From contig NZ_FRCB01000004.1 of the NCBI RefSeq assembly GCF_900142765.1, positions 62,001-126,000 on the forward strand: DNA of 64,000 nucleotides, in the 5' to 3' direction. The notes below the pieces were generated by a model. It searched no databases. It saw only the letters and a program-made list of their open reading frames with translations, and was not told where the DNA came from. Every line of letters starts with the position of its first letter. Position 1 is the first letter of the stretch. Shown here in pieces: positions 1-64,000 of the stretch. The position numbers were made by a program, and so were the translations under genes. This DNA comes from Roseovarius litoreus. GTDB lineage: Bacteria > Pseudomonadota > Alphaproteobacteria > Rhodobacterales > Rhodobacteraceae.

Positions 1-1
1 G

Positions 2-388
2 TTCGGCGGCGGCGAAAGCTATGGCTACCGCTTTCCCGATATCGACGCCACCGTGCGCAAACCCATGTCCGAGATCTTCCCGCATCTGCGCGATATCCGC
101 TTCGAGTATACATGGGGCGGCACCTTGGCGATCACCATGCGCCGGATGCCCTATCTTGCGCGGCTGGCACCCAACATCCTGTCCGCCTCGGGCTATTCGG
201 GGCATGGCGTCGGCACCGCCACCCATGCCGGCAAGCTGATGGCCGACGCCATCGCCGGCCAATCCGCAGGGTTCGACACCCTTTGCCGTGTGCCCGCCCC
301 GCGCTTTCCGGGGGGCTCTGCTCTGCGCGCGCCGCTGCTCGCGCTGGCGATGACATGGTATGCGACGCGCGACAGATTGGGCATCTGA
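2..388 (+). CDS. FAD-dependent oxidoreductase, C-terminal part (5' end outside window)
   Basis: The open frame runs in from the left edge and ends at the TGA at 386-388, leaving 128 residues. The visible part has FGGGESYGYRFP at its start and a SGYSGHGV segment, which is the C-terminal FAD-contacting loop of DAO/OrdL-type amine oxidases (gamma-glutamylputrescine oxidase, glycine/D-amino-acid oxidases). The LARLAPNIL and GKLMADAIAG segments also fit that family. The FAD-binding Rossmann half lies outside the window, so the substrate cannot be named. Sarcosine or D-amino-acid oxidase remain possible. Confidence 0.8.
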   Translation, partial: FGGGESYGYRFPDIDATVRKPMSEIFPHLRDIRFEYTWGGTLAITMRRMPYLARLAPNILSASGYSGHGVGTATHAGKLMADAIAGQSAGFDTLCRVPAPRFPGGSALRAPLLALAMTWYATRDRLGI

Positions 389-753
389 GCCTCCGCGCGC
401 CCCGCCAGATCCCCGGATCAACGCCGCACGCGACGCCCCGGAAGCCGGAAAAACCCGCTCACACGGACCTCATGCCGACGTGTCCGGGATGTGAACGACA
501 GCCCCCATATCGCCCTACAAGGGGCCGGGCACATGGCGCGCGACCCGCGCGGCACCACCTGATGATCTCGTCATACAAGGGACTTTCGCACAGCCGCTCC
601 GATCACGAACGGATAGCGCATCCCTCACACCCTCGCGAGGCCGCTCCCGATCACGCGCCACCTCACCTGTCCGTGTTCAATTCGTGTTTTGCAACAACGG
701 CTTAGCAAACACACCTTCCGGTCATCGCAATCGAAACCGAAAGGAAAAACGAC
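389..753. other. 365-bp intergenic stretch without a recognisable gene
   Basis: No frame here has plausible codon use together with a ribosome binding site. The stretch is less GC-rich towards its right end, which probably holds the promoter of the small secreted protein that starts at 754. A GAAAGGAAAAACGAC segment immediately before 754 is that gene's Shine-Dalgarno region. I saw no clear hairpin terminator for the upstream oxidoreductase. Confidence 0.5.
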
Positions 754-1116
754 ATGACCAAATTTGCAAACACACCCGCCCGCAGCGCCCTCGCCATCGT
801 CCTCGGGGCCACCCTGACCGCAGCGGCCCTGCCCGCCGCCGCCAGCCAGATCACCGAGGTCGAGCGCCTGCCGATGCAGATCAGCAAAGTCGAGTTCCAG
901 TCGCTCAGCGCGCCCGAACTCTACGAGATCGACATCGCTCAAAAGCGCGGCCAGCGTGTGCAGATCGGAGATTACAGCCTGTCCCAAAGCCAGGCGGTCG
1001 TCGATGAAGCCCTGAACATCCAGAGCGGCGACACTGTCTCGCGCAACAGCGCAGACGCCTCGGGCAGCCGCACCGCTGCACCGAACTTCCCCGAAACCGC
1101 CCCCAATCCGCGGTAA
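754..1116 (+). CDS. Small secreted protein of unknown function
   Basis: The 120-residue product starts with a typical Sec signal peptide: a basic N-terminus, a hydrophobic run at about residues 12-30 and an AAAS-Q cleavage zone near residue 31. The mature part of about 90 residues is polar, has no cysteine and ends in a Pro/Asn-rich tail, so it is probably periplasmic. The start is supported by a GAAAGGAAA Shine-Dalgarno sequence 5-8 bases upstream. The gene stands alone, with a hairpin terminator shortly after its stop codon. I do not recognise a family. Confidence 0.7.
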   Translation: MTKFANTPARSALAIVLGATLTAAALPAAASQITEVERLPMQISKVEFQSLSAPELYEIDIAQKRGQRVQIGDYSLSQSQAVVDEALNIQSGDTVSRNSADASGSRTAAPNFPETAPNPR

Positions 1117-1151
1117 ACCCTGCACCCGCAGGACACCCCCAACTCTCGGCG

Positions 1152-1176
1152 CGGGCGCCCCTTTCGGGCGCCCGTT
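1152..1176 (+). terminator. Hairpin terminator after the small secreted protein gene
   Basis: A perfect 9-bp stem (CGGGCGCCC / GGGCGCCCG) with a CTTTC loop lies 36 bp after the stop codon at 1116. The T-run after it is short (GTTG), so termination may be partial. Confidence 0.5.
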
Positions 1177-1287
1177 GCCATGCCGGATATCCCACGGCCA
1201 CGAAAATTCTGTCACATAAATTTCGCTTGGGCGGCAGGGTCATTTGGTTTAGTTTTCCCGAAATCAAACTTCAGGAAAGCCGAACCT

Positions 1288-2499
1288 ATGTCGCTCACAC
1301 CGAATGTCTACGATGCCGAGCCCATTCCCGATGCCGCCCGCGCCGAGATCGACCGCATGCTGCAATCGGGCGACCTTTTCCGCTACACCGCACCTCAAGA
1401 CTCTCCCGTCGCCCTGCTCGAGCGTGACTTCGCCCAGACCATGGGCAGCCGCTATGCGCTTGCGGTCTCGTCTTGTTCGGCGGCGCTTTTCCTGTCGCTC
1501 AAGGCGCTTGGCCTGCCGCGCGATGCGCGGGTGCTGATCCCCGCCTTCACCTTCGCCGCGGTGCCCTCGTCGGTGGTCCATGCCGATTGCATCCCGGTGC
1601 TTTGCGACGTGGGCGACAATTACCGCATCGATCTGGCCGACTTCGAAGCCAAGCTCGATGGCGTGCAGGCGGTGCTCATCAGCCACATGCGCGGCCATAC
1701 CAGCGACATGGACGCGATCATGGCGCTCTGCGACGCGCGCGGTCTCCCGGTGATCGAGGATGCGGCCCATTCGCTCGGCACAACATGGTCCGGGCGCAAT
1801 ATCGGCACGATCGGCCTCGTCGGCTGTTTCAGCTTCCAATCCTACAAGCTCGTCAATGCCGGCGAAGGCGGCATCATGATCACCGACGATCCCGATCTGG
1901 TGGCCCGTGCCGTCATCATGTCGGGCGCCTATGAGCATAACTGGGCCAAGCACATCACAACCAAGGACGATGCCCTGAACGCAGCGTTCGAGACATGGCA
2001 AAACCGCCTGCCGCTCTACAATCTGCGCATGAACAATCTGTCCGCGGCGGTCATCCGCCCGCAACTGGCCGAAATTCCCCGCCGCGTTGTCGATGGGCGC
2101 GCCAATCACGATCATGTCGCCTCTCGCCTCAATGGCTGCCAATGGCTGCAGGTCCCCGCGAAATTGCCGCAAGAAGAGCGCGCCCCCGATTCCATCCAGT
2201 TCAATCTCGTGGGTCTGAGCGACGAAGAAACCCGCGCCTTCGCCAGCGCCGCCGCGGCACGCGGGGTCAAGGTGCAGATCTTCGGCATGTCCACCGACAA
2301 TGCGCGCGCCTTCTGGAACTGGCGCTTCCTGCCCGAGGCGCCGGGCGAGCTGCCGGGCACACGGGCGATGCTGATGCGCGCCTGCGACACGCGCCTGCCC
2401 GCCCGCCTGACGCGTGACGAGCTCGACGTGATCGCCGACGCGCTGATCGCGGCGGCGCATGACGTGATGGGGGTGGGCGCGCTCGCCTACGGCACCTGA
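1288..2499 (+). CDS. DegT/DnrJ/EryC1/StrS-family PLP-dependent aminotransferase
   Basis: This 403-residue fold-type I PLP enzyme belongs to the DegT family, which normally aminates keto-sugars. VIEDAAHSLG (Asp158) and SFQSYKLVNAGEGG (Lys187, expected Schiff-base lysine) match the family's PLP-contacting motifs, and IPAFTFAAVPSSV matches the phosphate-binding region. I chose the ATG at 1288 because AGGAAAG precedes it; the longer frame back to 1180 has no ribosome binding site. No sugar-nucleotide genes are nearby, so the substrate is unknown. The 3' end overlaps the convergent LysR gene by 13 bp. Confidence 0.85.
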   Translation: MSLTPNVYDAEPIPDAARAEIDRMLQSGDLFRYTAPQDSPVALLERDFAQTMGSRYALAVSSCSAALFLSLKALGLPRDARVLIPAFTFAAVPSSVVHADCIPVLCDVGDNYRIDLADFEAKLDGVQAVLISHMRGHTSDMDAIMALCDARGLPVIEDAAHSLGTTWSGRNIGTIGLVGCFSFQSYKLVNAGEGGIMITDDPDLVARAVIMSGAYEHNWAKHITTKDDALNAAFETWQNRLPLYNLRMNNLSAAVIRPQLAEIPRRVVDGRANHDHVASRLNGCQWLQVPAKLPQEERAPDSIQFNLVGLSDEETRAFASAAAARGVKVQIFGMSTDNARAFWNWRFLPEAPGELPGTRAMLMRACDTRLPARLTRDELDVIADALIAAAHDVMGVGALAYGT

Positions 2500-3470
2500 A
2501 CGCCCTGCAAAACCGTCATGTGACCTTCGAGGAACGGATATTCCGCGATCGCCGGCCCCACGATGCGCTCCTGTAGGATCGGGCGCAGCGTGGCGGCCAC
2601 CTGCGCCGGCATCTCGCCCAGGATGTCCTTGCGCGCGGTCAGCGAAATGGTGCGTGAAATCGGCTCGAACGGCAGTTCCAGCACGTCGATCTGATCGGCG
2701 AACCGTCGCGCCCGCATCAGCGCAAGCGGCGGCAGGATGGTCCAGCCTGCCCCCTGCCCGACCAGCGCAAGGATCGCGTGATAGCTGTCGATCTCGAAGC
2801 GATGGCGCAAGGCAAGGTTCTGCCGGATCAGATGCGCGCTCACCAGCCGCCCCATGTAATGCCGCTGCGTGTATTGCACCAGCGGCATCCGCTTGAGTTG
2901 CCGCAGCACATCCTTGTCCGCCCTGAGCGCGCCCTTAGGCACCACCGCGACAAACCCCTCGCGCAGCACCGGGTGGACCTCGGCCCAGTCCCCGCCAGCC
3001 CCCAGATCCGCCGCCACGATCACATCCAGCGCCCGCTGATCCAGCAGATCGAACAGCGCATGGCTGGCACCCGTCTCCAGCAGAAACTGGCAGCCCCTCA
3101 GCTCTTCTGCCATATGCGTCAGAAGCTGCGGGGTCACATCGGCTTCGAAATCCTCGATCATGCCCAGCCGGAACCGCGTCAGCATCGACAGGTCCGACAT
3201 CGCCAGTTCCGCCCGCGCCTGCGCCGCCTCGTTCAGGATCACCAGCGCATGCCGCTTCATGATCTCACCCGCAGGCGTCAGCCGCACGGGCCGCGCATTG
3301 CGCTGCAGCAGCGTCGCCCCCACCGCACTTTCCAGATTGGTCAATTGCTGGCTCACCGCCGAAGGGCTGGCCCCCAACCGTTTGGCCGCCGCCGAGATCG
3401 ACCGCTCATCGGCCGCCGCCATGAACACCTCGATGCCCCACAGGGTGATCCGGCCCGGACTGTCGACCAT
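2487..3470 (-). CDS. LysR-family transcriptional regulator
   Basis: The 327-residue product has the N-terminal LysR winged helix-turn-helix (SISAAAKRLGASPSAVSQQL, about residues 24-43) followed by a periplasmic-binding-like effector domain (about residues 95-300). Length and layout are normal for the family. It lies 13 bp downstream of phaR on the same strand (3484 to 3470), so the two may be co-transcribed. It is convergent with the DegT aminotransferase gene. LysR genes usually control a divergent neighbour and there is none here, so the target is not evident. Confidence 0.9.
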   Translation of the reverse strand: MVDSPGRITLWGIEVFMAAADERSISAAAKRLGASPSAVSQQLTNLESAVGATLLQRNARPVRLTPAGEIMKRHALVILNEAAQARAELAMSDLSMLTRFRLGMIEDFEADVTPQLLTHMAEELRGCQFLLETGASHALFDLLDQRALDVIVAADLGAGGDWAEVHPVLREGFVAVVPKGALRADKDVLRQLKRMPLVQYTQRHYMGRLVSAHLIRQNLALRHRFEIDSYHAILALVGQGAGWTILPPLALMRARRFADQIDVLELPFEPISRTISLTARKDILGEMPAQVAATLRPILQERIVGPAIAEYPFLEGHMTVLQGVQVP

Positions 3471-3483
3471 ATGCCGCTCCGCC

Positions 3484-4068
3484 CTATTTGTTCAGCTTCG
3501 ACAACTTTTCCTGCAGGTCCGCCAGTTGCTTGCGGATCTCGTCCAGATCCTCGCCCTTGTCCGGCGTGGGCTGCTCGCTGGGGCTGTCCTCGGTCTTGGC
3601 CGCCGGTCCGCCCTTCAGGCTCCCCAGCCCCCCCATGCCTCCGGTCATCGCCTTCATGAAGGCTTCCTGCTGCGCGCGCATCGCCTCCATGCCGGGCATG
3701 TTCGCCAGCGGATTGGCCTTGGTCATGTTCTCCATCATCGCCGATTGCCCCTCGCGCAGCATCTCGAAGCTCGCGGCAAGGAATTCCGGCACGACGCTGG
3801 TGGCCTGCGTGGTATAGCTGCGCACCAGATCGGTCAGCACGCTGATCGGCAGCACGCTTTCGCCCTTGCTTTCGTGCTCGGCGACGATCTGCAGCAGATA
3901 TTGCCGCGTCAGGTCATCCCCGGATTTCAAATCGATGATCTGAACTTCGCGGCCCTCGCGGATGAACTCCGCGATATCCTCCAGCGTCACGTAATCCGAA
4001 GTCTCGGTATTATAGAGCCGCCGACTGGCGTAGCGTTTGATAAGCAAAGGCTTGTCTGTCTCGGCCAC
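3484..4068 (-). CDS. phaR: Polyhydroxyalkanoate synthesis repressor PhaR
   Basis: The 194-residue protein starts with IKRYASRRLYNTETSDYVTLEDIAE, read in pieces: RYASRRLYNT is the hallmark of the PHB-accumulation regulator DNA-binding domain, at about residues 11-70. A second domain (about 75-115) and a Met/Gln/Gly-rich linker follow, and the C-terminus (about 165-194) is a predicted coiled coil (LDEIRKQLADLQEKLSKLNK). PhaR represses phasin genes until nascent PHA granules titrate it away. It sits downstream of phaP, and TGC-rich half-sites (GCGCTGCAGC near 4093-4102) just upstream could mediate autoregulation. Confidence 0.95.
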   Translation of the reverse strand: MAETDKPLLIKRYASRRLYNTETSDYVTLEDIAEFIREGREVQIIDLKSGDDLTRQYLLQIVAEHESKGESVLPISVLTDLVRSYTTQATSVVPEFLAASFEMLREGQSAMMENMTKANPLANMPGMEAMRAQQEAFMKAMTGGMGGLGSLKGGPAAKTEDSPSEQPTPDKGEDLDEIRKQLADLQEKLSKLNK

Positions 4069-4124
4069 GGATCGGTCCTCCCGATGTTTTCAGCGCTGCA
4101 GCAAACCTTATGCGACCGCAGAAC

Positions 4125-4157
4125 AAAAAGAAAGGGCGAGCCTCACTGGGCTCACCC
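4125..4157 (-). terminator. Rho-independent terminator of phaP
   Basis: Read on the minus strand, GGGTGAGCC and GGCTCGCCC form a 9-bp stem (one G-T pair) around a 6-base loop, followed by TTTCTTTTT. It lies 58 bp after the phaP stop codon and should separate phaP from phaR. Confidence 0.85.
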
Positions 4158-4214
4158 TTATCATACAGACCCGTTCAGGGAGGGAGGATCGGGTCGTATG
4201 TTCCGTCCGCGCGC

Positions 4215-4661
4215 TTACTTGGCGGCGGTGGCTTTCTTGGCAGCCGATGTCACGTCATCGGTGGCTTTCTTGACGGCTTTGGCTGCATCTTCCTGCAGGT
4301 CCTTGCCGGCGGCCATCATCAGTTCGACGGTGTCCATCTGAACCTTCTTGGCGATCTCGGCGAAGGCAGCCATGTTCTCGGCGGCCACTTCGGCATTGGC
4401 CGATGCGAAATCGGTCATCGCCTTGGCGTAATCGGCAGGCTCGGCTTTCGCCTTGGTCATGTCCGACATCTTCGCCAGGGTCTCTTTGGTCCACTTGCTG
4501 GAAATCTCGGCCGACTTTTCGGCAGCTTCCAGAGCGACACCCGACAGCTTCTCGCTCAGAGCGGCCTGGTTCTTGAAGGCATCTTCCATCGCTTTGGTGT
4601 CGACGGGGAATGCGCCCATGATGTCTTTCATCACGGTGCTGAAATCTTGTGTTTTAGCCAT
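4215..4661 (-). CDS. phaP: Phasin family protein (PHA granule coat)
   Basis: The 148-residue protein is almost entirely helical and rich in Ala, Lys and Glu, with amphipathic repeats and no signal peptide. It ends in an Ala/Lys-rich tail (KKATDDVTSAAKKATAAK), as phasins do. Phasins coat PHA granules and limit their size. The ATG at 4661 is chosen because GAGGAC lies 5-7 bases upstream; the longer frame to 4718 would run into the promoter. phaC lies upstream on the same strand. The predicted promoter contains a perfect CTGC-N3-GCAG site, so repression by PhaR is likely. Confidence 0.92.
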   Translation of the reverse strand: MAKTQDFSTVMKDIMGAFPVDTKAMEDAFKNQAALSEKLSGVALEAAEKSAEISSKWTKETLAKMSDMTKAKAEPADYAKAMTDFASANAEVAAENMAAFAEIAKKVQMDTVELMMAAGKDLQEDAAKAVKKATDDVTSAAKKATAAK

Positions 4662-4720
4662 GGTTTCGTCCTCAGGTCTGGATTGGAACGGGAACACCCC
4701 GTTTCTCTGCAACTGCACAC

Positions 4721-4749
4721 AATATGCATGCTGCAGTGCAGAAAATCAA
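4721..4749 (-). promoter_or_regulatory. Predicted sigma-70 promoter of phaP
   Basis: On the minus strand TTGATT (4749-4744) and CATATT (4726-4721) are separated by 17 bases, each matching the sigma-70 consensus at 4 of 6 positions. The candidate PhaR operator at 4731-4741 fills most of the spacer, which would suit repression by steric exclusion. Confidence 0.5.
4731..4741. promoter_or_regulatory. Candidate PhaR operator 1 (CTGC-AGT-GCAG)
   Basis: The site CTGCAGTGCAG is a perfect match to the CTGC-N3/4-GCAG pattern reported for PhaR of Rhodobacter and Paracoccus. It lies between the predicted -35 and -10 boxes of phaP. Confidence 0.75.
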
Positions 4750-4759
4750 CCCCTTATTG

Positions 4760-4770
4760 CTGCACTGCAG
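4760..4770. promoter_or_regulatory. Candidate PhaR operator 2 (CTGC-ACT-GCAG)
   Basis: CTGCACTGCAG is the exact reverse complement of operator 1 and begins 29 bp from it. The inverted match extends into the flanks (GCAGCATTTTCT against AGAAAAT), so the two sites form one larger inverted repeat between phaC and phaP. Confidence 0.75.
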
Positions 4771-4793
4771 CATTTTCTGAGAACGCAACAAAA

Positions 4794-6602
4794 TCAAAGC
4801 TTTGCCTTCACCCGCACATAGGTTCCCGGCGCCGGTGCCAACGGGGGATGCTCCGAATCGCCGGGTTCCCTAGCGTCAACCTTTTTGCCCGAGCGCGTGC
4901 TCAGCCAGGCGTCCCACCGGGGCCACCACGAGCCTTCGTGGAAACTTGCCCCCTCCATCCAGTCCGCGGCCTGACCGCTCAGATCGTCATTGGTGTAATG
5001 GCCGTATTTCTTCTTGGTGGGCGGGTTCACGATCCCCGCGATATGGCCCGATTGCGACACAAGGAAGGTCTTGTCCTTTGAGCCGACCTTCTGAAACCCG
5101 CGATAACAATCCTTCCACGGCGCGATATGGTCGGTCTCGCAGGTCACCGACATCACCGGCACCTTCACATCGCTGATCCGCAGCGTCTCGCCGCAGATCT
5201 CGTAGCCCTCGTTGACGAATTCGTTCTTCTGACACAGCCCGCGCAGATACTCGACCGTCATCCGCCCCGGCAGGTTCGCCCCGTCCCCGTTCCAATACAG
5301 CAGATCGAAGGCCGGTGGCGCCTCGCCCATCATGTATTTGCGCACCGCAGGCTGATAGATCAGATCGTTGGACCGCAGGAAAGACATGGTCCGCGACATG
5401 ATGAACGACCGCAACACACCCTTTTCCGCGACCTCTTTCTCGATCCCGGTCACGAAATCATCCTGCAGGAACGGCGTGAACTCTCCCTGCTCCGAAAAAT
5501 CGGTCAGCGCGGTGAAGAAAGTGGCGGATTTCACCGATTTGTCGCCGCGCCTGGCCATCAGCGCCAGCGTCAGATGCAGCGTGGTGCCCGCGATGCAATA
5601 GCCCACGGCATTCACCTGTTTCGTGCCACAGATCGCCTTGGCCTCGCGGATCGCGGTCAGGAACCCCTCCTCGATGTAATCCTCCATACCCACATCGGCA
5701 TAGCTCGCATCGGGATTGATCCAGCTGACCACGAACAGCGTGTAGCCCTGCTCGGTGATCCACTTGATCAGGCTGTTTTCCGGCTTCAGGTCCAGCACGT
5801 AATACTTGTTGATCCAGGGCGGGAAGATCACCAGCGGGATCTCGTGCACCTTCTCGGTCGCGGGCGCATACTGGATGATCTCCATCATCGCATTGCGATA
5901 GACCACCTCACCGGGGGTCGTGGCGATGTTGCCGCCCAGCTCGAACGCACTTTCATCCGCCAGCCGCACCAGCATCTCGCCATTGTTGGCCTCCAGATCG
6001 GCCACCAGGTTCTCCAGCCCCCGCACAAGGCTTTCGCCCTCGGTTTCCACCGCCTTTTCCAGCGCATCGGGATTGGTGCCCAGAAAATTCGTGGGGCTCA
6101 TCATGTCCACGATCTGCCGCGCGAAATAGTTGAGCCGTTTCTTTTCCACCGGATCGAGATCATCGACCTCCTGCACCGCCTCCTCGATGGCGCGGGCATT
6201 GAGCGCATATTGATGCTTGATGTAGTGAAAGAAGGGATGCGTGTTCCACAGCGGGTTGGCGAAGCGCTTGTCGCCCTGCAGCGGATCATCCCCCGCCTCG
6301 TCTGGGGCGTGCGGCCTTTGGCCCTGCACCAGTTGCTGCTGCGCCTCCATGAAGTGGCGCACCGACCGGCCCCAATATTCCAGCTGCCGCTCGTAAAGCT
6401 TGCCCGGATTTTCCACCATCTCCGCCCAATAGGACGCCGCCGCCTTAGCGAACAGCTCCTGTGAGGGCGAATCGAGCGTGGGATTCGCCGGGTTTCGCGC
6501 CGAAAGCGCCGCGATGAGACGCTGTGACAACTCTTCGACCCGTGCGAGATTCTCGGCCATCTTGTCGAGATTTTCGCCAGCGGTCTCCTCTTTCGTTGTC
6601 AT
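4794..6602 (-). CDS. phaC: Class I poly(3-hydroxyalkanoate) synthase
   Basis: The 602-residue enzyme polymerises (R)-3-hydroxyacyl-CoA into PHA on granule surfaces in the cytoplasm. The lipase-like box GYCIAG carries the catalytic Cys336, with Asp491 in CETDHIAPW and His520 in SQSGHIAGIVNPP completing the triad. The N-terminal 200 residues match the PhaC N-terminal domain (NPLWNTHPFFHYIKHQY). The length is normal for class I. The start has AAGGA 10 bases upstream. phaZ is divergent, and a CTGC-N3-GCAG site lies in the shared intergenic region. Confidence 0.98.
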   Translation of the reverse strand: MTTKEETAGENLDKMAENLARVEELSQRLIAALSARNPANPTLDSPSQELFAKAAASYWAEMVENPGKLYERQLEYWGRSVRHFMEAQQQLVQGQRPHAPDEAGDDPLQGDKRFANPLWNTHPFFHYIKHQYALNARAIEEAVQEVDDLDPVEKKRLNYFARQIVDMMSPTNFLGTNPDALEKAVETEGESLVRGLENLVADLEANNGEMLVRLADESAFELGGNIATTPGEVVYRNAMMEIIQYAPATEKVHEIPLVIFPPWINKYYVLDLKPENSLIKWITEQGYTLFVVSWINPDASYADVGMEDYIEEGFLTAIREAKAICGTKQVNAVGYCIAGTTLHLTLALMARRGDKSVKSATFFTALTDFSEQGEFTPFLQDDFVTGIEKEVAEKGVLRSFIMSRTMSFLRSNDLIYQPAVRKYMMGEAPPAFDLLYWNGDGANLPGRMTVEYLRGLCQKNEFVNEGYEICGETLRISDVKVPVMSVTCETDHIAPWKDCYRGFQKVGSKDKTFLVSQSGHIAGIVNPPTKKKYGHYTNDDLSGQAADWMEGASFHEGSWWPRWDAWLSTRSGKKVDAREPGDSEHPPLAPAPGTYVRVKAKL

Positions 6603-6625
6603 ATGAATGGATTCCTTTTAGTTTT

Positions 6626-6636
6626 CTGCTATGCAG
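6626..6636. promoter_or_regulatory. Candidate PhaR operator 3 (CTGC-TAT-GCAG) between phaC and phaZ
   Basis: CTGCTATGCAG is a third perfect CTGC-N3-GCAG site. It lies 24-34 bp upstream of the phaC start and about 72-82 bp upstream of the divergent phaZ start, so it could control either gene. Confidence 0.7.
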
Positions 6637-6707
6637 CATAGCGTCGGCTGTTCGGAGGGGACAGTGCGGCGAATGGAACCGGCACGCCCCGGCACAAGGA
6701 GACGACG

Positions 6708-8006
6708 ATGCGGTACATGATCACCTACGATTGGATGGAAACCCTCCGAAATACAAATCAATGGTTGGGCGCAACCGCACTTTCCTTCGCATCCTACCCA
6801 ATTTTCGCGATGACGCCAAACCCTGCGCTGCAATGGATGGCCGCTTGGGGCGAAGTGACCGAACGGACCTTCCAGCGCATCGTGACCAAGCCCGACTGGG
6901 GAATCGAATCGATCACCGGCGAGGATGGGCGCGACCACCTCATCAATGTCGAAACCGTCATCGAACGCCCCTTCGGCAACCTGATCCACTTCGACGTTCT
7001 TGGCCGCGGCGAGATGGATCGCCGGGTGCTGCTGGTGGCCCCGATGTCGGGCCACTACGCCACGCTGCTGCGCTCCACGGTGCGCTCGCTGCTGCCCGAT
7101 TGCGAGGTCTATGTCACCGACTGGCACAATGCCCGCGACATTCCCGTGTCCGCCGGCAAGTTCGATGTCGAGGATTACACCCTTTATCTCAGCGAATTCA
7201 TGCGTGAACTGGGCAGCGACCTGCATGTGATCGCCGTCTGTCAGCCCGCCCCCCTCACGCTTGCCGCCACCGCCCTCCTGGCCGAGGTCGATCCCGACGC
7301 GCAGCCGCGCTCGCTGATCCTGATCGGCGGGCCGATCAACCCCGACGCCACCCCCACCGACGTGACCGATTTCGGCCGTCGCGTGACCATGGGCCAGCTG
7401 GAAGAAACGATGATCCAGCGCGTCGGCTTCAAGTACAAGGGCGTGGGCCGCCTCGTCTATCCCGGCCTGCTGCAACTGAGCTCCTTCATGTCGATGAATG
7501 CCGAACGCCATGGCAAGGCCTTCCTCGACCAGATCCAGCGCGTCAGCCGCGGCGAAGCCAGCGATCACGACCCGCACAACAAGTTCTATGACGAATATCT
7601 CGCCGTGATGGACATGCCCGCGGAATTCTACCTCTCGACCGTCGAACGCATCTTCAAGGGGCTGGAAATCGCCCACAACGCCTTCACCGTCGAAGGCCGC
7701 CATGTCGATATCGGCGCGATCACCAAGGTCGCGGTGATGACCGTTGAAGGCGCCAAGGACGACATTTCCGCCCCCGGCCAGTGCATCGCGGCGCTCGATC
7801 TGCTGACCGGCCTGCCCGATGACCGCAAGGCCAGCCATCTCGAACCCGAGGCCGGCCATTACGGCATCTTCGCCGGGCGCAGCTGGCGCAACAACATCCG
7901 GCCCCTCGTGCTGGATTTCATCGACGCCAATTCCGAAGAGCCGGCCAAGCGCAACCGCACCTCTCCGCGCAAGAAGAAAGCCGCGAAAAAGACCGAAGCC
8001 GCCTGA
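6708..8006 (+). CDS. phaZ: Intracellular polyhydroxyalkanoate depolymerase
   Basis: This 432-residue alpha/beta-fold protein matches the intracellular PhaZ family, which uses a cysteine nucleophile (here in VCQPAPL) instead of the serine of secreted depolymerases. DWHNARDIPVSAG and PEAGHYGIFAGRSW are other family signatures; the latter contains the likely catalytic His. It releases 3-hydroxyalkanoates from native granules. The last 25 residues are Lys/Arg-rich (SPRKKKAAKK), as in some granule- or nucleic-acid-contacting proteins. AAGGAGACGACG precedes the ATG. It is transcribed divergently from phaC. Confidence 0.96.
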   Translation: MRYMITYDWMETLRNTNQWLGATALSFASYPIFAMTPNPALQWMAAWGEVTERTFQRIVTKPDWGIESITGEDGRDHLINVETVIERPFGNLIHFDVLGRGEMDRRVLLVAPMSGHYATLLRSTVRSLLPDCEVYVTDWHNARDIPVSAGKFDVEDYTLYLSEFMRELGSDLHVIAVCQPAPLTLAATALLAEVDPDAQPRSLILIGGPINPDATPTDVTDFGRRVTMGQLEETMIQRVGFKYKGVGRLVYPGLLQLSSFMSMNAERHGKAFLDQIQRVSRGEASDHDPHNKFYDEYLAVMDMPAEFYLSTVERIFKGLEIAHNAFTVEGRHVDIGAITKVAVMTVEGAKDDISAPGQCIAALDLLTGLPDDRKASHLEPEAGHYGIFAGRSWRNNIRPLVLDFIDANSEEPAKRNRTSPRKKKAAKKTEAA

Positions 8007-8053
8007 CGCGGGCGGGCACAGGGGCACGCGGCGCACACGGGGCAACACCGGCC

Positions 8054-8326
8054 TCAGCGCCGCCCGTCACCGCGCCCCTTCGTCCGGCGCCACTTGCGCA
8101 GCCCCAGCCAGCGCAGGATCGGCACCACGTCCAGCGCCGCCACCGCAACCCCGAGCGGCAGCATCCAGAAGCCCACCACCGGCAGAAACCCCAGCACGCC
8201 GCCCAGCATCAGCAAAAGCCCCGCGATCAGCCGCACCCCCGGCGGCAGATGCCGCTTGGACCACACCTGCACGCGCCGGCGGATCCTGCGCGCCCGCGCC
8301 TTCCATCCCGTCCCCCCGTCAGGCAT
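8054..8326 (-). CDS. Small membrane protein of unknown function
   Basis: The 90-residue product has a basic N-terminus (ARARRIRRRVQVW), two closely spaced hydrophobic segments at about residues 31-65 (IAGLLLMLGGVLGFLP and FWMLPLGVAVAAL), and a basic tail (RKWRRTKGRGDGRR). It is probably a two-pass inner-membrane protein. The ATG at 8326 overlaps the 3' end of the upstream hydrolase gene by 8 bp, implying translational coupling; the longer frame to 8428 lies inside that gene and is rejected. I do not recognise a named family. Confidence 0.7.
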   Translation of the reverse strand: MPDGGTGWKARARRIRRRVQVWSKRHLPPGVRLIAGLLLMLGGVLGFLPVVGFWMLPLGVAVAALDVVPILRWLGLRKWRRTKGRGDGRR

Positions 8327-9047
8327 CCGCCCGTGTCTGCAGCACATAGGGCTGCTCCAGCCATGCCCGCAGCGCGCCCGTCGTCGCCTCGGGCTGTTCC
8401 AGGGGCGGCAGATGCCCCGCGCCCGCAATCACCTCGAGCCTCGCATAGGGGATCAGCCCGGCCATGAACTCATGGCGTTTGGGCGGCATCAGCAGATCCT
8501 CGGCCCCGCACATGACAAGGGTCGGCACCTTGCAGCGCCGGAGGGTCGGCTGATAATCGCGCCGCCGCTGCATGGACCGAAGCTGCCGGATGATCCCGCC
8601 CTCGCCCACGCGCTCGGCCATCTCCAGCAGCTGCGCCCGCACTGTCGGCCGCCCTGCCCCCGCGGCCAGCGATGCCGACGGCACCAGCGCCTCCACCGCC
8701 TCCTGCAGACGCCCGGATTTCAGCTTGATGATCGCAGGCTCGTAATCCGCCGACGCCTGCGGCGTCTCGGCCAGCGGGCTCGTGTCCATCAACGCGATCC
8801 GGCTCACGCGCTCCGGCGCTCGGCGCAGGATCTCCATCGCGGCCATGCCCCCCATCGAATGACCCACCAGCGCAAAGCGCGGCGGCAGCACATGCATCAG
8901 CGCCGAGGCGACCTCTTCAAGCCGCTCCCCATGACTGACCGGCACCACGCAAACCGGATAATCATGGCTGAGCGCGGCAATCTGGCCTGCGAACAACTCG
9001 GCATCGCACATCAAGCCCGGCAAGAACACCAACGGGTCACGCATCAC
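8319..9047 (-). CDS. Alpha/beta hydrolase
   Basis: The 242-residue protein has the alpha/beta hydrolase nucleophile elbow GHSMGG (Ser64), a likely acid in CGAEDLLMPP and the catalytic His in GAGHLPPLEQP. There is no signal peptide, so it is cytoplasmic. It resembles small esterase or enol-lactonase/MhpC-type hydrolases, but the substrate cannot be read from the sequence. The ATG at 9044 is an equally good start. It overlaps the small membrane protein gene downstream by 8 bp. Confidence 0.9.
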   Translation of the reverse strand: MMRDPLVFLPGLMCDAELFAGQIAALSHDYPVCVVPVSHGERLEEVASALMHVLPPRFALVGHSMGGMAAMEILRRAPERVSRIALMDTSPLAETPQASADYEPAIIKLKSGRLQEAVEALVPSASLAAGAGRPTVRAQLLEMAERVGEGGIIRQLRSMQRRRDYQPTLRRCKVPTLVMCGAEDLLMPPKRHEFMAGLIPYARLEVIAGAGHLPPLEQPEATTGALRAWLEQPYVLQTRADA

Positions 9048-9133
9048 ATCCGGTCCTTTTCAAAACTGTGCCTGTCCGCTCACCTTGCCACAGGGCCACG
9101 CCGGGTCAAGCGCTGCGGATCACCGCGGCGCGC

Positions 9134-9898
9134 TCATGCCGACCCGGCGCGCTCCAGCACTTCCTCGACCGACCTCTCGATCAGCCTCAGGCAATCGGGA
9201 TCGGAGAACCGGTGATCGGCCCCGTCCACCAGCGTCAGCCGCATATCCGGCCCCGTCGCGTGCTCCAACAGCCGCAGCGCCACGCTCACCGCCACATCCT
9301 CATCCGCCGTGCCCTGCAGGAACCGCACCGCAAACGGTAGCGTCAGCGGATCGCGCAGCACCAGATGCGCGCGCCCATCCTCGATCAGGCGGCGGGTGAT
9401 GATATAAGGCTCGCCATACTCGCTTGGCAGCGCCACCTGCCCATTGGCCGCAAGCTCCGCGCGCTGCTCCGCGTCGAACCCCTCCCACATTGCATCTTCC
9501 GTGAAATCCGGCGCCGCCGCGATCGTCACAAGCCCCGCAAGGCGCTCAGGCATCGCCCGCGCACACAGCAGCGCGATCCAGCCGCCCATGCTCGAGCCCA
9601 CCAGCACCTGCGGCCCTTCGGTCAGCTTGGTGATTGCCGCCATCGCATCCTCGGCCCACTCCCCGATGCAGCCCTCGGTGAACGCGCCTGACGATTGACC
9701 ATGCCCGGAATAGTCGAACCTGAGGAACGCCCGGCCCGTGGCCTGCGCCCAGGCCTCCAGATGCACGGCCTTGGTGCCGTCCATGTCGGATTTGAACCCA
9801 CCCAGAAACACCACACCCGGCCCCTTGCCCGGACTGCGGTGATACGCCAGCCTGCGCCCCTGCGGTGACGTGAAATACTCGGTCTGCGTCATGTGCAT
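9134..9898 (-). CDS. Alpha/beta hydrolase (ABHD10/thioesterase-like)
   Basis: The 254-residue hydrolase has GSSMGG (nucleophile Ser103), DYSGHGQSSG in the oxyanion region, an acid in GTADEDV and the catalytic His in DGADHRFSD. The overall pattern (FLGGFKSDMDGTKA, then RFDYSGHGQSSG) resembles the carboxylesterase group that includes mitochondrial ABHD10. It is cytoplasmic. A start at the ATG at 9892 is also possible, since the GGGGCAGG ribosome binding site suits both. It is not closely related to the neighbouring hydrolase at 8319-9047. Confidence 0.9.
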   Translation of the reverse strand: MHMTQTEYFTSPQGRRLAYHRSPGKGPGVVFLGGFKSDMDGTKAVHLEAWAQATGRAFLRFDYSGHGQSSGAFTEGCIGEWAEDAMAAITKLTEGPQVLVGSSMGGWIALLCARAMPERLAGLVTIAAAPDFTEDAMWEGFDAEQRAELAANGQVALPSEYGEPYIITRRLIEDGRAHLVLRDPLTLPFAVRFLQGTADEDVAVSVALRLLEHATGPDMRLTLVDGADHRFSDPDCLRLIERSVEEVLERAGSA

Positions 9899-9983
9899 CC
9901 TGCCCCTTGCTGCCTGTCGCGCGGCAAGGGTGGACGAAACCGGGGGCCGGATGCAAGCCGCCTTACCGTGACGCAGTCACCTC

Positions 9984-10181
9984 TCAGGCGATCGAGCCGA
10001 CCCGCCGTTCGATCCGGCGCAGCGACCATTCCGCTTCCGACTGATCCTTCGGCGCACCCTGAGCGGGCGCCTCCTCTGTCTGCGGGGATCTGTCCGCCAT
10101 CTGACGCGGAGAGGTTTTCGTCAGTTCCACATACTGCCGGAACAACCTGAAGTCCTTATCGTGACTGGCCATATCGAACAC
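9984..10181 (-). CDS. Small hypothetical protein
   Basis: The 65-residue product would start at GTG, which has AAAAAGG about 6 bases upstream; an in-frame ATG at 10172 is less well placed. It is hydrophilic (KDFRLFRQYVELTKTSPRQM, then an Ala/Pro/Glu-rich linker and a basic end RRIERRVGSIA) and has no membrane segment. It is separated by 85 bp from the next gene on the same strand. No function can be assigned, and the evidence for it being a gene is its codon use and ribosome binding site only. Confidence 0.5.
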   Translation of the reverse strand: MFDMASHDKDFRLFRQYVELTKTSPRQMADRSPQTEEAPAQGAPKDQSEAEWSLRRIERRVGSIA

Positions 10182-10297
10182 CCAGAGCCTTTTTGCTTCA
10201 CATCGACATCACGCGGCAGCGAACGTGTTACCCAATCGTTACAAAGATGCTCGGATAAATAAAATATCTTTTTATGTCAGACTGTTACAGTAAACAA

Positions 10298-10326
10298 TCG
10301 CACACCTTCGCACACCTTCGCACACC
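10298..10326. repeat. Three tandem 10-bp repeats (TCGCACACC core)
   Basis: TCGCACACC occurs at 10298, 10308 and 10318, exactly one helical turn apart, in an AT-richer intergenic region between two small minus-strand genes. A related GCATACGC follows. The regular 10-bp phasing would suit a protein-binding array on one face of the helix, but slippage of a simple repeat is equally possible. Confidence 0.6.
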
Positions 10327-10361
10327 GGCGCATACGCTTGTCCACAGTGCGACCAGACAGC

Positions 10362-10390
10362 AAAAAACGGGGGCCGTTTCCGACCCCCGT
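10362..10390 (-). terminator. Rho-independent terminator after the 78-residue protein gene
   Basis: On the minus strand ACGGGGGTC and GGCCCCCGT form a 9-bp stem (with one G-T pair) and a GGAAAC loop, followed by TTTTTT. It lies 30 bp after the stop codon at 10420. Confidence 0.9.
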
Positions 10391-10419
10391 CATCAAGACG
10401 TCTCGGGTGATCCGTCCTG

Positions 10420-10656
10420 TCAGCCGCTGATATAGGGCTGGCTGCGCGGACGATAGAACACTTTCTGATTATGCAGGCGCCCCAGAAGATCATGGATGCG
10501 GCGCACCGAGTGGTCGATCGCGTCGATCTGCTCGGGCTGCTCATCTGCGGGCGCGACCAGCTTTCCGGCCAGTTCGCTCTTGGTCTGGCGCAGGGCGGCT
10601 TCGATCAGTTCCATGTCCTCGACAGACAGTTCAAAATTCACGTTGTAACGCGCCAT
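10420..10656 (-). CDS. Small hypothetical protein (helical)
   Basis: The 78-residue protein begins MARYNVNFELSVEDMELIE and is predicted mostly helical, ending in VFYRPRSQPYISG. It is charged, has no cysteine and no signal peptide. The ATG at 10656 has GGGGAA about 7 bases upstream; the longer frame to 10986 is rejected because it runs through intergenic sequence. A strong terminator follows, so it forms its own transcription unit, divergent from thrS. The function is unknown. Confidence 0.75.
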   Translation of the reverse strand: MARYNVNFELSVEDMELIEAALRQTKSELAGKLVAPADEQPEQIDAIDHSVRRIHDLLGRLHNQKVFYRPRSQPYISG

Positions 10657-10755
10657 TCTGTATTCCCCGGTTCTGCGTGAGTCGGCAAAAGTTTCCGATA
10701 GTGGATAAACGGCAATATAGGGATCATTACCGACAAGGCCAGAGAAAATATCCAT

Positions 10756-10851
10756 ATGCGTCAAGAAGTTACGAATCCCACGGTATGCGCTTGCACACAC
10801 TTCCGGCGTGCCGTTGCACACCGTTGCCGAAACCGCCATGCCCGCCAATGA
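10756..10851 (+). other. Possible leader-peptide ORF upstream of thrS (31 codons)
   Basis: ATG at 10756 opens a 31-codon frame ending in TGA at 10849-10851, with AGAGAAA 8-14 bases upstream as a weak ribosome binding site. The peptide has three Thr (residues 6, 9, 14), four Cys or near-Cys positions (11, 13, 24 are Cys) and many Arg. It ends 25 bp before a terminator hairpin that precedes thrS. The Thr density is modest, so this may be a chance ORF. Confidence 0.25.
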
Positions 10852-10876
10852 CTTGGGCTTTCCAGACCGCTTGGCG

Positions 10877-10908
10877 CCGCCCGCGCAGCGACATGCGGGC
10901 GGGTTTTT
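10877..10908 (+). terminator. Hairpin terminator in the thrS leader
   Basis: CCGCCCGC and GCGGGCGG form a perfect 8-bp stem with a 10-base loop, followed by GTTTTT. It is on the thrS strand, 208 bp before the thrS start, so it either ends a short upstream transcript or acts as an attenuator. Confidence 0.8.
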
Positions 10909-10912
10909 GCGA

Positions 10913-10984
10913 TTTGTGTACAGGATGGACACAAATCCCGGCGCAAGCCCCCGGTTTCGTCCTGAACGCGTGTAGGTTTCGTAC
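10913..10984 (+). repeat. 72-bp dispersed repeat, copy A (upstream of thrS)
   Basis: This segment aligns without gaps to the minus strand of 17044-17115 with 58 of 72 identical bases. It contains a spaced inverted repeat TTTGTGT...ACACAAA at its left end and GTCCTGAACGCGTGT plus GGTTTCGTAC at its right end. Just beyond, GTGTAGGTTT and AAACCCTACAC form a further near-palindrome. In both copies the element points towards the start of the next gene. Confidence 0.85.
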
Positions 10985-11115
10985 AAACCCTACACTTCGG
11001 CCCGGGCAGCGACGCGCTTGACTTGCCCTGAATCAAGGGGCAAAACCCCGCCACACCATATCAACCCGCAACCGGGCGTTCCGTGGGCGCCAAACCGACG
11101 AGGAGCTTCAGGCCG

Positions 11116-13062
11116 ATGGCCCAGATTTCCCTTACATTTCCTGATGGTAACAGCCGCTCTTATGATGCTGGCGTCACTGCGGCCGATGTCGCCGCCGATA
11201 TCTCGACCTCTCTTGCCAAAAAGGCGATTTCGGCGACATTGGATGGCCAGCACTGGGATCTGCAATGGCCAATCCAGCAGGATTCCTCCATCGCGATCAA
11301 TACGATGAAGGACGAAGCTCAGGCGCTCGAACTGATCCGTCACGACCTTGCCCATATCATGGCCCGCGCGGTTCAGGAGCTTTGGCCCGATGTGAAAGTC
11401 ACCATCGGTCCAGTGATCGAGAACGGATGGTATTACGACTTCGACCGCAAGGACCCCTTCACACCCGAAGACCTTGGCGTGATCGAGAAAAAGATGAAGG
11501 AAATCATCAACCTGCGTGATCCCGTCCGTACCGAGATCTGGGACCGCGCCCGCGCCGTCAAGCACTATGAGGACAGCGGCGAACCCTTCAAGGTCGAACT
11601 GATCGAGGCCATTCCCGGCACCGAACCCCTGCGCATGTACTGGCACGGCCACTGGCAAGACCTCTGCCGCGGCCCCCACCTTCAGAACACCGGCCAAGTC
11701 CCTGCAGACGCTTTCAAATTGATGTCCGTGGCCGGCGCCTATTGGCGCGGCGATTCCAATCGCCAGATGTTGCAGCGCATCTATGGCGTGGCCTTTCTCA
11801 ATCGCGAAAAACTCAAGGATTACCTCACCTTCCTCGAAGAAGCTGAGAAGCGGGACCACCGCAAGCTGGGGCGCGAGATGGATCTCTTCCACATGCAGGA
11901 AGAAGCCCCCGGCCAGATCTTCTGGCACCCCAACGGCTGGACGATCTACACCACCCTGCAAGATTACATGCGCCGCCAACAACGCCGCGGCGGCTATGTC
12001 GAGGTAAACACACCACAAGTTGTCGACCGCAAGCTTTGGGAAGCGTCGGGGCACTGGGACAAATACCAGGAACACATGTTCATCGTCGAAGTCGACGAAG
12101 ATCACGCCCGCGAGAAATCCATCAATGCTCTCAAGCCGATGAACTGCCCTTGCCATGTGCAGATCTTCAATCGCGGGCTGAAATCCTACCGCGATCTGCC
12201 CTTGCGCATGGCGGAATTCGGCAGCTGCAACCGCTACGAACCTTCAGGCGCATTGCACGGCATCATGCGGGTGCGCGGCTTCACTCAGGATGACGCACAT
12301 ATCTTCTGCCGTGAAGATCAGATCGAGGCGGAAACCAAGAAATTCATTGGTTTTTTGTCTGAAATTTACCGCGATCTTGGCTTTGCGGACTTCAAGGTAA
12401 AATTTTCGGATCGCCCGGAAAAACGCGCCGGCAGCGACGACGTCTGGGACAAATCGGAAAGCGCCCTGAAGGCCGCAACAGCCGCCGCCGGAGCCGACTT
12501 CGAACTGAACCCCGGAGAAGGCGCATTCTATGGCCCGAAGCTGGAATTCGTGTTGACCGACGCAATCGGACGGGACTGGCAATGCGGCACCCTGCAGGTG
12601 GATTTCGTGTTGCCAGAGCGGCTGGACGCCACCTATATCGCCGAGGATGGCGCCAAGCACCGACCCGTCATGCTGCACCGCGCGGTTCTGGGGAGTTTCG
12701 AGCGTTTCATCGGCATTCTGATCGAAGAACATGCCGGCAAACTGCCCTTCTGGATGGCGCCGCGCCAAGTGGTTGTGGCCTCGATCGTATCCGAGGCGAA
12801 CGCCTATGTTCAGGATGTGGTCGCCCGTCTGGTCGCCGCAGGCGTCCGGGCCGAAGCCGATATCCGCAACGAGAAGATCAATTACAAGGTCCGTGAACAT
12901 TCCGTCGGCAAGGTGCCCGTTATCCTGGCCTGCGGCATGAAGGAGGTCGAGGACGGCACCGTGTCGCTGCGCCGCCTGGGTGAGAAGCAGAGCACGGTTC
13001 AGCCTCTCGCGGATGTCACAGAGGCGTTGAAACGCGAAGCGACCCCCCCGGATCTTCTGTAA
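11116..13062 (+). CDS. thrS: Threonyl-tRNA synthetase
   Basis: The 648-residue enzyme charges tRNA-Thr in the cytoplasm. It has an N-terminal TGS domain (residues 1-62), the editing domain with HDLAH (His76, His80), the class II catalytic core with the zinc-binding MNCPCH segment and class II motif 2 in the [15 protein letters not shown] region, and a C-terminal anticodon-binding domain from about residue 550. The ATG at 11116 is preceded by GAGGAGC; the longer frame to 11083 lacks a ribosome binding site. Full length and intact. A terminator lies 85 bp downstream. Confidence 0.99.
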
Positions 13063-13147
13063 CAATCGCACGCATGGTGGGGCAAAACAGCGTCCCAAAC
13101 CATGACGCCCGGACAGAAAATCCCGAAAAATCCCTAGTTTTCAATGG

Positions 13148-13180
13148 GCGGCCCCATGCGGGCCGCTCACTTATTTTGAC
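13148..13180 (+). terminator. Hairpin terminator after thrS
   Basis: GCGGCCC and GGGCCGC form a perfect 7-bp stem around CATGC, followed by TCACTTATTTTG. It lies between thrS and the bufferin-type operon and should isolate that operon from thrS transcription. Confidence 0.65.
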
Positions 13181-13313
13181 GCATCCGTGTCTGACGTGCT
13201 CGTGAATGGTTGTGCGAGGCCAGATCAGCTTAACGTCAAATTGTCGCAGCGTTTGCACCGATCCGATGCGCCGATGCCGCGACATGCCATGCAACCCACT
13301 AGGGAGACACGTA

Positions 13314-13616
13314 ATGTCGAAATCCATGAAGACACTTGCCATTGCCGGCGCCATGACCGCCGCTCTGGCTGCACACACCACACCTGCCGCTGCTGAAACC
13401 AAAGAGAAATGCTACGGCGTATCTCTTGCAGGCCAGAATGACTGCAAGGCCGGCGCCGGCACGACCTGTGCCGGAAGCTCGACCGCTGACTATCAGGGCA
13501 ACGCCTGGACCCTGGTCGACAAGGGCACCTGCACCGAGATCGAGCTGCCCGCGATGGCAGACGGCACAGAGCGCAAAGGGTCTCTGGAACCGCTCGAGCG
13601 CGATCTGCCCGCCTGA
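13314..13616 (+). CDS. bufA: Bufferin-type RiPP precursor (BufA1/DUF2282 family)
   Basis: The 100-residue protein has a Sec signal peptide (hydrophobic at about 8-20, cleavage near AAA-E at 27-28) and a short mature domain with four cysteines (33, 44, 52, 73) in [13 protein letters not shown] and GTTCAGSS contexts. These are diagnostic of DUF2282/BufA1. Bufferins are copper-binding peptides in which an MNIO enzyme converts cysteines to thio-oxazoles, unusually on a Sec-exported precursor. The ATG at 13314 has AGGGAGA upstream. bufB, bufC and a DoxX gene follow on the same strand, the known gene order for this family. The copper role is inferred from the family. Confidence 0.9.
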
Positions 13617-13692
13617 TCGGCACATCATGCAGGGATACGTGGGCGCACGCCCCGCGTATCCCTCAGTTGCACCCACCAGACCGAGACCTGTC

Positions 13693-14550
13693 ATGCTTGA
13701 TACCTCCGGCCACCCCATGCATCTGCCCACAGCCCCCGGCGTCGGCTACAAGTCCCAGCATTTTCAAGCCATCATGGATGATCCCGCCCCGGTGGCATGG
13801 CTTGAAATCCATGCCGAAAACTACATGGGCGATGGCGGCCGACCGCTGGCGCAACTCAGACATCTTGCCGAACGGTTTCCGATCTCGGTGCATGGTGTCG
13901 GACTGAGCATCGGCGGCGAGGGGCGGCTGGATCCCGAACATCTGGCACGGCTCAAGGCACTGTGCGGATGGTTGCAACCCGCCAGCTTTTCCGAACATCT
14001 GGCGTGGTCCACCCATGACAGCCACTTCATGAACGATCTGCTGCCGCTGCCTTACACCGCCACCACCCTTGCGCGGGTGACCGATCACATCGACGAGCTG
14101 CAAGAAGCGCTTGGCCACAGGATGCTTCTGGAAAACCCCTCGAGCTATCTCGCCTTTGCCGAAAGCACCTTCTCCGAGACGGATTTCCTGACCGAGATCG
14201 CGCGCCGCACCGGCTGTGGCCTGCTGCTGGATGTGAACAACGTCTTCGTTTCCGCCACCAATCTTGCGCTTGATCCCCGGGCGTATATCGATGCGTTCCC
14301 CCTGGCGCAGGTGGGCGAAATCCACCTCGGCGGCCATGACGAGGATGAGGACGACCACGGCGCACCGCTGCTGATCGACAGCCATGGGCGCGATGTGGCC
14401 GATCCGGTTTGGGCGCTTCTGGACCATACCCTTCAAAGATCAGGTCCACGCCCGCTTCTGATCGAATGGGACGCCAATGTGCCGGACTGGCCCATGCTTG
14501 CGCAAGAGGCGCGCCGCGCCGCCCGCGCCCTTGAAAAGGTGGCGGTATGA
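13693..14550 (+). CDS. bufB: MNIO-family (DUF692) multinuclear iron enzyme, bufferin maturase BufB
   Basis: The 285-residue TIM-barrel protein is a DUF692/MNIO member. Likely metal ligands are visible: His67 (SVHGVG), His102 (SEHLAW), Glu147 (LLENPS), Asp180 (LLLDVNN), His211 and His215 (EIHLGGH) and Glu258 (LIEWD). It would oxidise cysteines of BufA to thio-oxazoles with BufC. I place the start at the ATG at 13693, which gives the usual family length; an ATG at 13627 would add 22 atypical residues. The gap from bufA is 76 bp. The 3' end overlaps bufC by 4 bp (ATGA). Confidence 0.93.
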
Positions 14551-15302
14551 CGATCAGTCAGACATGCTTTCGCGATGCACTTTTCGATCGCGCGAAACCG
14601 GTGCCGATGGGCCTGCAGGATGGACAAGGCCTGCCTGCCGGGCGCCGATTCAACGTCTATCGCAACAACGTTGCGGTTTCCCTGACCGAAGCGCTGGAGC
14701 TTGGGTTTCCTGCGGTCAAATCGCTGATTGGAAAAGAGAATTTCCGGAAAGTATCTGGCCTTTTCCTGCGCCAAACACCGCCGTCGGCGCCCATGATGAT
14801 GCTTTATGGCAAGGAATTTCCGGACTTCCTCGAGAGCTTCGCGCCCTTGTCGGATATCCGGTATCTTGGGGACGTCGCCCGCCTCGAGCAAGCGCAGCGC
14901 GAGGCGTATCACGCCGCCGACGCACAAGCCCTTGCCCCCGGGGCCCTGGCGCGGCTCCAGCCCGACACACTGGCGCAATCCCGGTTCCGGCTGGCTCCTG
15001 CGATACGGTTGATCCGCTCGGTCTGGCCTGTTCATGACATCTGGCGGTTCGCGACCATGGATGGCGCACCGAAACCCACTGCTCAGGCGCAAGATGTTCT
15101 GGTCACGCGGCCCGAATATGATCCCGAATTGCTTGTCCTGCCTCAGGGCGGGGCGGCTTTTGTGGCCGCAATTCTGGCGGGGGCCACACTGACCGAAGCC
15201 TGCGAGGCAGGCGAAATCAATGCCGAGGCTTTCGATCTTGCCGCAATGCTTGGCCTGCTGTTGCAGAGCGGCGCGATAATCGCCGTGGAACCCGAGGTTT
15301 GA
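14547..15302 (+). CDS. bufC: DUF2063-family MNIO partner protein BufC
   Basis: The 251-residue product has the N-terminal DUF2063 domain (about residues 8-95, with [23 protein letters not shown]). The C-terminal part is helical and less conserved. Proteins of this type act as the precursor-recruiting partner of MNIO enzymes in bufferin biosynthesis, so the older label of putative DNA-binding protein is probably misleading. The start overlaps the bufB stop codon (ATGA), implying translational coupling. The next gene starts 4 bp after its stop. Confidence 0.9.
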
Positions 15303-15305
15303 GAG

Positions 15306-15854
15306 ATGAACATCAGCGCAGCCTACACCACCATCACCAACCCTCTGTCCCGGGCGGACTGGCTTTTGTCCGTCATGGCCAGATTTCTGTTTGCGGCACT
15401 TTTCCTGATGTATTTCTGGGTGTCCGGCCTGACCAAGCTTGGCGATGGCGTGCTTGGGATCTTTTCGCCATCTGTCGGCGCCTATGCCCAGATCTTTCCC
15501 CGGGCGATGGAGGCCGTGGGCTATGATGCAAGCCAGTTGAGCCTGTTTCATACAATGGTCGTTCTGGCAGGAACCTGGGCCGAGTTCGTTCTGCCCCTGA
15601 TGATCGTGATCGGTCTTCTGACCCGGCTGGCAGCCCTTGGGATGATCGGTTTTGTCGTGCTGCAAACCCTCACCGACCTTTACGGGCATGGCGCGATCAG
15701 CGAAGTGGGGACGGTTGGCGCCTGGTTCGACAAGGCCCCGGATTCGGTGATCCTGGATCAACGGGCTTTGTGGGTGTTCCTGTTGGTGACGCTTATGGTG
15801 AAGGGTGCGGGGCCTTTGTCGCTGGACCGTGTTCTGTTTGGCGACAGGGCATGA
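15306..15854 (+). CDS. DoxX-family membrane protein of the bufferin operon
   Basis: The 182-residue protein has four predicted membrane helices (about residues 20-42, 75-100, 103-125 and 140-165) and the DoxX-like pattern FLFAALFLMYFWVSGLTKLGDG. DoxX proteins commonly close bufABC/gigABC operons, where a role in redox handling or export has been suggested but not settled. The start lies 4 bp after the bufC stop codon with GAGAG upstream. It is the last gene of the operon; the convergent ArsC-like gene begins its 3' end 43 bp later. Confidence 0.88.
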   Translation: MNISAAYTTITNPLSRADWLLSVMARFLFAALFLMYFWVSGLTKLGDGVLGIFSPSVGAYAQIFPRAMEAVGYDASQLSLFHTMVVLAGTWAEFVLPLMIVIGLLTRLAALGMIGFVVLQTLTDLYGHGAISEVGTVGAWFDKAPDSVILDQRALWVFLLVTLMVKGAGPLSLDRVLFGDRA

Positions 15855-15896
15855 GCCGGGCCGGGCGCATGAGACGTGACGCGACCCGAAAAGGTA

Positions 15897-16211
15897 TCAG
15901 CCCAACAACGTCTTTTGCACATCCCTGCCCCAGCCCAGATACAGCTTGCCGCCGGCATCGATCAGGGGGCGCTTCATCAGCGTCGGATAATCTTCAAGCA
16001 ATTCCAACGGGTTGCGCTGACGTTCGGCATCATCCAGCTGCCGCCATGTGGTCGAGCGGGTATTGAGCAACGCCTCGCCAAAGGTGGCATGAGCGGATTT
16101 CAGCAGATCGGCCGGCACACCTTCGTGCCGGACATCCACGAAGCGGGCGTCCGCCAAGGATTTCAAAGCCTTGCGGCACGTATCGCAGGTTTTCAAGCCA
16201 TACAGGATCAT
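15897..16211 (-). CDS. ArsC/Spx-family protein (thioredoxin-like)
   Basis: The 104-residue protein has the ArsC/Spx-like thioredoxin fold with YGLKTCDTCRKAL (Cys9 and Cys12) and the usual NPLELLEDYPTLMKRPL segment that carries the family's KRP signature. True glutaredoxin-linked arsenate reductases use one Cys in a similar place, while this CxxC form matches the YffB group, whose role is uncertain. The ATG at 16211 gives the normal family start; ATGs further upstream (16223, 16262) are possible. It is divergent from the cold-shock gene and convergent with the bufferin operon. Confidence 0.85.
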   Translation of the reverse strand: MILYGLKTCDTCRKALKSLADARFVDVRHEGVPADLLKSAHATFGEALLNTRSTTWRQLDDAERQRNPLELLEDYPTLMKRPLIDAGGKLYLGWGRDVQKTLLG

Positions 16212-16397
16212 CGCAACCCCCATGTTTTGTGCCTGTTTAACGGGCATTTGGACGCAGGTCACGTGTGTTTTGCTTGCATTTTACATGACCCGTGCAATCA
16301 TCTTCCGCGTGGCGTTTGGTGTTGCTGTTGCGATTTTTCCCAACGGTGGCAGGCAGATGCGGCGGGAAGATGAAGCGACTCAGCAAGGAGAGACGGA

Positions 16398-16604
16398 ATG
16401 CCTACAGGCACCGTTAAGTGGTTTAATACGACCAAGGGTTACGGGTTTATCGCACCGGATGAAGGCGGTAAGGACGTGTTCGTTCACATTTCGGCGGTCG
16501 AGAGATCGGGGCTCACGGGGCTCGCGGACAACCAGAAAGTCGGCTACGAATTGCAGGATGGCCGCGATGGCCGGCAAATGGCGGCTGACCTCAAGCTATT
16601 GTAA
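16398..16604 (+). CDS. Cold-shock protein (CspA family)
   Basis: The 68-residue single cold-shock domain has RNP1 (KGYGFI, residues 13-18) and RNP2 (VFVHI, 27-31) on a VKWFN framework. It binds single-stranded RNA and DNA. AAGGAGAG precedes the ATG. The gap of 186 bp to the divergent ArsC-like gene is long enough for the long 5' leader seen in many csp genes, though I could not identify a specific leader structure. There are many alphaproteobacterial paralogues, so I give no gene number. Confidence 0.95.
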   Translation: MPTGTVKWFNTTKGYGFIAPDEGGKDVFVHISAVERSGLTGLADNQKVGYELQDGRDGRQMAADLKLL

Positions 16605-16633
16605 TCCATAGCATTTCAGACACCAACACAAGC

Positions 16634-16660
16634 GGCGGCGCCGGCCAAGCGCCGCCCGTT
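16634..16660 (+). terminator. Possible hairpin terminator after the cold-shock gene
   Basis: GGCGGCGC and GCGCCGCC form a perfect 8-bp stem with a 7-base loop, 29 bp after the csp stop codon. Only CGTTTC follows, so the T-run is weak. Confidence 0.4.
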
Positions 16661-16668
16661 TCGCACTG

Positions 16669-16938
16669 TCAGAAACAGCCCTTCACACCTTCGGGGCAGG
16701 TGCGGGCGCGTTTCACCGTACGGTGCGAATAATGTTTGGCAACGGGGTGGCGCTTGGCCTGCTGATAGGTCTGGTGCTGATTGGGCACACCGCAGCAGAC
16801 GGCGCCGGCGACGGTGACCGGCTGCAACCCGGCGGGGCAGAAATTGTGTTTGGATTCAAAGGCATAGACCGGGGTTTGGGCCAATGCAGGGGCGGCCAGA
16901 CAGGCAAGACCTGCGGCAAGGGTCAGGGACAGACGCAT
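16669..16938 (-). CDS. Small cysteine-rich secreted protein
   Basis: The 89-residue product has a clear signal peptide (hydrophobic at about 4-18, cleavage near ALA-Q at 20-21). The mature peptide has five cysteines: Cys34, the adjacent pair Cys48-Cys49, Cys81 and Cys87, plus a His/Lys-rich middle (HPVAKHYSHRTVKR). This suggests a periplasmic disulfide or metal-binding peptide, but I do not recognise a family. Repeat copy B lies about 105 bp upstream in the same orientation. It is convergent with the cold-shock gene. Confidence 0.7.
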   Translation of the reverse strand: MRLSLTLAAGLACLAAPALAQTPVYAFESKHNFCPAGLQPVTVAGAVCCGVPNQHQTYQQAKRHPVAKHYSHRTVKRARTCPEGVKGCF

Positions 16939-17043
16939 GGGAACCTCGTAAACTGTTGATCGTGAACGGCTTTCTTGCAGGATCAGCCTAGCCGCTGTTC
17001 ACGAACCGGTCAAACCTTGCCTGCGCCCGCTTTGGTACGATCC

Positions 17044-17115
17044 GTACGAAACCGACACGCGTTCAGGACCAAACCCGAGATCAAACCCGGAATTTGTGTC
17101 CATCCCGTACACAAC
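17044..17115 (-). repeat. 72-bp dispersed repeat, copy B
   Basis: On the minus strand this segment matches 10913-10984 at 58 of 72 positions without gaps. It begins directly after the stop codon of the DUF2177 gene (17116-17118) and points towards the Cys-rich secreted protein gene. The conserved blocks are TGTAC-GGATGGACACAAAT, GTCCTGAACGCGTGT and GGTTTCGTAC; the middle about 15 bp are variable. Confidence 0.85.
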
Positions 17116-17532
17116 TCAGCCCGCAACCTGCCATCCGAGCGCCCGCGCCACCGTCACCCCCGCCCAGGCCGAGACCCCGGTCAGGACAGCACCCCATGTC
17201 ACATCCACGATCACCATCCGCCACGACCAGCCGCGCAGGGTGGCGAGGTTGGTGAACTCGTAGGTGCCGTAAGCCAGCGCCCCGAGGGCCGCACCGGTCA
17301 GGAGGGCTGTGCCCGGCGCATCGGCGCGCAGCGCCGGCAGCGAGACGAACCACAAAACGCCCGCGACATAGACGAGATAGAAGAGGGCCGCAGGCCCGAG
17401 GCGCAGCTCATCGGCCATCAGATCGCCGATATGGGACTCGAAGAGCGGCTTCATGATGGTCGACAGCATGATCGCATCGAGGATCAGAAACACCCCGGCC
17501 GTCACGAGGTAGAGAAGGAGAAGATGCAGCAT
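17116..17532 (-). CDS. DUF2177-family membrane protein
   Basis: The 138-residue protein has four predicted membrane helices and matches DUF2177 (pattern ILDAIMLSTIMKPLFESHIGDLMADELRLGPAALFY in parts, and YGTYEFTNLATLRGW). The family is found in many proteobacteria without a proven function. It stands alone; the thyX-linked orphan gene lies upstream across 322 bp. Repeat copy B starts immediately after its stop codon. Confidence 0.85.
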   Translation of the reverse strand: MLHLLLLYLVTAGVFLILDAIMLSTIMKPLFESHIGDLMADELRLGPAALFYLVYVAGVLWFVSLPALRADAPGTALLTGAALGALAYGTYEFTNLATLRGWSWRMVIVDVTWGAVLTGVSAWAGVTVARALGWQVAG

Positions 17533-17854
17533 GACGGCCCTTTCGGCGCTTGGGGTATTATTAGAGATACGGGCGCCGGGGGTGGGGTGGATCGGTTTTA
17601 GGGGTGGCGGTGACGGTTTGTTAAGGTTTGGGGGGTATGGTGGATGGAACGGTGGTCCGCGCCCGGCCCGAGGGTGGGCGCTTGAGACATCGGATTTGGT
17701 TGAGAACGGAGCGGTTGGAAGATGAACAACTTTTTACCAGACTCAGAGGGTCAGATGGCTGGTCGGTGTCCACATTCGAACAGCTGCAAAGCTAGGTCCA
17801 TTTTCGTACGTTTTAAAGCAGTTCCTTACTCACCAAGAATTACGGATAATCGCC
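17533..17854. other. 322-bp intergenic stretch with a composition break
   Basis: The left 190 bp are very G-rich on the plus strand. From about 17720 the sequence becomes clearly AT-richer and stays so through the adjacent orphan gene. A 79-codon plus-strand frame at 17722-17961 has a poorly spaced GGAAG and overlaps the orphan gene antisense, so I do not call it. No hairpin terminator is evident. Confidence 0.5.
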
Positions 17855-18424
17855 TCAACACCACCAGCTATCCTTTGGATATTTTAAACCAAACCGCAAA
17901 AACCTCTTCTTTGCTGCGAGTAATTTTACGAGACTTTTGCGGTAATCTTTCGCGCGCTTAATCTCATCCTGCAAAAAAGTAGTTGCTGATCCATGTCTTG
18001 CGGATTGCACTAAGTAATCATGCAAAAGATCGGCGTTTCTGTTGTTAAAATGACTATTGAAGCGTAGCAGGTCGCTTAGAACTTGAGGGCCCAAAAGAAT
18101 GTGCAAGTAACCAGAATTGTTTAGTGGCCCCATAGCTGAATAATCAAAACTCTGGGTTGGGAAATAAACTTCATTTGCTTCACGCTCTTGGGCGCTAACT
18201 AACTGACACTGCTCAACAATATGTTGAATATATAGATCTGCTAGTTCTAAGTTCCGTCTAACCTCGATTTGAAGAACTTTAAGCGCTGTCCGAGCCTGCC
18301 GATGTCTTTCTAGCCAGCCCAAAAAATACTGGATTAACGCACCAGAAACTATGCCTAGGAAAAGCCAAAAGGGGTTACTCGTTAAGAATTCTTTCAACCA
18401 ATAACCCCCTGAAATTCCCGCCAT
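17855..18424 (-). CDS. AT-rich orphan gene: membrane-anchored hypothetical protein
   Basis: The product (189 residues from the ATG at 18424, or 180 from a TTG at 18397) has one N-terminal membrane helix ([19 protein letters not shown]), then a helical cytoplasmic domain with many Leu, Asn, Gln and Lys. It ends in a basic tail with [18 protein letters not shown]. The TTG overlaps the thyX stop codon (TTGA) and has AGGGGG upstream, so it may be the real start. Base composition is far more AT-rich than all neighbours, which indicates recent acquisition. I recognise no family; membrane-anchored orphans of this kind occur in defence and toxin loci, but nothing here proves it. Confidence 0.65.
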
Positions 18425-19299
18425 TCGCCCTTGGACATGCCTGAGTTTTCCTGCGTGACCTCCTCGCCCTTGAGCATCCGGCGCACGCACTCAAGAGCTG
18501 TGGACGACAGGGTGGCGCCGCCCATGCGGTAATCCTCGAAGGCGCTGTAGGCGGCGGGGACCCAATCGGCGACGATGGCGCAGATCGCCTCGGCATAGAC
18601 GCGGATCTCGTACTGGGCATGGGCATCGGCGCGCAGGCGCAGGAAATGCAGCAAATTGTGCAGATCGACCTTCCAGTACCATTGCGTATAGATATTGGCC
18701 GGCAGGTTCATGCGGGCCAGTTCACGGGCCAGACCCTGCTGGCCCTCGTCGGAAATCATCGCCTCGTAATGGTCATAACAGCGCATCGCGTCATCGCGCA
18801 GGATGCGCAGGACACGCTCGGCCTCGTCGCCCGAAAGCGCCTCGCCCCGGCCTTGATTGTTGGTGGTGGATTGCGCGGCGAGCGCGTCGGGGGCGGGAAT
18901 GTAGAATTCGCGGTCGAGGATCGAGTAGCGGGCGGAGTATTCGTTGACGTTGGCGGTGCGGTGGCGGATCCACTGGCGGGCGACGAAGACGGGCAGTTTG
19001 ACGTGGAGCTTGATCTCGCACATCTCGAAGGGGGTGGAGTGCCAGTGGCGCATCAGGTAGCGGATCAGCCCCTCGTCATTGGAGACCGATTTGGTGCCCT
19101 TGCCATAGGAGACGCGGGCGGCCTGACAGATGGCGGCGTCGTCGCCCATGTAGTCGATCACCCGGACGAAGCCGTGATCGAGCACCGGGTGGGCGGTGTA
19201 GAGATGCGCCTCCATGCCCGGCGAGACGGCCCGGAGGGTCTGGGCCGGCGTGCTGCGGAGCGTGTCGATGTCGGCCTGCTGGTCTGGGGTCAGGGGCAT
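18394..19299 (-). CDS. thyX: FAD-dependent thymidylate synthase ThyX
   Basis: The 301-residue enzyme makes dTMP from dUMP with FAD, NADPH and methylene-tetrahydrofolate. The diagnostic RHR-x7-S motif is present as [11 protein letters not shown] (Arg112 to Ser122). [26 protein letters not shown] is the adjacent conserved block. The ATG at 19299 gives the normal family length; the open frame continues upstream to 19884 but only as an antisense shadow of the glyoxalase gene. The AT-rich orphan gene is joined to its 3' end. Confidence 0.97.
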
Positions 19300-19461
19300 G
19301 GGTGTCGTCCTTTCGCGGCGCGGGGGCTGTTCCGAGTCGGCTTTACTATATCTTGCGGAGGGGGGGCGTGAAAACGACAATATCGGGTGGAATGGCAGAA
19401 GGCTCGACAGGGGCGGGAATGGGCCTATCCTGTGGGTCGACGCAACATATGGAGGGAAGAC

Positions 19462-19890
19462 ATGCGCATCAGGTATCTGCACACGATGGTCCGGGTGAAG
19501 GATCTGGAAGAAAGCATGAAATTCTATGCGCTTCTGGGGCTGAAGGAGACGCGGCGGACGGATGTGGAGGCGGGGCGGTTCACGCTGGTCTTCATGGCGC
19601 CCGAGGGGCAGGAAGAGTGCCCGGTGGAATTGACGTGGAACTGGGATGGCGATGAGGGGTTGCCTTCGGACAGCCGGCATTTCGGGCATCTGGCCTATGC
19701 GGTGGAGGACATCTATGCGATGTGCGCGCATCTGCAGGCCAATGGGGTGACGATCAACCGGCCCCCGCGCGACGGGCGGATGGCGTTCGTGCGCAGCCCC
19801 GACAATATCTCGGTCGAGTTGTTGCAGGAGGGCGCGCCGCTGCCGCCGCAGGAGCCTTGGGCGAGCATGGAGAATACGGGGCATTGGTGA
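19462..19890 (+). CDS. gloA: Lactoylglutathione lyase (glyoxalase I family)
   Basis: The 142-residue protein has the glyoxalase fold with the four expected metal ligands His7, Glu56, His76 and Glu119. It would convert the hemithioacetal of methylglyoxal and glutathione to S-lactoylglutathione in the cytoplasm. GGAGGGAAGAC precedes the ATG. The stop codon overlaps the GTG start of the first DUF1194 gene (GTGA), so the three genes are probably one operon. The ligand set fits canonical GloA, although other vicinal-oxygen-chelate enzymes share it. Confidence 0.88.
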
Positions 19891-20588
19891 GGGCGGCGCT
19901 GGCGTTGGTGCTGATGGCAGGGCTTGCTGGCCCTGCCGCGGCGGCGTGCCGTCTGGCGCTGGTGCTGGCGATGGATGTGTCCTCGTCGGTGGATGAGGTG
20001 GAATACGGGTTGCAGCGCACCGGGCTGGCGGCGGCGCTCAATGCGCCGGAGATCCGTCACGCGATCCTCGAGGGGGGCGAGGGGCATGTGGCGCTGATGG
20101 TCTATGAGTGGAGCGGCAAGCGCAGGCAGAGCGTGGTGCTGGACTGGACGGCGCTGCGAGACGCGGGGGATATCGACCGGGCGGTGGCGACGCTGGCGGG
20201 AGCGACGCGCAGCGAAAGCGAGTTTCCCACCGCGATGGGCTATAGCCTGGGCTATGCGGCAGGGGCGTTGCGGCGCGGGCCGGACTGCACGCGGCGGGTG
20301 ATCGACGTCTCGGGCGACGGGCTGAACAACGAGGGGTTCGGGCCGCTGCTGGCCTACAAGCATTTCCCGCTGGACGAAGTGACGGTCAATGGGCTGGTGG
20401 TGCTGCAGGGCGATCCGGAGGTGGTGAGGTTTTACCGCGAGGAGGTGATCCGGGGGCAGAACGCCTTTCTGGAGGTGGCCGAGGGGTTCGAGGATTTCGA
20501 ACGGGCGATGAGCCGCAAGCTGTTTCGGGAAATCAACGATATCATGCTGGGCGCCCTGCCCCGTGACGACGGGCGGGAGCCGGGATGA
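19887..20588 (+). CDS. DUF1194 (von Willebrand A-like) secreted protein, first of a tandem pair
   Basis: The 233-residue protein starts at GTG, overlapping the gloA stop by 4 bp. It has a signal peptide (cleavage near AAA-C at about 20), then a vWA-like domain with the MIDAS-type motif DVSSSVD and the conserved [14 protein letters not shown] segment. DUF1194 proteins are periplasmic or secreted and of unknown function. It overlaps the second copy by 4 bp (ATGA). The MIDAS-like motif suggests metal-dependent binding of a partner protein. Confidence 0.88.
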
Positions 20589-21319
20589 GAGCCGCGCTGG
20601 CGGCGCTGTGGCTCTGCGCGGCTTTGGCCGCGGGCGCGCAGGCGGCCTGTCGGCAGGCGCTGGCGCTTGGGGTGGATGTGTCGGGATCGGTCGATGCGCG
20701 CGAATACCGGCTGCAACTGGACGGGCTGGCGGCCGCGCTGCGCGATGCACAGGTGCAGCGCGCCTTTCTGGCGATGCCGCAGGCGCCGGTGCGGCTTTTG
20801 GTGTTCGAATGGGCGGGACTGGCAGATCAGCGGCGTCTGGCGGGCTGGCGCAGCATCGACAGCGCACAGGATCTGGAGGCCGTGGCGCGGCGGCTTGAGA
20901 GCACGCAATCGGTCTATGAGGATCCGGCCACGGCGATCGGATCGGCCATGCTGCATGGCGCGATGCTGCTTGGTGAGCAGGCAGAGTGTTGGTCCAGAAC
21001 GCTGGATATCTCGGGCGACGGGCCGGCCAATCGAGGGCCGCATCCCGGCGATCTGCGCGGCGGGGAGTTCGACGGGATCACCATCAACGCGCTGGTGATC
21101 GGCCCGGGATCGCGGGCCAATACGACCAAGGATCTGACGGGGGTGCTGACGCTGGAGGCCTATTATCGCGCCCATGTGCTGCGCGGGCGCGATGGCTTTG
21201 TCGAGACTGCCCGCGATTTCGAGGATTTCGCCGACGCCATGCGGCGCAAGCTGCTGCGCGAAGTGGCCGCGCCCGTGCTGTCACAGGAGCGGACAGGCGG
21301 GGCGCGGCCAGTTCGGTAG
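20585..21319 (+). CDS. DUF1194 (von Willebrand A-like) secreted protein, second of a tandem pair
   Basis: The 244-residue protein is a paralogue of the preceding gene: signal peptide ([10 protein letters not shown]... with cleavage near AQA-A), MIDAS-like DVSGSVD, TLDISGDGPANRGP, and a shared C-terminal pattern (FVETARDFEDFADAMRRKLLRE against [22 protein letters not shown], in parts). The start overlaps the first copy's stop. The canonical DxSxS is complete in both copies. Two tandem, diverged copies suggest two subunits of one complex rather than recent duplication. Confidence 0.88.
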   Translation: MRAALAALWLCAALAAGAQAACRQALALGVDVSGSVDAREYRLQLDGLAAALRDAQVQRAFLAMPQAPVRLLVFEWAGLADQRRLAGWRSIDSAQDLEAVARRLESTQSVYEDPATAIGSAMLHGAMLLGEQAECWSRTLDISGDGPANRGPHPGDLRGGEFDGITINALVIGPGSRANTTKDLTGVLTLEAYYRAHVLRGRDGFVETARDFEDFADAMRRKLLREVAAPVLSQERTGGARPVR

Positions 21320-21339
21320 CTGCGGGTTCAGCCGCGGGG

Positions 21340-21837
21340 TCAGTAGATGTAGCGGATCTGATCGGTCCAGTAATGTTCGACCCGGCGCAGCGCGATGGTG
21401 ATCTGGTCGATGCCATCGGCGCCAAGCACACCCCGACCCTGCAGCCCTTCGGCATGGCGTTCGAAGAGGCCCGCCACGATATTGCGGATCTCGCGCCCCC
21501 GACCGGTCAACCGGACGCGGACCGAGCGGCGATCAATCTCGCAGCGTTGGTGGTGCATATAGCCCATATCCACCAGTTTCTTGAGATTGTAGCTGACATT
21601 GCTGCCCTGATAGTAGCCGCGCGTCTTGAGTTCCCCGGCGGTCACCTCATTGTCGCCGATATTGAACAGCAACAGCGCCTGAACGGCATTCACCTCGATC
21701 ACGCCGAGGCGTTCGAATTCATCCTTGATCACGTCCAGAAGCAACCGGTGCAGGCGTTCCACCAGCGACAGCGCATCAAGATAGCCCGACATGAAGCCCT
21801 TTTGTTCGGCCGTGGGCAGCGGTTTGTGCAAACTCAT
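21340..21837 (-). CDS. MarR-family transcriptional regulator (LdtR-like)
   Basis: The 165-residue regulator has a MarR winged helix (GDNEVTAGELKTRGYYQGSNVSYNLKKL read in parts, then a wing with RRSVRVRLTGRG). The RLHRLLLDVIKDEFERLG and TRGYYQGSNVSYNL blocks match the LdtR group of alphaproteobacteria, which controls L,D-transpeptidase and envelope genes in related bacteria. There is no ldtP-like gene nearby, so the target is unknown. It is convergent with the DUF1194 pair, with about 20 bp between stop codons. Confidence 0.88.
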   Translation of the reverse strand: MSLHKPLPTAEQKGFMSGYLDALSLVERLHRLLLDVIKDEFERLGVIEVNAVQALLLFNIGDNEVTAGELKTRGYYQGSNVSYNLKKLVDMGYMHHQRCEIDRRSVRVRLTGRGREIRNIVAGLFERHAEGLQGRGVLGADGIDQITIALRRVEHYWTDQIRYIY

Positions 21838-22005
21838 TCCCGTCTCCTTGCGAAACTGCTCGGAAGGGACAATCGGTCAAAATACCCAAAAATCAGTAAA
21901 CTGCGGGAAAGACAGATAAAATGCCATCTAAAGCGTTTTAAACACCCGCAGCGGCGGCATCGGGCCGGCAGGGATGCGCACCGAAGGGGGCGCGCATCGC
22001 CGGGA

Positions 22006-22281
22006 TCAGCGCGACGCGTCCGACAGACGCGCGATATCGGCCACCAGATCGGCGTAATCGACAGGGGCCGCCACCTGCCCGGTCACCCATTGGTAGAGGT
22101 CCTGATCGTTTTCCCACAGCAGGCGGTCATAAAGATCGAGCTGGTCAGGACCGAGGGTCGCCAGACGCGCCTCGCTATAGCGGGTCAGGATGATGTCCAT
22201 CTCCTTGATGCCCCGCCGGATCGAGCGCATGTGCAGCCGCCGGAGCCTTGTGTCGCGGTCTTCCTCAGCCACTGGCCTCAT
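22006..22281 (-). CDS. sdhE: Succinate dehydrogenase flavinylation factor SdhE
   Basis: The 91-residue protein has the family motif RGIKEMD (residues 22-28), DLYDRLLWENDQDLYQWV and a short helical fold. SdhE/SDHAF2 promotes covalent FAD attachment to SdhA. The frame start at ATG 22281 overlaps the upstream XRE gene by 17 bp; a GTG at 22272 overlapping the stop codon (GTGGCTGA) is a good alternative because AAGGATGAGG is better spaced for it. No sdh genes are in the window. Confidence 0.93.
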   Translation of the reverse strand: MRPVAEEDRDTRLRRLHMRSIRRGIKEMDIILTRYSEARLATLGPDQLDLYDRLLWENDQDLYQWVTGQVAAPVDYADLVADIARLSDASR

Positions 22282-22669
22282 CCTTGAGCTTGGCGCGCAG
22301 GTTCTTTTCCAGACGGCCCAGACGGTCGGTATATTGGGTGAGATGGGTGCGGATGTCGCGAATTTCGGTCAGCATCTCGGCCACGTCGCGCGACAGCTCG
22401 CCCTCCTGGCCGGGACCATCGGGGCCATCGCCCTGCCCCGAGAGCAGCCACAGAAGCGAGACGTTCAGCAGCCCGGCCATCATCGACAGCTTGTTAGCAC
22501 GCGGCTCGCTCAGGTCGTTTTCCCAGGCCTTGAGGGTCTTGAGCTTGACGCCGAGGCGCTTGGCCAGTTCGACCTGCGTCATGCCGGCCTGCTCGCGCGC
22601 GCCTGCAACGCGGTCGCCGAATGTCGTGGTGTCGGGGTCGAACCATCCTTCGGTCGAATCGTCGTTCAT
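22265..22669 (-). CDS. XRE-family helix-turn-helix regulator
   Basis: The 134-residue protein has an N-terminal Cro/CI-type HTH (MTQVELAKRLGVKLKTLKAWE, about residues 30-50) and a C-terminal helical segment (IRDIRTHLTQYTDRLGRLEKNL) that is probably a coiled coil for dimerisation. The ATG at 22669 has GGAAGA upstream; the longer frame to 22798 would overlap the divergent aminotransferase start and is rejected. It overlaps sdhE and is divergent from the aspartate aminotransferase gene. Confidence 0.88.
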   Translation of the reverse strand: MNDDSTEGWFDPDTTTFGDRVAGAREQAGMTQVELAKRLGVKLKTLKAWENDLSEPRANKLSMMAGLLNVSLLWLLSGQGDGPDGPGQEGELSRDVAEMLTEIRDIRTHLTQYTDRLGRLEKNLRAKLKDEASG

Positions 22670-22719
22670 CGGTCTTCCTTTCGATCTGCGGTGCCGTGCT
22701 GCGTGATCTGGGAGCTTGA

Positions 22720-23979
<1,260 letters not shown>

Positions 23980-23987
23980 AGGACGGC

Positions 23988-24392
23988 ATGGCGGGGAACC
24001 TCCCGGAATATTATTTCAGGGTCCGCGAGAACGGAGCATTTGTTTTCCGTGTGGATACAGAGAACCGTCAAAGACGGATCGAGATGGACCAGATCGCGGT
24101 CATCAACATACGCAACGGTCAGATCAAGCCCCATGGGGAGCGGGACCTGAGCGAGGATGATCTGGAGGTGATCCGCAGCTGGATGGAAGAGCGCACCGCA
24201 CTTCTGGCGCGGCGCGATATCGACGACATTCACCGGGCGGTCGATTACCTGAACATGACGACCCATTGGGTGCAGGCGCGCGCCAGCGATGAACAGCTCG
24301 ACGAGGTGACCGATGCGCTGCTGCTGGCGATGCACGATCTGCGCACGGTGCTGGTGCGCAAGAAAGCCGACCGGCTGACGCAGACCGACTGA
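23988..24392 (+). CDS. Conserved hypothetical protein
   Basis: The 134-residue product begins MAGNLPEYYFRVRENGAFVFR and appears to hold a small beta-rich N-terminal domain followed by a helical C-terminal half (MEERTALLARRDIDDIHRAVDYLNMTTHW). It has no signal peptide or membrane segment. GAGGAC lies 5 bases before the ATG, 8 bp after the aminotransferase stop, so the two are probably co-transcribed. The stop codon lies inside a 14-bp tandem repeat, so the exact C-terminus may vary between strains. No function is recognised. Confidence 0.8.
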   Translation: MAGNLPEYYFRVRENGAFVFRVDTENRQRRIEMDQIAVINIRNGQIKPHGERDLSEDDLEVIRSWMEERTALLARRDIDDIHRAVDYLNMTTHWVQARASDEQLDEVTDALLLAMHDLRTVLVRKKADRLTQTD

Positions 24393-24440
24393 CGCAGACC
24401 GGCTGACGCAGACCGACTGACGCAGATCGGCTGACGCAGA
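24371..24440. repeat. 14-bp tandem repeat (about 5 units)
   Basis: Five units of the form CCGRCTGACGCAGA run from 24371 to 24440, alternating G and A at the fourth position, so the real period may be 28 bp. The array spans the last codons and stop of the preceding gene and continues into non-coding sequence. Because 14 and 28 are not multiples of three, unit gain or loss would shift the frame at the C-terminus. Confidence 0.85.
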
Positions 24441-24666
24441 CCGACCGGGCCGGGCGGCGCGCGGCGTCTGCGCGGCCTGTCTCCTCCCCATTGCTTGTTC
24501 CTGCGCCCGAGAGGTCGCGCCCCCACCGTCACGGTGCTGTCGGGGGTCGTTAACCATTTGTTTGATATTCCCGCCCCGGTGATCCGGCGCCATGCGGCGC
24601 AGGGGGCAAGCGGAACAACATGGGACATCGCGGGCAGAGGCGGCCCGGATGCGGAAAGGGATCTGG

Positions 24667-26961
24667 ATGAACAAGGCAATCACCGACGGGGTCGTCTTCA
24701 TGCCGCCCGCCTTCGAGGCGGGGCTCGAAATGTGGTCAAGCGGCGACGGGACACCCGGCTCGCCCTCTTATGCGGAAAGCGCGACGGCGGCTTTCGTGCC
24801 GGCGGATCAGGATTTCGGCGGCGCGCTGGAGCTGGTGAAGGCCGAGAACGTGCAAAAGCTGCGCTATATGGGGGAAACGCCGCTGCTGCCGGGCTGTTAT
24901 CTGCAGGTGCGCGCGCGGGTGAAGGCCCTGGGCGGTGCCCTGCCCGGCGTGCGCATCGCGGCATGGCCCGGCGGCGCGGGCGGCGTCCCGCTGCCCGGCC
25001 TGCCCCAGACCGGCCCGCAAGTGAGCCTTACGGCCTATGGCGAAGTGGTCGAGATCAGCGCCATCATCGGCCCCGGCAGCCGGACGGGTGTGGATCTGGT
25101 CTGGGGCCGATCAGCGCTTTATGCGCATATCGGGCTGGATCTGACCGGGCCGAATGGCGGGATCGTGCGGATCGACGATATCGAGATCGAGGATGTCACC
25201 AGCGTCTTTCTGCGCGACATGCTGAGCGTTGTGGATGTGCGCGATTACGGTGCGGTGGGCGACGGGACGAGCGATGACAGCGCCGCCTTCGAGGCCGCCG
25301 ACGCAGACGCACGGGGCCGCGAGGTGCTGGTGCCTGCGGGCATTTACCGACTGGCCGAGAGCGTGACCTTTCAATCCCGCGTCCAGTTCGAGGGCCGGGT
25401 CGAGATGCCAGATGACAAGATCCTGGCCCTGACCAAGAATTTCGATCTGCCCAGCTATATCGACGCCTTCGGCGATGATGAGGAACTGGCCTTCAAGAAG
25501 GCGTTTCAGGCGCTTTTGAACAATGCCGGGCACGAGTCGCTTGATCTGGGCGGGCGGCTTCTGGGCATCCGCGCGCCGATCGACATGCAGGCGGCGGTGG
25601 CCAACCGGACCTTCTTCAATCAGCGGCGGGTGATCCGGAACGGCCAGTTCTCGGTTTTTTCCGGCCCGGCATGGGATACCGAGGTCGTCACCTCGCAGGC
25701 ACGCTATGCGCCAGCCGATCCCAAGCGGCTGACGAATGTGCAGAACGTGGCCAGCATCCCCGTGGGCGCGTTGATCGAGGGCAATGGCGTGGGGCGCGAA
25801 GTCTATGTGCGGGCGCGCAACATCGCGGCGCAGACCCTTGAGATCAGCGCGCCGCTTTACGATGCGGACGGCGTGCAGGTGTTCACCTTCCGGCGGTTCA
25901 AATACATCCTCGATTTCAGCGGCTTCGACGATCTGGGGCGCATGACCCTGTCGGATATCGAGTTTCAGTGCAGCGGCGAATGCAGCGCCATCCTGTTGCC
26001 GCCGCAGGGCAGCGGCTTTGCGTTGCGCGATTGCTTCATCACCCGGCCCAAGGATCGCGGCATCTCGAGCCATGGCGAGGGCTGTCAGGGCATGTTGATC
26101 GACCGGTGCCAGTTCCTGTCGAACGAAAGCCCGCTTGCGTCGCTCGAGCGGCAGTCCATCGGGCTGAACACCAACGCCAATGACGTGAAACTGCGCAACA
26201 ACCGCGCGGTGCATTTCCGGCATTTCGCGGTGATCGGCGGATCGAGCAGCATCATCCTTGGCAATCACTGGTTCCAGGGCGACACGCTGCAGAACTCCCC
26301 AAGGTTGGCGGGGCTGGTGCTGACGCGGACCAACAATCGCGGCACGGTGACCGGCAACTATGTGGACAACAGCTTTATCGAATGGGGTAATGAACACGAT
26401 CAGGCGCCGGAATTCTCATCCGAATTCTCGTTCAGCCAGCTGACCGTCAGCGGCAACACCTTTCTTGCCAGCCAGGTGCCGCCGTGGTTCAGCTATCTTG
26501 TCATCAAGCCCTATGGCGCGGGGCATTTCCTGAACGGGCTGACGGTGACGGGCAATTCCTTCCGCATCATCGGCACACCGGTGGACCGGGTGGAAAGCGT
26601 GGACACGAGCTTTGCCAGTCTGGATTACAACCGCTTCGCCAATGTCACGTTCCGCGACAACATGTTCAACAATGTGAACAGCCCCTCGGCCAGCCCGGTG
26701 ACGCTCGAACATACCGAAGCCAGCGCGTCGCAGGCCTGGGTGGTGGCGGCGGATGCCAAGCTGCCGTTCAACGCCTGGGCGCAGGTGGTCGAGGCGGTGA
26801 CCGCCGCAGGACCGCTGCGCCGGGCGGACGGGTCGATCTATTACGGAGCGCCCTATTATCAGGCCAAGCAGGGGCCGAACAGCGATCAGGTGACCCTGAG
26901 ATGGGAAACCCCGGTGCAAGGCACGGCGATGGTGACGGTGCGGATCGACGATCCGTTCTGA
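24667..26961 (+). CDS. Right-handed beta-helix (pectate-lyase-like) protein
   Basis: The 764-residue protein has an N-terminal sandwich-like domain (about residues 1-185), a pectate-lyase-3-type opening (VVDVRDYGAVGDGTSDDSAAFEAA, in parts, near residue 190) and a long series of short beta-helix coils (LTVSGNTF, LTVTGNSF, VTFRDNMF, GTVTGNYV). It has no signal peptide. Such proteins include phage tailspikes and the head-spike proteins of rhodobacteral gene transfer agents, so a capsule- or surface-binding role is possible. The ATG at 24667 has AAAGGGATC upstream. It is alone between a repeat-bearing gap and a convergent gene. Confidence 0.82.
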   Translation: MNKAITDGVVFMPPAFEAGLEMWSSGDGTPGSPSYAESATAAFVPADQDFGGALELVKAENVQKLRYMGETPLLPGCYLQVRARVKALGGALPGVRIAAWPGGAGGVPLPGLPQTGPQVSLTAYGEVVEISAIIGPGSRTGVDLVWGRSALYAHIGLDLTGPNGGIVRIDDIEIEDVTSVFLRDMLSVVDVRDYGAVGDGTSDDSAAFEAADADARGREVLVPAGIYRLAESVTFQSRVQFEGRVEMPDDKILALTKNFDLPSYIDAFGDDEELAFKKAFQALLNNAGHESLDLGGRLLGIRAPIDMQAAVANRTFFNQRRVIRNGQFSVFSGPAWDTEVVTSQARYAPADPKRLTNVQNVASIPVGALIEGNGVGREVYVRARNIAAQTLEISAPLYDADGVQVFTFRRFKYILDFSGFDDLGRMTLSDIEFQCSGECSAILLPPQGSGFALRDCFITRPKDRGISSHGEGCQGMLIDRCQFLSNESPLASLERQSIGLNTNANDVKLRNNRAVHFRHFAVIGGSSSIILGNHWFQGDTLQNSPRLAGLVLTRTNNRGTVTGNYVDNSFIEWGNEHDQAPEFSSEFSFSQLTVSGNTFLASQVPPWFSYLVIKPYGAGHFLNGLTVTGNSFRIIGTPVDRVESVDTSFASLDYNRFANVTFRDNMFNNVNSPSASPVTLEHTEASASQAWVVAADAKLPFNAWAQVVEAVTAAGPLRRADGSIYYGAPYYQAKQGPNSDQVTLRWETPVQGTAMVTVRIDDPF

Positions 26962-26967
26962 GCCGCG

Positions 26968-27624
26968 TCAGAAGCTGTGCCATAGCGCGATTTTCGCCGC
27001 GATGGCAGAGCTGCCCACAAGCCCCGCCGTCACCCCGATTTCGAGGTGGCGGCCGGGGGCGGCGGGGATCACCCAGGATGGCGCGATTTTGAGATATTCG
27101 TCGCCATAGGCGGGAACGCCTGCCCGCAGCTGGACGATCGCGCGGGTCTTGCGCCATGTCTCGATCCCGAGGGTGACGTCGGTTTCGAAATCGGCGTCGT
27201 AATCCCCGTGCAGCACATCCTGAAAGATCACCGCGCGGGTATCGAGCGTGATCCAGCCGGGCCGTCCCGACAGGCTGAAGCCACGCCCGAAGGACAGGCC
27301 GGGCCGGATGACCGGCTGATCGCGCAGGATGCCCACACCCAGTTCGAACGCGAGCCGCATGCCCCCCGGTGCCTGCCCGAAGGGCAGCCGCGCGAACACG
27401 ACGGTTTTTTGCATCTTCTGCCGGGTGGCGCCCATGTCGAGACCGAGGGTCAGGCGGTCATTCAGGCCGTGTTCGCCATAGAGGGTGAAAAGACCGTCGC
27501 CCTGCACAAGCGGCGCCTCGAGCGAGACCGACAGGAAGGTTTCGCCCTCGGCGCGCGGCCAGGGACCGGCCTGACACTGAACAGCCAGCCAAAGCACAAG
27601 ATTTGCCACCACCAGCATCCGCAT
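26968..27624 (-). CDS. Secreted beta-strand-rich protein, probable outer-membrane protein
   Basis: The 218-residue product starts with a signal peptide (MRMLVVANLVLWLAVQCQAG) and continues as alternating beta strands (LSVSLEAPLVQG, LTLGLDMGATRQ, LAFELGVGILRD, LEIGVTAGLVG) ending in KIALWHSF, a terminal aromatic typical of outer-membrane beta-barrels. I chose the ATG at 27624; the ORF continues to 27648. The gene is convergent with the beta-helix protein gene, only 6 bp apart, so the two do not share a transcript. The function is unknown. Confidence 0.75.
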   Translation of the reverse strand: MRMLVVANLVLWLAVQCQAGPWPRAEGETFLSVSLEAPLVQGDGLFTLYGEHGLNDRLTLGLDMGATRQKMQKTVVFARLPFGQAPGGMRLAFELGVGILRDQPVIRPGLSFGRGFSLSGRPGWITLDTRAVIFQDVLHGDYDADFETDVTLGIETWRKTRAIVQLRAGVPAYGDEYLKIAPSWVIPAAPGRHLEIGVTAGLVGSSAIAAKIALWHSF

Positions 27625-27749
27625 CGCCGGACCTCCGGCGGCGAGCATCGTTCATCTTGGTAAACGATGGGTTAACGCGAGGGGATCGGGGAAAGAATTT
27701 GCCCCCGGCGCGCGGCATGGTAGGATGAGGGACCAGACGGAGGCACGCC

Positions 27750-28070
27750 ATGCCGAAGATCGAACAGAGCGCAGACTGCCAGACGGTGATCACCACCTTC
27801 GAGATGTCGCCGGGCACCTGTCAGGATCTGCTGGATGAATTGACCGAAGCCTATGAGCAGTTCATCTCGAAGCAGAAGGGCTTCATCGCGGCGGGGCTGC
27901 ATGTGAACGATGCGCAGACCCGGATCGCCAATTATTCGCAATGGGAGCGCCGCGAGGATTTCCTGGCCATGCTGCGCAGCGACGAGATGCGCCGCCGCAA
28001 CCGGCGGATCAACGAATTGTGCCGCAGCTTCGAGCCGGTGATGTATGACGTGGCGGCGACATTCGGGTGA
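27750..28070 (+). CDS. Antibiotic-biosynthesis-monooxygenase-like (ABM fold) protein
   Basis: The 106-residue protein resembles the dimeric ferredoxin-like ABM fold, with TFEMSPGTCQDLLDELTEAYEQF, FIAAGLHVNDAQTRIANYSQWE and EDFLAML. Members include heme-degrading and polyketide monooxygenases as well as many uncharacterised proteins, so the substrate is unknown. It is cytoplasmic. ACGGAGG lies about 7-13 bases before the ATG. The stop overlaps the GTG start of the next gene (GTGA). Confidence 0.8.
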   Translation: MPKIEQSADCQTVITTFEMSPGTCQDLLDELTEAYEQFISKQKGFIAAGLHVNDAQTRIANYSQWERREDFLAMLRSDEMRRRNRRINELCRSFEPVMYDVAATFG

Positions 28071-28390
28071 GGGACCGCGATCAAGGTCAGGACCGCGCCC
28101 AGGACGACGCGGCGGAGATGGCGCAGGAGGTGCGCGCGCTGCGCGATGAGGTCCACCAGTTGAACGCGCATCGCTTCGTGCGCATCCACAATTCCATCCC
28201 GCGGCTCTTGGCCTTCAATTTCGCGCGCGGGCTGGTCTTTGGGCTTGGCACGGTGCTGGGCGCGTCGGTGCTGTTGTCGGCGGTGGCGTGGTCGCTGTCG
28301 CAGGTGGAATTCCTGCCGATCATCGGGGAATGGGTGTCGCAGATCGCGCGACAGATGGAAGAGGCCGCCGGGCAATCGGGCGCGCGCTGA
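28067..28390 (+). CDS. DUF5665-like small membrane protein
   Basis: The 107-residue product starts at GTG overlapping the previous stop codon. It has a charged N-terminal helix with coiled-coil character (EMAQEVRALRDEVHQLN), one or two hydrophobic segments (LVFGLGTVLGASVLLSAVAWSL) and a short C-terminal amphipathic helix. The RFVRIHNSIPRLLAFNFARGLVFGLGTVLG pattern (seen here in parts) fits DUF5665. It is translationally coupled to the ABM-fold gene. No function is known. Confidence 0.78.
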   Translation: MRDRDQGQDRAQDDAAEMAQEVRALRDEVHQLNAHRFVRIHNSIPRLLAFNFARGLVFGLGTVLGASVLLSAVAWSLSQVEFLPIIGEWVSQIARQMEEAAGQSGAR

Positions 28391-28400
28391 TGCGCGCGGG

Positions 28401-28414
28401 CTGACCTGTGTCAA
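28401..28414. promoter_or_regulatory. Weak FNR/Crp-type box upstream of the universal stress protein gene
   Basis: CTGAC-CTGT-GTCAA matches the FNR pattern TTGAT-N4-ATCAA at 7 of 10 defined positions and is itself nearly palindromic. It lies 57-70 bp before the universal stress protein start, a suitable distance. Universal stress proteins are common FNR-family targets, but this site alone is weak evidence. Confidence 0.35.
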
Positions 28415-28470
28415 TGTCGGGCACGCGCAAGACTGACAGAGTGGGACCGAACCGAAAGCAGGAGGAGTCC

Positions 28471-28878
28471 ATGTACAAGAACATTCTGGTGCCGATTTCG
28501 TTTGATGAGGATCGTGACGCGGCGGGCGCGATCGACGTGGCCCGCACGCTGGCGGGCAAGGAGGGCAAGATCACCTTGATCCACGTGATGGAGGATATTC
28601 CGGGCTATGCGATCACCTATGTGCCCGAGAATTACCTTGTGGAAAGCCGACAGGCGATCGAGGCCGAGCTGCGCGAGATGGCAGAGGGGCTGGAGAACGG
28701 CGCCTCGGAGGTGATCACCGGCCATTCGGGGCGCACGATCGTGGATCACGCCGAAAAGGAGGGCGTCGATTGCATCGTGATCGCCAGCCACCGGCCCGGA
28801 ATGTCGAACCTTTTGCTGGGCAGCACGGCGACTCAGGTGGTGCGCCACGCCAATTGCGCGGTGCATGTGATCCGCTAA
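28471..28878 (+). CDS. Universal stress protein (UspA family)
   Basis: The 135-residue single Usp domain starts MYKNILVPISFDED and ends with the nucleotide-binding segment ASHRPGMSNLLLGSTATQVVRHANCAVHVIR, seen in parts. The second half of the ATP loop (G-S/T) is present, and the first is slightly atypical. Usp proteins accumulate under starvation, hypoxia and other stress. AGGAGGAG precedes the ATG. A weak FNR-like box lies upstream, and a MntP-like gene follows. Confidence 0.93.
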   Translation: MYKNILVPISFDEDRDAAGAIDVARTLAGKEGKITLIHVMEDIPGYAITYVPENYLVESRQAIEAELREMAEGLENGASEVITGHSGRTIVDHAEKEGVDCIVIASHRPGMSNLLLGSTATQVVRHANCAVHVIR

Positions 28879-28908
28879 GGTCCGTGCGCCACAAGTGCGG
28901 CGGTCATC

Positions 28909-29466
28909 ATGTCCGGTCTGCTTCCGCAGTTGATTCTGGTCGGCGTGGCGATTGCCGCGAACAATCTGACGGTTTCGCTGGCGCTGGGGTCGGTGGCGCC
29001 CAAGGCGGTTTGGCCGCGCATCCTGACGGTGTTCGCCCTGTTCGAGTTCGGGGTGCCCTTGGCGGGCGCGTGGATGGGCCGGCATCTGGCGGGGATGATC
29101 GCGGATCATGCAGCTTGGCTGGGTCCGGCCTGTCTGATCGGGCTTGGCGCGGCGACCGTCGGGATCGTGCAGCGCGACCGTCCGGATCGTGACCGGCTGG
29201 CACATAGCCTGACCGGATGGGGGGCGCTGATGGCGCTGGCGGCGGGTTTGTCCGCGGACAATCTGCTGGTCGGCGTCAGCATGGGCCTGAGCGGTGTGCC
29301 GCCGCTGGCGCTGTCGGGCACAATCGTCACCTGCTCGGTCAGTTTTGCCTGGGTGGGGCTTGTGGCGGGACGGCGGGCCGAACGGAACTGGGGCCGAGCC
29401 GCCGCGATCGGCAGTGGGCTGATACTGATGGGGCTGGGGATCACGGGACTGGTCGGGTCGGTATGA
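28909..29466 (+). CDS. MntP-like putative manganese efflux protein
   Basis: The 185-residue protein has six predicted membrane helices and the MntP/YebN two-repeat layout, with the helix motifs AANNLTVSLALG and SADNLLVGVSMG replacing the usual DAF/DAxA motifs. The asparagine-rich metal positions are therefore atypical, and substrate specificity (Mn or another cation) is uncertain. It is an inner-membrane exporter by family. It lies 30 bp after the universal stress protein gene on the same strand. Confidence 0.82.
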   Translation: MSGLLPQLILVGVAIAANNLTVSLALGSVAPKAVWPRILTVFALFEFGVPLAGAWMGRHLAGMIADHAAWLGPACLIGLGAATVGIVQRDRPDRDRLAHSLTGWGALMALAAGLSADNLLVGVSMGLSGVPPLALSGTIVTCSVSFAWVGLVAGRRAERNWGRAAAIGSGLILMGLGITGLVGSV

Positions 29467-29507
29467 TTTTCCGACACCCGTGCGATTTGAAAAACGGAGA
29501 GAATGTC

Positions 29508-30104
29508 ATGCGATCAACATTACATGCGATATGCCTTGGACTTCTGGGGCTGGCGGGTCTGCCGGCGCTGGCACAGGACGCGGTCAATATCCGTCCGGAT
29601 ATTCCCGCGATCACCATCGAGACGCCAAGCGGGCCGATGGTCATCGACCGCATTCAGGACCCCGCCCACGAGATCACCGGCGAATGGGCGCGCACCTCGC
29701 GGCCCTGCCCGCCCTTCTGCATCCAGCCGATGACGCCCGCGCCGGGTGTGACCACGATCGGGGAATTGGAACTGCTGGACATGCTGGCCGATCCCGAAGC
29801 CATCGTGATCGACAGCCGCACGCCCGATTGGTTCCAGGGCGGCACCATCCCCGGTGCGGTCAACATCCCCTATACCCAGGTGGTGGACATGCTGGGGGAG
29901 TTGGGCTGCGCCATCGATTTCGACGGCTGGGATTGTGGCGACGCGCGCCGCGTGGCGCTGTTCTGCAACGGCTTGTGGTGCGGGCAAAGCCCCTCGGCGA
30001 TCCGCAACATGATCGCGGCGGGATATCCCGCGGACCGGATTTTCTATTATCGCGGCGGGATGCAGAGCTGGCGGGTGCTGGGCCTTTCGGTCACAGGCGA
30101 CTGA
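29508..30104 (+). CDS. Periplasmic rhodanese-domain protein
   Basis: The 198-residue protein has a signal peptide (cleavage near ALA-Q at about 22), an N-terminal CPPFC pair (Cys67, Cys71), then one rhodanese domain with a loop CNGLWCG at residues 153-159. Cys153 is in the position of the catalytic cysteine. It would act on sulfane sulfur in the periplasm. GGAGAG precedes the ATG at 29508; the longer frame is an internal shadow of the MntP-like gene. The gap to the MntP-like gene is 41 bp. Confidence 0.9.
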   Translation: MRSTLHAICLGLLGLAGLPALAQDAVNIRPDIPAITIETPSGPMVIDRIQDPAHEITGEWARTSRPCPPFCIQPMTPAPGVTTIGELELLDMLADPEAIVIDSRTPDWFQGGTIPGAVNIPYTQVVDMLGELGCAIDFDGWDCGDARRVALFCNGLWCGQSPSAIRNMIAAGYPADRIFYYRGGMQSWRVLGLSVTGD

Positions 30105-30174
30105 TCGCCTCTTGAGAGAGGGCATGGCCGACACCACATCCCACGTGTCAAAAGTTCACTGAGGAGATGACGCG

Positions 30175-30417
30175 ATGCAATGCCCGATCGATGGAGAACA
30201 GCTTGTGATGACCGACCGTGCGGGGGTCGAGATCGATTATTGCCCGAAATGCCGCGGTGTGTGGCTGGATCGGGGGGAACTGGACAAGATCATCGAGCAA
30301 TCCGCGCCGCGCGGCGGCGGGTCGGGCGGCGGCCGGGATCGCGGCTATGCGCCCGAACCGCAGGAGTACAAACGCAAGAAGCGCGGCGGGTTTCTGGAAG
30401 AGCTGTTCGACTTCTGA
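30175..30417 (+). CDS. Zinc-ribbon (zf-TFIIB type) protein
   Basis: The 80-residue protein has two CxxC-like pairs (CPIDG near residue 3, CPKCRGVW near 23-30) with the conserved GVWLDRGELDKI sequence of zf-TFIIB domain proteins. The middle is Gly-rich and the C-terminus is YKRKKRGGFLEELFDF. It probably binds one zinc ion; partner and function are unknown. GAGGAG lies upstream of the ATG. It is convergent with the DUF2905 gene. Confidence 0.9.
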   Translation: MQCPIDGEQLVMTDRAGVEIDYCPKCRGVWLDRGELDKIIEQSAPRGGGSGGGRDRGYAPEPQEYKRKKRGGFLEELFDF

Positions 30418-30421
30418 CGGA

Positions 30422-30634
30422 TCAGCGGCCCAACAGCATCCGGACCAGCGCGATCAGCGCGGACAGCACGACCGAGACGATTATCGCGCTGGTCACGGGG
30501 ATGTAGAGCCGCAGGCTGCCGCGCTCGATGACGATATCGCCGGGAAGCCGGCCCAGACCGAGACGCGACAGCGGCCCCCAAAGCAGGCCGATGACGATCA
30601 AAACCAAGCCGGCAAGGATCAGGTAACGCGCCAT
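30422..30634 (-). CDS. DUF2905-family small membrane protein
   Basis: The 70-residue protein has two membrane helices (LILAGLVLIVIGLLW and SAIIVSVVLSALIALVRML) separated by LGRLPGDIVIERGSLRLYIPVTS. This pattern is diagnostic of DUF2905. The function is unknown. It is convergent with the zinc-ribbon gene, with 4 bp between stop codons. Confidence 0.92.
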   Translation of the reverse strand: MARYLILAGLVLIVIGLLWGPLSRLGLGRLPGDIVIERGSLRLYIPVTSAIIVSVVLSALIALVRMLLGR

Positions 30635-30683
30635 GGGGCCAACCTATGCGGTTTGGCCAAGGATTTACAGGGGATTTGCGGCG

Positions 30684-30983
30684 TCAGGGGGCGTCAGGGC
30701 GGGCGAAATCTTTGAAAGATTTCTGCCCGATTTCTTTTGAAGAAATCGGGGGCGGGGTCAGCCAGCGAAGGGGCGCCCGGTTGCAGAAGATCACCAATTG
30801 ACCCGAGTTTTCGACAACCTGATAGCCGCGCCGATCGATCTCGCGCAGGAAGGCATCCATTCCGGCGAAGCGTTCCACATCCCGCGCCTTGCGCCGGATC
30901 ACAGCACCTTGCTGGACCGCCTTCGAGGCAAAGAGATCGCTGAGCCAGATTTCGGGCGAGAGGGGTGAGTTTCTGCTCTGCAT
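30684..30983 (-). CDS. Conserved small hypothetical protein
   Basis: The product (99 residues from the ATG at 30983; 103 from 30995) has PEIWLSDLFASKAVQQGAVIRRKARDVERFAGMDAFL, then RRGYQVVENSGQLVIFCNRAPL, read in parts. Homologues of this layout in rhodobacters are short cytoplasmic proteins without a proven role. The C-terminal 25 residues are encoded by two adjacent perfect hairpins (30706-30750), so the end of the protein looks like an addition of repeat DNA. It lies downstream of the uvrB stop codon on the same strand. Confidence 0.7.
   Translation of the reverse strand: MQSRNSPLSPEIWLSDLFASKAVQQGAVIRRKARDVERFAGMDAFLREIDRRGYQVVENSGQLVIFCNRAPLRWLTPPPISSKEIGQKSFKDFARPDAP
30706..30750. repeat. 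Pair of adjacent perfect hairpins
   Basis: AAATCTTT-G-AAAGATTT (30706-30722) is followed 3 bp later by an 11-bp inverted repeat, CCCGATTTCTT and AAGAAATCGGG with a TTG loop (30726-30750). Both lie inside the 3' end of a small ORF. A similar hairpin pair occurs at 41323-41365. Confidence 0.8.
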
Positions 30984-31030
30984 ACCCGCCAGCATGGTCC
31001 GAACATGGTTAAGACCGAGTTAAAGCCGGA

Positions 31031-33229
<2,199 letters not shown>

Positions 33230-33284
33230 CGGGTATCCGTTTTGTGATCTGAAGCTAGAGTTGTCCTGTTTGAGCCGAGGTTCA

Positions 33285-33341
33285 AGGGGGGCGCGGCCCC
33301 CCCTCGCCGCGAGGCGGCGAGTCCCCCCGGGATATTTGAGG
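33285..33341 (-). repeat. CAAATA-CCGGGGG hairpin element, copy 1
   Basis: On the minus strand CAAATATCCCGGGGGGA is followed by a CGCCGC/GCGGCG hairpin and a GGGGGGG...CCCCCC hairpin. The same order (CAAATA, CCGGGGG, two hairpins) recurs on the plus strand at 57595-57646. It lies upstream of uvrB. Confidence 0.65.
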
Positions 33342-33476
33342 CCAGAAGAAACCCCGGGACCGGTAAAGGACGCTGGCAGAGGACACGGGCCTGCGCGCAT
33401 TTGATCCCTTGCCCAAGGCCCGCGTTTTTGGAATAACGAGCGCGTTATCGCAAGTGCCGGATCAGGAGTGCCGCCA

Positions 33477-33788
33477 ATGTCCGCCCGCATCTATCAGCCG
33501 TCGCGCAGCACGACGCAATCGGGGACCGCCCGCAGCAAGCATTGGGTTCTGGAATATTTTCCCGAAACCCCGCGCGAGGTGGATCCGCTGATGGGCTGGA
33601 CCAGTTCCAGCGATACCCAGGCGCAGGTCAGGCTGAAGTTTCCGACCAAGGAGGCGGCGCTGGATTATGCCAGAGAGCACGGCATCGACGCTGTGGTTCT
33701 GGAGCCGCACAAGCGCAAGCCCAATATCCGCCCCGGCGGCTATGGCGAGAATTTCGCGACCAACCGGCGCGCCACCTGGACGCATTGA
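33477..33788 (+). CDS. NDUFS4-like NADH dehydrogenase (complex I) accessory subunit
   Basis: The 103-residue protein begins [16 protein letters not shown] and has [39 protein letters not shown] and [10 protein letters not shown] (in parts), the ETC complex I subunit family homologous to mitochondrial NDUFS4 (18 kDa). It would stabilise complex I next to the FMN arm. CAGGAG precedes the ATG at 33477. The nuo operon is not in the window; scattered location is normal for this subunit. Confidence 0.93.
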
Positions 33789-33818
33789 GGCCTTCACGGC
33801 TGCGGGCACGCCCGGCGC

Positions 33819-33832
33819 TTGATGCGGATCAA
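33819..33832. promoter_or_regulatory. Perfect FNR (FnrL) box upstream of ppk2
   Basis: TTGAT-GCGG-ATCAA is an exact match to the FNR consensus TTGAT-N4-ATCAA. It is centred about 63 bp before the GTG start of ppk2, consistent with class II activation if the transcription start is about 20 bp before the gene. It implies oxygen-responsive expression. Confidence 0.8.
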
Positions 33833-33888
33833 GGCGCGCAGGCGCATATTCGGATAGGCTTTCACGGATCATAGTGAAGGAGATCCCC

Positions 33889-34860
33889 GTGAGCGCCACA
33901 GCCACCGCAGCAGTCAAAGCGACAGCCAAAACCGCCAGCACCACAGTACAGCCGAGCCCCGGGATGATCCCGGACGCGGCCGGGGACGCCGGCATAGTGC
34001 CGATCGACACGCTGACGGAGACGCGCAACGCCTTCGAAACCGGCGACTACCCTTACAGCGACCAGATGGGCCGGCGCAGCTATGAGACGCAGAAGGCGAA
34101 GTTGCAGGCGGAATTGCTGAAGGTGCAGTTATGGGCACAGGAGACCGGCGCACGGTTCGTGCTGCTGTTCGAGGGGCGCGATGCCGCCGGCAAGGGCGGG
34201 GCGATCAAACGCTTCACCGAGCACCTGAACCCCAGGCAGGCGCGGGTCGTGGCGCTGAACAAGCCGACCTGGGAAGAAAAGGGCCAGTGGTTCTTTCAGC
34301 GCTATATCGAGCATCTGCCGACGGTGGGCGAAATGGTGTTCTATGACCGCTCGTGGTACAACCGCGCCGGCGTGGAACGGGTGATGGGCTTTTGCGAGCC
34401 GTGGGAATACCTGGAATTCATGCGGCAGGCGCCGGAGCTCGAACGCATGCTGGTGCGGTCCGGCATCCGGCTTTACAAATACTGGTTCTCGGTCACGCAG
34501 GACGAGCAGAAGCGCCGGTTCGAATCGCGCGCCACGGACCCCCTGAAGCAATGGAAGCTCAGCCCGATCGACAAGCAGAGCCTTGGCAAATGGGACGATT
34601 ACACCGAAGCCAAGGAGGCGATGTTCTTCTACACCGACACCGCCGATGCGCCCTGGACGGTGGTCAAATCGAATGACAAGAAGCGCGCGCGGCTGGCCTG
34701 CATGCGGCATTTCCTGAGCACGATCGACTATCCGGGCAAGAACGTGAAGCTGGTGGGCCAGCCCGATCCGCTGCTGGTCTCGACGGCGCAGCATGTGCTG
34801 CATGGCAGCGATCACATCCTTGGAAAGTCATTGCACCCCGAGACGCGCAAGCCGCGCTGA
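33889..34860 (+). CDS. ppk2: Polyphosphate kinase 2
   Basis: The 323-residue enzyme of the PPK2 family transfers phosphate between polyphosphate and nucleoside di- or monophosphates. Walker A is EGRDAAGKGG (residues 95-104) and the Walker B/lid region is FYDRSWYNR (151-159). The N-terminal 50 residues are Ala/Thr-rich and low-complexity. I place the start at GTG 33889 with AAGGAG 6 bases upstream; the ORF opens at GTG 33874 without a ribosome binding site. A perfect FNR box precedes it. Together with ppk1 and ppx (49.5-53.6 kb) it makes a complete polyphosphate set. Confidence 0.95.
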   Translation: MSATATAAVKATAKTASTTVQPSPGMIPDAAGDAGIVPIDTLTETRNAFETGDYPYSDQMGRRSYETQKAKLQAELLKVQLWAQETGARFVLLFEGRDAAGKGGAIKRFTEHLNPRQARVVALNKPTWEEKGQWFFQRYIEHLPTVGEMVFYDRSWYNRAGVERVMGFCEPWEYLEFMRQAPELERMLVRSGIRLYKYWFSVTQDEQKRRFESRATDPLKQWKLSPIDKQSLGKWDDYTEAKEAMFFYTDTADAPWTVVKSNDKKRARLACMRHFLSTIDYPGKNVKLVGQPDPLLVSTAQHVLHGSDHILGKSLHPETRKPR

Positions 34861-34936
34861 TCCGCGATCGGCAAGGCTGCGCCCAAGCCCTGCGGCGCCG
34901 CTTGCCGTAAGGGCGGCGGGGTCTTAAAGATCGGGT

Positions 34937-35569
34937 ATGTTGCGTGCCATCGTTCTTTTTCTGACAACGCTCTGCGCCCCTGCCGCCTGGGCGCATCCGC
35001 ATGTATTCGTGGATGTCACGCTGCGCTTCCTGCCCGATGCCGAGGGGCGGCTGACCGGGGTCGAGGTGACCTGGGCCTATGACGATTTCTTCTCGCTTCT
35101 GGTGCTGGAGGATCGCGGGCTGGACGCCGATGGCGACATGATCCTGACCGAGGCCGAGCGCGCGGCGCTTCTGGGGTTCGATCTGAGCGATTGGCCCGAG
35201 GGCTTCGAGGGCGCGATGTTTCTCTACCAGGGCGAGCGCAAGATCGCGCTTGGCGCGCCAAGGGCGCTGCAGGCCGGGATGGAGGGGGCGCGGATCGTCA
35301 CGCGCCATGTGCGCAGCTTCGATCCGATCGAGCCAGTAGGGCTGGTGGTGCGGCCTTATGATCCGTCCTATTACGCCGCGCTGAGCCTGAAGGCCGCGGG
35401 CGGGCTGCCGGATGGCTGCCGCGCCCGGATCGAGCCGGCCGACACCGAGGCGGCGGACGCCATCGTGGCGAGCCTTGGCGGCACATCCAACGAGACGCTG
35501 TTCGAAGAGGTCGAGGTCGGCATCCATTACGCCGACACGCTGGAGATCACATGCGCGCCGTCGTCCTGA
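34937..35569 (+). CDS. DUF1007-family periplasmic protein (metal-linked)
   Basis: The 210-residue protein has a signal peptide ending near AWA-H, then the characteristic mature start HPHVFVDVTLRF. DUF1007 proteins are usually encoded next to NicO/RcnA-type nickel/cobalt exporters, as here, where the 3' end overlaps the transporter gene by 19 bp. The N-terminal His pair suggests metal binding. The protein is probably a periplasmic partner of the exporter; this is inference from context and family. Confidence 0.88.
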   Translation: MLRAIVLFLTTLCAPAAWAHPHVFVDVTLRFLPDAEGRLTGVEVTWAYDDFFSLLVLEDRGLDADGDMILTEAERAALLGFDLSDWPEGFEGAMFLYQGERKIALGAPRALQAGMEGARIVTRHVRSFDPIEPVGLVVRPYDPSYYAALSLKAAGGLPDGCRARIEPADTEAADAIVASLGGTSNETLFEEVEVGIHYADTLEITCAPSS

Positions 35570-36459
35570 GCACGGCTCTGGCCCTGCTGGCGCTGGCGGT
35601 CTGGCTTTGGGGCATGGGCGGCGCGCAGGACGTGGCGCGATGGGCCGCCGAGGGCCAGCGCGAGGTGCAAGGCGCGATGGCGGGATATCTGCGGGGCCTG
35701 CGCGCGGGCGAGCCGGGCGCGCTTCTGGGGCTTTGGGGGCTGTGTTTCGCCTATGGTTTTCTGCATGCCGCCGGGCCGGGACATGGCAAGCTCCTGATCG
35801 GCGGCTATGGGCTGGGCACCGGGGTGCCGGTGCTGCGGCTTTCGGGGCTGGCGCTGGCGGCGAGCCTTGCACAGGCGGTGACCGCGGTGGCGCTGGTCTA
35901 TGCGGGGGTGCTGGCACTGAACCTGACGCGCGAGGCGATGGTGGGGCTGGCCGACAGGATCATGGCGCCTGCAAGCTATGGCGCGATTGCCGCGGTCGGG
36001 CTCTGGCTGATCTGGCGGGGGATCGGCCGGTTCCGGGCCATGCGCCGGAGGCATGATGCGCATCGGCATATCCCGGCCCCGGATGGCACCTGCCAGAGTT
36101 GCGGGCATCGCCATGGTCCCACTGCAGAAGAGGCGGCACGGGTGCACGGCGTGAAAGAGGCGCTGGCGCTGATCGCGGCGGTGGCGATCCGGCCCTGCAC
36201 CGGCGCGCTTTTCCTGCTGATCCTGACATGGCGGATGGGCATCGACATGGCGGGGATCATCGGCGCCTTCGTCATGGCGCTTGGCACGGCGAGCGTGACC
36301 ATCGCGGTGGCGATTGCCGCCGTCACCATGCGCACGGGCCTCTTGGGTCGGCTGAGCGCCGATGACGGCGTGGCGGCACGCGCCCTGCCCCTTCTCGAGG
36401 CGGCGATCGGCGCGCTGATCGCGGCGGTGGCGCTACATCTGTTGCGCGGCGCGCTCTGA
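35551..36459 (+). CDS. Nickel/cobalt exporter (NicO/RcnA family)
   Basis: The 302-residue inner-membrane protein has about six to seven helices and the signature HAAGPGHGK (residues 72-80) in an early helix and RPCTGAL in a later one. A cytoplasmic loop is His-rich (RRRHDAHRHIPAPDGTCQSCGHRHG, in parts) and likely binds metal. It exports Ni2+ or Co2+. The start overlaps the DUF1007 gene by 19 bp, so translation is probably coupled. No nikR/rcnR-like regulator is nearby. Confidence 0.93.
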   Translation: MRAVVLSTALALLALAVWLWGMGGAQDVARWAAEGQREVQGAMAGYLRGLRAGEPGALLGLWGLCFAYGFLHAAGPGHGKLLIGGYGLGTGVPVLRLSGLALAASLAQAVTAVALVYAGVLALNLTREAMVGLADRIMAPASYGAIAAVGLWLIWRGIGRFRAMRRRHDAHRHIPAPDGTCQSCGHRHGPTAEEAARVHGVKEALALIAAVAIRPCTGALFLLILTWRMGIDMAGIIGAFVMALGTASVTIAVAIAAVTMRTGLLGRLSADDGVAARALPLLEAAIGALIAAVALHLLRGAL

Positions 36460-36509
36460 GGCGGCGGGCATCGCTTGCGCCTCGCCCTGTCCCGACCTAT
36501 GGCCCGATC

Positions 36510-37871
36510 ATGACCAGAGCGCCGAGATATCGCCATCACGCCAGTGCCATCATCGGGCTGGGCCTGCCGCTGATCGGAAGCCATGTGGCGCAGTTCGCCA
36601 TCACGCTGACAGATGCGGTGATGCTGGGCTGGTATTCGGTCGAGGCGCTGGCGGCCGAAGTGCTGGGGGGTACGCTGTTTTTCGTGCTGTTCATCATGGG
36701 ATCGGGCTTTGCCTGGGCGGTGATGCCGATGGTGGCCTCGGCACGGGCGGCGGGCAACGAGACGCAGATCCGGCGCGTCACCCGGATGGGGGCCTGGGCG
36801 TCGATCCTGTTCGGGATCGCCACGCTGCCCCTGATGCTTTTGGCGCGGCCGATCTTCGAGGCGCTCGGGCAGGACCCGGATATCGCGGTGCTGGCGGGGC
36901 AGTACCTGTCGATCATGGGATGGGGCATTCTGCCGGCGCTGCTGGTGATGGTGCTGAAATCCTACCTTGCGGCGCTGGAGCGCACGCAGATCGTGCTGTG
37001 GATCACGCTGGCGGCGGTCGGGGTGAACGTGGTGGTCAACTATGCGCTGATTTTCGGCAATTGGGGCTTTCCCGAATTGGGGGTGCGGGGGGCGGCGATT
37101 GCGTCCCTTGTGGTGAATGTCGCGTCGCTTGTGGCGATGGCGATCTATGCCGCAAGGGCGCAGCCCGATCACGCGCTCTTCCAGAGGATCTGGCGCCCCG
37201 ATCAGGAGGCGCTGGCGCAGGTGTTCCGGCTGGGCTGGCCGATCGGGATCACCAATCTGGCGGAAGTGGGGCTGTTTGCCGCCTCGTCGATCATGATGGG
37301 CTGGCTGGGGGCGCTGCCGCTGGCGGCGCATGGCATCGCGCTGCAGGTGACCTCGGTGGTGTTCATGGTGCATCTGGGCCTGTCGAACGTGGCCACGGTG
37401 CGCGCGGGCCAGGCGCATGGCCGATCCGATGCGCAAGGGCTGCGCGATGGGGCGACGGTGGTTCTGGTGATGTCGGGGCTGGTGGCGGCGGCGACGATGG
37501 TGCTGTTCCTGGCGCTGCCGGAATGGATGATGGGCCTTTTCATGAGCCCGGACGAGCCGAACCGCGCCACCGTGATCGAGATCGGCGTGGGGCTTCTGGC
37601 GGCGGCGGCGTTGTTTCAGCTGGTGGATGCGGGGCAAGTCATGGCGCTTGGGCTGCTGCGAGGGGTGCAGGACACCCGGGTGCCGATGGTGATGGCGACG
37701 GTCAGCTATTGGCTGATCGGGGTGCCGGCAAGCTATGTGCTGGGCTTCACGCTTGGCCTTGGGGGTGCGGGCATCTGGCTGGGGCTGGCGGTGGGGCTGG
37801 CCTGTGCTGCGCTGCTGATGCTGGCACGGTTCTGGGGCTGGTCGGTGCGCGGGCTGGCCGGGCCGGGCTGA
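36510..37871 (+). CDS. MATE-family multidrug/organic cation efflux transporter
   Basis: The 453-residue protein has twelve predicted membrane helices and the MATE duplicated layout, with GLPLIGSHVAQFAITLTDAVMLGWYS near the N-terminus and GWPIGITNLAEVGLFAASSIMMGWLG in the second half (in parts). It uses a Na+ or H+ gradient to export drugs or metabolites. It starts 50 bp after the NicO gene on the same strand. The substrate cannot be inferred. Confidence 0.95.
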   Translation: MTRAPRYRHHASAIIGLGLPLIGSHVAQFAITLTDAVMLGWYSVEALAAEVLGGTLFFVLFIMGSGFAWAVMPMVASARAAGNETQIRRVTRMGAWASILFGIATLPLMLLARPIFEALGQDPDIAVLAGQYLSIMGWGILPALLVMVLKSYLAALERTQIVLWITLAAVGVNVVVNYALIFGNWGFPELGVRGAAIASLVVNVASLVAMAIYAARAQPDHALFQRIWRPDQEALAQVFRLGWPIGITNLAEVGLFAASSIMMGWLGALPLAAHGIALQVTSVVFMVHLGLSNVATVRAGQAHGRSDAQGLRDGATVVLVMSGLVAAATMVLFLALPEWMMGLFMSPDEPNRATVIEIGVGLLAAAALFQLVDAGQVMALGLLRGVQDTRVPMVMATVSYWLIGVPASYVLGFTLGLGGAGIWLGLAVGLACAALLMLARFWGWSVRGLAGPG

Positions 37872-37903
37872 GCGGGCTGGGCCGAGCGAGCCGGGCCGGG
37901 CGG

Positions 37904-38305
37904 TCAGGCGGTGCCGTCGGAGGGCTTCAAGAGGCGCACACCGTCGATTTTCCAGCCATCCTCGCCGGGGATCATCTCGTATTCGAGCAGATGCAAGGCC
38001 CCTGCCCCGTCGCGGATCATGACGGTCTGAAACAGTCGCCCGCCACGTTCCTCGACCGACAGGAACCGGACGCTGTCGGGGCGCCAGACCATCGGGTAGC
38101 CTTGGCGCACCATCTGTCCGAAGCGTTCGGGGTTGCCGAAGATCTGCTTGATCGTGGGGCTGGCAAAGGTGAAGGCGGTCTCGACATCATCCGCCAGAAA
38201 GGCGTCGATCTGGGCCGAGATCACGCCGCGAATGGCCTGATCATCGGCGCGCGCCGGCAGGGACAGACAGGCGGCGAGCGCGAAGGCAAGCAGGAGACGA
38301 AACAT
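37904..38305 (-). CDS. DUF4864-family secreted protein
   Basis: The 133-residue protein has a signal peptide (MFRLLLAFALAACLSLPARA) and the DUF4864 core: DQAIRGVISAQIDAFLADDVETAFTFASPTIKQIFGNP and YPMVWRPDSVRFL, read in parts. The fold is predicted NTF2-like. The function is unknown. It is convergent with the MATE gene; the gap between holds a G/C-rich imperfect repeat of GGGCCGGGC. Confidence 0.92.
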   Translation of the reverse strand: MFRLLLAFALAACLSLPARADDQAIRGVISAQIDAFLADDVETAFTFASPTIKQIFGNPERFGQMVRQGYPMVWRPDSVRFLSVEERGGRLFQTVMIRDGAGALHLLEYEMIPGEDGWKIDGVRLLKPSDGTA

Positions 38306-38365
38306 CGGACACCTTCCTTTCTGCTGGGCAAGCTAGCCCGCGCGCGCCGCGTTTCAAATCGCGCC

Positions 38366-38779
38366 TCAGCGGATCTGCAGCCCTTCGAGATAGGCGATAA
38401 GGTCGGTCACCGGGGTCGAGGTGATGATCGGCTGGCCGCTTTCGGTTTTCAGCGCGGCATCCTGCCCCTGAAAGAAATCGCCATAGATCGGCATCGGGCT
38501 GCCATGGGCCACCAGCGGGTCGCGCCCGTCGATGCGCTTGACCACGCGGCCCATGGGAAACACGCCGTCATTGCCGGCACTGAGCGCGGTGAGATCGGTG
38601 GGCTGCACGGTCAGCACAGCCTGCATCGGTCCATCGCCCGTGGCATCGGCGCCATGGCAGGCGGCGCAATAGCGCTCGTAGATCGCCTCGCCGTTGCGGG
38701 CATTGCCTTCGGCCTGCGCCGCGCCGGTCAGGGCTGCGACAAGGGCCAGAGCGGCGGTGATGAGGGTTGGGGTCTGCAT
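38366..38779 (-). CDS. c-type cytochrome (monoheme, periplasmic)
   Basis: The 137-residue protein has a signal peptide (cleavage near AQA-E at 23) and one heme site CAACH (Cys38, Cys41, His42), with a possible Met ligand in HGSPMPIYGDFF. It is a small cytochrome c of the class found with sulfur or copper enzymes. The ATG at 38779 has TAGGAGGACACAG upstream; the Shine-Dalgarno abuts the end of the 116-bp repeat. A second cytochrome c of similar build lies upstream (38920-39321), so they form a pair. Confidence 0.9.
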   Translation of the reverse strand: MQTPTLITAALALVAALTGAAQAEGNARNGEAIYERYCAACHGADATGDGPMQAVLTVQPTDLTALSAGNDGVFPMGRVVKRIDGRDPLVAHGSPMPIYGDFFQGQDAALKTESGQPIITSTPVTDLIAYLEGLQIR

Positions 38780-38790
38780 CTGTGTCCTCC

Positions 38791-38906
38791 TAAAGTGTTT
38801 CGCGAACAACCTGACTCACAGATTTTCGCGAATTGCAGTGCTCCGTTCAATCGTTGTACGCGTTCCGCCTGTCGCTGATGCCTCAGATTAAAGGCGGAAC
38901 GCTTTT
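38791..38906 (+). repeat. 116-bp MITE-like element, copy 1
   Basis: The element begins TAAAGTGTTTCGCG and ends GGCGGAACGCTTTT, with imperfect terminal inverted repeats (TAAAGCGTT type). It contains two TTTCGCGA motifs in the left half and an 11-bp hairpin (GCGTTCCGCCT / AGGCGGAACGC) in the right half. Related copies are at 44945-45059 and 56926-57041. This copy fills the gap between the two cytochrome c genes. Confidence 0.9.
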
Positions 38907-38919
38907 GATGTCGTCATGC

Positions 38920-39321
38920 TCAGGTCTTCTGGATGCTGGCCAGATAGCTGGCAAGGTCAACCAGGGCGCGGGGCGTTTCGATCACCGCGCCGGTTTCAGG
39001 GTCACGCCAACCGATCTTGGGACCGGCGAAAATCGGGCCATAGTCGGGCATCACGTCGAACTGACCGGGATAACCGTAGATGCGCGCGATGACCTGCGCG
39101 TAGGGAAACACGCCGCCATTGCGCTCGGCAATGCCTGTCAGATCGGCGGGCGGCGCGTCAAGCTCGGCCACCAATGGCCCGTCGCCCACGCCCTGCGGCC
39201 CATGGCACGTGGCACACAGCGCGCGATAGGTCTGCTCGCCCGCGGCGACGCCCGCGGGCAAGGGCTCCTGCGCCGCGCAGGCCGCAAGGCCGAAAAGGAA
39301 TACCGCAAGAGCCGCACGCAT
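38920..39321 (-). CDS. c-type cytochrome lipoprotein
   Basis: The 133-residue protein has a lipoprotein-type signal (LAAC, Cys15) and one heme site CATCH (Cys36, Cys39, His40). A VMPDYGPIF segment in the C-terminal half may hold the Met ligand. Its overall layout (heme site, PPADLTGIAERNGGVFPY, MPDYGP) parallels the downstream cytochrome c, so they are paralogues. AGGACA lies before the ATG at 39321. A TTGAC-N4-ATCAC near-FNR box is 59 bp upstream. The ORF to 39687 is an overlap with the DUF3047 gene and is not coding. Confidence 0.88.
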   Translation of the reverse strand: MRAALAVFLFGLAACAAQEPLPAGVAAGEQTYRALCATCHGPQGVGDGPLVAELDAPPADLTGIAERNGGVFPYAQVIARIYGYPGQFDVMPDYGPIFAGPKIGWRDPETGAVIETPRALVDLASYLASIQKT

Positions 39322-39379
39322 GGCAGATGTCCTGTCAGGATCGCTTGCCCGAGCAGACCTCAAGCCGGGCAGCGCTGCA

Positions 39380-39393
39380 TTGACATGGATCAC
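39380..39393. promoter_or_regulatory. Near-consensus FNR box upstream of the cytochrome c lipoprotein gene
   Basis: TTGAC-ATGG-ATCAC matches TTGAT-N4-ATCAA at 8 of 10 defined positions. It is 59-72 bp before the cytochrome start, as for the perfect ppk2 box. Low-oxygen induction of a cytochrome c would be expected of FnrL. Confidence 0.45.
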
Positions 39394-39415
39394 CCCGGGG
39401 GACGCGCTTGCCCGG

Positions 39416-40057
39416 TTATTGCAGGGTGAGACCCGATATGCGCCCCGTGATGCGCGTGTTGGTGTCGTCGCTGTCGCCCGAGACGGCGAGACCCACAAGG
39501 GCGGTGCGTTCGCCGCCGAACGCCCGGGCGAAATCGGCGGCCAGATCGACACGCTCGCGCGCCTCGCCGGTTCCGGCGGGGCGAAGAACCACAGTCTTGC
39601 CGCGCGGACCCAGATAGGGGCTGTCGAGAAACGCGCCCGGCGCGTGATCGCCGCCCCAGACATAGACGAGCACCCGCACGTCCTCATGCGACAGAAGCCG
39701 GGTCACACGCGAGCCCCGGGCACGTTCGGCCTCGGCCTGCGGCAAAAACACGAAATACATTGCCAGATTGCGGTCGTCGCCCCCCTTGAGCGCCAGATCG
39801 GTGGGCGGCACACTTTGGCTGACCTGCCAGAGCCAAGAGGCGTTCGAGGCCTGCCACGCGGTTTCGGGCACCGCACGATAGAGCAGCGACACGCTGGCAT
39901 CGGACACCATGTCGAGAGCGCCGCCGCGCAGCGCGTAGTCATTGCCGGAAAACAGCGAAAACTTCTGATGTTTCCAACTTCCGTCGAATGCGATCGGCGA
40001 TGCCGAGGCCATTGTGGCGGCCAGTGCCATCACTCCTGTCGATAGGGCCAGTCGCAT
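39416..40057 (-). CDS. DUF3047-family periplasmic protein
   Basis: The 213-residue protein has a signal peptide (MRLALSTGVMALAATMASA) and a DUF3047-like core: SWKHQKFSLFSGNDYAL, WLWQVSQSVPPTDLALKGGDD, RVLVYVWGGDHAPGAFLDSPY (in parts). The family is of unknown function, and the fold appears to be a beta-sandwich. AGGAGGTGCGCTC precedes the ATG at 40057; a longer frame to 40120 is rejected. It lies upstream of the cytochrome c lipoprotein gene on the same strand, 94 bp away. Confidence 0.82.
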   Translation of the reverse strand: MRLALSTGVMALAATMASASPIAFDGSWKHQKFSLFSGNDYALRGGALDMVSDASVSLLYRAVPETAWQASNASWLWQVSQSVPPTDLALKGGDDRNLAMYFVFLPQAEAERARGSRVTRLLSHEDVRVLVYVWGGDHAPGAFLDSPYLGPRGKTVVLRPAGTGEARERVDLAADFARAFGGERTALVGLAVSGDSDDTNTRITGRISGLTLQ

Positions 40058-40207
40058 GAGCGCACCTCCTGTGCTGGGCGCGTTCACCCATAGCAGACCC
40101 CGAGGCATGGGCAAATTCACTGTCCCGTGAGTAAGCCCGTGAGCAGGCTGGTGCTCTGAACCGTGCTCTGACCCGTGACCTGACCCTGTATCGCGCCTGC
40201 CGCCAGC

Positions 40208-41191
40208 CTAGCCCAGCCCGGCCAGGGCGCGGGCTTGCGCCCAGATCGCCGGCTCCAGCGTCACCGGATCGGCGGGCTGTTTGCCCTGCCCCGGCATCCG
40301 CGCGCCTTCGTCGAGCGCCACACCGGCCTCGACCTGCGCGAGGCGGTCGAAAAACGCGCCCGACACATCGGGGGCCATCAGCAGGTAATATTGGCCCAGA
40401 TCATGCGGCGGACCATCGGGCGCCTTGAGGGGCTTCACATCGCGGCTGACCACGCCGCCGGTCATGCCTGCGGCCAGAAGTTCGGCCATCAGGCCAAAGC
40501 CCCAGCCCTTGTAGCCCCCCATGCTGACCAGAGACCCCGAAAGGGCAGCCTCGGGATCGGTGGTGGGTTGGCCTTGGGCATCGACGGCCCAGCCTTCGGG
40601 GATCTGCTCGCCCGCGGCCTTGGCCATGGTGATCTTGCCAAGCGCCACGGTGGTGGTGGATTGGTCGAACTGCATGGCGATGCCACCCTGCCCGTCGGGC
40701 ACCGAGAAGGCGATGGGATTGGTGCCGATCACCCGCGTCTTGCCGCCGGGGGGTGCGACGATGGGCGAGGCATTGGTGACCCCCAGCCCGATCAGCCCGG
40801 CACGCGCGATCTGTTCGGTGAAGAACCCGAGCGACGTGCAGGTATGGGCATGACCCACCGCAAGGCTGGCCACGCCACAGGTGCGCGCGGCCTCGATCGC
40901 TTGCGGAAGCGCACGGGCAAAGGCGGGCTGGGCAAAGCCGAAGCCCGCATCGACCGCAACCACGCCGGGGCGCGGCCGGGTCACGACAGGCTCGGCATCG
41001 CCCTTGACGCGGCCGGTTTCCAGCTGCGTGCAGTAGCTTTCGAGATAGTACAGCCCGCAAATCCGGTTGCCGACGCTTTCGGCGACACGCACGGCGCGGG
41101 CCACTTCGGCGGCGATCCAGTCGTGGGCGCCATGGCGCATCAGCGCGGCCTTGGTGGTCTGTTCGATCTCGTCAAGGCTTACGGCGGGCAT
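40208..41191 (-). CDS. Ldh-family (malate/lactate/ureidoglycolate) dehydrogenase
   Basis: The 327-residue NAD(P)-dependent oxidoreductase belongs to the YlbC/MdhB type family distinct from classical LDH/MDH. VTRPRPGVVAVDAGFGFAQPAF, GHAHTCTSLGFFTEQIA, VTNASPIVAPPGGKTRVIGTNPIAFSVPDG and GGYKGWGFGLMAELL are the conserved blocks, read in parts. The catalytic His is probably the one in AVGHAHTC. The substrate may be malate, lactate, sulfolactate or an imine acid, and the neighbours do not tell. Confidence 0.9.
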   Translation of the reverse strand: MPAVSLDEIEQTTKAALMRHGAHDWIAAEVARAVRVAESVGNRICGLYYLESYCTQLETGRVKGDAEPVVTRPRPGVVAVDAGFGFAQPAFARALPQAIEAARTCGVASLAVGHAHTCTSLGFFTEQIARAGLIGLGVTNASPIVAPPGGKTRVIGTNPIAFSVPDGQGGIAMQFDQSTTTVALGKITMAKAAGEQIPEGWAVDAQGQPTTDPEAALSGSLVSMGGYKGWGFGLMAELLAAGMTGGVVSRDVKPLKAPDGPPHDLGQYYLLMAPDVSGAFFDRLAQVEAGVALDEGARMPGQGKQPADPVTLEPAIWAQARALAGLG

Positions 41192-41322
41192 GGGCGTCTC
41201 CGGCAGGTGGCGGTGTTCGGCGGCGAGGGGTGTGTCGGGTGTCGCGGCACCTTGCTGGGCGGGATGGCAGAGGTCAATTCAAACCTTCTGAAGCGGATTT
41301 CAACATCCCAGAAGTGGGTCCC

Positions 41323-41365
41323 AGGTCTTGAAAAGACCTTGGTTCGGGATTTTTCGAACATCCCG
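41323..41365. repeat. Second pair of adjacent hairpins
   Basis: AGGTCTT-GAA-AAGACCT (41323-41339) and CGGGAT...ATCCCG (41345-41365) lie in the gap between lolD and the Ldh-family gene. The layout mirrors the pair at 30706-30750: first hairpin built on TCTTTGAAAAGA, second on GGGAT/ATCCC with T-rich middle. Confidence 0.6.
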
Positions 41366-41399
41366 GGGCCGCGGCACGCGGATCATGCCCGGGGATGCC

Positions 41400-42083
41400 C
41401 TAGCCCGGCACCACCTTGCCCTGATCGAGCTTGACCACCCGGTCCATCCGCGCCGCAAGCTCGAGGTTATGGGTGGCGATCAGCGCCGACAGGCCCGTAT
41501 CGCGAACCAGCTGCACCAGAGCGCCGAACACCTGATCCGAGGTCGCGGGATCCAGATTGCCCGTCGGCTCATCGGCCAGAAGCAGGCGCGGCGCATTGGC
41601 CAGCGCCCGGCAGAAAGCGACGCGTTGCTGTTCGCCGCCGGACATCGCCGAGGGCCGATGACCCGAGCGCGGCCCCACGCCGACCCGCTCCAGAAGATCG
41701 GCGGCGCGCGCTGCCGCCTCGGCGCGGGCCACGCCATTGGCCAGCTGCGGCAGCACGATGTTTTCCAAAGCGGTGAATTCCGGAAGCAGGTGGTGGAACT
41801 GATAGACGAAACCCACCTCCTGACGGCGGGCGACGGTGCGGCGCCTGTCGCTGAGGCCGGTATAATCGGTGCCCCCGATCTCGACCCTGCCGGTATCGGG
41901 CGTGTCCAGAAGCCCCGCGATATGCAGAAGCGTCGACTTGCCCGCCCCCGAGGGCGCCACCAGCGCCACCATCTCGCCCGGGGCCAGCGCGAGATCGGCG
42001 TTTGCCAGCACCTGCACCTCGTTTTCGCGGCCCTTGTTGTAGGTTTTCGACACGCCGGAAAGGCGCAGCATCACATCACTCAT
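41400..42083 (-). CDS. lolD: Lipoprotein-releasing ABC transporter ATPase LolD
   Basis: The 227-residue ATPase has Walker [10 protein letters not shown] (residues 43-51), the signature [14 protein letters not shown] and Walker [13 protein letters not shown]. LolD powers release of outer-membrane lipoproteins from the inner membrane with LolC/E. Its start overlaps the permease gene by 8 bp, so it is translated coupled to it. The high similarity of LolD to MacB-type ATPases is resolved by the adjacent LolC permease. Confidence 0.95.
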
Positions 42084-43383
42084 AGCGCAGCGCCTCGACC
42101 GGGTTCATGCGCGCGGCGCGGCGGGCGGGAAAGATCGTGACCACGAAACTCAGCCCCAGCGACAGCGCCACCGCCGACAGCACGTCGCCCAAATTCAACT
42201 GCGCCGGCAGATGATAGATGCCGCGAATGGACGGATCCCAGACCTGACCGCCCATCAGCACATTCACGAGGCTGAAGATCGGGTCGATATAGATCGCGAA
42301 GAGACAGCCCAGAACCACCCCCGCCGCCGTGCCGATAATGCCGGTGAAGGCGCCGCAGATGAAGAAAACCCGCAGCACGGCCCCTTCGGTTAGTCCCATC
42401 GTGCGCAGGATGCCGATATCGCGGCCCTTGTTCTTGACCAGCATGATAAGCCCCGAAGTGATGTTCATCGCCGCGATCAGCACGAGGATGGACAGGATGA
42501 TGAACATCACATTGTCCTCGACCTCGAGCGCGCGCAGAAATCCGCCCGAGGCGTCTTTCCATGTCCAGACCTGCGCGCGGTCCCCGGCGGCGGCGATCAG
42601 CGGAAGGGTCATGTCCTCGACCCGGTCGGGATCGCGCACCATCACCTCGAGCTCGTCGGCGCGGCCTTCGCGGTTGAAAAAGCTCTGCGCCTCCTCGAAG
42701 GGCAGATAGACGCGGACCCGGTCGATGTCATAGCGCCCGGCGCTGAAGATATAGACCACATCATAGGCGTTGATGCGTGGCGATGTGCCGAAGGCCGTGC
42801 GCACCCCATTGGGAGAGATCAGGCGGATGCGGTCGCCAACCCCTACGCCCAATTCGCGCGCCACGCCCGAGCCGATGGCGATGCCTTGCGAAAAAGCGGT
42901 GATGTCACCGCGCCCGGTTGCGGGATCGGCGATGCGCGGAATGGTCACCAGATCCTCGGGCTTGATGCCGAACACCTGCACGCCGGCGTTGCTGTCGCGG
43001 GCATTGGCCATCACCTGCCCCTTGACCAGAGGGGCTACGCGGGTGACGCCCTCGACCGCGCGGACGCGCTCGGCCATCGCCTCGTAATCGGAGAGGGTGC
43101 GATCGAGCCTGCCCGACTGCGCATCGACCGTTCCCATGTTGTAGACGGTGACATGGGCGTTCGCGCCAAGGATCGTGTCGACGAATTCCGCCCGAAAGCC
43201 CGAGCGCACCGCCAGTGTGGCAATCAGCGCGAAGACCGCCAGCGTGATCCCGATCAGGCTGATCCATGTCATCGTGCTGACCCCGCCTTCGGCGCGTTTG
43301 GCGCGCAGGTAACGCCACGCGATCATCCATTCGAACGGAGCGAAGGGCGCAGGGGCGGAAGAACGGCGGGGACGGCCTGTCAC
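42076..43383 (-). CDS. lolC: Lipoprotein-releasing ABC transporter permease LolC/LolE
   Basis: The 435-residue permease has an N-terminal cytoplasmic start ([19 protein letters not shown]), one membrane helix, a large periplasmic domain (about 50-270) and three C-terminal helices ending in [18 protein letters not shown], in parts. Many alphaproteobacteria have a single LolC/E type (LolF) that acts as a homodimer, as probably here. It is in one operon with lolD. It removes mature lipoproteins for hand-over to LolA. Confidence 0.93.
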
Positions 43384-43515
43384 TGGAAAACCTCGGATCT
43401 CGTTTTGCGCGGACAGTGCGGGTTATCATGATCAGGGTCAAGGCCGAGCGGCAGGCATCGGGTGCAGCATGGCAAAACAGGGCGAGTCGAGTCGTCCGCA
43501 CCGGAAAGGACCGCC

Positions 43516-44838
43516 TTGCCCGCAACTGCCCTCATCCTGCTCTACCTCGGGCTTGCTCTGACGCCGCTCGGTCTGGCATGGGCGCAGGGCCTGCCACCGC
43601 GCACGATATGGGATGAGCTGGCCTCGGGGCTGGGTCTCGTGGCGCTGGCGATGATCCTGGTGGAGTTCGGACAGATTGGCCGCTTTCGTGCGGTCACCGC
43701 AAGGGTCGGCAGCGATGTGGTGATGCGCAGCCATCAGCTTGCCGCCCGGGTGGCGCTGGTCTTTGCGGTGCTGCATCCGTTTTTCTATGTCTCGGCGATG
43801 TCCGATCCGCCCGATTGGGATGTGACCCGGCAAACGGTGGTGACTTATTCATGGACCGCGATCTGGCCCGGCATCCTGGCCTGGTTGGGACTGGGCATGG
43901 TGGTGACGATGGCGCTGGCGCGGGATGTCGCGGGCTACCGCTACGAGATATGGCGGGGCCTGCACGGTCTGGGCGCGGCCCTTGTGGCCGGCGCGGGCGT
44001 GCTGCACGCGCTGCGCGCCGGGCGCTACAGTGGCGACGATCTGCTGGGCTGGGTGTGGATCGCCGGTCTGGGACTGGCGCTGGCCGCGCTGACGATGATC
44101 TATGTCGTGGCCCCGGCCCTTCGGGCGCGCAGACCCTGGCGGGTGCTGTCGGTGACCCCTGCAGCGCGGCGGACATGGCGGCTGCGGTTGACACCGGAGG
44201 GGGCGCATCGGCTGCGGTACCGGGCAGGGCAATTTGCGTGGCTGACCATCGGACGGCCGCCTTTTTCGCTGAACGACAACCCGTTTTCCATCGCCTCCGC
44301 GCCGTCACGGGGGCCGGATCTGGAATTCATCATCAAGCAATTGGGGGACATGACCGACCGGATCGGACAGATCCCGCCCGGCACAAGGGTTTACGTGGAT
44401 GGACCGCATGGGCATCTGACGCTGACGGGCCAGGAGGACGCACCGGGGATTGCGTTGATCGCGGGCGGCGTCGGGATCGCGCCACTGCTCGGGATTCTGC
44501 GCGAGATGGCGGCAAGCGGCGATCCCCGCCCCAGCCTGCTGATGTATGGCAACCGGATCCCCGGGCAGATCGTCTGCGAGGACGAGCTGCAGGCGCTGGC
44601 GCGCGATCACGGCAGCGAGGTGATCCACGTGCTGTCCGAACCGCCCGAGGGCTGGAGCGGCGAGACCGGGTTTGTCGATGCCCCGATGTTGCGACGCCAT
44701 GTGGCCGAGGCCGGGCGGCGGGACTGGTTGTTCGTGCTGTGCGGACCGCCGCCGATGCTGCGCACGGTCGAGGCGGCCTTGCTGGAGTTGGGCGTGCCCG
44801 CGCGGCGCATTCTGTCGGAGCAATTCGTCTACGATTGA
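43516..44838 (+). CDS. Ferric-reductase-like membrane flavoprotein
   Basis: The product (440 residues from a TTG at 43516, with GGAAAGGA upstream; 458 from GTG 43462) has about six N-terminal membrane helices with heme-ligand-type His residues (MRSHQLAARVALVFAVLHPFF and WRGLHGLGAALVAGAGVLHALRAG, in parts), then an FAD domain (YRAGQFAWLTIG, NDNPFSIAS) and an NAD-binding domain (GGVGIAPLLGIL, CGPPPML). It transfers electrons from NAD(P)H through FAD to hemes and an external acceptor, for example Fe3+. The start is uncertain. Confidence 0.88.
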   Translation: MPATALILLYLGLALTPLGLAWAQGLPPRTIWDELASGLGLVALAMILVEFGQIGRFRAVTARVGSDVVMRSHQLAARVALVFAVLHPFFYVSAMSDPPDWDVTRQTVVTYSWTAIWPGILAWLGLGMVVTMALARDVAGYRYEIWRGLHGLGAALVAGAGVLHALRAGRYSGDDLLGWVWIAGLGLALAALTMIYVVAPALRARRPWRVLSVTPAARRTWRLRLTPEGAHRLRYRAGQFAWLTIGRPPFSLNDNPFSIASAPSRGPDLEFIIKQLGDMTDRIGQIPPGTRVYVDGPHGHLTLTGQEDAPGIALIAGGVGIAPLLGILREMAASGDPRPSLLMYGNRIPGQIVCEDELQALARDHGSEVIHVLSEPPEGWSGETGFVDAPMLRRHVAEAGRRDWLFVLCGPPPMLRTVEAALLELGVPARRILSEQFVYD

Positions 44839-44944
44839 TCGCATCGGACACGCCCCTCTCAGGCAGCGCATCGCTTGGGCGATCTGTCTGATCGTCGGGG
44901 TGGTGTTGGTCGCACTGGCGGGCTTTGCCCTGCGTGGCGGACCC

Positions 44945-45059
44945 TAAAGCGTTTCGCGAAAACCCGGCTCACAGAGTTTCGCGGCATGCAGTTCTCGGTT
45001 CAATCGGTGCACGCGTTCCGTCTTTGGCTGATGCCTCAGGTTAAAGGCGGAACGCGTTA
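44945..45059 (+). repeat. 116-bp MITE-like element, copy 2
   Basis: The element runs from TAAAGCGTTTCGCG to GAACGCGTTA (115 bp). It is flanked by convergent genes. Its right terminus supplies the TAA stop codon of the DUF2937 gene (minus-strand TAA at 45059-45057), and its left TAA is in frame with a short plus-strand ORF following the flavoprotein. The right half again forms a GCGTTCC/GGAACGC hairpin. Confidence 0.9.
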
Positions 45060-45566
45060 GCCTTGCCGCGCGGCTTGGCGGCGACGGCTGGTCAGTCGCC
45101 CAAGCCCGCTCAACGCCCCGCCAATCAACCCGTAGCCCAGAATAAAGCCCGCGGCGGCGAAACCCAGTCCTTCGGCCGTGACCGGCAGGGCCGGGCGATA
45201 GGCGGCCCATGTGTCGCGAACAAGTTCGGCATCGGCAAAACCCCGGATATTCAGAGCCTTATGCAACGAAGATGTCCCGGAAAGCTTGGCAAGCGCATGT
45301 TGCAGGCGGTCATGGCGTGCCAGAACCTGCCCCATGGATTGCGCACGTGCCGCGCCCATCGCGCTGCCCTGAGCCAGATCCTCGAGCGCGGCGGCACGCG
45401 TCAGGCCAAGCCCCGCCGCATCCGCATCGAAGCGCGCCACAATGGTCTCCAGCTCCTTGACCGCGCCGGAGAGGCGTTGGGTATATTGCTGCGAGAACTC
45501 GGGAAATTGCGACAGGCCGACCGCACCGGTCAGCCCGCACGCCATGGCGATCGCCCTGAGGATCAT
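45057..45566 (-). CDS. DUF2937-family protein
   Basis: The 169-residue protein has an N-terminal hydrophobic segment (ILRAIAMACGLTGAVGLSQFPEFSQQYTQRL, in parts), a helical middle and a C-terminal membrane segment (GLGFAAAGFILGYGLIGGALSGL) with basic tail RRRQAARQG. DUF2937 is a small family of unknown function in alphaproteobacteria. The stop codon is created by the end of the MITE-like repeat, so the element may have trimmed or replaced the original C-terminus. Confidence 0.85.
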   Translation of the reverse strand: MILRAIAMACGLTGAVGLSQFPEFSQQYTQRLSGAVKELETIVARFDADAAGLGLTRAAALEDLAQGSAMGAARAQSMGQVLARHDRLQHALAKLSGTSSLHKALNIRGFADAELVRDTWAAYRPALPVTAEGLGFAAAGFILGYGLIGGALSGLGRLTSRRRQAARQG

Positions 45567-45632
45567 CTGCTCTGCCTCGTCGGTTTTTCGGGGCAGTATA
45601 CAGCGTTCGGGCGGTTTGGGGAACGCGTCGTG

Positions 45633-47000
45633 CTAGACCGGCTGCGGCAGGCTGCCGATCCGGTGCGCGGCATAGATGCGCGCCAGCTTTTCCACGGCCT
45701 GTTCGGGCGGCAATTCCTCGCTTTCGCCGCTGCGGCGGCTGGTCAGCTCGACCACGCCATTCTTGAGCCCGCGCGGCCCCACGGTGATCCGCCACGGCAG
45801 ACCGATCAGGTCCATCGTCGCGAATTTCGCCCCGGCCCGATCATCGGTGTCATCGTAAAGCGGCTCGAGTCCGAGGGCCGTCAGGGAGGCATAAATCGCC
45901 TCGCAGGCGGCATCGGCCTCGGCGTCGCCGGTCTTGAGGTTGACGATCCCGGCATGGAAAGGGGTCACACCTTCGGGCCAGATGATGCCGCGATCATCGT
46001 GGCTGGCTTCGATGATCGCACCGATCAGGCGGCTGACGCCGATGCCGTGGCTGCCCATATGGACCGGCACGGTGTTGCCGTCACGGTCCTGCACGGTGGC
46101 GCCCATCGGTTCGGAATACTTGGTGCCGAAATAGAAGATCTGCCCCACTTCGATGCCCCGCCCGCTGCGGCGGCGCTCTTCGGGGACGCGGTCATGGAAC
46201 ACGGCCTCGTCATGGGTGTCGTCGGTGCGGGCATAGCGCGAGGTGAATTCCTCCATCACCGCCTGACAGGCCTCGACGCTGGTATAGTCGATCTCGCGGT
46301 CGCCAAAGCGCAGATCGGTGATCTCGCTGTCATAGAACACGCCGGATTCGCCGGTTTCGGCCAGCACCAGGAATTCATGCGTGTCGTCGCCCCCGATGGG
46401 CCCGCTTTCGGCGCGCATCGGAATGGCCTGCAGGCCCATCCGCTCATAGGTGCGCAGATAACTGACCAGATGGCGGTTATAGGCATGCAGCGCATCCTCG
46501 CGCGTCAGGTCGAAATTGTAGCCGTCCTTCATGTAGAACTCGCGCCCCCGCATCACGCCGAAACGCGGGCGGATCTCGTCGCGGAATTTCCACTGGATGT
46601 GATAGAGCGTGAGCGGCAGATCCTTGTAGCTGCCCACATGGCTGCGGAAGATGTCGGTGATCAATTCCTCGTTGGTCGGCCCATACAGAAGATCGCGCCC
46701 CTGACGGTCCTTGATGCGCAGCATTTCCTCGCCGTAATCGTCATAGCGGCCGCTTTCGCGCCACAGGTCGGCGGGCTGCAGGGTGGGCATCAGCATCGGG
46801 ATATGGCCCGCGCGGATCTGCTCCTCGTGGACGATATTTTCCAGCTTGCGCAACACCTTGAAGCCCATCGGCAACCAGGAATAGATCCCGGCGGAGGCCT
46901 GTTTGATCATGCCCGCGCGCAGCATCAGGCGATGGCTGGCGATCTGGGCCTCGGCGGGGGTTTCCTTGAGAACGGGCAGGAAGTAGCGGGACAGGCGCAT
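45633..47000 (-). CDS. proS: Prolyl-tRNA synthetase (short alphaproteobacterial form)
   Basis: The 455-residue enzyme charges tRNA-Pro. It is the short form without the INS editing domain found in E. coli, as normal for alphaproteobacteria. Class II motifs appear in [48 protein letters not shown] and [16 protein letters not shown] (in parts), followed by an anticodon-binding domain from about residue 355. The start at 47000 ([22 protein letters not shown]) fits the family. Confidence 0.98.
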
Positions 47001-47132
47001 GACGGACCTCGGACAATGGGTTTCGGCCTGTCCTAGCCGGAAGGTGCCGCACTGGCAAGCGGGGCAGTGGTCCTTGCACCACAGGCCTTTTCCCGCGATG
47101 GTTGCGGCAGACGCGTCAGGGGTGCCGGGGTT

Positions 47133-47285
47133 ATGGAACGCAAGCCATCAAGAAACGTGCTGGACTGGATGGGCATAAGCGAAGCGCCGGACTGGTCCGT
47201 CGCCCGCCCCTTGGGTGCGCTGGTGTCCTTGCTGCTGTTGTTGCTGTTCTCGGGCGCGCTGGTTGCCGCCTTCGTGCTGACTTAA
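47133..47285 (+). CDS. Small single-pass membrane protein (50 residues)
   Basis: The product begins [21 protein letters not shown] and has one C-terminal membrane helix ([23 protein letters not shown]). GGGG lies 3-6 bases before the ATG. It is divergent from proS. The short soluble start and terminal helix suggest a tail-anchored protein. No family is recognised, but the codon use and clear membrane segment support a real gene. Confidence 0.55.
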
Positions 47286-47329
47286 CTCAACGACGGACGG
47301 ATGGAGGGGACATACTCAGCATCACGCGG

Positions 47330-47578
47330 GTGGATAAGACAACAAATTGGACAGCGACCGTGCTGCGCGACGCTGCCGTCTGGTCTGTAGATTTACGGGA
47401 ATCGCCCATATCAACGGTCCAAATGAAAACAACCTTCGGTGCAGGCTCGACCAAGCTGCCCAATACCATTCCCCGCCCCACCCATTGGCCCAAGGAAGAA
47501 TTAGACTGGCCCGACTTCCAGACCGAATACCAAAAATGGTGCGCCGATCCCGATACCTACACCCCGCCCGATCCCTGA
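47330..47578 (+). CDS. Possible orphan or decayed gene fragment (82 codons)
   Basis: From a GTG at 47330 the frame encodes MDKTTNWTATVLRDAAVWS..., with a Thr/Trp/Pro-rich, hydrophilic C-terminus (PRPTHWPKEELDWPDFQTEYQKWC, in parts). The composition is less GC-rich than the neighbours. There is no good ribosome binding site at the GTG, and the frame is open upstream to 47102 through a different gene. It may be the remnant of a larger acquired gene or a chance frame. The peptide has no recognised domain. Confidence 0.3.
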   Translation: MDKTTNWTATVLRDAAVWSVDLRESPISTVQMKTTFGAGSTKLPNTIPRPTHWPKEELDWPDFQTEYQKWCADPDTYTPPDP

Positions 47579-47741
47579 CCAAGCGAAGGACGGGCTGTGG
47601 TCGAAAAGGAACAGCCCGCCTTCCCCGGCCTAAGCCCAACGAGATGACGGCCGGGCGCGATATACATGGGATATGCCGCCTTTCCTCTTGAAACCGACCG
47701 CCTGTGAGGCGACATAGGAGCAGGCCAGTCACGGAGTTCTC

Positions 47742-48806
47742 ATGGCATTGTCGGTGCGCGATCAGGTGAAGTATTGGGGCGTTGCGGCGGCCGTCTTTGT
47801 CCTTGCGCTTTGGTTTCTGGGCGACGTGATCCTGCCCTTCGTGCTGGGGGGGGCCATTGCCTATTTCCTCGATCCGGTCGCGGACCGGCTGCAACGGATG
47901 GGCGCATCGCGCGCGCTTGCGGTCAGTCTCATCACCTTGGGTGCGCTTCTCGTCTTTGTGCTGATGGCGCTTCTGGTGATCCCGACGCTGGTGCAGCAAA
48001 CCGTGGCTCTGGTCGATACCGCGCCGCAGCTTTTCAACAAGTTCCAGCAAGTCCTGACCGAGCGGTTCCCGGCGATCGTCGACGAAAACTCGACCCTGCG
48101 CCAATCGCTTATCGCGGTGGGCGAAACGATCCGCGAGCGGGGCGGAGAGGTGCTCAACTCGCTCCTGAGTTCGGCGGCGTCGCTGCTGAACGTGGTGCTT
48201 TTGTTCGTGATCGTTCCGGTGGTGGCCTTCTACCTGCTCTATGACTGGGACCGTATGGTTGGCCGGATCGACGAGCTTTTGCCGCGCGATCATGCGCCGG
48301 TGATCCGCCGTCTTGCCGGTGAGATCGACCAGACGCTGGCCAGCTTCATTCGCGGCATGGGCACCGTCTGCCTGATCCTCGGCACCTATTATGCCGTGGC
48401 ACTGATGCTGGTGGGGCTGCAATTCGGGCTGGTGGTGGGCGCGCTGGCCGGGCTGATCACCTTCATTCCCTATGTGGGTGCCTTGGTGGGCGGGGCGCTG
48501 GCGATCGGGCTGGCGCTGTTCCAGTTCTGGGGCGATTGGGTGAGCATCGGGCTGGTCGCAGCCATTTTCGTGGCAGGGCAAGTGGCCGAGGGCAATTTCC
48601 TGACGCCGAAGCTGGTGGGTAGCTCGGTCGGGCTTCACCCCGTCTGGCTGATCTTCGCGCTGTCGGTCTTTGGCGCCTTGTTCGGTTTCGTGGGCATGCT
48701 GGTGGCGGTGCCCGTGGCCGCGTCGATCGGTGTTCTGGCGCGGTTCATCGTGGCGCAATACATGGACAGCCGCCTGTATCGCGGACTGTCATCGCGCGAC
48801 GAATGA
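47742..48806 (+). CDS. AI-2E-family (PerM/TqsA-like) membrane transporter
   Basis: The 354-residue protein has about eight predicted helices: two near the N-terminus (VAAAVFVLALWFLGDVILPFVLGGAIAYFLDPVADRL, in parts), a large extracytoplasmic middle (about 85-150) and six C-terminal. The PYVGALVGGALAIGLALFQF and EGNFLTPKLVGSSVGLHPVW blocks are family hallmarks. Substrates range from AI-2 to ions in this family, so the role is open. The stop overlaps the hdaA start (ATGA), implying coupling. Confidence 0.93.
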   Translation: MALSVRDQVKYWGVAAAVFVLALWFLGDVILPFVLGGAIAYFLDPVADRLQRMGASRALAVSLITLGALLVFVLMALLVIPTLVQQTVALVDTAPQLFNKFQQVLTERFPAIVDENSTLRQSLIAVGETIRERGGEVLNSLLSSAASLLNVVLLFVIVPVVAFYLLYDWDRMVGRIDELLPRDHAPVIRRLAGEIDQTLASFIRGMGTVCLILGTYYAVALMLVGLQFGLVVGALAGLITFIPYVGALVGGALAIGLALFQFWGDWVSIGLVAAIFVAGQVAEGNFLTPKLVGSSVGLHPVWLIFALSVFGALFGFVGMLVAVPVAASIGVLARFIVAQYMDSRLYRGLSSRDE

Positions 48807-49471
48807 CCCAGAGACAGCTCAGTTTCGACCTGCCTGTGCGCGAAGCACTCGGGCGCGACGATTTTTTCGTCTCGCCCGCCAATGCCGAGGCCGTGGCGCT
48901 GATCGAAGGCTGGCGGGGCTGGCCTTCGCGCAAGCTGCTGCTGGTGGGGCCGCCGGGATCGGGCAAGACCCATCTGGCGCATGTCTGGGCCACATTGGCC
49001 GATGCCCGGATCATCGCGGCGCACGCCCTGACCCGGGCCGATATCCCCGCCTTGGCCACAGGCAATATCGCAGTCGAGGATTGCGATGACATCGCCCGGG
49101 ATGCCGCCGCCGAAGAGGCGCTTTTTCATCTGCACAACCTGGCGCTTGCCGAAGGTCACACCGTGCTGTTCACCGCAGCCCGCGCGCCGCAACACTGGGG
49201 CCTCAGCCTGCCCGATCTGGCCAGCCGGATGCAGGGCACCCCGGCGACCATCCTGCACGAGCCGGATGACACGCTGCTGGCGGCGGTGCTGATGAAGCTG
49301 ATGACCGACCGGCAATTGTCGCCCTCCCCTGAGACGATCCCCTATCTCACACGGCGCATCGACCGATCGTTCGAGGCGGCGCGCGATGTGGTGGACGAGC
49401 TGGATGCGCTGGCGCTGGCGACGGGGCGGCCGATCAATCGGGCGCTGGCGGCGAAGGTGCTGGACAAGTGA
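48803..49471 (+). CDS. hdaA: DnaA-related replication regulator HdaA (Hda)
   Basis: The 222-residue protein is a DnaA-like AAA+ ATPase without domain [20 protein letters not shown] at the N-terminus includes the clamp-binding QLSFDL sequence, Walker A is GPPGSGKT, and [16 protein letters not shown] is the arginine-finger region. It promotes DnaA-ATP hydrolysis at the replisome and prevents re-initiation. It overlaps the perM-like gene by 4 bp, an arrangement common in rhodobacters. ppk1 follows after 58 bp. Confidence 0.93.
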
Positions 49472-49529
49472 CCGGCGGGGCTGCAGACTCCGTCACCGTG
49501 CCGTTACATGCCAACGCCATAAGGCCCAT

Positions 49530-51704
49530 ATGAACAAAGCTGATTTCCTCAAGTCACCGCCACCCGCCGCCGTTGAAATCCCCGAACTGGACCTGACCGG
49601 GCCGGGCCGGTTCTTCAATCGTGAGCTCAGCTGGCTGGGCTTCAACTGGCGCGTGCTGGAAGAGGCGCAGAATCCGCGCGTTCCGCTGCTCGAGCGGCTG
49701 CGCTTCCTGTCGATCTCGGCCACCAATCTGGACGAGTTCTACAACGTGCGCGTCGCAGGTCTGCGCGAGTTGGCGCAGGCGGGCAACACCACACCCGCCG
49801 CCGACGGGCTGACCCCCGCCGAACAGCTTGTGCTGATCAACGAAAACGCCCGCAACCTTCTGGCATCTCAGCAGAAAACCTATGAAACGCTGCGCCGCGA
49901 GATGGAAGACGAGAATATCACCATCCTCGATCTCGACCGGCTGACCGAAGAGGACCGCAGCCATCTTGCCGATGTGTTCCTGCACAATGTCTTTCCGGTC
50001 CTGTCGCCACTGGCCATCGACCCCGCGCATCCTTTCCCTTTCATTCCCAACCTGGGCTATTCGCTGGCCCTGCAACTCGAGCGCAAATCCGACAAGCGCC
50101 CGCTGCAGGCGCTGTTGCCGATCCCGCAGCAGATCGAACGCTTCGTGACCCTGCCCGCCGACCCCGGCACACATCGGGTCATACGGTTGGAAGATGTGCT
50201 GCTGCTGCATCTCGACAGCCTATTTCCGGGCTACAGGTACAAGGGGCATTGCAGCTTCCGGGTGCTGCGCGACAGCGATCTGGAAGTCGAGGAAGAGGCC
50301 GAGGATCTGGTGCGCGAATTCGAGGTGGCGCTGAAGCGCCGCCGCCGGGGCGAAGTCGTGCGCATGAAGATCTCAACCGGCGCCCCCGAGGCGCTGCGCC
50401 GCGTCATCATGGATGAGCTGCACGTGATCCCCGACGAGGTGGTCGAAGTCGAGGGCATGATCGGGCTTGCGGACCTCAAGGAGCTGGTTCTGGATGACCG
50501 GCCCGATCTTCTATGGCCCTCCTTCACGCCACGCGTGCCTGAACGCGTGCAGGATCATGACGGCGACATGTTCGCCGCGATCCGTCAGAAGGACATGCTG
50601 CTGCATCACCCCTACGAGACCTTCGACATGGTGGTGCGCTTTCTGCATCAGGCCGCGCGCGACCCCGATGTGGTGGCGATCAAGCAAACGCTTTACCGCA
50701 CCTCGAAGGACAGCCCCATCGTCAGTGCTCTGTGCGAGGCCGCCGAAGACGGGAAATCCGTGACCGCACTTGTGGAATTGAAGGCGCGGTTCGACGAGGC
50801 GGCGAATATCCGGCAGTCCCGGCGGCTGGAGCGCGCGGGCGCGCATGTGGTCTATGGGTTTCTCGACCTCAAGACCCATGCCAAGATCTCGACTGTGGTG
50901 CGCCGCGAGGGCGACAGCCTTGTGACCTACACCCATTACGGGACCGGCAATTACCACCCGATCACCGCCAAGATCTACACCGACCTGAGTTTCTTCACCT
51001 GCGATCCGTCGCTTGGGCGGGACGCGACCAAGGTGTTCAACTACCTGTCGGGCTATGCGCAGCCCGAGAAACTGGAAAACCTTGCCATTTCGCCCATTTC
51101 GCTCAAGCCACGCCTGCTCGAGATGATCGCGCGCGAGGCCGAGAACGTGCGCAACGGCAAGCCGGGGAAGATCTGGGCCAAGATGAACGCGCTGATCGAA
51201 CCCGATGTGATCGACGCGCTGTACGAGGCCAGTCAGGCCGGCGTGCGCATCGATCTCGTGGTGCGCGGCATCTGCGGACTGCGTCCCGGCATCAACGGGC
51301 TGTCCGAGAATATTCGTGTCAAATCGATCATCGGCCGGTTTCTAGAACATTCCCGGATCGTGTGCTTCGGCAACGGGGCCGATCTTCCGTCGAAAAAGGC
51401 CCGGGTCTTCATCAGTTCGGCGGACTGGATGGGCCGCAATCTCAACCGGCGCGTCGAAACGCTGGTCGAGATCGAGAATCCCACCGTCAAGGCGCAGATC
51501 GTCGGTCAGATCATGGCCGCCAACATGGCCGATGTGGCGCAAAGCTGGATCATGGCACCGGATGGGACGTTCACCCGTGCCGAAACGGTCGAGGGCGAGT
51601 TCGCCTTCAACTGCCACCGCTTCTTCATGGAGAACCCGTCATTGTCGGGCCGTGGCTCGGCGGGGGCTGCGGATGTGCCGAAACTGACCCATACCGAGGA
51701 TTGA
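49530..51704 (+). CDS. ppk1: Polyphosphate kinase 1
   Basis: The 724-residue enzyme synthesises polyphosphate from ATP. It has the N-terminal [20 protein letters not shown] region, the catalytic core with [11 protein letters not shown] carrying the autophosphorylated His, and [12 protein letters not shown]. The C-terminal phospholipase-D-like domain has [15 protein letters not shown]. The ATG at 49530 has AAGG 6 bases upstream and fits the family start. DUF1328 and ppx follow on the same strand, so ppk1 and ppx probably act as one unit. Confidence 0.97.
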
Positions 51705-51797
51705 TCCCGGCAAGCTTTTGCCGACACGCCGCGCAGCCCCCTGACACGATCGCCGGTCCTTCCCACATGAACAGGAACCGACGAAAGGAGGCTCCAC

Positions 51798-51971
51798 ATG
51801 CTTGGATGGGCAATCACATTCCTTGTCATCGCGCTGATTGCCGGTGCGTTCGGCTTTGGCGGGATCGCCAGTGCCTCGGCGGGGATCGCGCAAATTCTGT
51901 TCGTCATTTTCCTTGCGCTCTTCGTGATCGCGATGGTCCTGCGCGTCCTCAAGGGGCGCCCGCCGATGTGA
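51798..51971 (+). CDS. DUF1328-family small membrane protein
   Basis: The 57-residue protein is two membrane helices ([20 protein letters not shown] and [18 protein letters not shown]) separated by a short GGIASASAG loop, ending KGRPPM. This matches DUF1328/YtjA, small stress-linked inner-membrane proteins. AAAGGAGG lies 6-13 bases before the ATG. It sits between ppk1 and ppx on the same strand; its role there is unknown. Confidence 0.92.
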
Positions 51972-52068
51972 CCGGGTGACGGCGCGTCAGGCGCAGATCG
52001 GCGCATTCCCGCGATTGACCCATGGGGCGCTGTGGCGCATACAGGGGGTGGAAAGACCCGAGAGGCAC

Positions 52069-53616
52069 ATGGACGGCAACAGCACTCCGGCGCAGGAAGA
52101 TAGCGGGCCCTTTGGGCGCCCGCTGTTCGACAAGCCTTCGGCCCGCGCACTCAGTCGCGTGGGCGTGGTGGATGTGGGCTCGAACTCGGTCCGTCTGGTC
52201 GTGTTCGACGGCGCCGCCCGCAGCCCGGCCTATTTCTTCAACGAAAAGATCATGTGCGGCCTTGGCGCCGGCATGTCCGAAACCGGGCGGCTCAACCCCG
52301 AGGGACGTGTGCGCGCCCTCAATGCGCTGAAGCGGTTCAAGCTTCTGGGCGACGGGATGGGCACCGGCCCGCTGACTGCCGTGGCCACCGCCGCGGTGCG
52401 CGACGCCGAAGACGGCGCCGAGTTCCGCGCCGAGGTCGAACGCGAGACGGGCATCCGCCTGTGGGTGATCGACGGGCGCGAAGAGGCGCGGCTGTCGGCA
52501 CAAGGCGTGCTGCTGGGATGGCCCGGCTCTTATGGGCTGGTCTGCGATATCGGCGGCTCGTCCATGGAACTGGCCGAGATAAATGGCGGCACCGTGGGCA
52601 AGCGGATGTCCTGTTCGCTTGGCCCGCTCAAGCTGCGCGACATGAAAGGTGGCCGCAAGGCCCGCAAGGCGCTCATTGCCGATACGGTGGCGCGTCTGCG
52701 CAAGGAACTGGGCGAACAGAAAAACCGTCTTTTTCTGGTGGGCGGCTCGTGGCGCGCCATCGCGCGGATCGACATGGAGCGACGCGGCTATCCGCTGCAG
52801 GTGCTGCATGAATACCGCATGACGCCCAAGGCCGTGCGCGCCACCGCCAAGTATATCGCCGCCAACGATCTCGAAGAGCTGCGCAACCGCGCCGGCGTAT
52901 CGGCGGCGCGCGCCGCACTGGTGCCCTATGCGATCGACGTGCTGCGCGAAGTGGTCCGCACGTTCAAGCCCCGCGATATCGCCGTGTCAAGCTATGGTAT
53001 CCGCGAGGGCCTGCTTTATGAGCAGATGCCCCAGCAGTTGCGCGACCGCGACCCGCTGATCGAAGCCTGCCGCTTTGCCGAAGCCAAGGATGCCCGGCTG
53101 CCCGGTTTTGGCCGCGTGATCTATGAATTCATCGAACCCCTGTTCAAATCCGCCAAGCCGGACCGGCGCCGCATCATCAAGGCCGCCTGCCTGCTGCATG
53201 ACGTGTCCTGGCGCTCGCATCCCGACTACCGGGCCGAGGATTGTTTCGACAACGCCACCCGCGCCAATCTGGGCGGATTGAAACATTCCGAGCGGATCTA
53301 TCTGGGGCTGGCGCTGTTGCATCGCTATTCGAACAAACGCGAGGGATCGCGCTTCGAAGACCTCTATGAGCTGATCAGCGAACAGGACGCCACCGAGGCC
53401 GAGGTTCTGGGCAAGGCGATGCGCTTTGCCGCCATGCTCTGGCTGCGCTCGGACGCGAAACTCGGCAACCTGCGCTGGTATCCCAAGAAGCGCAAGCTGG
53501 AACTCTACCTATCGCCCGAGGCCGCGGCGCTGTTCGGCGAAGTCGCCGAAGCGCGGTTCATGTCGCTGGTCGAGGCCCTCGGGGCCGAGGCGTCGATCCA
53601 CACCGCCAGGGCGTGA
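52069..53616 (+). CDS. ppx: Exopolyphosphatase / pppGpp phosphohydrolase (Ppx/GppA family)
   Basis: The 515-residue protein has the ASKHA phosphatase fold with VDVGSNSVRLVVFDG, ATAAVRDA, CDIGGSSMELAEI and FLVGGSWRAIARI (phosphate-binding blocks). The C-terminal half (from about 310) is the HD-like domain with ACLLHDVSWRSHPDYR. The ATG at 52069 has AGAGG 3-7 bases upstream; the ORF begins earlier but without a ribosome binding site. It degrades polyphosphate made by the neighbouring ppk1. Confidence 0.95.
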   Translation: MDGNSTPAQEDSGPFGRPLFDKPSARALSRVGVVDVGSNSVRLVVFDGAARSPAYFFNEKIMCGLGAGMSETGRLNPEGRVRALNALKRFKLLGDGMGTGPLTAVATAAVRDAEDGAEFRAEVERETGIRLWVIDGREEARLSAQGVLLGWPGSYGLVCDIGGSSMELAEINGGTVGKRMSCSLGPLKLRDMKGGRKARKALIADTVARLRKELGEQKNRLFLVGGSWRAIARIDMERRGYPLQVLHEYRMTPKAVRATAKYIAANDLEELRNRAGVSAARAALVPYAIDVLREVVRTFKPRDIAVSSYGIREGLLYEQMPQQLRDRDPLIEACRFAEAKDARLPGFGRVIYEFIEPLFKSAKPDRRRIIKAACLLHDVSWRSHPDYRAEDCFDNATRANLGGLKHSERIYLGLALLHRYSNKREGSRFEDLYELISEQDATEAEVLGKAMRFAAMLWLRSDAKLGNLRWYPKKRKLELYLSPEAAALFGEVAEARFMSLVEALGAEASIHTARA

Positions 53617-53622
53617 GCCGCC

Positions 53623-54009
53623 TCAGATGTCGATCTCACCCTCCTTGGGCGGCGCCGGTTCGATCTCGTCGGGGGTTTTGCGGCGCATGATGATATCGCC
53701 ATTGGGCAGCATTTCCGGCGGATGATAGGCACTCAGATCGTCGATCTTGCCCATCAGCTCGCCAAAAGCCGGTCCCATTTCCTGAACGAAGCGGCGCAAC
53801 TCCGGCCCCATGTCTTCGGCCAGATCGCGCAGATCCCGCATCGCCGGTTCCATCTCGCGCAGGATACCTTCGAGGAACATCTGCGCGCCGCGCTCCATCA
53901 GCGACAGCCCCTCATCCGGCGTGCCCGCATCCTGTGCTCTGGCCGGGCCTGCGACAGGCGCCGCCAGCGACAAGGCCACGAGGGATGTCAGGACAATGCG
54001 TTTCATCAT
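53623..54009 (-). CDS. Secreted helical hypothetical protein
   Basis: The 128-residue product has a signal peptide (cleavage near ARA-Q at about 25), then a helical, acidic domain (FLEGILREMEPAMRDLRDLAEDMGPELRRFVQEMGPAFGELMGKID, in parts) and a Pro/Glu-rich end (EIEPAPPKEGEIDI). It resembles the small AAA-like conserved proteins of rhodobacters, but I know no function. It is convergent with ppx (6 bp between stops). Confidence 0.75.
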   Translation of the reverse strand: MMKRIVLTSLVALSLAAPVAGPARAQDAGTPDEGLSLMERGAQMFLEGILREMEPAMRDLRDLAEDMGPELRRFVQEMGPAFGELMGKIDDLSAYHPPEMLPNGDIIMRRKTPDEIEPAPPKEGEIDI

Positions 54010-54042
54010 TTCAATATAAGCGCATCCGGTCAGGATTTTAAG

Positions 54043-55074
54043 TCACAGATCGACATCCATCGTGACCGGGAAATGATCCGACGCCGCAAGCAGCGCCTCG
54101 CGCAACTCGGGGATGCGAAAGCAGCCCGGATCGTCGAACGGATGCCAGATCCGCCATCGCGGCTGCCGCGCCTCCAGATCCGCGGACACCATGATGTAAT
54201 CCAGCAAAGCCTGAAGATAGCGCTTCTCGGTGGGCAGGTAGAACCGCGCGGTCGCGGTCATCGCCCCGATCCGCCGGGTCAAGGCCCGTCTTGCGTGCGG
54301 ATCGTAAAGTTGCGCCGCCGCATCGCCCCCCTCGCCCATCACGATCTCGACCGAGGAGCGGCCAAAGAGATGCTCATACTCGTCAAGCCCCGGACCGTCA
54401 TTCAGATCGCCCAGAACGATCAGCGTCTCGCCCTGGGCCAGATGCTCTTCGATCCGGTGGCGCAACCAGACCGCCTGCGCCTGCTGCTTGCGCCGGTTGG
54501 CGATTGCCATGCGCATGATCTGATCGCGTGACCGGGCCTTGTGCGGCGCCTTGGATTTCAGATGCGCCCCGATCATCCGGAAGGCGACACCGGTCGCGGT
54601 CGTGCAGGCCAATTCCAGCGGCGGCTTGGAGAACGCCACAAGATCCTCGGTATCGTCGATATCCAGATCGATCCGGAACACGCCGTCGAACCGCGGCGCA
54701 TCGCTGGCACCCTTCTTTCCGGTGGGCTCGCCCCTGGGGTCATGCGCACAGCTCAGGACATCGGGATCATAGAGCAGCGCGATTTCCTGCTGGGTGTCGT
54801 TGGCAAAGCCGGTGACGGCGCGGCGCGCGCGGATCTGCGCGAAATCGGCAAAGCTTTCGAGCGCTGCAACCGTGCTTCTGCGGTCCGTGTCGTCCGGCGC
54901 CTCGATCACCATGACGGCATCTGCATCGAGCGCGGTGAACACGATTCCCAAAGAGGCCAGTTGATCGGCCCGTGTTACCGCGTGTCGCCTCGACCAGTCA
55001 TCATCGGCCAAAAGCGCCCCCTCATCATCGAACAGGGCATCGAACCATTCGACATTATAGGTGGCGATCCGCAC
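54043..55074 (-). CDS. Endonuclease/exonuclease/phosphatase-family protein
   Basis: The 343-residue protein has the EEP fold: RIATYNVEWF (N-terminal Asn/Glu), LGDLNDGPGLDEY (catalytic Asp-Asn) and ASDHFPVTMDV (terminal Asp-His). It cleaves phosphodiester or phosphomonoester bonds in DNA or small molecules. I prefer the GTG at 55074 with GAGG 7 bases upstream; the frame opens at 55107. It overlaps the upstream DnaJ gene by about 20 bp. The substrate is unknown. Confidence 0.88.
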   Translation of the reverse strand: MRIATYNVEWFDALFDDEGALLADDDWSRRHAVTRADQLASLGIVFTALDADAVMVIEAPDDTDRRSTVAALESFADFAQIRARRAVTGFANDTQQEIALLYDPDVLSCAHDPRGEPTGKKGASDAPRFDGVFRIDLDIDDTEDLVAFSKPPLELACTTATGVAFRMIGAHLKSKAPHKARSRDQIMRMAIANRRKQQAQAVWLRHRIEEHLAQGETLIVLGDLNDGPGLDEYEHLFGRSSVEIVMGEGGDAAAQLYDPHARRALTRRIGAMTATARFYLPTEKRYLQALLDYIMVSADLEARQPRWRIWHPFDDPGCFRIPELREALLAASDHFPVTMDVDL

Positions 55075-55753
55075 CCGCGGCCTCCTCGTTGATCTCCTCC
55101 CAGGCACGGTTGATCGCGACCATGCGATTTTCGGCCAGCCGGATCGCCTCGGGCGGAACGCCGCGCGCGATCATCTTGTCGGGATGACTGTCGCGGACCA
55201 TCTGCTGCCACGCCTTGCGGATCTGCGGCAGGGGCGTATCGCGGCTGACCCCCAGAACCGAATAGGGATCGGGCTTTGCATCCGGCACGAAGCGGCTGCG
55301 CAGCCTGCGGAAATCGCCCTCATCCAGACCGAAGATCTCCGCAACCCGGCGCAAGAACGCCTCTTCCTGCGGATGATAGGTGCCGTCGGCCATGGCGATG
55401 TGGAACAGCCCCTCCATCAGATCGCACAGCGTGCCGGTCTCGCCGTCGAACATGCGCTTGATGCGGCCGGCATACTCCTCGAACCCGGCCACATCCTGCC
55501 GCGCCAGGTTGAAGACGCGGGCCGCACCAGCCTCATCCTCGCGGGCGATCTGGAACACCTCGCGGAAGGCGGTGACCTCGTCGCGGGTAACCTGCCCATC
55601 GGCCTTGGCCATCTTGGCGCCAAGCGCGATCACCGCGATGGTGAAGCCGACGCTGCGCTCGGGCGGGCTGCGCAGCCTGTCGAAAACGGCACTCAGACCT
55701 TCGCCCTTGGTAAGGGCGGCAAGAGCTTCGGTGATGCGGGTCCAGATCGACAT
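55055..55753 (-). CDS. TerB-DnaJ protein (DjlA-like)
   Basis: The 232-residue protein has a TerB-like helical domain (about residues 35-150) with VIALGAKMAKADGQVTRDEV and a C-terminal J-domain (about 160-225) with the HPD motif in DSHPDKM. This fits DjlA-type membrane-proximal co-chaperones, but there is no clear N-terminal membrane helix, so it is probably a soluble relative. It stimulates DnaK ATPase activity. The endonuclease/phosphatase gene overlaps its 3' end. Confidence 0.9.
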   Translation of the reverse strand: MSIWTRITEALAALTKGEGLSAVFDRLRSPPERSVGFTIAVIALGAKMAKADGQVTRDEVTAFREVFQIAREDEAGAARVFNLARQDVAGFEEYAGRIKRMFDGETGTLCDLMEGLFHIAMADGTYHPQEEAFLRRVAEIFGLDEGDFRRLRSRFVPDAKPDPYSVLGVSRDTPLPQIRKAWQQMVRDSHPDKMIARGVPPEAIRLAENRMVAINRAWEEINEEAAGADRHL

Positions 55754-55794
55754 GATAAAACCTACCCGCTTTCCCGGGCCCTGTCAGCGCGCAC

Positions 55795-56283
55795 TCACAG
55801 CTGTTTCTGCAAAAGAATCAGATCCAGCCAACGCCCGAATTTCCAACCGATTTGCGGCAGGACCGCGACGCGCGCATATCCCAGCCGCTCATGAAAGGCC
55901 ACCCCACCCGGGTTTTCCCCGCTCACCGCAGCGATCATCGAATACATACCGGCACCACAGGCGTGATCCTCGAGCCGCTGCATCAGCAGCCGTCCCAGAC
56001 CGCGCCCGCGTGCCGACGGGTCCAGCGTGATCGAATGCTCGGCCGTGCGCGCATAGCCCGGACCGGGGCGGAACTGGCCATAGCTTGCCACCCCAAGCAG
56101 CGCGCCCGCCTCTTCGACCACAAGCAGTCCATGCCCCAGATCGCGCTTGGCTGCGATGTCATCCGCCACATCCTGCGCGGTCTTTTCGCGGGTGGTGAAG
56201 GTGATGGTCGTGTCGCGGATCACCGGATTGACCAGCGCGGCGATGGCTTGGGCATCGGCCGCCTCGGCATCGCGCAGGATCAT
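55795..56283 (-). CDS. GNAT-family N-acetyltransferase (phosphinothricin-acetyltransferase-like)
   Basis: The 162-residue protein starts with MILRDAEAADAQAIAALVNP and has the acetyl-CoA loop SARGRGLGRLLMQRL and GENPGGVAFHERLGY, matching the PAT/Bar subgroup of GNAT. TTITFTTREKT is typical of this group. It acetylates an amine substrate in the cytoplasm; its identity cannot be inferred. The start overlaps the VOC gene's stop by 4 bp. Confidence 0.93.
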   Translation of the reverse strand: MILRDAEAADAQAIAALVNPVIRDTTITFTTREKTAQDVADDIAAKRDLGHGLLVVEEAGALLGVASYGQFRPGPGYARTAEHSITLDPSARGRGLGRLLMQRLEDHACGAGMYSMIAAVSGENPGGVAFHERLGYARVAVLPQIGWKFGRWLDLILLQKQL

Positions 56284-56891
56284 TCCAGCACCCTCAGCCC
56301 ACCGGGCGTGCTGATCTCGGCCCGCAAGGATGGCGCACCGATCTCGAACACTACACGCGCGTCACTCAGATCCGGGCCCAGCATATCCGCCAGCCGCCCG
56401 GCCTCGGGATGGCGCACCACCAGCCGCGCCAGCCCGCAGCCCGACGCGGTCAGCCTCTCGGCGGGATGCGCGTCGCACTCCCATTGCATGAGCGCGGGAA
56501 AGACACCATCGAAGGCCAAGCGCCCGTCGCGCGGCACCGCCATGCGCCAGCGCAAATCTCCCCGCGCCAGCGCCACGGGCGCCCCGGCTTGCGGATAGCG
56601 CACCAGCGCAGACCCCAGATCGTCGCTGCGGCAGATCCATGTCTGCAGCCTCGGGGCCGCATCGAACCGGTCCAGATCGAACCACCGCGCCCCCTCCGGC
56701 GCCGGCGCCTCCGGATCGATCGCGATCACCTCCAGATACAGCCCGTCCTCCAACCCCAGAAGCAGGTTATGCGTGCCGAAATGCGCATGCTTTCCGCCCG
56801 GCTGCAACCGCACGCCCAAGGCAGCCTCCACAGCCGCCCGCCCCTCTTCGAGATCGCGCGCCGCCACTGCCAGATGATCGAGCCTCAGCAT
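56280..56891 (-). CDS. Glyoxalase/VOC-fold protein (glyoxalase-like domain)
   Basis: The 203-residue protein begins MLRLDHLAVAARDLEEGRAAVEAALG and has the Glyoxalase_3-type pattern FGTHNLLLGLEDGLYLEVIAIDP (in parts), then a second module without clear motifs. Members of this group occur in many rhodobacters and are of unknown substrate. It is coupled to the GNAT gene downstream. The 116-bp repeat lies 35 bp before its start. Confidence 0.85.
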   Translation of the reverse strand: MLRLDHLAVAARDLEEGRAAVEAALGVRLQPGGKHAHFGTHNLLLGLEDGLYLEVIAIDPEAPAPEGARWFDLDRFDAAPRLQTWICRSDDLGSALVRYPQAGAPVALARGDLRWRMAVPRDGRLAFDGVFPALMQWECDAHPAERLTASGCGLARLVVRHPEAGRLADMLGPDLSDARVVFEIGAPSLRAEISTPGGLRVLE

Positions 56892-56925
56892 CCGAACTCT
56901 CTCCTGCCACTCCTGACGCTCATTC

Positions 56926-57041
56926 TAAAGCGTTTCGCGAAAAACCTGAATCACAGATTTTCGCGACATGCAGTGCTGCGGTCCATCGTTATACGCGGTC
57001 CGCATCTGTCTGATGCCTCAGGCCAAAGGCGGGCCGCTTTA
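56926..57041 (+). repeat. 116-bp MITE-like element, copy 3
   Basis: It runs from TAAAGCGTTTCGCG to GGGCCGCTTTA and has the most regular terminal inverted repeat of the three copies (TAAAGCG / CGCTTTA). In the right-half hairpin two positions differ from the other copies in both arms (GCGGTCCGC / GCGGGCCGC). It lies between the VOC gene and the MAPEG gene. Confidence 0.9.
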
Positions 57042-57073
57042 AACCCCTTGGATCCTCCGGGCCATCGCAGCCA

Positions 57074-57586
57074 TCATCCCGCCCCCGCCAGACGTGCCAG
57101 CGCCCAGACCGCCACAAGCACGGTCGGCCAGAAACCCGCCGCGAATCCGAAGACCCGCAAGAGCCCGCCCTTGTGATATCCCAGCCAGAACAGCAGCCGC
57201 GCCACCGCGAAGCCCACACCAAGCGAGGCGATCACACCCGGCCCCGCATCGCCCAGCATCACCGCAGCCGCAGGCCAGATGCACAGCGCCAGCACCAGTT
57301 GCTCGACCGTGTTCTGCAACACCTTCTGATCCACCGCCGCCGGACCGTGCAAGGCCCCGCCCGCGCGCATCTCGTCATCTCCCAACCGGCGCAGCGCCAC
57401 CCGCAAGACCATCGCCAGCGCCACCAGCCCCGGCACAAGAAACGACACCATGATCGTCGGCATAAGCGTGAAAACCGGCAGCGTGACGAACCGCGCCGCC
57501 CCCCATAACAGCAGCACCGCCCACAAAAACCCGGCCCCCGAGGCCATCATCGCGCCAAGCCGTCCGCCCATCTGCCCGCCTTTCAT
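57074..57586 (-). CDS. MAPEG-family membrane protein
   Basis: The 170-residue protein has four helices and the MAPEG-type pattern ALHGPAAVDQKVLQNTVEQLVLALCIWP, with NTVEQ as the family signature (in parts). MAPEG proteins are glutathione-dependent membrane enzymes in eukaryotes; bacterial members are mostly uncharacterised. The ATG at 57586 is preferred; the ORF opens further upstream at 57637. A hairpin-repeat element lies just upstream. Confidence 0.88.
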   Translation of the reverse strand: MKGGQMGGRLGAMMASGAGFLWAVLLLWGAARFVTLPVFTLMPTIMVSFLVPGLVALAMVLRVALRRLGDDEMRAGGALHGPAAVDQKVLQNTVEQLVLALCIWPAAAVMLGDAGPGVIASLGVGFAVARLLFWLGYHKGGLLRVFGFAAGFWPTVLVAVWALARLAGAG

Positions 57587-57594
57587 CGTTCCCC

Positions 57595-57646
57595 AAATAC
57601 TCCGGGGGTGAATTGGCCGCAGGCCAAGAGGGGGCAAGGCCCCCTC
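57595..57646 (+). repeat. CAAATA-CCGGGGG hairpin element, copy 2
   Basis: CAAATACTCCGGGGG is followed by a GGCC/GGCC hairpin (TTGGCCGCAGGCCAA) and a GGGGGC...GCCCCC hairpin. It lies between the methylmalonyl-CoA mutase stop codon and the MAPEG start. On the minus strand the second hairpin could act as a terminator for the mutase gene. Confidence 0.65.
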
Positions 57647-57661
57647 CCGCCCGCGATCCTG

Positions 57662-59791
57662 TCAGCCCCGCGCCTCGCGGATGAGACGCAGGATATCCTG
57701 TGCCGCATCGGGAATGTTGGTGCCCGGGCCAAAGATCGCCTTGACGCCCGCCGCCTTGAGAAATTCATAATCCTGCTGCGGGATGACGCCGCCGCAGATC
57801 ACGATGATATCGCCTGCATCCCTTGCCTTCAGCGCCTCGATCAGCTTGGGCGCCAGTGTCTTGTGGCCCGCCGCCTGGCTCGAGATGCCGACCACATGCA
57901 CATCATTGTCGATGGCGTCCTGCGCGGCCTCCTCGGGCGTCTGGAACAGCGGGCCCACATCCACGTCGAAGCCGATATCGGCAAAGGCCGTGGCGATCAC
58001 CTTGGCGCCCCGGTCATGGCCGTCCTGCCCCATCTTGACCACCAGCATGCGCGGGCGGCGCCCCTCGGCCTCGGCGAAATCCTCGACCGATTTCTGGATC
58101 GCGGCAAAGCCGGCATCGCCCTCATAGGCGGCGCCATAGACACCGGCCAGCGTCTTGACCTCGGCGCGGTGCCGGCCGAACTGCTTTTCCATCGCCATGC
58201 TGATTTCCCCCACGGATGCGCGTTGACGGGCGGCCTCGACCGCCGCCTCCAGTAGATTGCCGCCCTCGGCGGCGCGGCGCGTGACCTCCTCGAGGGCCGC
58301 GGTGCAGGCGGCCTCGTCGCGGTTGGCGCGGATGTTCTCCAGCCGGGCGATCTGACTGTCGCGCACGGCGGAATTGTCGATATCCAGAAGGTCGATCGGG
58401 TCTTCCTTGTCGCGGCGATACTTGTTGACGCCCACGATCACCTCCTGGCCGCGGTCAATCATCGCCTGCCTGGTGGCGGCACTTTCCTCGATGCGCAGCT
58501 TGGGCATGCCGCTTGCGACGGCCTTGGTCATGCCGCCCATCTCCTCGACCTCTTCCATCAGCGCCCAGGCTTTCTCGGCCAGATCCGCGGTCAGCTTCTC
58601 GACGTAATAGGATCCCGCCAGCGGATCGACCACCTTGGTCACGCCGGTTTCCTCCTGCAGGATCAGCTGGGTGTTGCGCGCGATGCGGGCGCTGAAATCG
58701 GTGGGCAGGGCCATCGCCTCGTCCAGCGCATTGGTGTGCAGCGATTGCGTGCCGCCCAGAACCGCGCTCAGCGCCTCATAGGCGGTGCGCACGACGTTGT
58801 TGTAGGGGTCCTGCTCTTGCAAGGAAACGCCGCTGGTCTGGCAATGGGTGCGCAGCATCTTGGAGGTGTCGTTCTTGGCGCCGAATTCGGTCATCACCCG
58901 GTGCCACAACAGACGCGCGGCGCGCAGCTTTGCGGCCTCCATGAAGAAATTCATCCCGATGGCGAAGAAGAACGACAGGCGCGGCGCGAAACGATCCACA
59001 TCCATCCCCGCCGCGATTGCCGCGCGCACATATTCGCGCCCGTCAGCCAGGGTATAGGCCAGCTCCTGCACCAGGTTCGCGCCCGCCTCCTGCATATGGT
59101 AGCCCGAGATCGAGATCGAGTTGAAGCGCGGCATCTCGTTCGAGGTGTATTCGATGATGTCCGACACGATCCGCATCGACGGCTCGGGCGGGTAGATATA
59201 GGTGTTGCGCACCATGAATTCCTTGAGGATGTCGTTCTGGATGGTGCCCGACAGGTCCTTGCGCGCCACACCCTGCTCCTCGCCGGCGACGATGTAATTG
59301 GCCAGCACCGGGATCACCGCGCCGTTCATCGTCATCGACACGCTGACCTGGTCCAGCGGGATGCCGTCGAACAGGATCTTCATGTCCTCGACGCTGTCGA
59401 TCGCCACACCGGCCTTGCCCACATCGCCCTCGACGCGCGGGTGATCGCTGTCATAGCCGCGATGGGTCGCCAGATCGAAGGCCACCGATACGCCCTGCTG
59501 TCCCGCCGCAAGGTTGCGCCGGTAGAACGCGTTCGATTCCTCGGCGGTCGAGAAGCCGGCATATTGCCGGATCGTCCAGGGGCGTCCGGCATACATCGTC
59601 GCGCGCGGGCCGCGCGTGAACGGCGCCTGACCGGGGATCGAGCCCAGATGCTCCAGCCCCTCCAGATCCTCTTCGGTGTAGAGCGGCGCGATGTCGATCC
59701 CTTCGAGGGTCTTCCATGTCAGATCCTCCAGCGGACGGCCCTTCAGCTCGGCCTCGGCGATCTTACGCCAGTCGTCTTTCTTCGATCCCAT
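57662..59791 (-). CDS. scpA: Methylmalonyl-CoA mutase (B12-dependent)
   Basis: The 709-residue enzyme converts methylmalonyl-CoA to succinyl-CoA. It has the N-terminal TIM-barrel ([29 protein letters not shown], in parts) and the C-terminal cobalamin domain with DGHDRGAK (His592 is the lower B12 ligand) and a GG motif in [16 protein letters not shown] 59791 has GAGGACACCGCA upstream. It overlaps the sulfotransferase-like gene's stop by 29 bp. With pccA it forms a propionyl-CoA to succinyl-CoA route. Confidence 0.98.
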
Positions 59792-60710
59792 TGCGGTGTC
59801 CTCTTGTCGTCTGACCGGCGGGCGGATGTGTCCCCGCCTTGGCCGGTCCGGTTTCCTCGAATAGTGTCGCAAGCCCATCCGCCCCGGCGCGCAGCCAGAA
59901 CAGATCGTCTGCATATACCTCGCTCAGCGCGGCGCTTTGCGCCCGGGTGAAGGGCTGCCAGCGCGCGTCATCTTCGCCCTCGCCCAACCGGGCGGGATCG
60001 CCGCCGCGGGCCGCCACCGCCCGGCGCAGATCGCCCAGCATCGGCGCGCGGTTGAGCCATTCGCGCGCATGGGCGCGCGGCATCTCCGCCTCCGGGCGGC
60101 CGGTCATCACCGCAAGCCGCTGCACAGGGCGGCTCGCGCTTTGTTCATGGGTCAGCACGATGATCTCGGCGCCGGGCAAGGCGCAGGCCAGATCGGTAAT
60201 GACATCACGCCAACTGCGCGGGCTCGAGGCCAACGCCGCGATCTGCGCCGCAAGCGGGATCCGGTGCCCGCGCAGCACCGAATAGGCCAGCACCGAGGCC
60301 CAGTAACTGTCCAGCCCGCGCACGCTCAGCACCACGCGGCTCACGCGACCGCCGAACGCCTCGGCAAAGCGCGCCATGCGCAGACCGGCGCCCGCGTAAA
60401 GCGCACCATCGCGCAGGTTACGGCGCGGCGCGCCCAGCATGTTCTCGTCGCTGACCAGCAGCACCGCCATGCCCGCCGCCTCCGCCTTGTGCAGATGAAG
60501 TGCGATGCGCCCGCGCGCACGGCTCAACTGGCCCGGCGCATCGCGCAGGCCCGGCTCAGCAATCACGCCGCTCAGCAGCCCGTCGCGCGTCTTGCGCGGC
60601 TCCCAGACCTCAATGCCGCCGCGGCCGAGCACGCCCGCATTGCGCCGCAGGTAATGCTGCAGGCTGGTCGAGGCGGTCCGATGCGCCCCCAGATGCAGAA
60701 TGATCTCCAT
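59763..60710 (-). CDS. Sulfotransferase-like P-loop protein
   Basis: The 315-residue protein begins [21 protein letters not shown], where GAHRTASTS is the PAPS-binding-type loop of sulfotransferases, and continues with [10 protein letters not shown] and [19 protein letters not shown] (the second PAPS contact). It could sulfate a surface polysaccharide or lipid, but no sulfation genes are nearby. It overlaps the mutase gene by 29 bp, unusual for unrelated functions. A DUF4174 gene is divergent upstream. Confidence 0.78.
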
Positions 60711-60888
60711 GATGTCACAGCCCCTTTGCCGGTCAACCGCCCGATGCGGATTGGAAAACCCGTTCTGACCCCATGCTGCGCGCGCAAAACTGAGGATGGG
60801 ATTAACGTTCGAATTTTCCGTGACCTCGGGGAATTCAGTCTTCGCAATTGTCCGTATCGATCCTATATCTTGTCCGACAGGAGCGATG

Positions 60889-61344
60889 ATGCAGAAGATA
60901 TTTGCCTTTCTTTTCATGGCCGTTCTGGCCATTCCCGCCACCGCACAACAGGCGGAGGACGCGAACGGCATGTTCGATCCGCAGATCGTCTTTTCCAGCG
61001 ACGAGGCGGATTTGAGCGAGTTTTTATGGATAAAACGTCCGCTGATCGTGTTTGCCGACACGCCCGCCGATCCGCGGTATATCCAGCAGATGGAATATAT
61101 CTCGCAGCGGCTTGACGATCTGGACGCGCGCGATGTCGTCGTTCTGACCGATACCGACCCTTCGGCCAACAGCGATCTGCGCCGCAAGTTCCGGCCGCGC
61201 GGCTTCATGCTGGTGCTGACCGGCAAGGACGGCACGATATATCTGCGCAAGCCGTTTCCCTGGGATGTGCGGGAAATCTCGCGCACCATCGACAAGCTGC
61301 CGACCCGCCAGCAGGAAATGCGCGAGCGCGGCGGCGGCAGCTGA
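60889..61344 (+). CDS. DUF4174-family secreted protein
   Basis: The 151-residue protein has a signal peptide (MQKIFAFLFMAVLAIPATAQ) and the DUF4174 core LSEFLWIKRPLIVFADTPADPRYIQQMEYI, RDVVVLTDTDPSANSDLRRKF and LVLTGKDGTIYLRKPFPWD (in parts), a thioredoxin-like fold without the CxxC active site. ACAGGAG lies 5-6 bases before the second of two adjacent ATGs. It is the only plus-strand gene in this stretch and is convergent with the lipoprotein gene. Confidence 0.9.
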   Translation: MQKIFAFLFMAVLAIPATAQQAEDANGMFDPQIVFSSDEADLSEFLWIKRPLIVFADTPADPRYIQQMEYISQRLDDLDARDVVVLTDTDPSANSDLRRKFRPRGFMLVLTGKDGTIYLRKPFPWDVREISRTIDKLPTRQQEMRERGGGS

Positions 61345-61357
61345 TTTAGCGCCGCCA

Positions 61358-61885
61358 TCATCCCGCCCCCATCGCCACGACCAGCAGGCCGCTATCGGGG
61401 TCGAGAATGATGATCGTGCCGCTGACCGCATCCCAGGCCAGAACGCCGCGCCGGTTCTGCAGCGCGCGCAGGAATGCATCCTCCATCGGCGCGCTCATGC
61501 ACACCCGCCCTTCCAGGGCGGCGCGGCGCATGGCCATGCCCCTGGGCCGGTCGATATCGACCAGCGCGACCAACCCCTCATCGGGTGACACACCGCGCAT
61601 ATCGAGTGCCGCGCGCCCCTGACGATCAAGCTGCTGCAGCATGGCGCGCACCCCCGACACCAGCGGCATCTGCGACTTCACATCGGCCGCGCTCAGCCGG
61701 AACATCGCTGCCGCACAATCGCGCTCGGCCTGAAAGGCGAGGGTCTCGGCGATGGAAAACCACTCCGCCAGCCGCGCGCGCAGCGCCGCCTCATCCTCGC
61801 GGGTGCAGGCCCCCGTAAGACCCAGACAGGCCAGCGCCAAAGGCACCAGCCGCCCGGCCCGGATATGACCCGCGAGGCGTGTCAT
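61358..61885 (-). CDS. Probable lipoprotein of unknown function
   Basis: The 175-residue product has a hydrophobic start with a lipobox LTGAC (Cys27), then an acidic helical region (REDEAALRARLAEWFSIAETLAF) and a C-terminal domain ending LDPDSGLLVVAMGAG. It has two further cysteines (Cys57 and Cys128) that could form a disulfide. It starts 4 bp after the pccA stop codon, so it is co-transcribed with it. No family is recognised. Confidence 0.78.
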   Translation of the reverse strand: MTRLAGHIRAGRLVPLALACLGLTGACTREDEAALRARLAEWFSIAETLAFQAERDCAAAMFRLSAADVKSQMPLVSGVRAMLQQLDRQGRAALDMRGVSPDEGLVALVDIDRPRGMAMRRAALEGRVCMSAPMEDAFLRALQNRRGVLAWDAVSGTIIILDPDSGLLVVAMGAG

Positions 61886-61889
61886 CTGA

Positions 61890-63890
61890 TCACTCGAACT
61901 CCATGATCACTTCATCCACCGCAAGGCTGTCGCCCGGACCGGCGTGGATCTTGGTGACAATGGCCTTCTTCTCGGCCCGCAGGATGTTTTCCATCTTCAT
62001 CGCCTCCACGGTGCACAGCGCCTGCCCTTCCTGAACCTCGTCGCCCTCGGCCACATTGACCTTCACGATCAGGCCCGGCATCGGACACAGCAGCAGCTTG
62101 GATGTATCAGGCGGCAGTTTCTCGGGCATTAACGCCGCAAGTTCGGCCTGACGCGGGGTGCGCACATGCACCTTGATATCAGCGCCCCGGCTGCGGATGC
62201 GGAACCCGCCAGAAACCTTGCCCACCTTCAGCACCAGAGGATCGCCCCCGACCATCAGATGCGCCAGCTGATCGCCCGGCGTCCAGTCGCTGGTCACCCG
62301 CAGCGTCGCGCCATCCGCGAAACCGATGGTCGAGCCTTCGCGGTCCGCCTTCACCGTCACGGCATACTCATGCCCCTGCAGTGACACGACCCACGCCTCG
62401 CCCACGCGGCGCTCGTGGTTGTCCATGCGACCCGATACGCGGGTGCGGCGAATCTCGGCCACCCGGTGCATCGCCGCACAGCCCGCCGCGATCCGCCGCA
62501 GCGCATCCTCGCCCAACTGCACCCCGTCGAACCCGTCGGGATATTCCTCGGCGATGAAGGCGGTGGTCATGTCGCCCGCCACGAACTTCGGATGATCCAT
62601 CACCGCACTCAGGAACGGCAGGTTATGGCCGATCCCCTCGACCTCGAAGGCATCGAGCGCGTTGCGCATCCCTTCGATCGCCTCCAGACGGGTATGCCCC
62701 CAGGTGCACAGCTTGGCGATCATCGGGTCGTAATACATCGAGATTTCGCCCCCCTCGTAGACGCCGGTATCGTTGCGCACGATAGCGCCCTCGACATCCA
62801 GCTCCTGCGGCGGGCGATAGCGCGTCAGCCGCCCGATCGAGGGCAGGAAGTTGCGGTAGGGATCCTCGGCATAAAGCCGGCTTTCCATCGCCCAACCGTT
62901 CAGCTTCACATCCTCCTGACGCAGCGACAGCGTCTCGCCATAGGCGACGCGGATCATCTGCTCGACCAGATCGATCCCGGTGATCAGTTCGGTCACCGGA
63001 TGCTCCACCTGCAGGCGGGTGTTCATCTCGAGGAAATAGAAATTCCGCTCGCCATCGACGATGAATTCCACCGTTCCCGCGCTGGCATAGCCCACCGCGT
63101 GCGACAGCTTCAGCGCCTGTTCTCCCATCGCCTTGCGGGTGGCCTCGTCAAGGAAGGGGCTCGGGGCCTCTTCGATGACCTTCTGATTGCGCCGCTGGAT
63201 CGAACATTCGCGCTCGCCCAGATAGACGCCGTTGCCATGGGTGTCGCACAGCACCTGAATTTCGATATGCCGGGGCTGCGTCACGAATTTTTCGATGAAG
63301 ATACGGTCATCGCCGAAACTGCTGGCCGCCTCGTTCTTCGAGCTTTCGAAGCCTTCGCGCGCTTCCTCGTCGGTCCAGGCGATTCGCATCCCCTTGCCGC
63401 CGCCGCCCGCGCTGGCCTTGATCATCACCGGATAGCCGATCTGCTGGCTGATCTTGACCGCCTCATCGGCATCGGCAATCAGTCCCATGACGCCAGGCAC
63501 GGTCGAAACGCCGGCCTCCTGCGCGATTTTCTTCGAGGTGATCTTGTCCCCCATCGCCTCGATCGCGCCCTTGGGCGGTCCGATGAAGGCCACGCCCTCG
63601 GCCTCGAGTGCCGCCGCGAATTTCGGGTTTTCCGACAGGAAGCCATAACCGGGATGGACCGCCTCGGCGCCGGTCTGGCGGATCGCGTCCATCACCTTGT
63701 CGATCACGATATAGGATTCGTTTGCCGGGGGCGGGCCGATATGCACCGCCTCGTCCGCCATCTGCACATGCAGCGCCTGCGCGTCGGCATCCGAATAGAT
63801 CGCAACGGTCTGAATGCCCATCCTGCGGGCGGTCTTGATCACCCGGCAGGCAATTTCGCCCCGGTTCGCGATCAGGATCTTCTTGAACAT
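61890..63890 (-). CDS. pccA: Propionyl-CoA carboxylase alpha subunit (biotin carboxylase / BCCP)
   Basis: The 666-residue protein has the biotin carboxylase domain (ILIANRGEIACRVIKTARRMG, KASAGGGGKGMR, EMNTRLQVEHPVTE, in parts), a central BT domain and a C-terminal biotinyl domain with EAMKM (biotin Lys632). It carboxylates biotin for transfer to propionyl-CoA by PccB, which is not in this window. AGGGACGAGAT lies before the ATG. Acetyl-CoA carboxylase AccC is shorter; methylcrotonyl-CoA carboxylase is the closest alternative, but the mutase neighbour favours propionyl-CoA. Confidence 0.95.
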   Translation of the reverse strand: MFKKILIANRGEIACRVIKTARRMGIQTVAIYSDADAQALHVQMADEAVHIGPPPANESYIVIDKVMDAIRQTGAEAVHPGYGFLSENPKFAAALEAEGVAFIGPPKGAIEAMGDKITSKKIAQEAGVSTVPGVMGLIADADEAVKISQQIGYPVMIKASAGGGGKGMRIAWTDEEAREGFESSKNEAASSFGDDRIFIEKFVTQPRHIEIQVLCDTHGNGVYLGERECSIQRRNQKVIEEAPSPFLDEATRKAMGEQALKLSHAVGYASAGTVEFIVDGERNFYFLEMNTRLQVEHPVTELITGIDLVEQMIRVAYGETLSLRQEDVKLNGWAMESRLYAEDPYRNFLPSIGRLTRYRPPQELDVEGAIVRNDTGVYEGGEISMYYDPMIAKLCTWGHTRLEAIEGMRNALDAFEVEGIGHNLPFLSAVMDHPKFVAGDMTTAFIAEEYPDGFDGVQLGEDALRRIAAGCAAMHRVAEIRRTRVSGRMDNHERRVGEAWVVSLQGHEYAVTVKADREGSTIGFADGATLRVTSDWTPGDQLAHLMVGGDPLVLKVGKVSGGFRIRSRGADIKVHVRTPRQAELAALMPEKLPPDTSKLLLCPMPGLIVKVNVAEGDEVQEGQALCTVEAMKMENILRAEKKAIVTKIHAGPGDSLAVDEVIMEFE

Positions 63891-63931
63891 ATCTCGTCCC
63901 TTCCTCCGGTTTCGGGCCGATAGCTGCCCGC

Positions 63932-63968
63932 AATAAAAAGACCACCGGCGCAAGGCGCACCGGTGGTC
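63932..63968 (-). terminator. Rho-independent terminator entering from the right edge
   Basis: On the minus strand GACCACCGG and CCGGTGGTC form a perfect 9-bp stem with an 11-base loop, followed by TTTTTATTG. It ends a minus-strand transcript from beyond position 64000 and separates it from pccA. Confidence 0.85.
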
Positions 63969-64000
63969 ATGGTGGTGACATCACGCGCCCTCAGGACGCG

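Follow-up and report, generated by a model that had tools for sequence, protein, structure and literature searches.

The bufferin operon of Roseovarius litoreus is preceded by a conserved pair of palindromes that we interpret as a candidate promoter and switch element, and in the genomes surveyed here this element stands before the bufferin operon and hardly anywhere else. It offers a handle for naming the regulator across a family of marine bacteria and for testing copper as the real signal. Bufferins are described as copper-stress peptides, and to our knowledge metal sensing for them is known only in a few hosts. Thousands of bufferin clusters have been collected already and this cluster adds one to them; its control is the part that could matter. 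The candidate element is what is new, and our literature searches, which covered freely licensed papers and some of which were blunted by matches to "buffering", returned no description of it.

Gene content and features of the operon

The stretch of DNA analysed, hereafter the window, comprises 64,000 nucleotides of the R. litoreus genome (G000; 3.93 Mb, 30 contigs), which contains a single match each to bufB and to DUF2282. To judge from its sequence, the gene cluster is an ordinary and well-supported Buf1 bufferin operon, complete and of known kind. The features of the operon and of the region between thrS and bufA are as follows.

13145-13169, + strand: terminator-like hairpin after thrS, abutting the candidate operator (10-pair stem, T-rich tail)
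13167-13170, + strand: possible third half-site TCAC, 10 bp before palindrome 1 (T in 86% and C in 87% of 87 aligned upstream regions)
13177-13190, + strand: putative operator palindrome 1, TGACGCATCCGTGT, ACG-N4-CGT (upstream-region comparison)
13192-13205, + strand: putative operator palindrome 2, TGACGTGCTCGTGA, ACG-N4-CGT, 15 bp downstream of the first (upstream-region comparison)
13207-13212, + strand: weak -35-like hexamer TGGTTG, 18 bp before the -10 (2/6 match to TTGACA)
13231-13236, + strand: predicted -10 hexamer TAACGT (TANNNT, at a conserved offset)
13314-13616, + strand: bufA, Buf1 (DUF2282) precursor, 100 aa, Cys 33/44/52/73
13693-14550, + strand: bufB, MNIO maturase, 285 aa
14547-15302, + strand: bufC, DUF2063 partner protein (PME type 1), 251 aa
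15306-15854, + strand: doxX, DoxX-family membrane protein, 182 aa

An earlier note on this DNA had read positions 13314-15854 as four co-directional genes in the order bufA-bufB-bufC-doxX, and both the coordinates and the strand agree with that reading. Its spacings were right for bufA and bufB (76 bp) and for the 4-bp overlap of bufB with bufC, while the gap between bufC and doxX is 3 bp (15303-15305) and not the 4 bp given. The precursor does contain exactly four cysteines, at positions 33, 44, 52, and 73. Two family searches that had been named as checks on the proposal both came out in its favor: BufA matches DUF2282 (PF10048) at 85.5 bits with a gathering score of 22.4, and BufB matches PF05114 (MbnB_TglH_ChrH) at 344 bits, above the gathering score. 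BufC was likewise assigned by Pfam to PF09836 (DUF2063; 80.2 bits, gathering score 27.2) and DoxX to PF07681 (29.3 bits, gathering score 23.6), and the NCBIfam model MNIO_BufB recognizes BufB at 372.7 bits, with a cut-off of 310. By eye, the N-terminus of BufA has the n- and h-region of a Sec-type signal ending in AAA at approximately residue 27. The length of BufC, 251 aa, falls in the range of PME type 1 proteins, the DUF2063 partners for which the relevant passage of PMC12452194 gives approximately 250-260 aa.

A shared chromosomal position behind thrS

Related loci were collected in one scan of named genomes, and comparisons were made on the best 80 of 211 loci. Within these best 80 of 211, the genes thrS, bufA, bufB, bufC, and doxX stand in line in 72 loci by script and in 74 after L086 and L099 were checked directly, and an antisense Spx/ArsC-like gene follows doxX in 57 of the 72 script-called loci. 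Individual loci vary: 2 bufA genes stand in tandem before bufB in Shimia biformata (L103, 5257-5974), the sequence of L064 breaks off in bufC, and no thrS was seen in L042, L046, L052, or L110, with the contig of L042 and L052 beginning at bufA.

DUF2282 is found in 45 of the 84 genus genomes and in 106 of the 149 family genomes, the latter having been drawn one per genus. Of the 39 bufA-negative genus genomes, 30 were searched for thrS and 29 gave a match; at 20 of these 29 loci a Spx-like gene lies within 1.5 kb downstream without bufA, bufB, or bufC; the other 9 show neither in the stretch examined. Such a distribution fits a loss of the bufferin operon from a shared position. We regard the place behind thrS as a long-standing chromosomal slot for the operon.

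Some further observations were made on these neighborhoods. One of the 20 loci (L214, genome G067) has a lone doxX between thrS and the Spx-like gene, apparently what a deletion of the bufferin operon left behind. In 11 of the 13 bufA-negative gaps that were inspected (L200-L224), the space from thrS to the Spx-like gene is taken up by an antisense ORF of 122-124 aa that by eye is hydrophobic, and crude clustering places a similar antisense ORF in 33 of the best 80 of 211 bufA-positive loci; the window is without such an ORF. Elsewhere in the window, positions 3484-8006 hold ORFs that by eye are phaR-, phasin-, phaC-, and phaZ-like and resemble a polyhydroxyalkanoate set.

A conserved tandem palindrome and a candidate promoter

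The conserved block in the window is TGACGCATCCGTGTCTGACGTGCTCGTGA (13177-13205), in which two ACG-N4-CGT palindromes are set 15 bp apart, and its end lies 108 bp from the ATG of bufA. The block occurs once in the window, and none of 100 window shuffles contains the palindrome pair even when 2 mismatches are allowed. For comparison across loci, 109 upstream regions from L002-L112 were examined and 87 non-duplicate ones were retained, the remainder being duplicates, too short, without a start by script, or carrying more than 4 mismatches. The consensus of the 87 aligned regions reads TSACR-N4-YGTGA around both palindromes, with a T at 93% just after and, 10 bp upstream, a TSAC that may be a third half-site.

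Downstream of the palindromes, the hexamer TANNNT occurs at one offset (52-54) in 63 of the 87 upstream regions, while shuffles averaged 7.3 and never exceeded 16. The corresponding -35 region agrees with TTGACA at 2-4 of 6 positions across the upstream regions and at 2 in the window, and a plain sigma-70 scan of 12400-16800 returned no promoter. Activated promoters combine a weak -35 with conserved sites immediately above it, and since both are present here, we infer that this is one. The conserved element would then be an activator site, with the direction of its effect, activation versus repression, judged from its position only.

These results bear on two claims of the earlier note. It had expected the operon to have its own metal- or stress-responsive promoter and had found none; a strong candidate region is now apparent at 13167-13236 on the + strand, which is predicted to have promoter activity, and the response to metal or stress remains a prediction about it. 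The note had also placed a terminator between thrS and the operon. A hairpin is indeed present at 13145-13169 on the + strand, but by itself it is weak evidence, as the window has 7 such sites where 4.3 are expected in shuffles.

Specificity of the element across genomes

A pattern built for the genus Roseovarius was found exactly in 37 of the 84 genus genomes, at one place in each, and its reversed-pattern control was found in 0. A sister pattern, fitted to other genera, was exact in 37 of the 149 family genomes, again at one place each and again with 0 for the reversed control; the window itself has no match to the sister pattern. The genus element lies on the same strand as DUF2282 and 166-245 bp before the domain in 37 of 37 cases, and the sister element does so at 152-191 bp in 36 of 37. 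In the one family exception (G219, locus L229), the exact sister element precedes an ORF that by eye is L,D-transpeptidase-like, and there is no DUF2282 match in that genome; this occurrence may be due to chance.

Eight of the 45 bufA-bearing genus genomes are missing the exact element. Operons behind thrS in G064, G086, and G100 have it at 1-2 mismatches, G004 has a more diverged form, and G032 is a fragment. Laboratory strains that carry both operon and element include R. pacificus DSM 29589 (L053), with an exact copy, and R. nubinhibens ISM (L098), with one mismatch. A looser pattern applied to the R. litoreus genome gave 30 further places with 2 mismatches and none with 1, compared with 8 for the reversed control, which has a different base-step make-up and leaves the excess of 30 over 8 unaccounted for. 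Weaker sites of the element may therefore be present elsewhere in this genome, as far as pattern matching can indicate.

Candidate regulators

Searches of R. litoreus and the 84 genus genomes for sigF/NrsF and for CopR/CusR-class proteins named no regulator for the element. Clustering of neighboring ORFs in the best 80 of 211 loci recovered thrS, the Spx/ArsC-like gene, a cold-shock gene, and others, with no obvious regulator among them; the gene calls were crude and this is thin evidence.

A copper response regulator of the CopR/CusR type is a possible identity for the regulator, though a doubtful one. Copper is the known ligand of Buf1, and the site of CopR and CusR, given in part of PMC12428095 as TGACA-N4-TGTCA, has inverted half-sites around four bases, a geometry like that of TSACR-N4-YGTGA. 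The last bases differ, and here there are two palindromes 15 bp apart. In a survey with approximately 30 candidates scored per genome, TIGR01387 matches above 200 bits were present in 13 of 45 bufA-positive and 8 of 39 bufA-negative genus genomes, proportions that show no clear co-occurrence of this class of regulator with bufA, and 0 of 84 genomes had a match over the curated cut-off. Among the 30 best regulator loci listed, the palindrome TSACR-N4-YGTSA was absent within 400 bp upstream, with one occurrence at 631 bp. A weaker, universal OmpR-type regulator (approximately 176 bits) may be a candidate as well. By eye, the best TIGR01387 match in R. litoreus adjoins a PepSY-like ORF and a sensor kinase ORF.

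It is considerably less probable that the operon is driven by an ECF sigma factor paired with an anti-sigma factor of the NrsF type, as in the sigF regulon of Caulobacter. There, according to passages of PMC3511200, sigF controls two paralogous operons at GTAACC-N16-CGAA, one of which ends in a DoxX gene (CC3254-3257, by inference buf1), and sigma and anti-sigma genes in Buf1 clusters are reported in parts of PMC12452194. In our data, however, NrsF (PF06532) has no match in R. litoreus and is above the cut-off in 0 of the 84 genus genomes. A single genome of the 84, itself bufA-negative, has a match at E <= 0.001 that stays under the cut-off, while the Caulobacter positive control was detected. 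GTAACC-N16-CGAA was not found between thrS and bufA with up to 2 mismatches, and no sigma-factor-like gene was seen, by eye and on crude gene calls, among the conserved cluster genes of the best 80 of 211 loci.

A further point in favor of a sigma factor comes from within the genus, where an accessory bufferin operon does carry one. Operons away from thrS are present in G090 and G011 and as a second copy in G064, where the best upstream match to the element has 4-7 mismatches and BufB is 59% identical; for the operon of G102, the 3.9 kb of upstream sequence contains no thrS and the element match has 5 mismatches. After the G090 operon (L261:5959-7483) come an ECF sigma factor (PF04542 at 46.1 bits, PF08281 at 43.1) and a zf-HC2 protein (34.4 bits), the latter probably the anti-sigma factor of the neighboring ECF protein. 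The second G064 operon (L259) is followed by a DUF3179 protein (266.8 bits) and a second DoxX-like protein with a weak DoxX match (19.5 bits, below the cut-off). By eye, the accessory operon of L265 resembles that of L259 in having both of these proteins encoded after its first DoxX.

Within the genus, the operons behind thrS carry the element and the accessory ones are without it, the four accessory cases being few. We lean, if only slightly, toward the view that the bufferin operon of this Roseobacter-type family is no longer under ECF-sigma control as known in Caulobacter, and that a nearly single-target activator reads two TSACR-N4-YGTGA sites, or perhaps two and a half, immediately above a weak sigma-70 promoter. 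The peptide system would then be wired to two kinds of control within one genus, since the element goes with operons in the thrS slot and is missing from the accessory operons, of which one or more comes with an ECF sigma factor and a zinc-finger protein of its own.

That the element is not a protein-binding site at all but a structured RNA, such as a leader or riboswitch, we consider very unlikely. The inverted repeats could fold, and two inner column pairs form base pairs more often than expected under independence (columns 21/22, 53 versus 40.6 expected; columns 5/8, 42 versus 34.2). The diagnostic pairs, however, are without covariation in the 81 distinct elements (columns 4/9, 67 versus 65.1; 19/24, 61 versus 59.9; 1/12, 14 versus 17.5), the predicted RNA fold is ordinary (z -1.13), and the element has no Rfam match. 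Because the conserved TANNNT lies downstream of it, the element should also not be transcribed from the candidate promoter.

Predicted maturation chemistry and the nature of the peptide

Among solved structures BufB has eight sequence relatives, the best of which is 3bww, while BufA, BufC, and DoxX have none at E 0.1. Alignment of BufB to these relatives places residues identical to 9 of the 9 iron ligands of TglH, as named in part of PMC10880893, at H67, H102, E147, D180, N183, H211, D229, H231, and E258. All nine are invariant across the best 80 of 211 related loci, as are BufA cysteines 33, 44, 52, and 73, with gaps set aside and at least 70 rows per column. According to the portion of PMC12452194 on Buf1, modification is limited to the central cysteines, and a disulphide joins the first and the last; for the present BufA this predicts Cys44 and Cys52 as the modified residues. 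The claim that the core cysteines become thio-oxazoles is on this family rule narrowed to these two residues and does not extend to all four. The chemistry, export, and copper binding expected of this BufA are carried over from what is said of the family in parts of PMC12452194 and PMC12668002.

The proposal of a Buf1-type bufferin operon holds in the Pfam, ligand, and cysteine comparisons and, for BufB, in the NCBIfam comparison; the scores of BufA, BufC, and DoxX under the cut-offs of narrower NCBIfam models count against it. An oxazolin (HvfA type) or a methanobactin is an extremely improbable alternative for the peptide, as the weak cross-matches of BufB, BufC, and DoxX to the HvfB, HvfC, HvfX, and MbnB models all fall below cut-off (BufC to HvfC at 48.9 bits, cut-off 142; DoxX to HvfX at 25 bits, cut-off 80), and BufA has the Buf1 signature DUF2282 at 85.5 bits, a Sec-type signal by eye, and no EGKCG repeat. 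BufA was also scored with the NCBIfam BufA2 model, at 22.8 bits and below its cut-off of 60.

Proposed mechanism and relation to known systems

The gene content and order, the conservation of ligands and cysteines, and the conserved element are direct observations, and the explanation that best covers them, which we hold with considerable confidence, is a Buf1 operon in the thrS slot with an activator at the palindromes, BufABC chemistry, periplasmic copper sequestration, and support from DoxX. The activator, for which a two-component response regulator or something similar is the likeliest candidate, would bind the palindromes at 13177-13205 above the weak promoter (-10 at 13231) and switch on bufABC-doxX in response to metal or envelope stress. 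BufA would be made with a Sec signal and presented by BufC to the iron enzyme BufB, which would convert Cys44 and Cys52 to thiooxazoles ahead of export. Once in the periplasm, the peptide would pair its Cys33 with Cys73 and sequester copper, with DoxX in a supporting role.

The closest likeness is to the Buf1 operon of Caulobacter vibrioides, which according to parts of PMC12452194 and PMC3511200 shares the four-Cys precursor with a Sec signal (putative in R. litoreus), the MNIO, the DUF2063 partner, DoxX, and the gene order. The R. litoreus operon differs in that neither NrsF nor a sigF-type site was found, a tandem-palindrome element lies upstream, and the precursor gene stands behind thrS and not beside sigF. 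The GIG operons of Cupriavidus metallidurans and Legionella pneumophila belong to the same type of gene cluster, being bufferin clusters in the account given in part of PMC12452194, and passages of PMC5413113 describe copper and gold induction of the L. pneumophila GIG promoter. That operon is on an integrative element whereas the one described here has a shared chromosomal position; the likeness is drawn from the genes. Captophorins such as fontiphorin are similar in that an MNIO and a partner install copper-binding thiooxazoles, but their precursors, as presented in part of PMC12668002, are of an EGKCG/Lys-Cys kind with many Lys-Cys motifs, whereas the precursor here is of the DUF2282 type.
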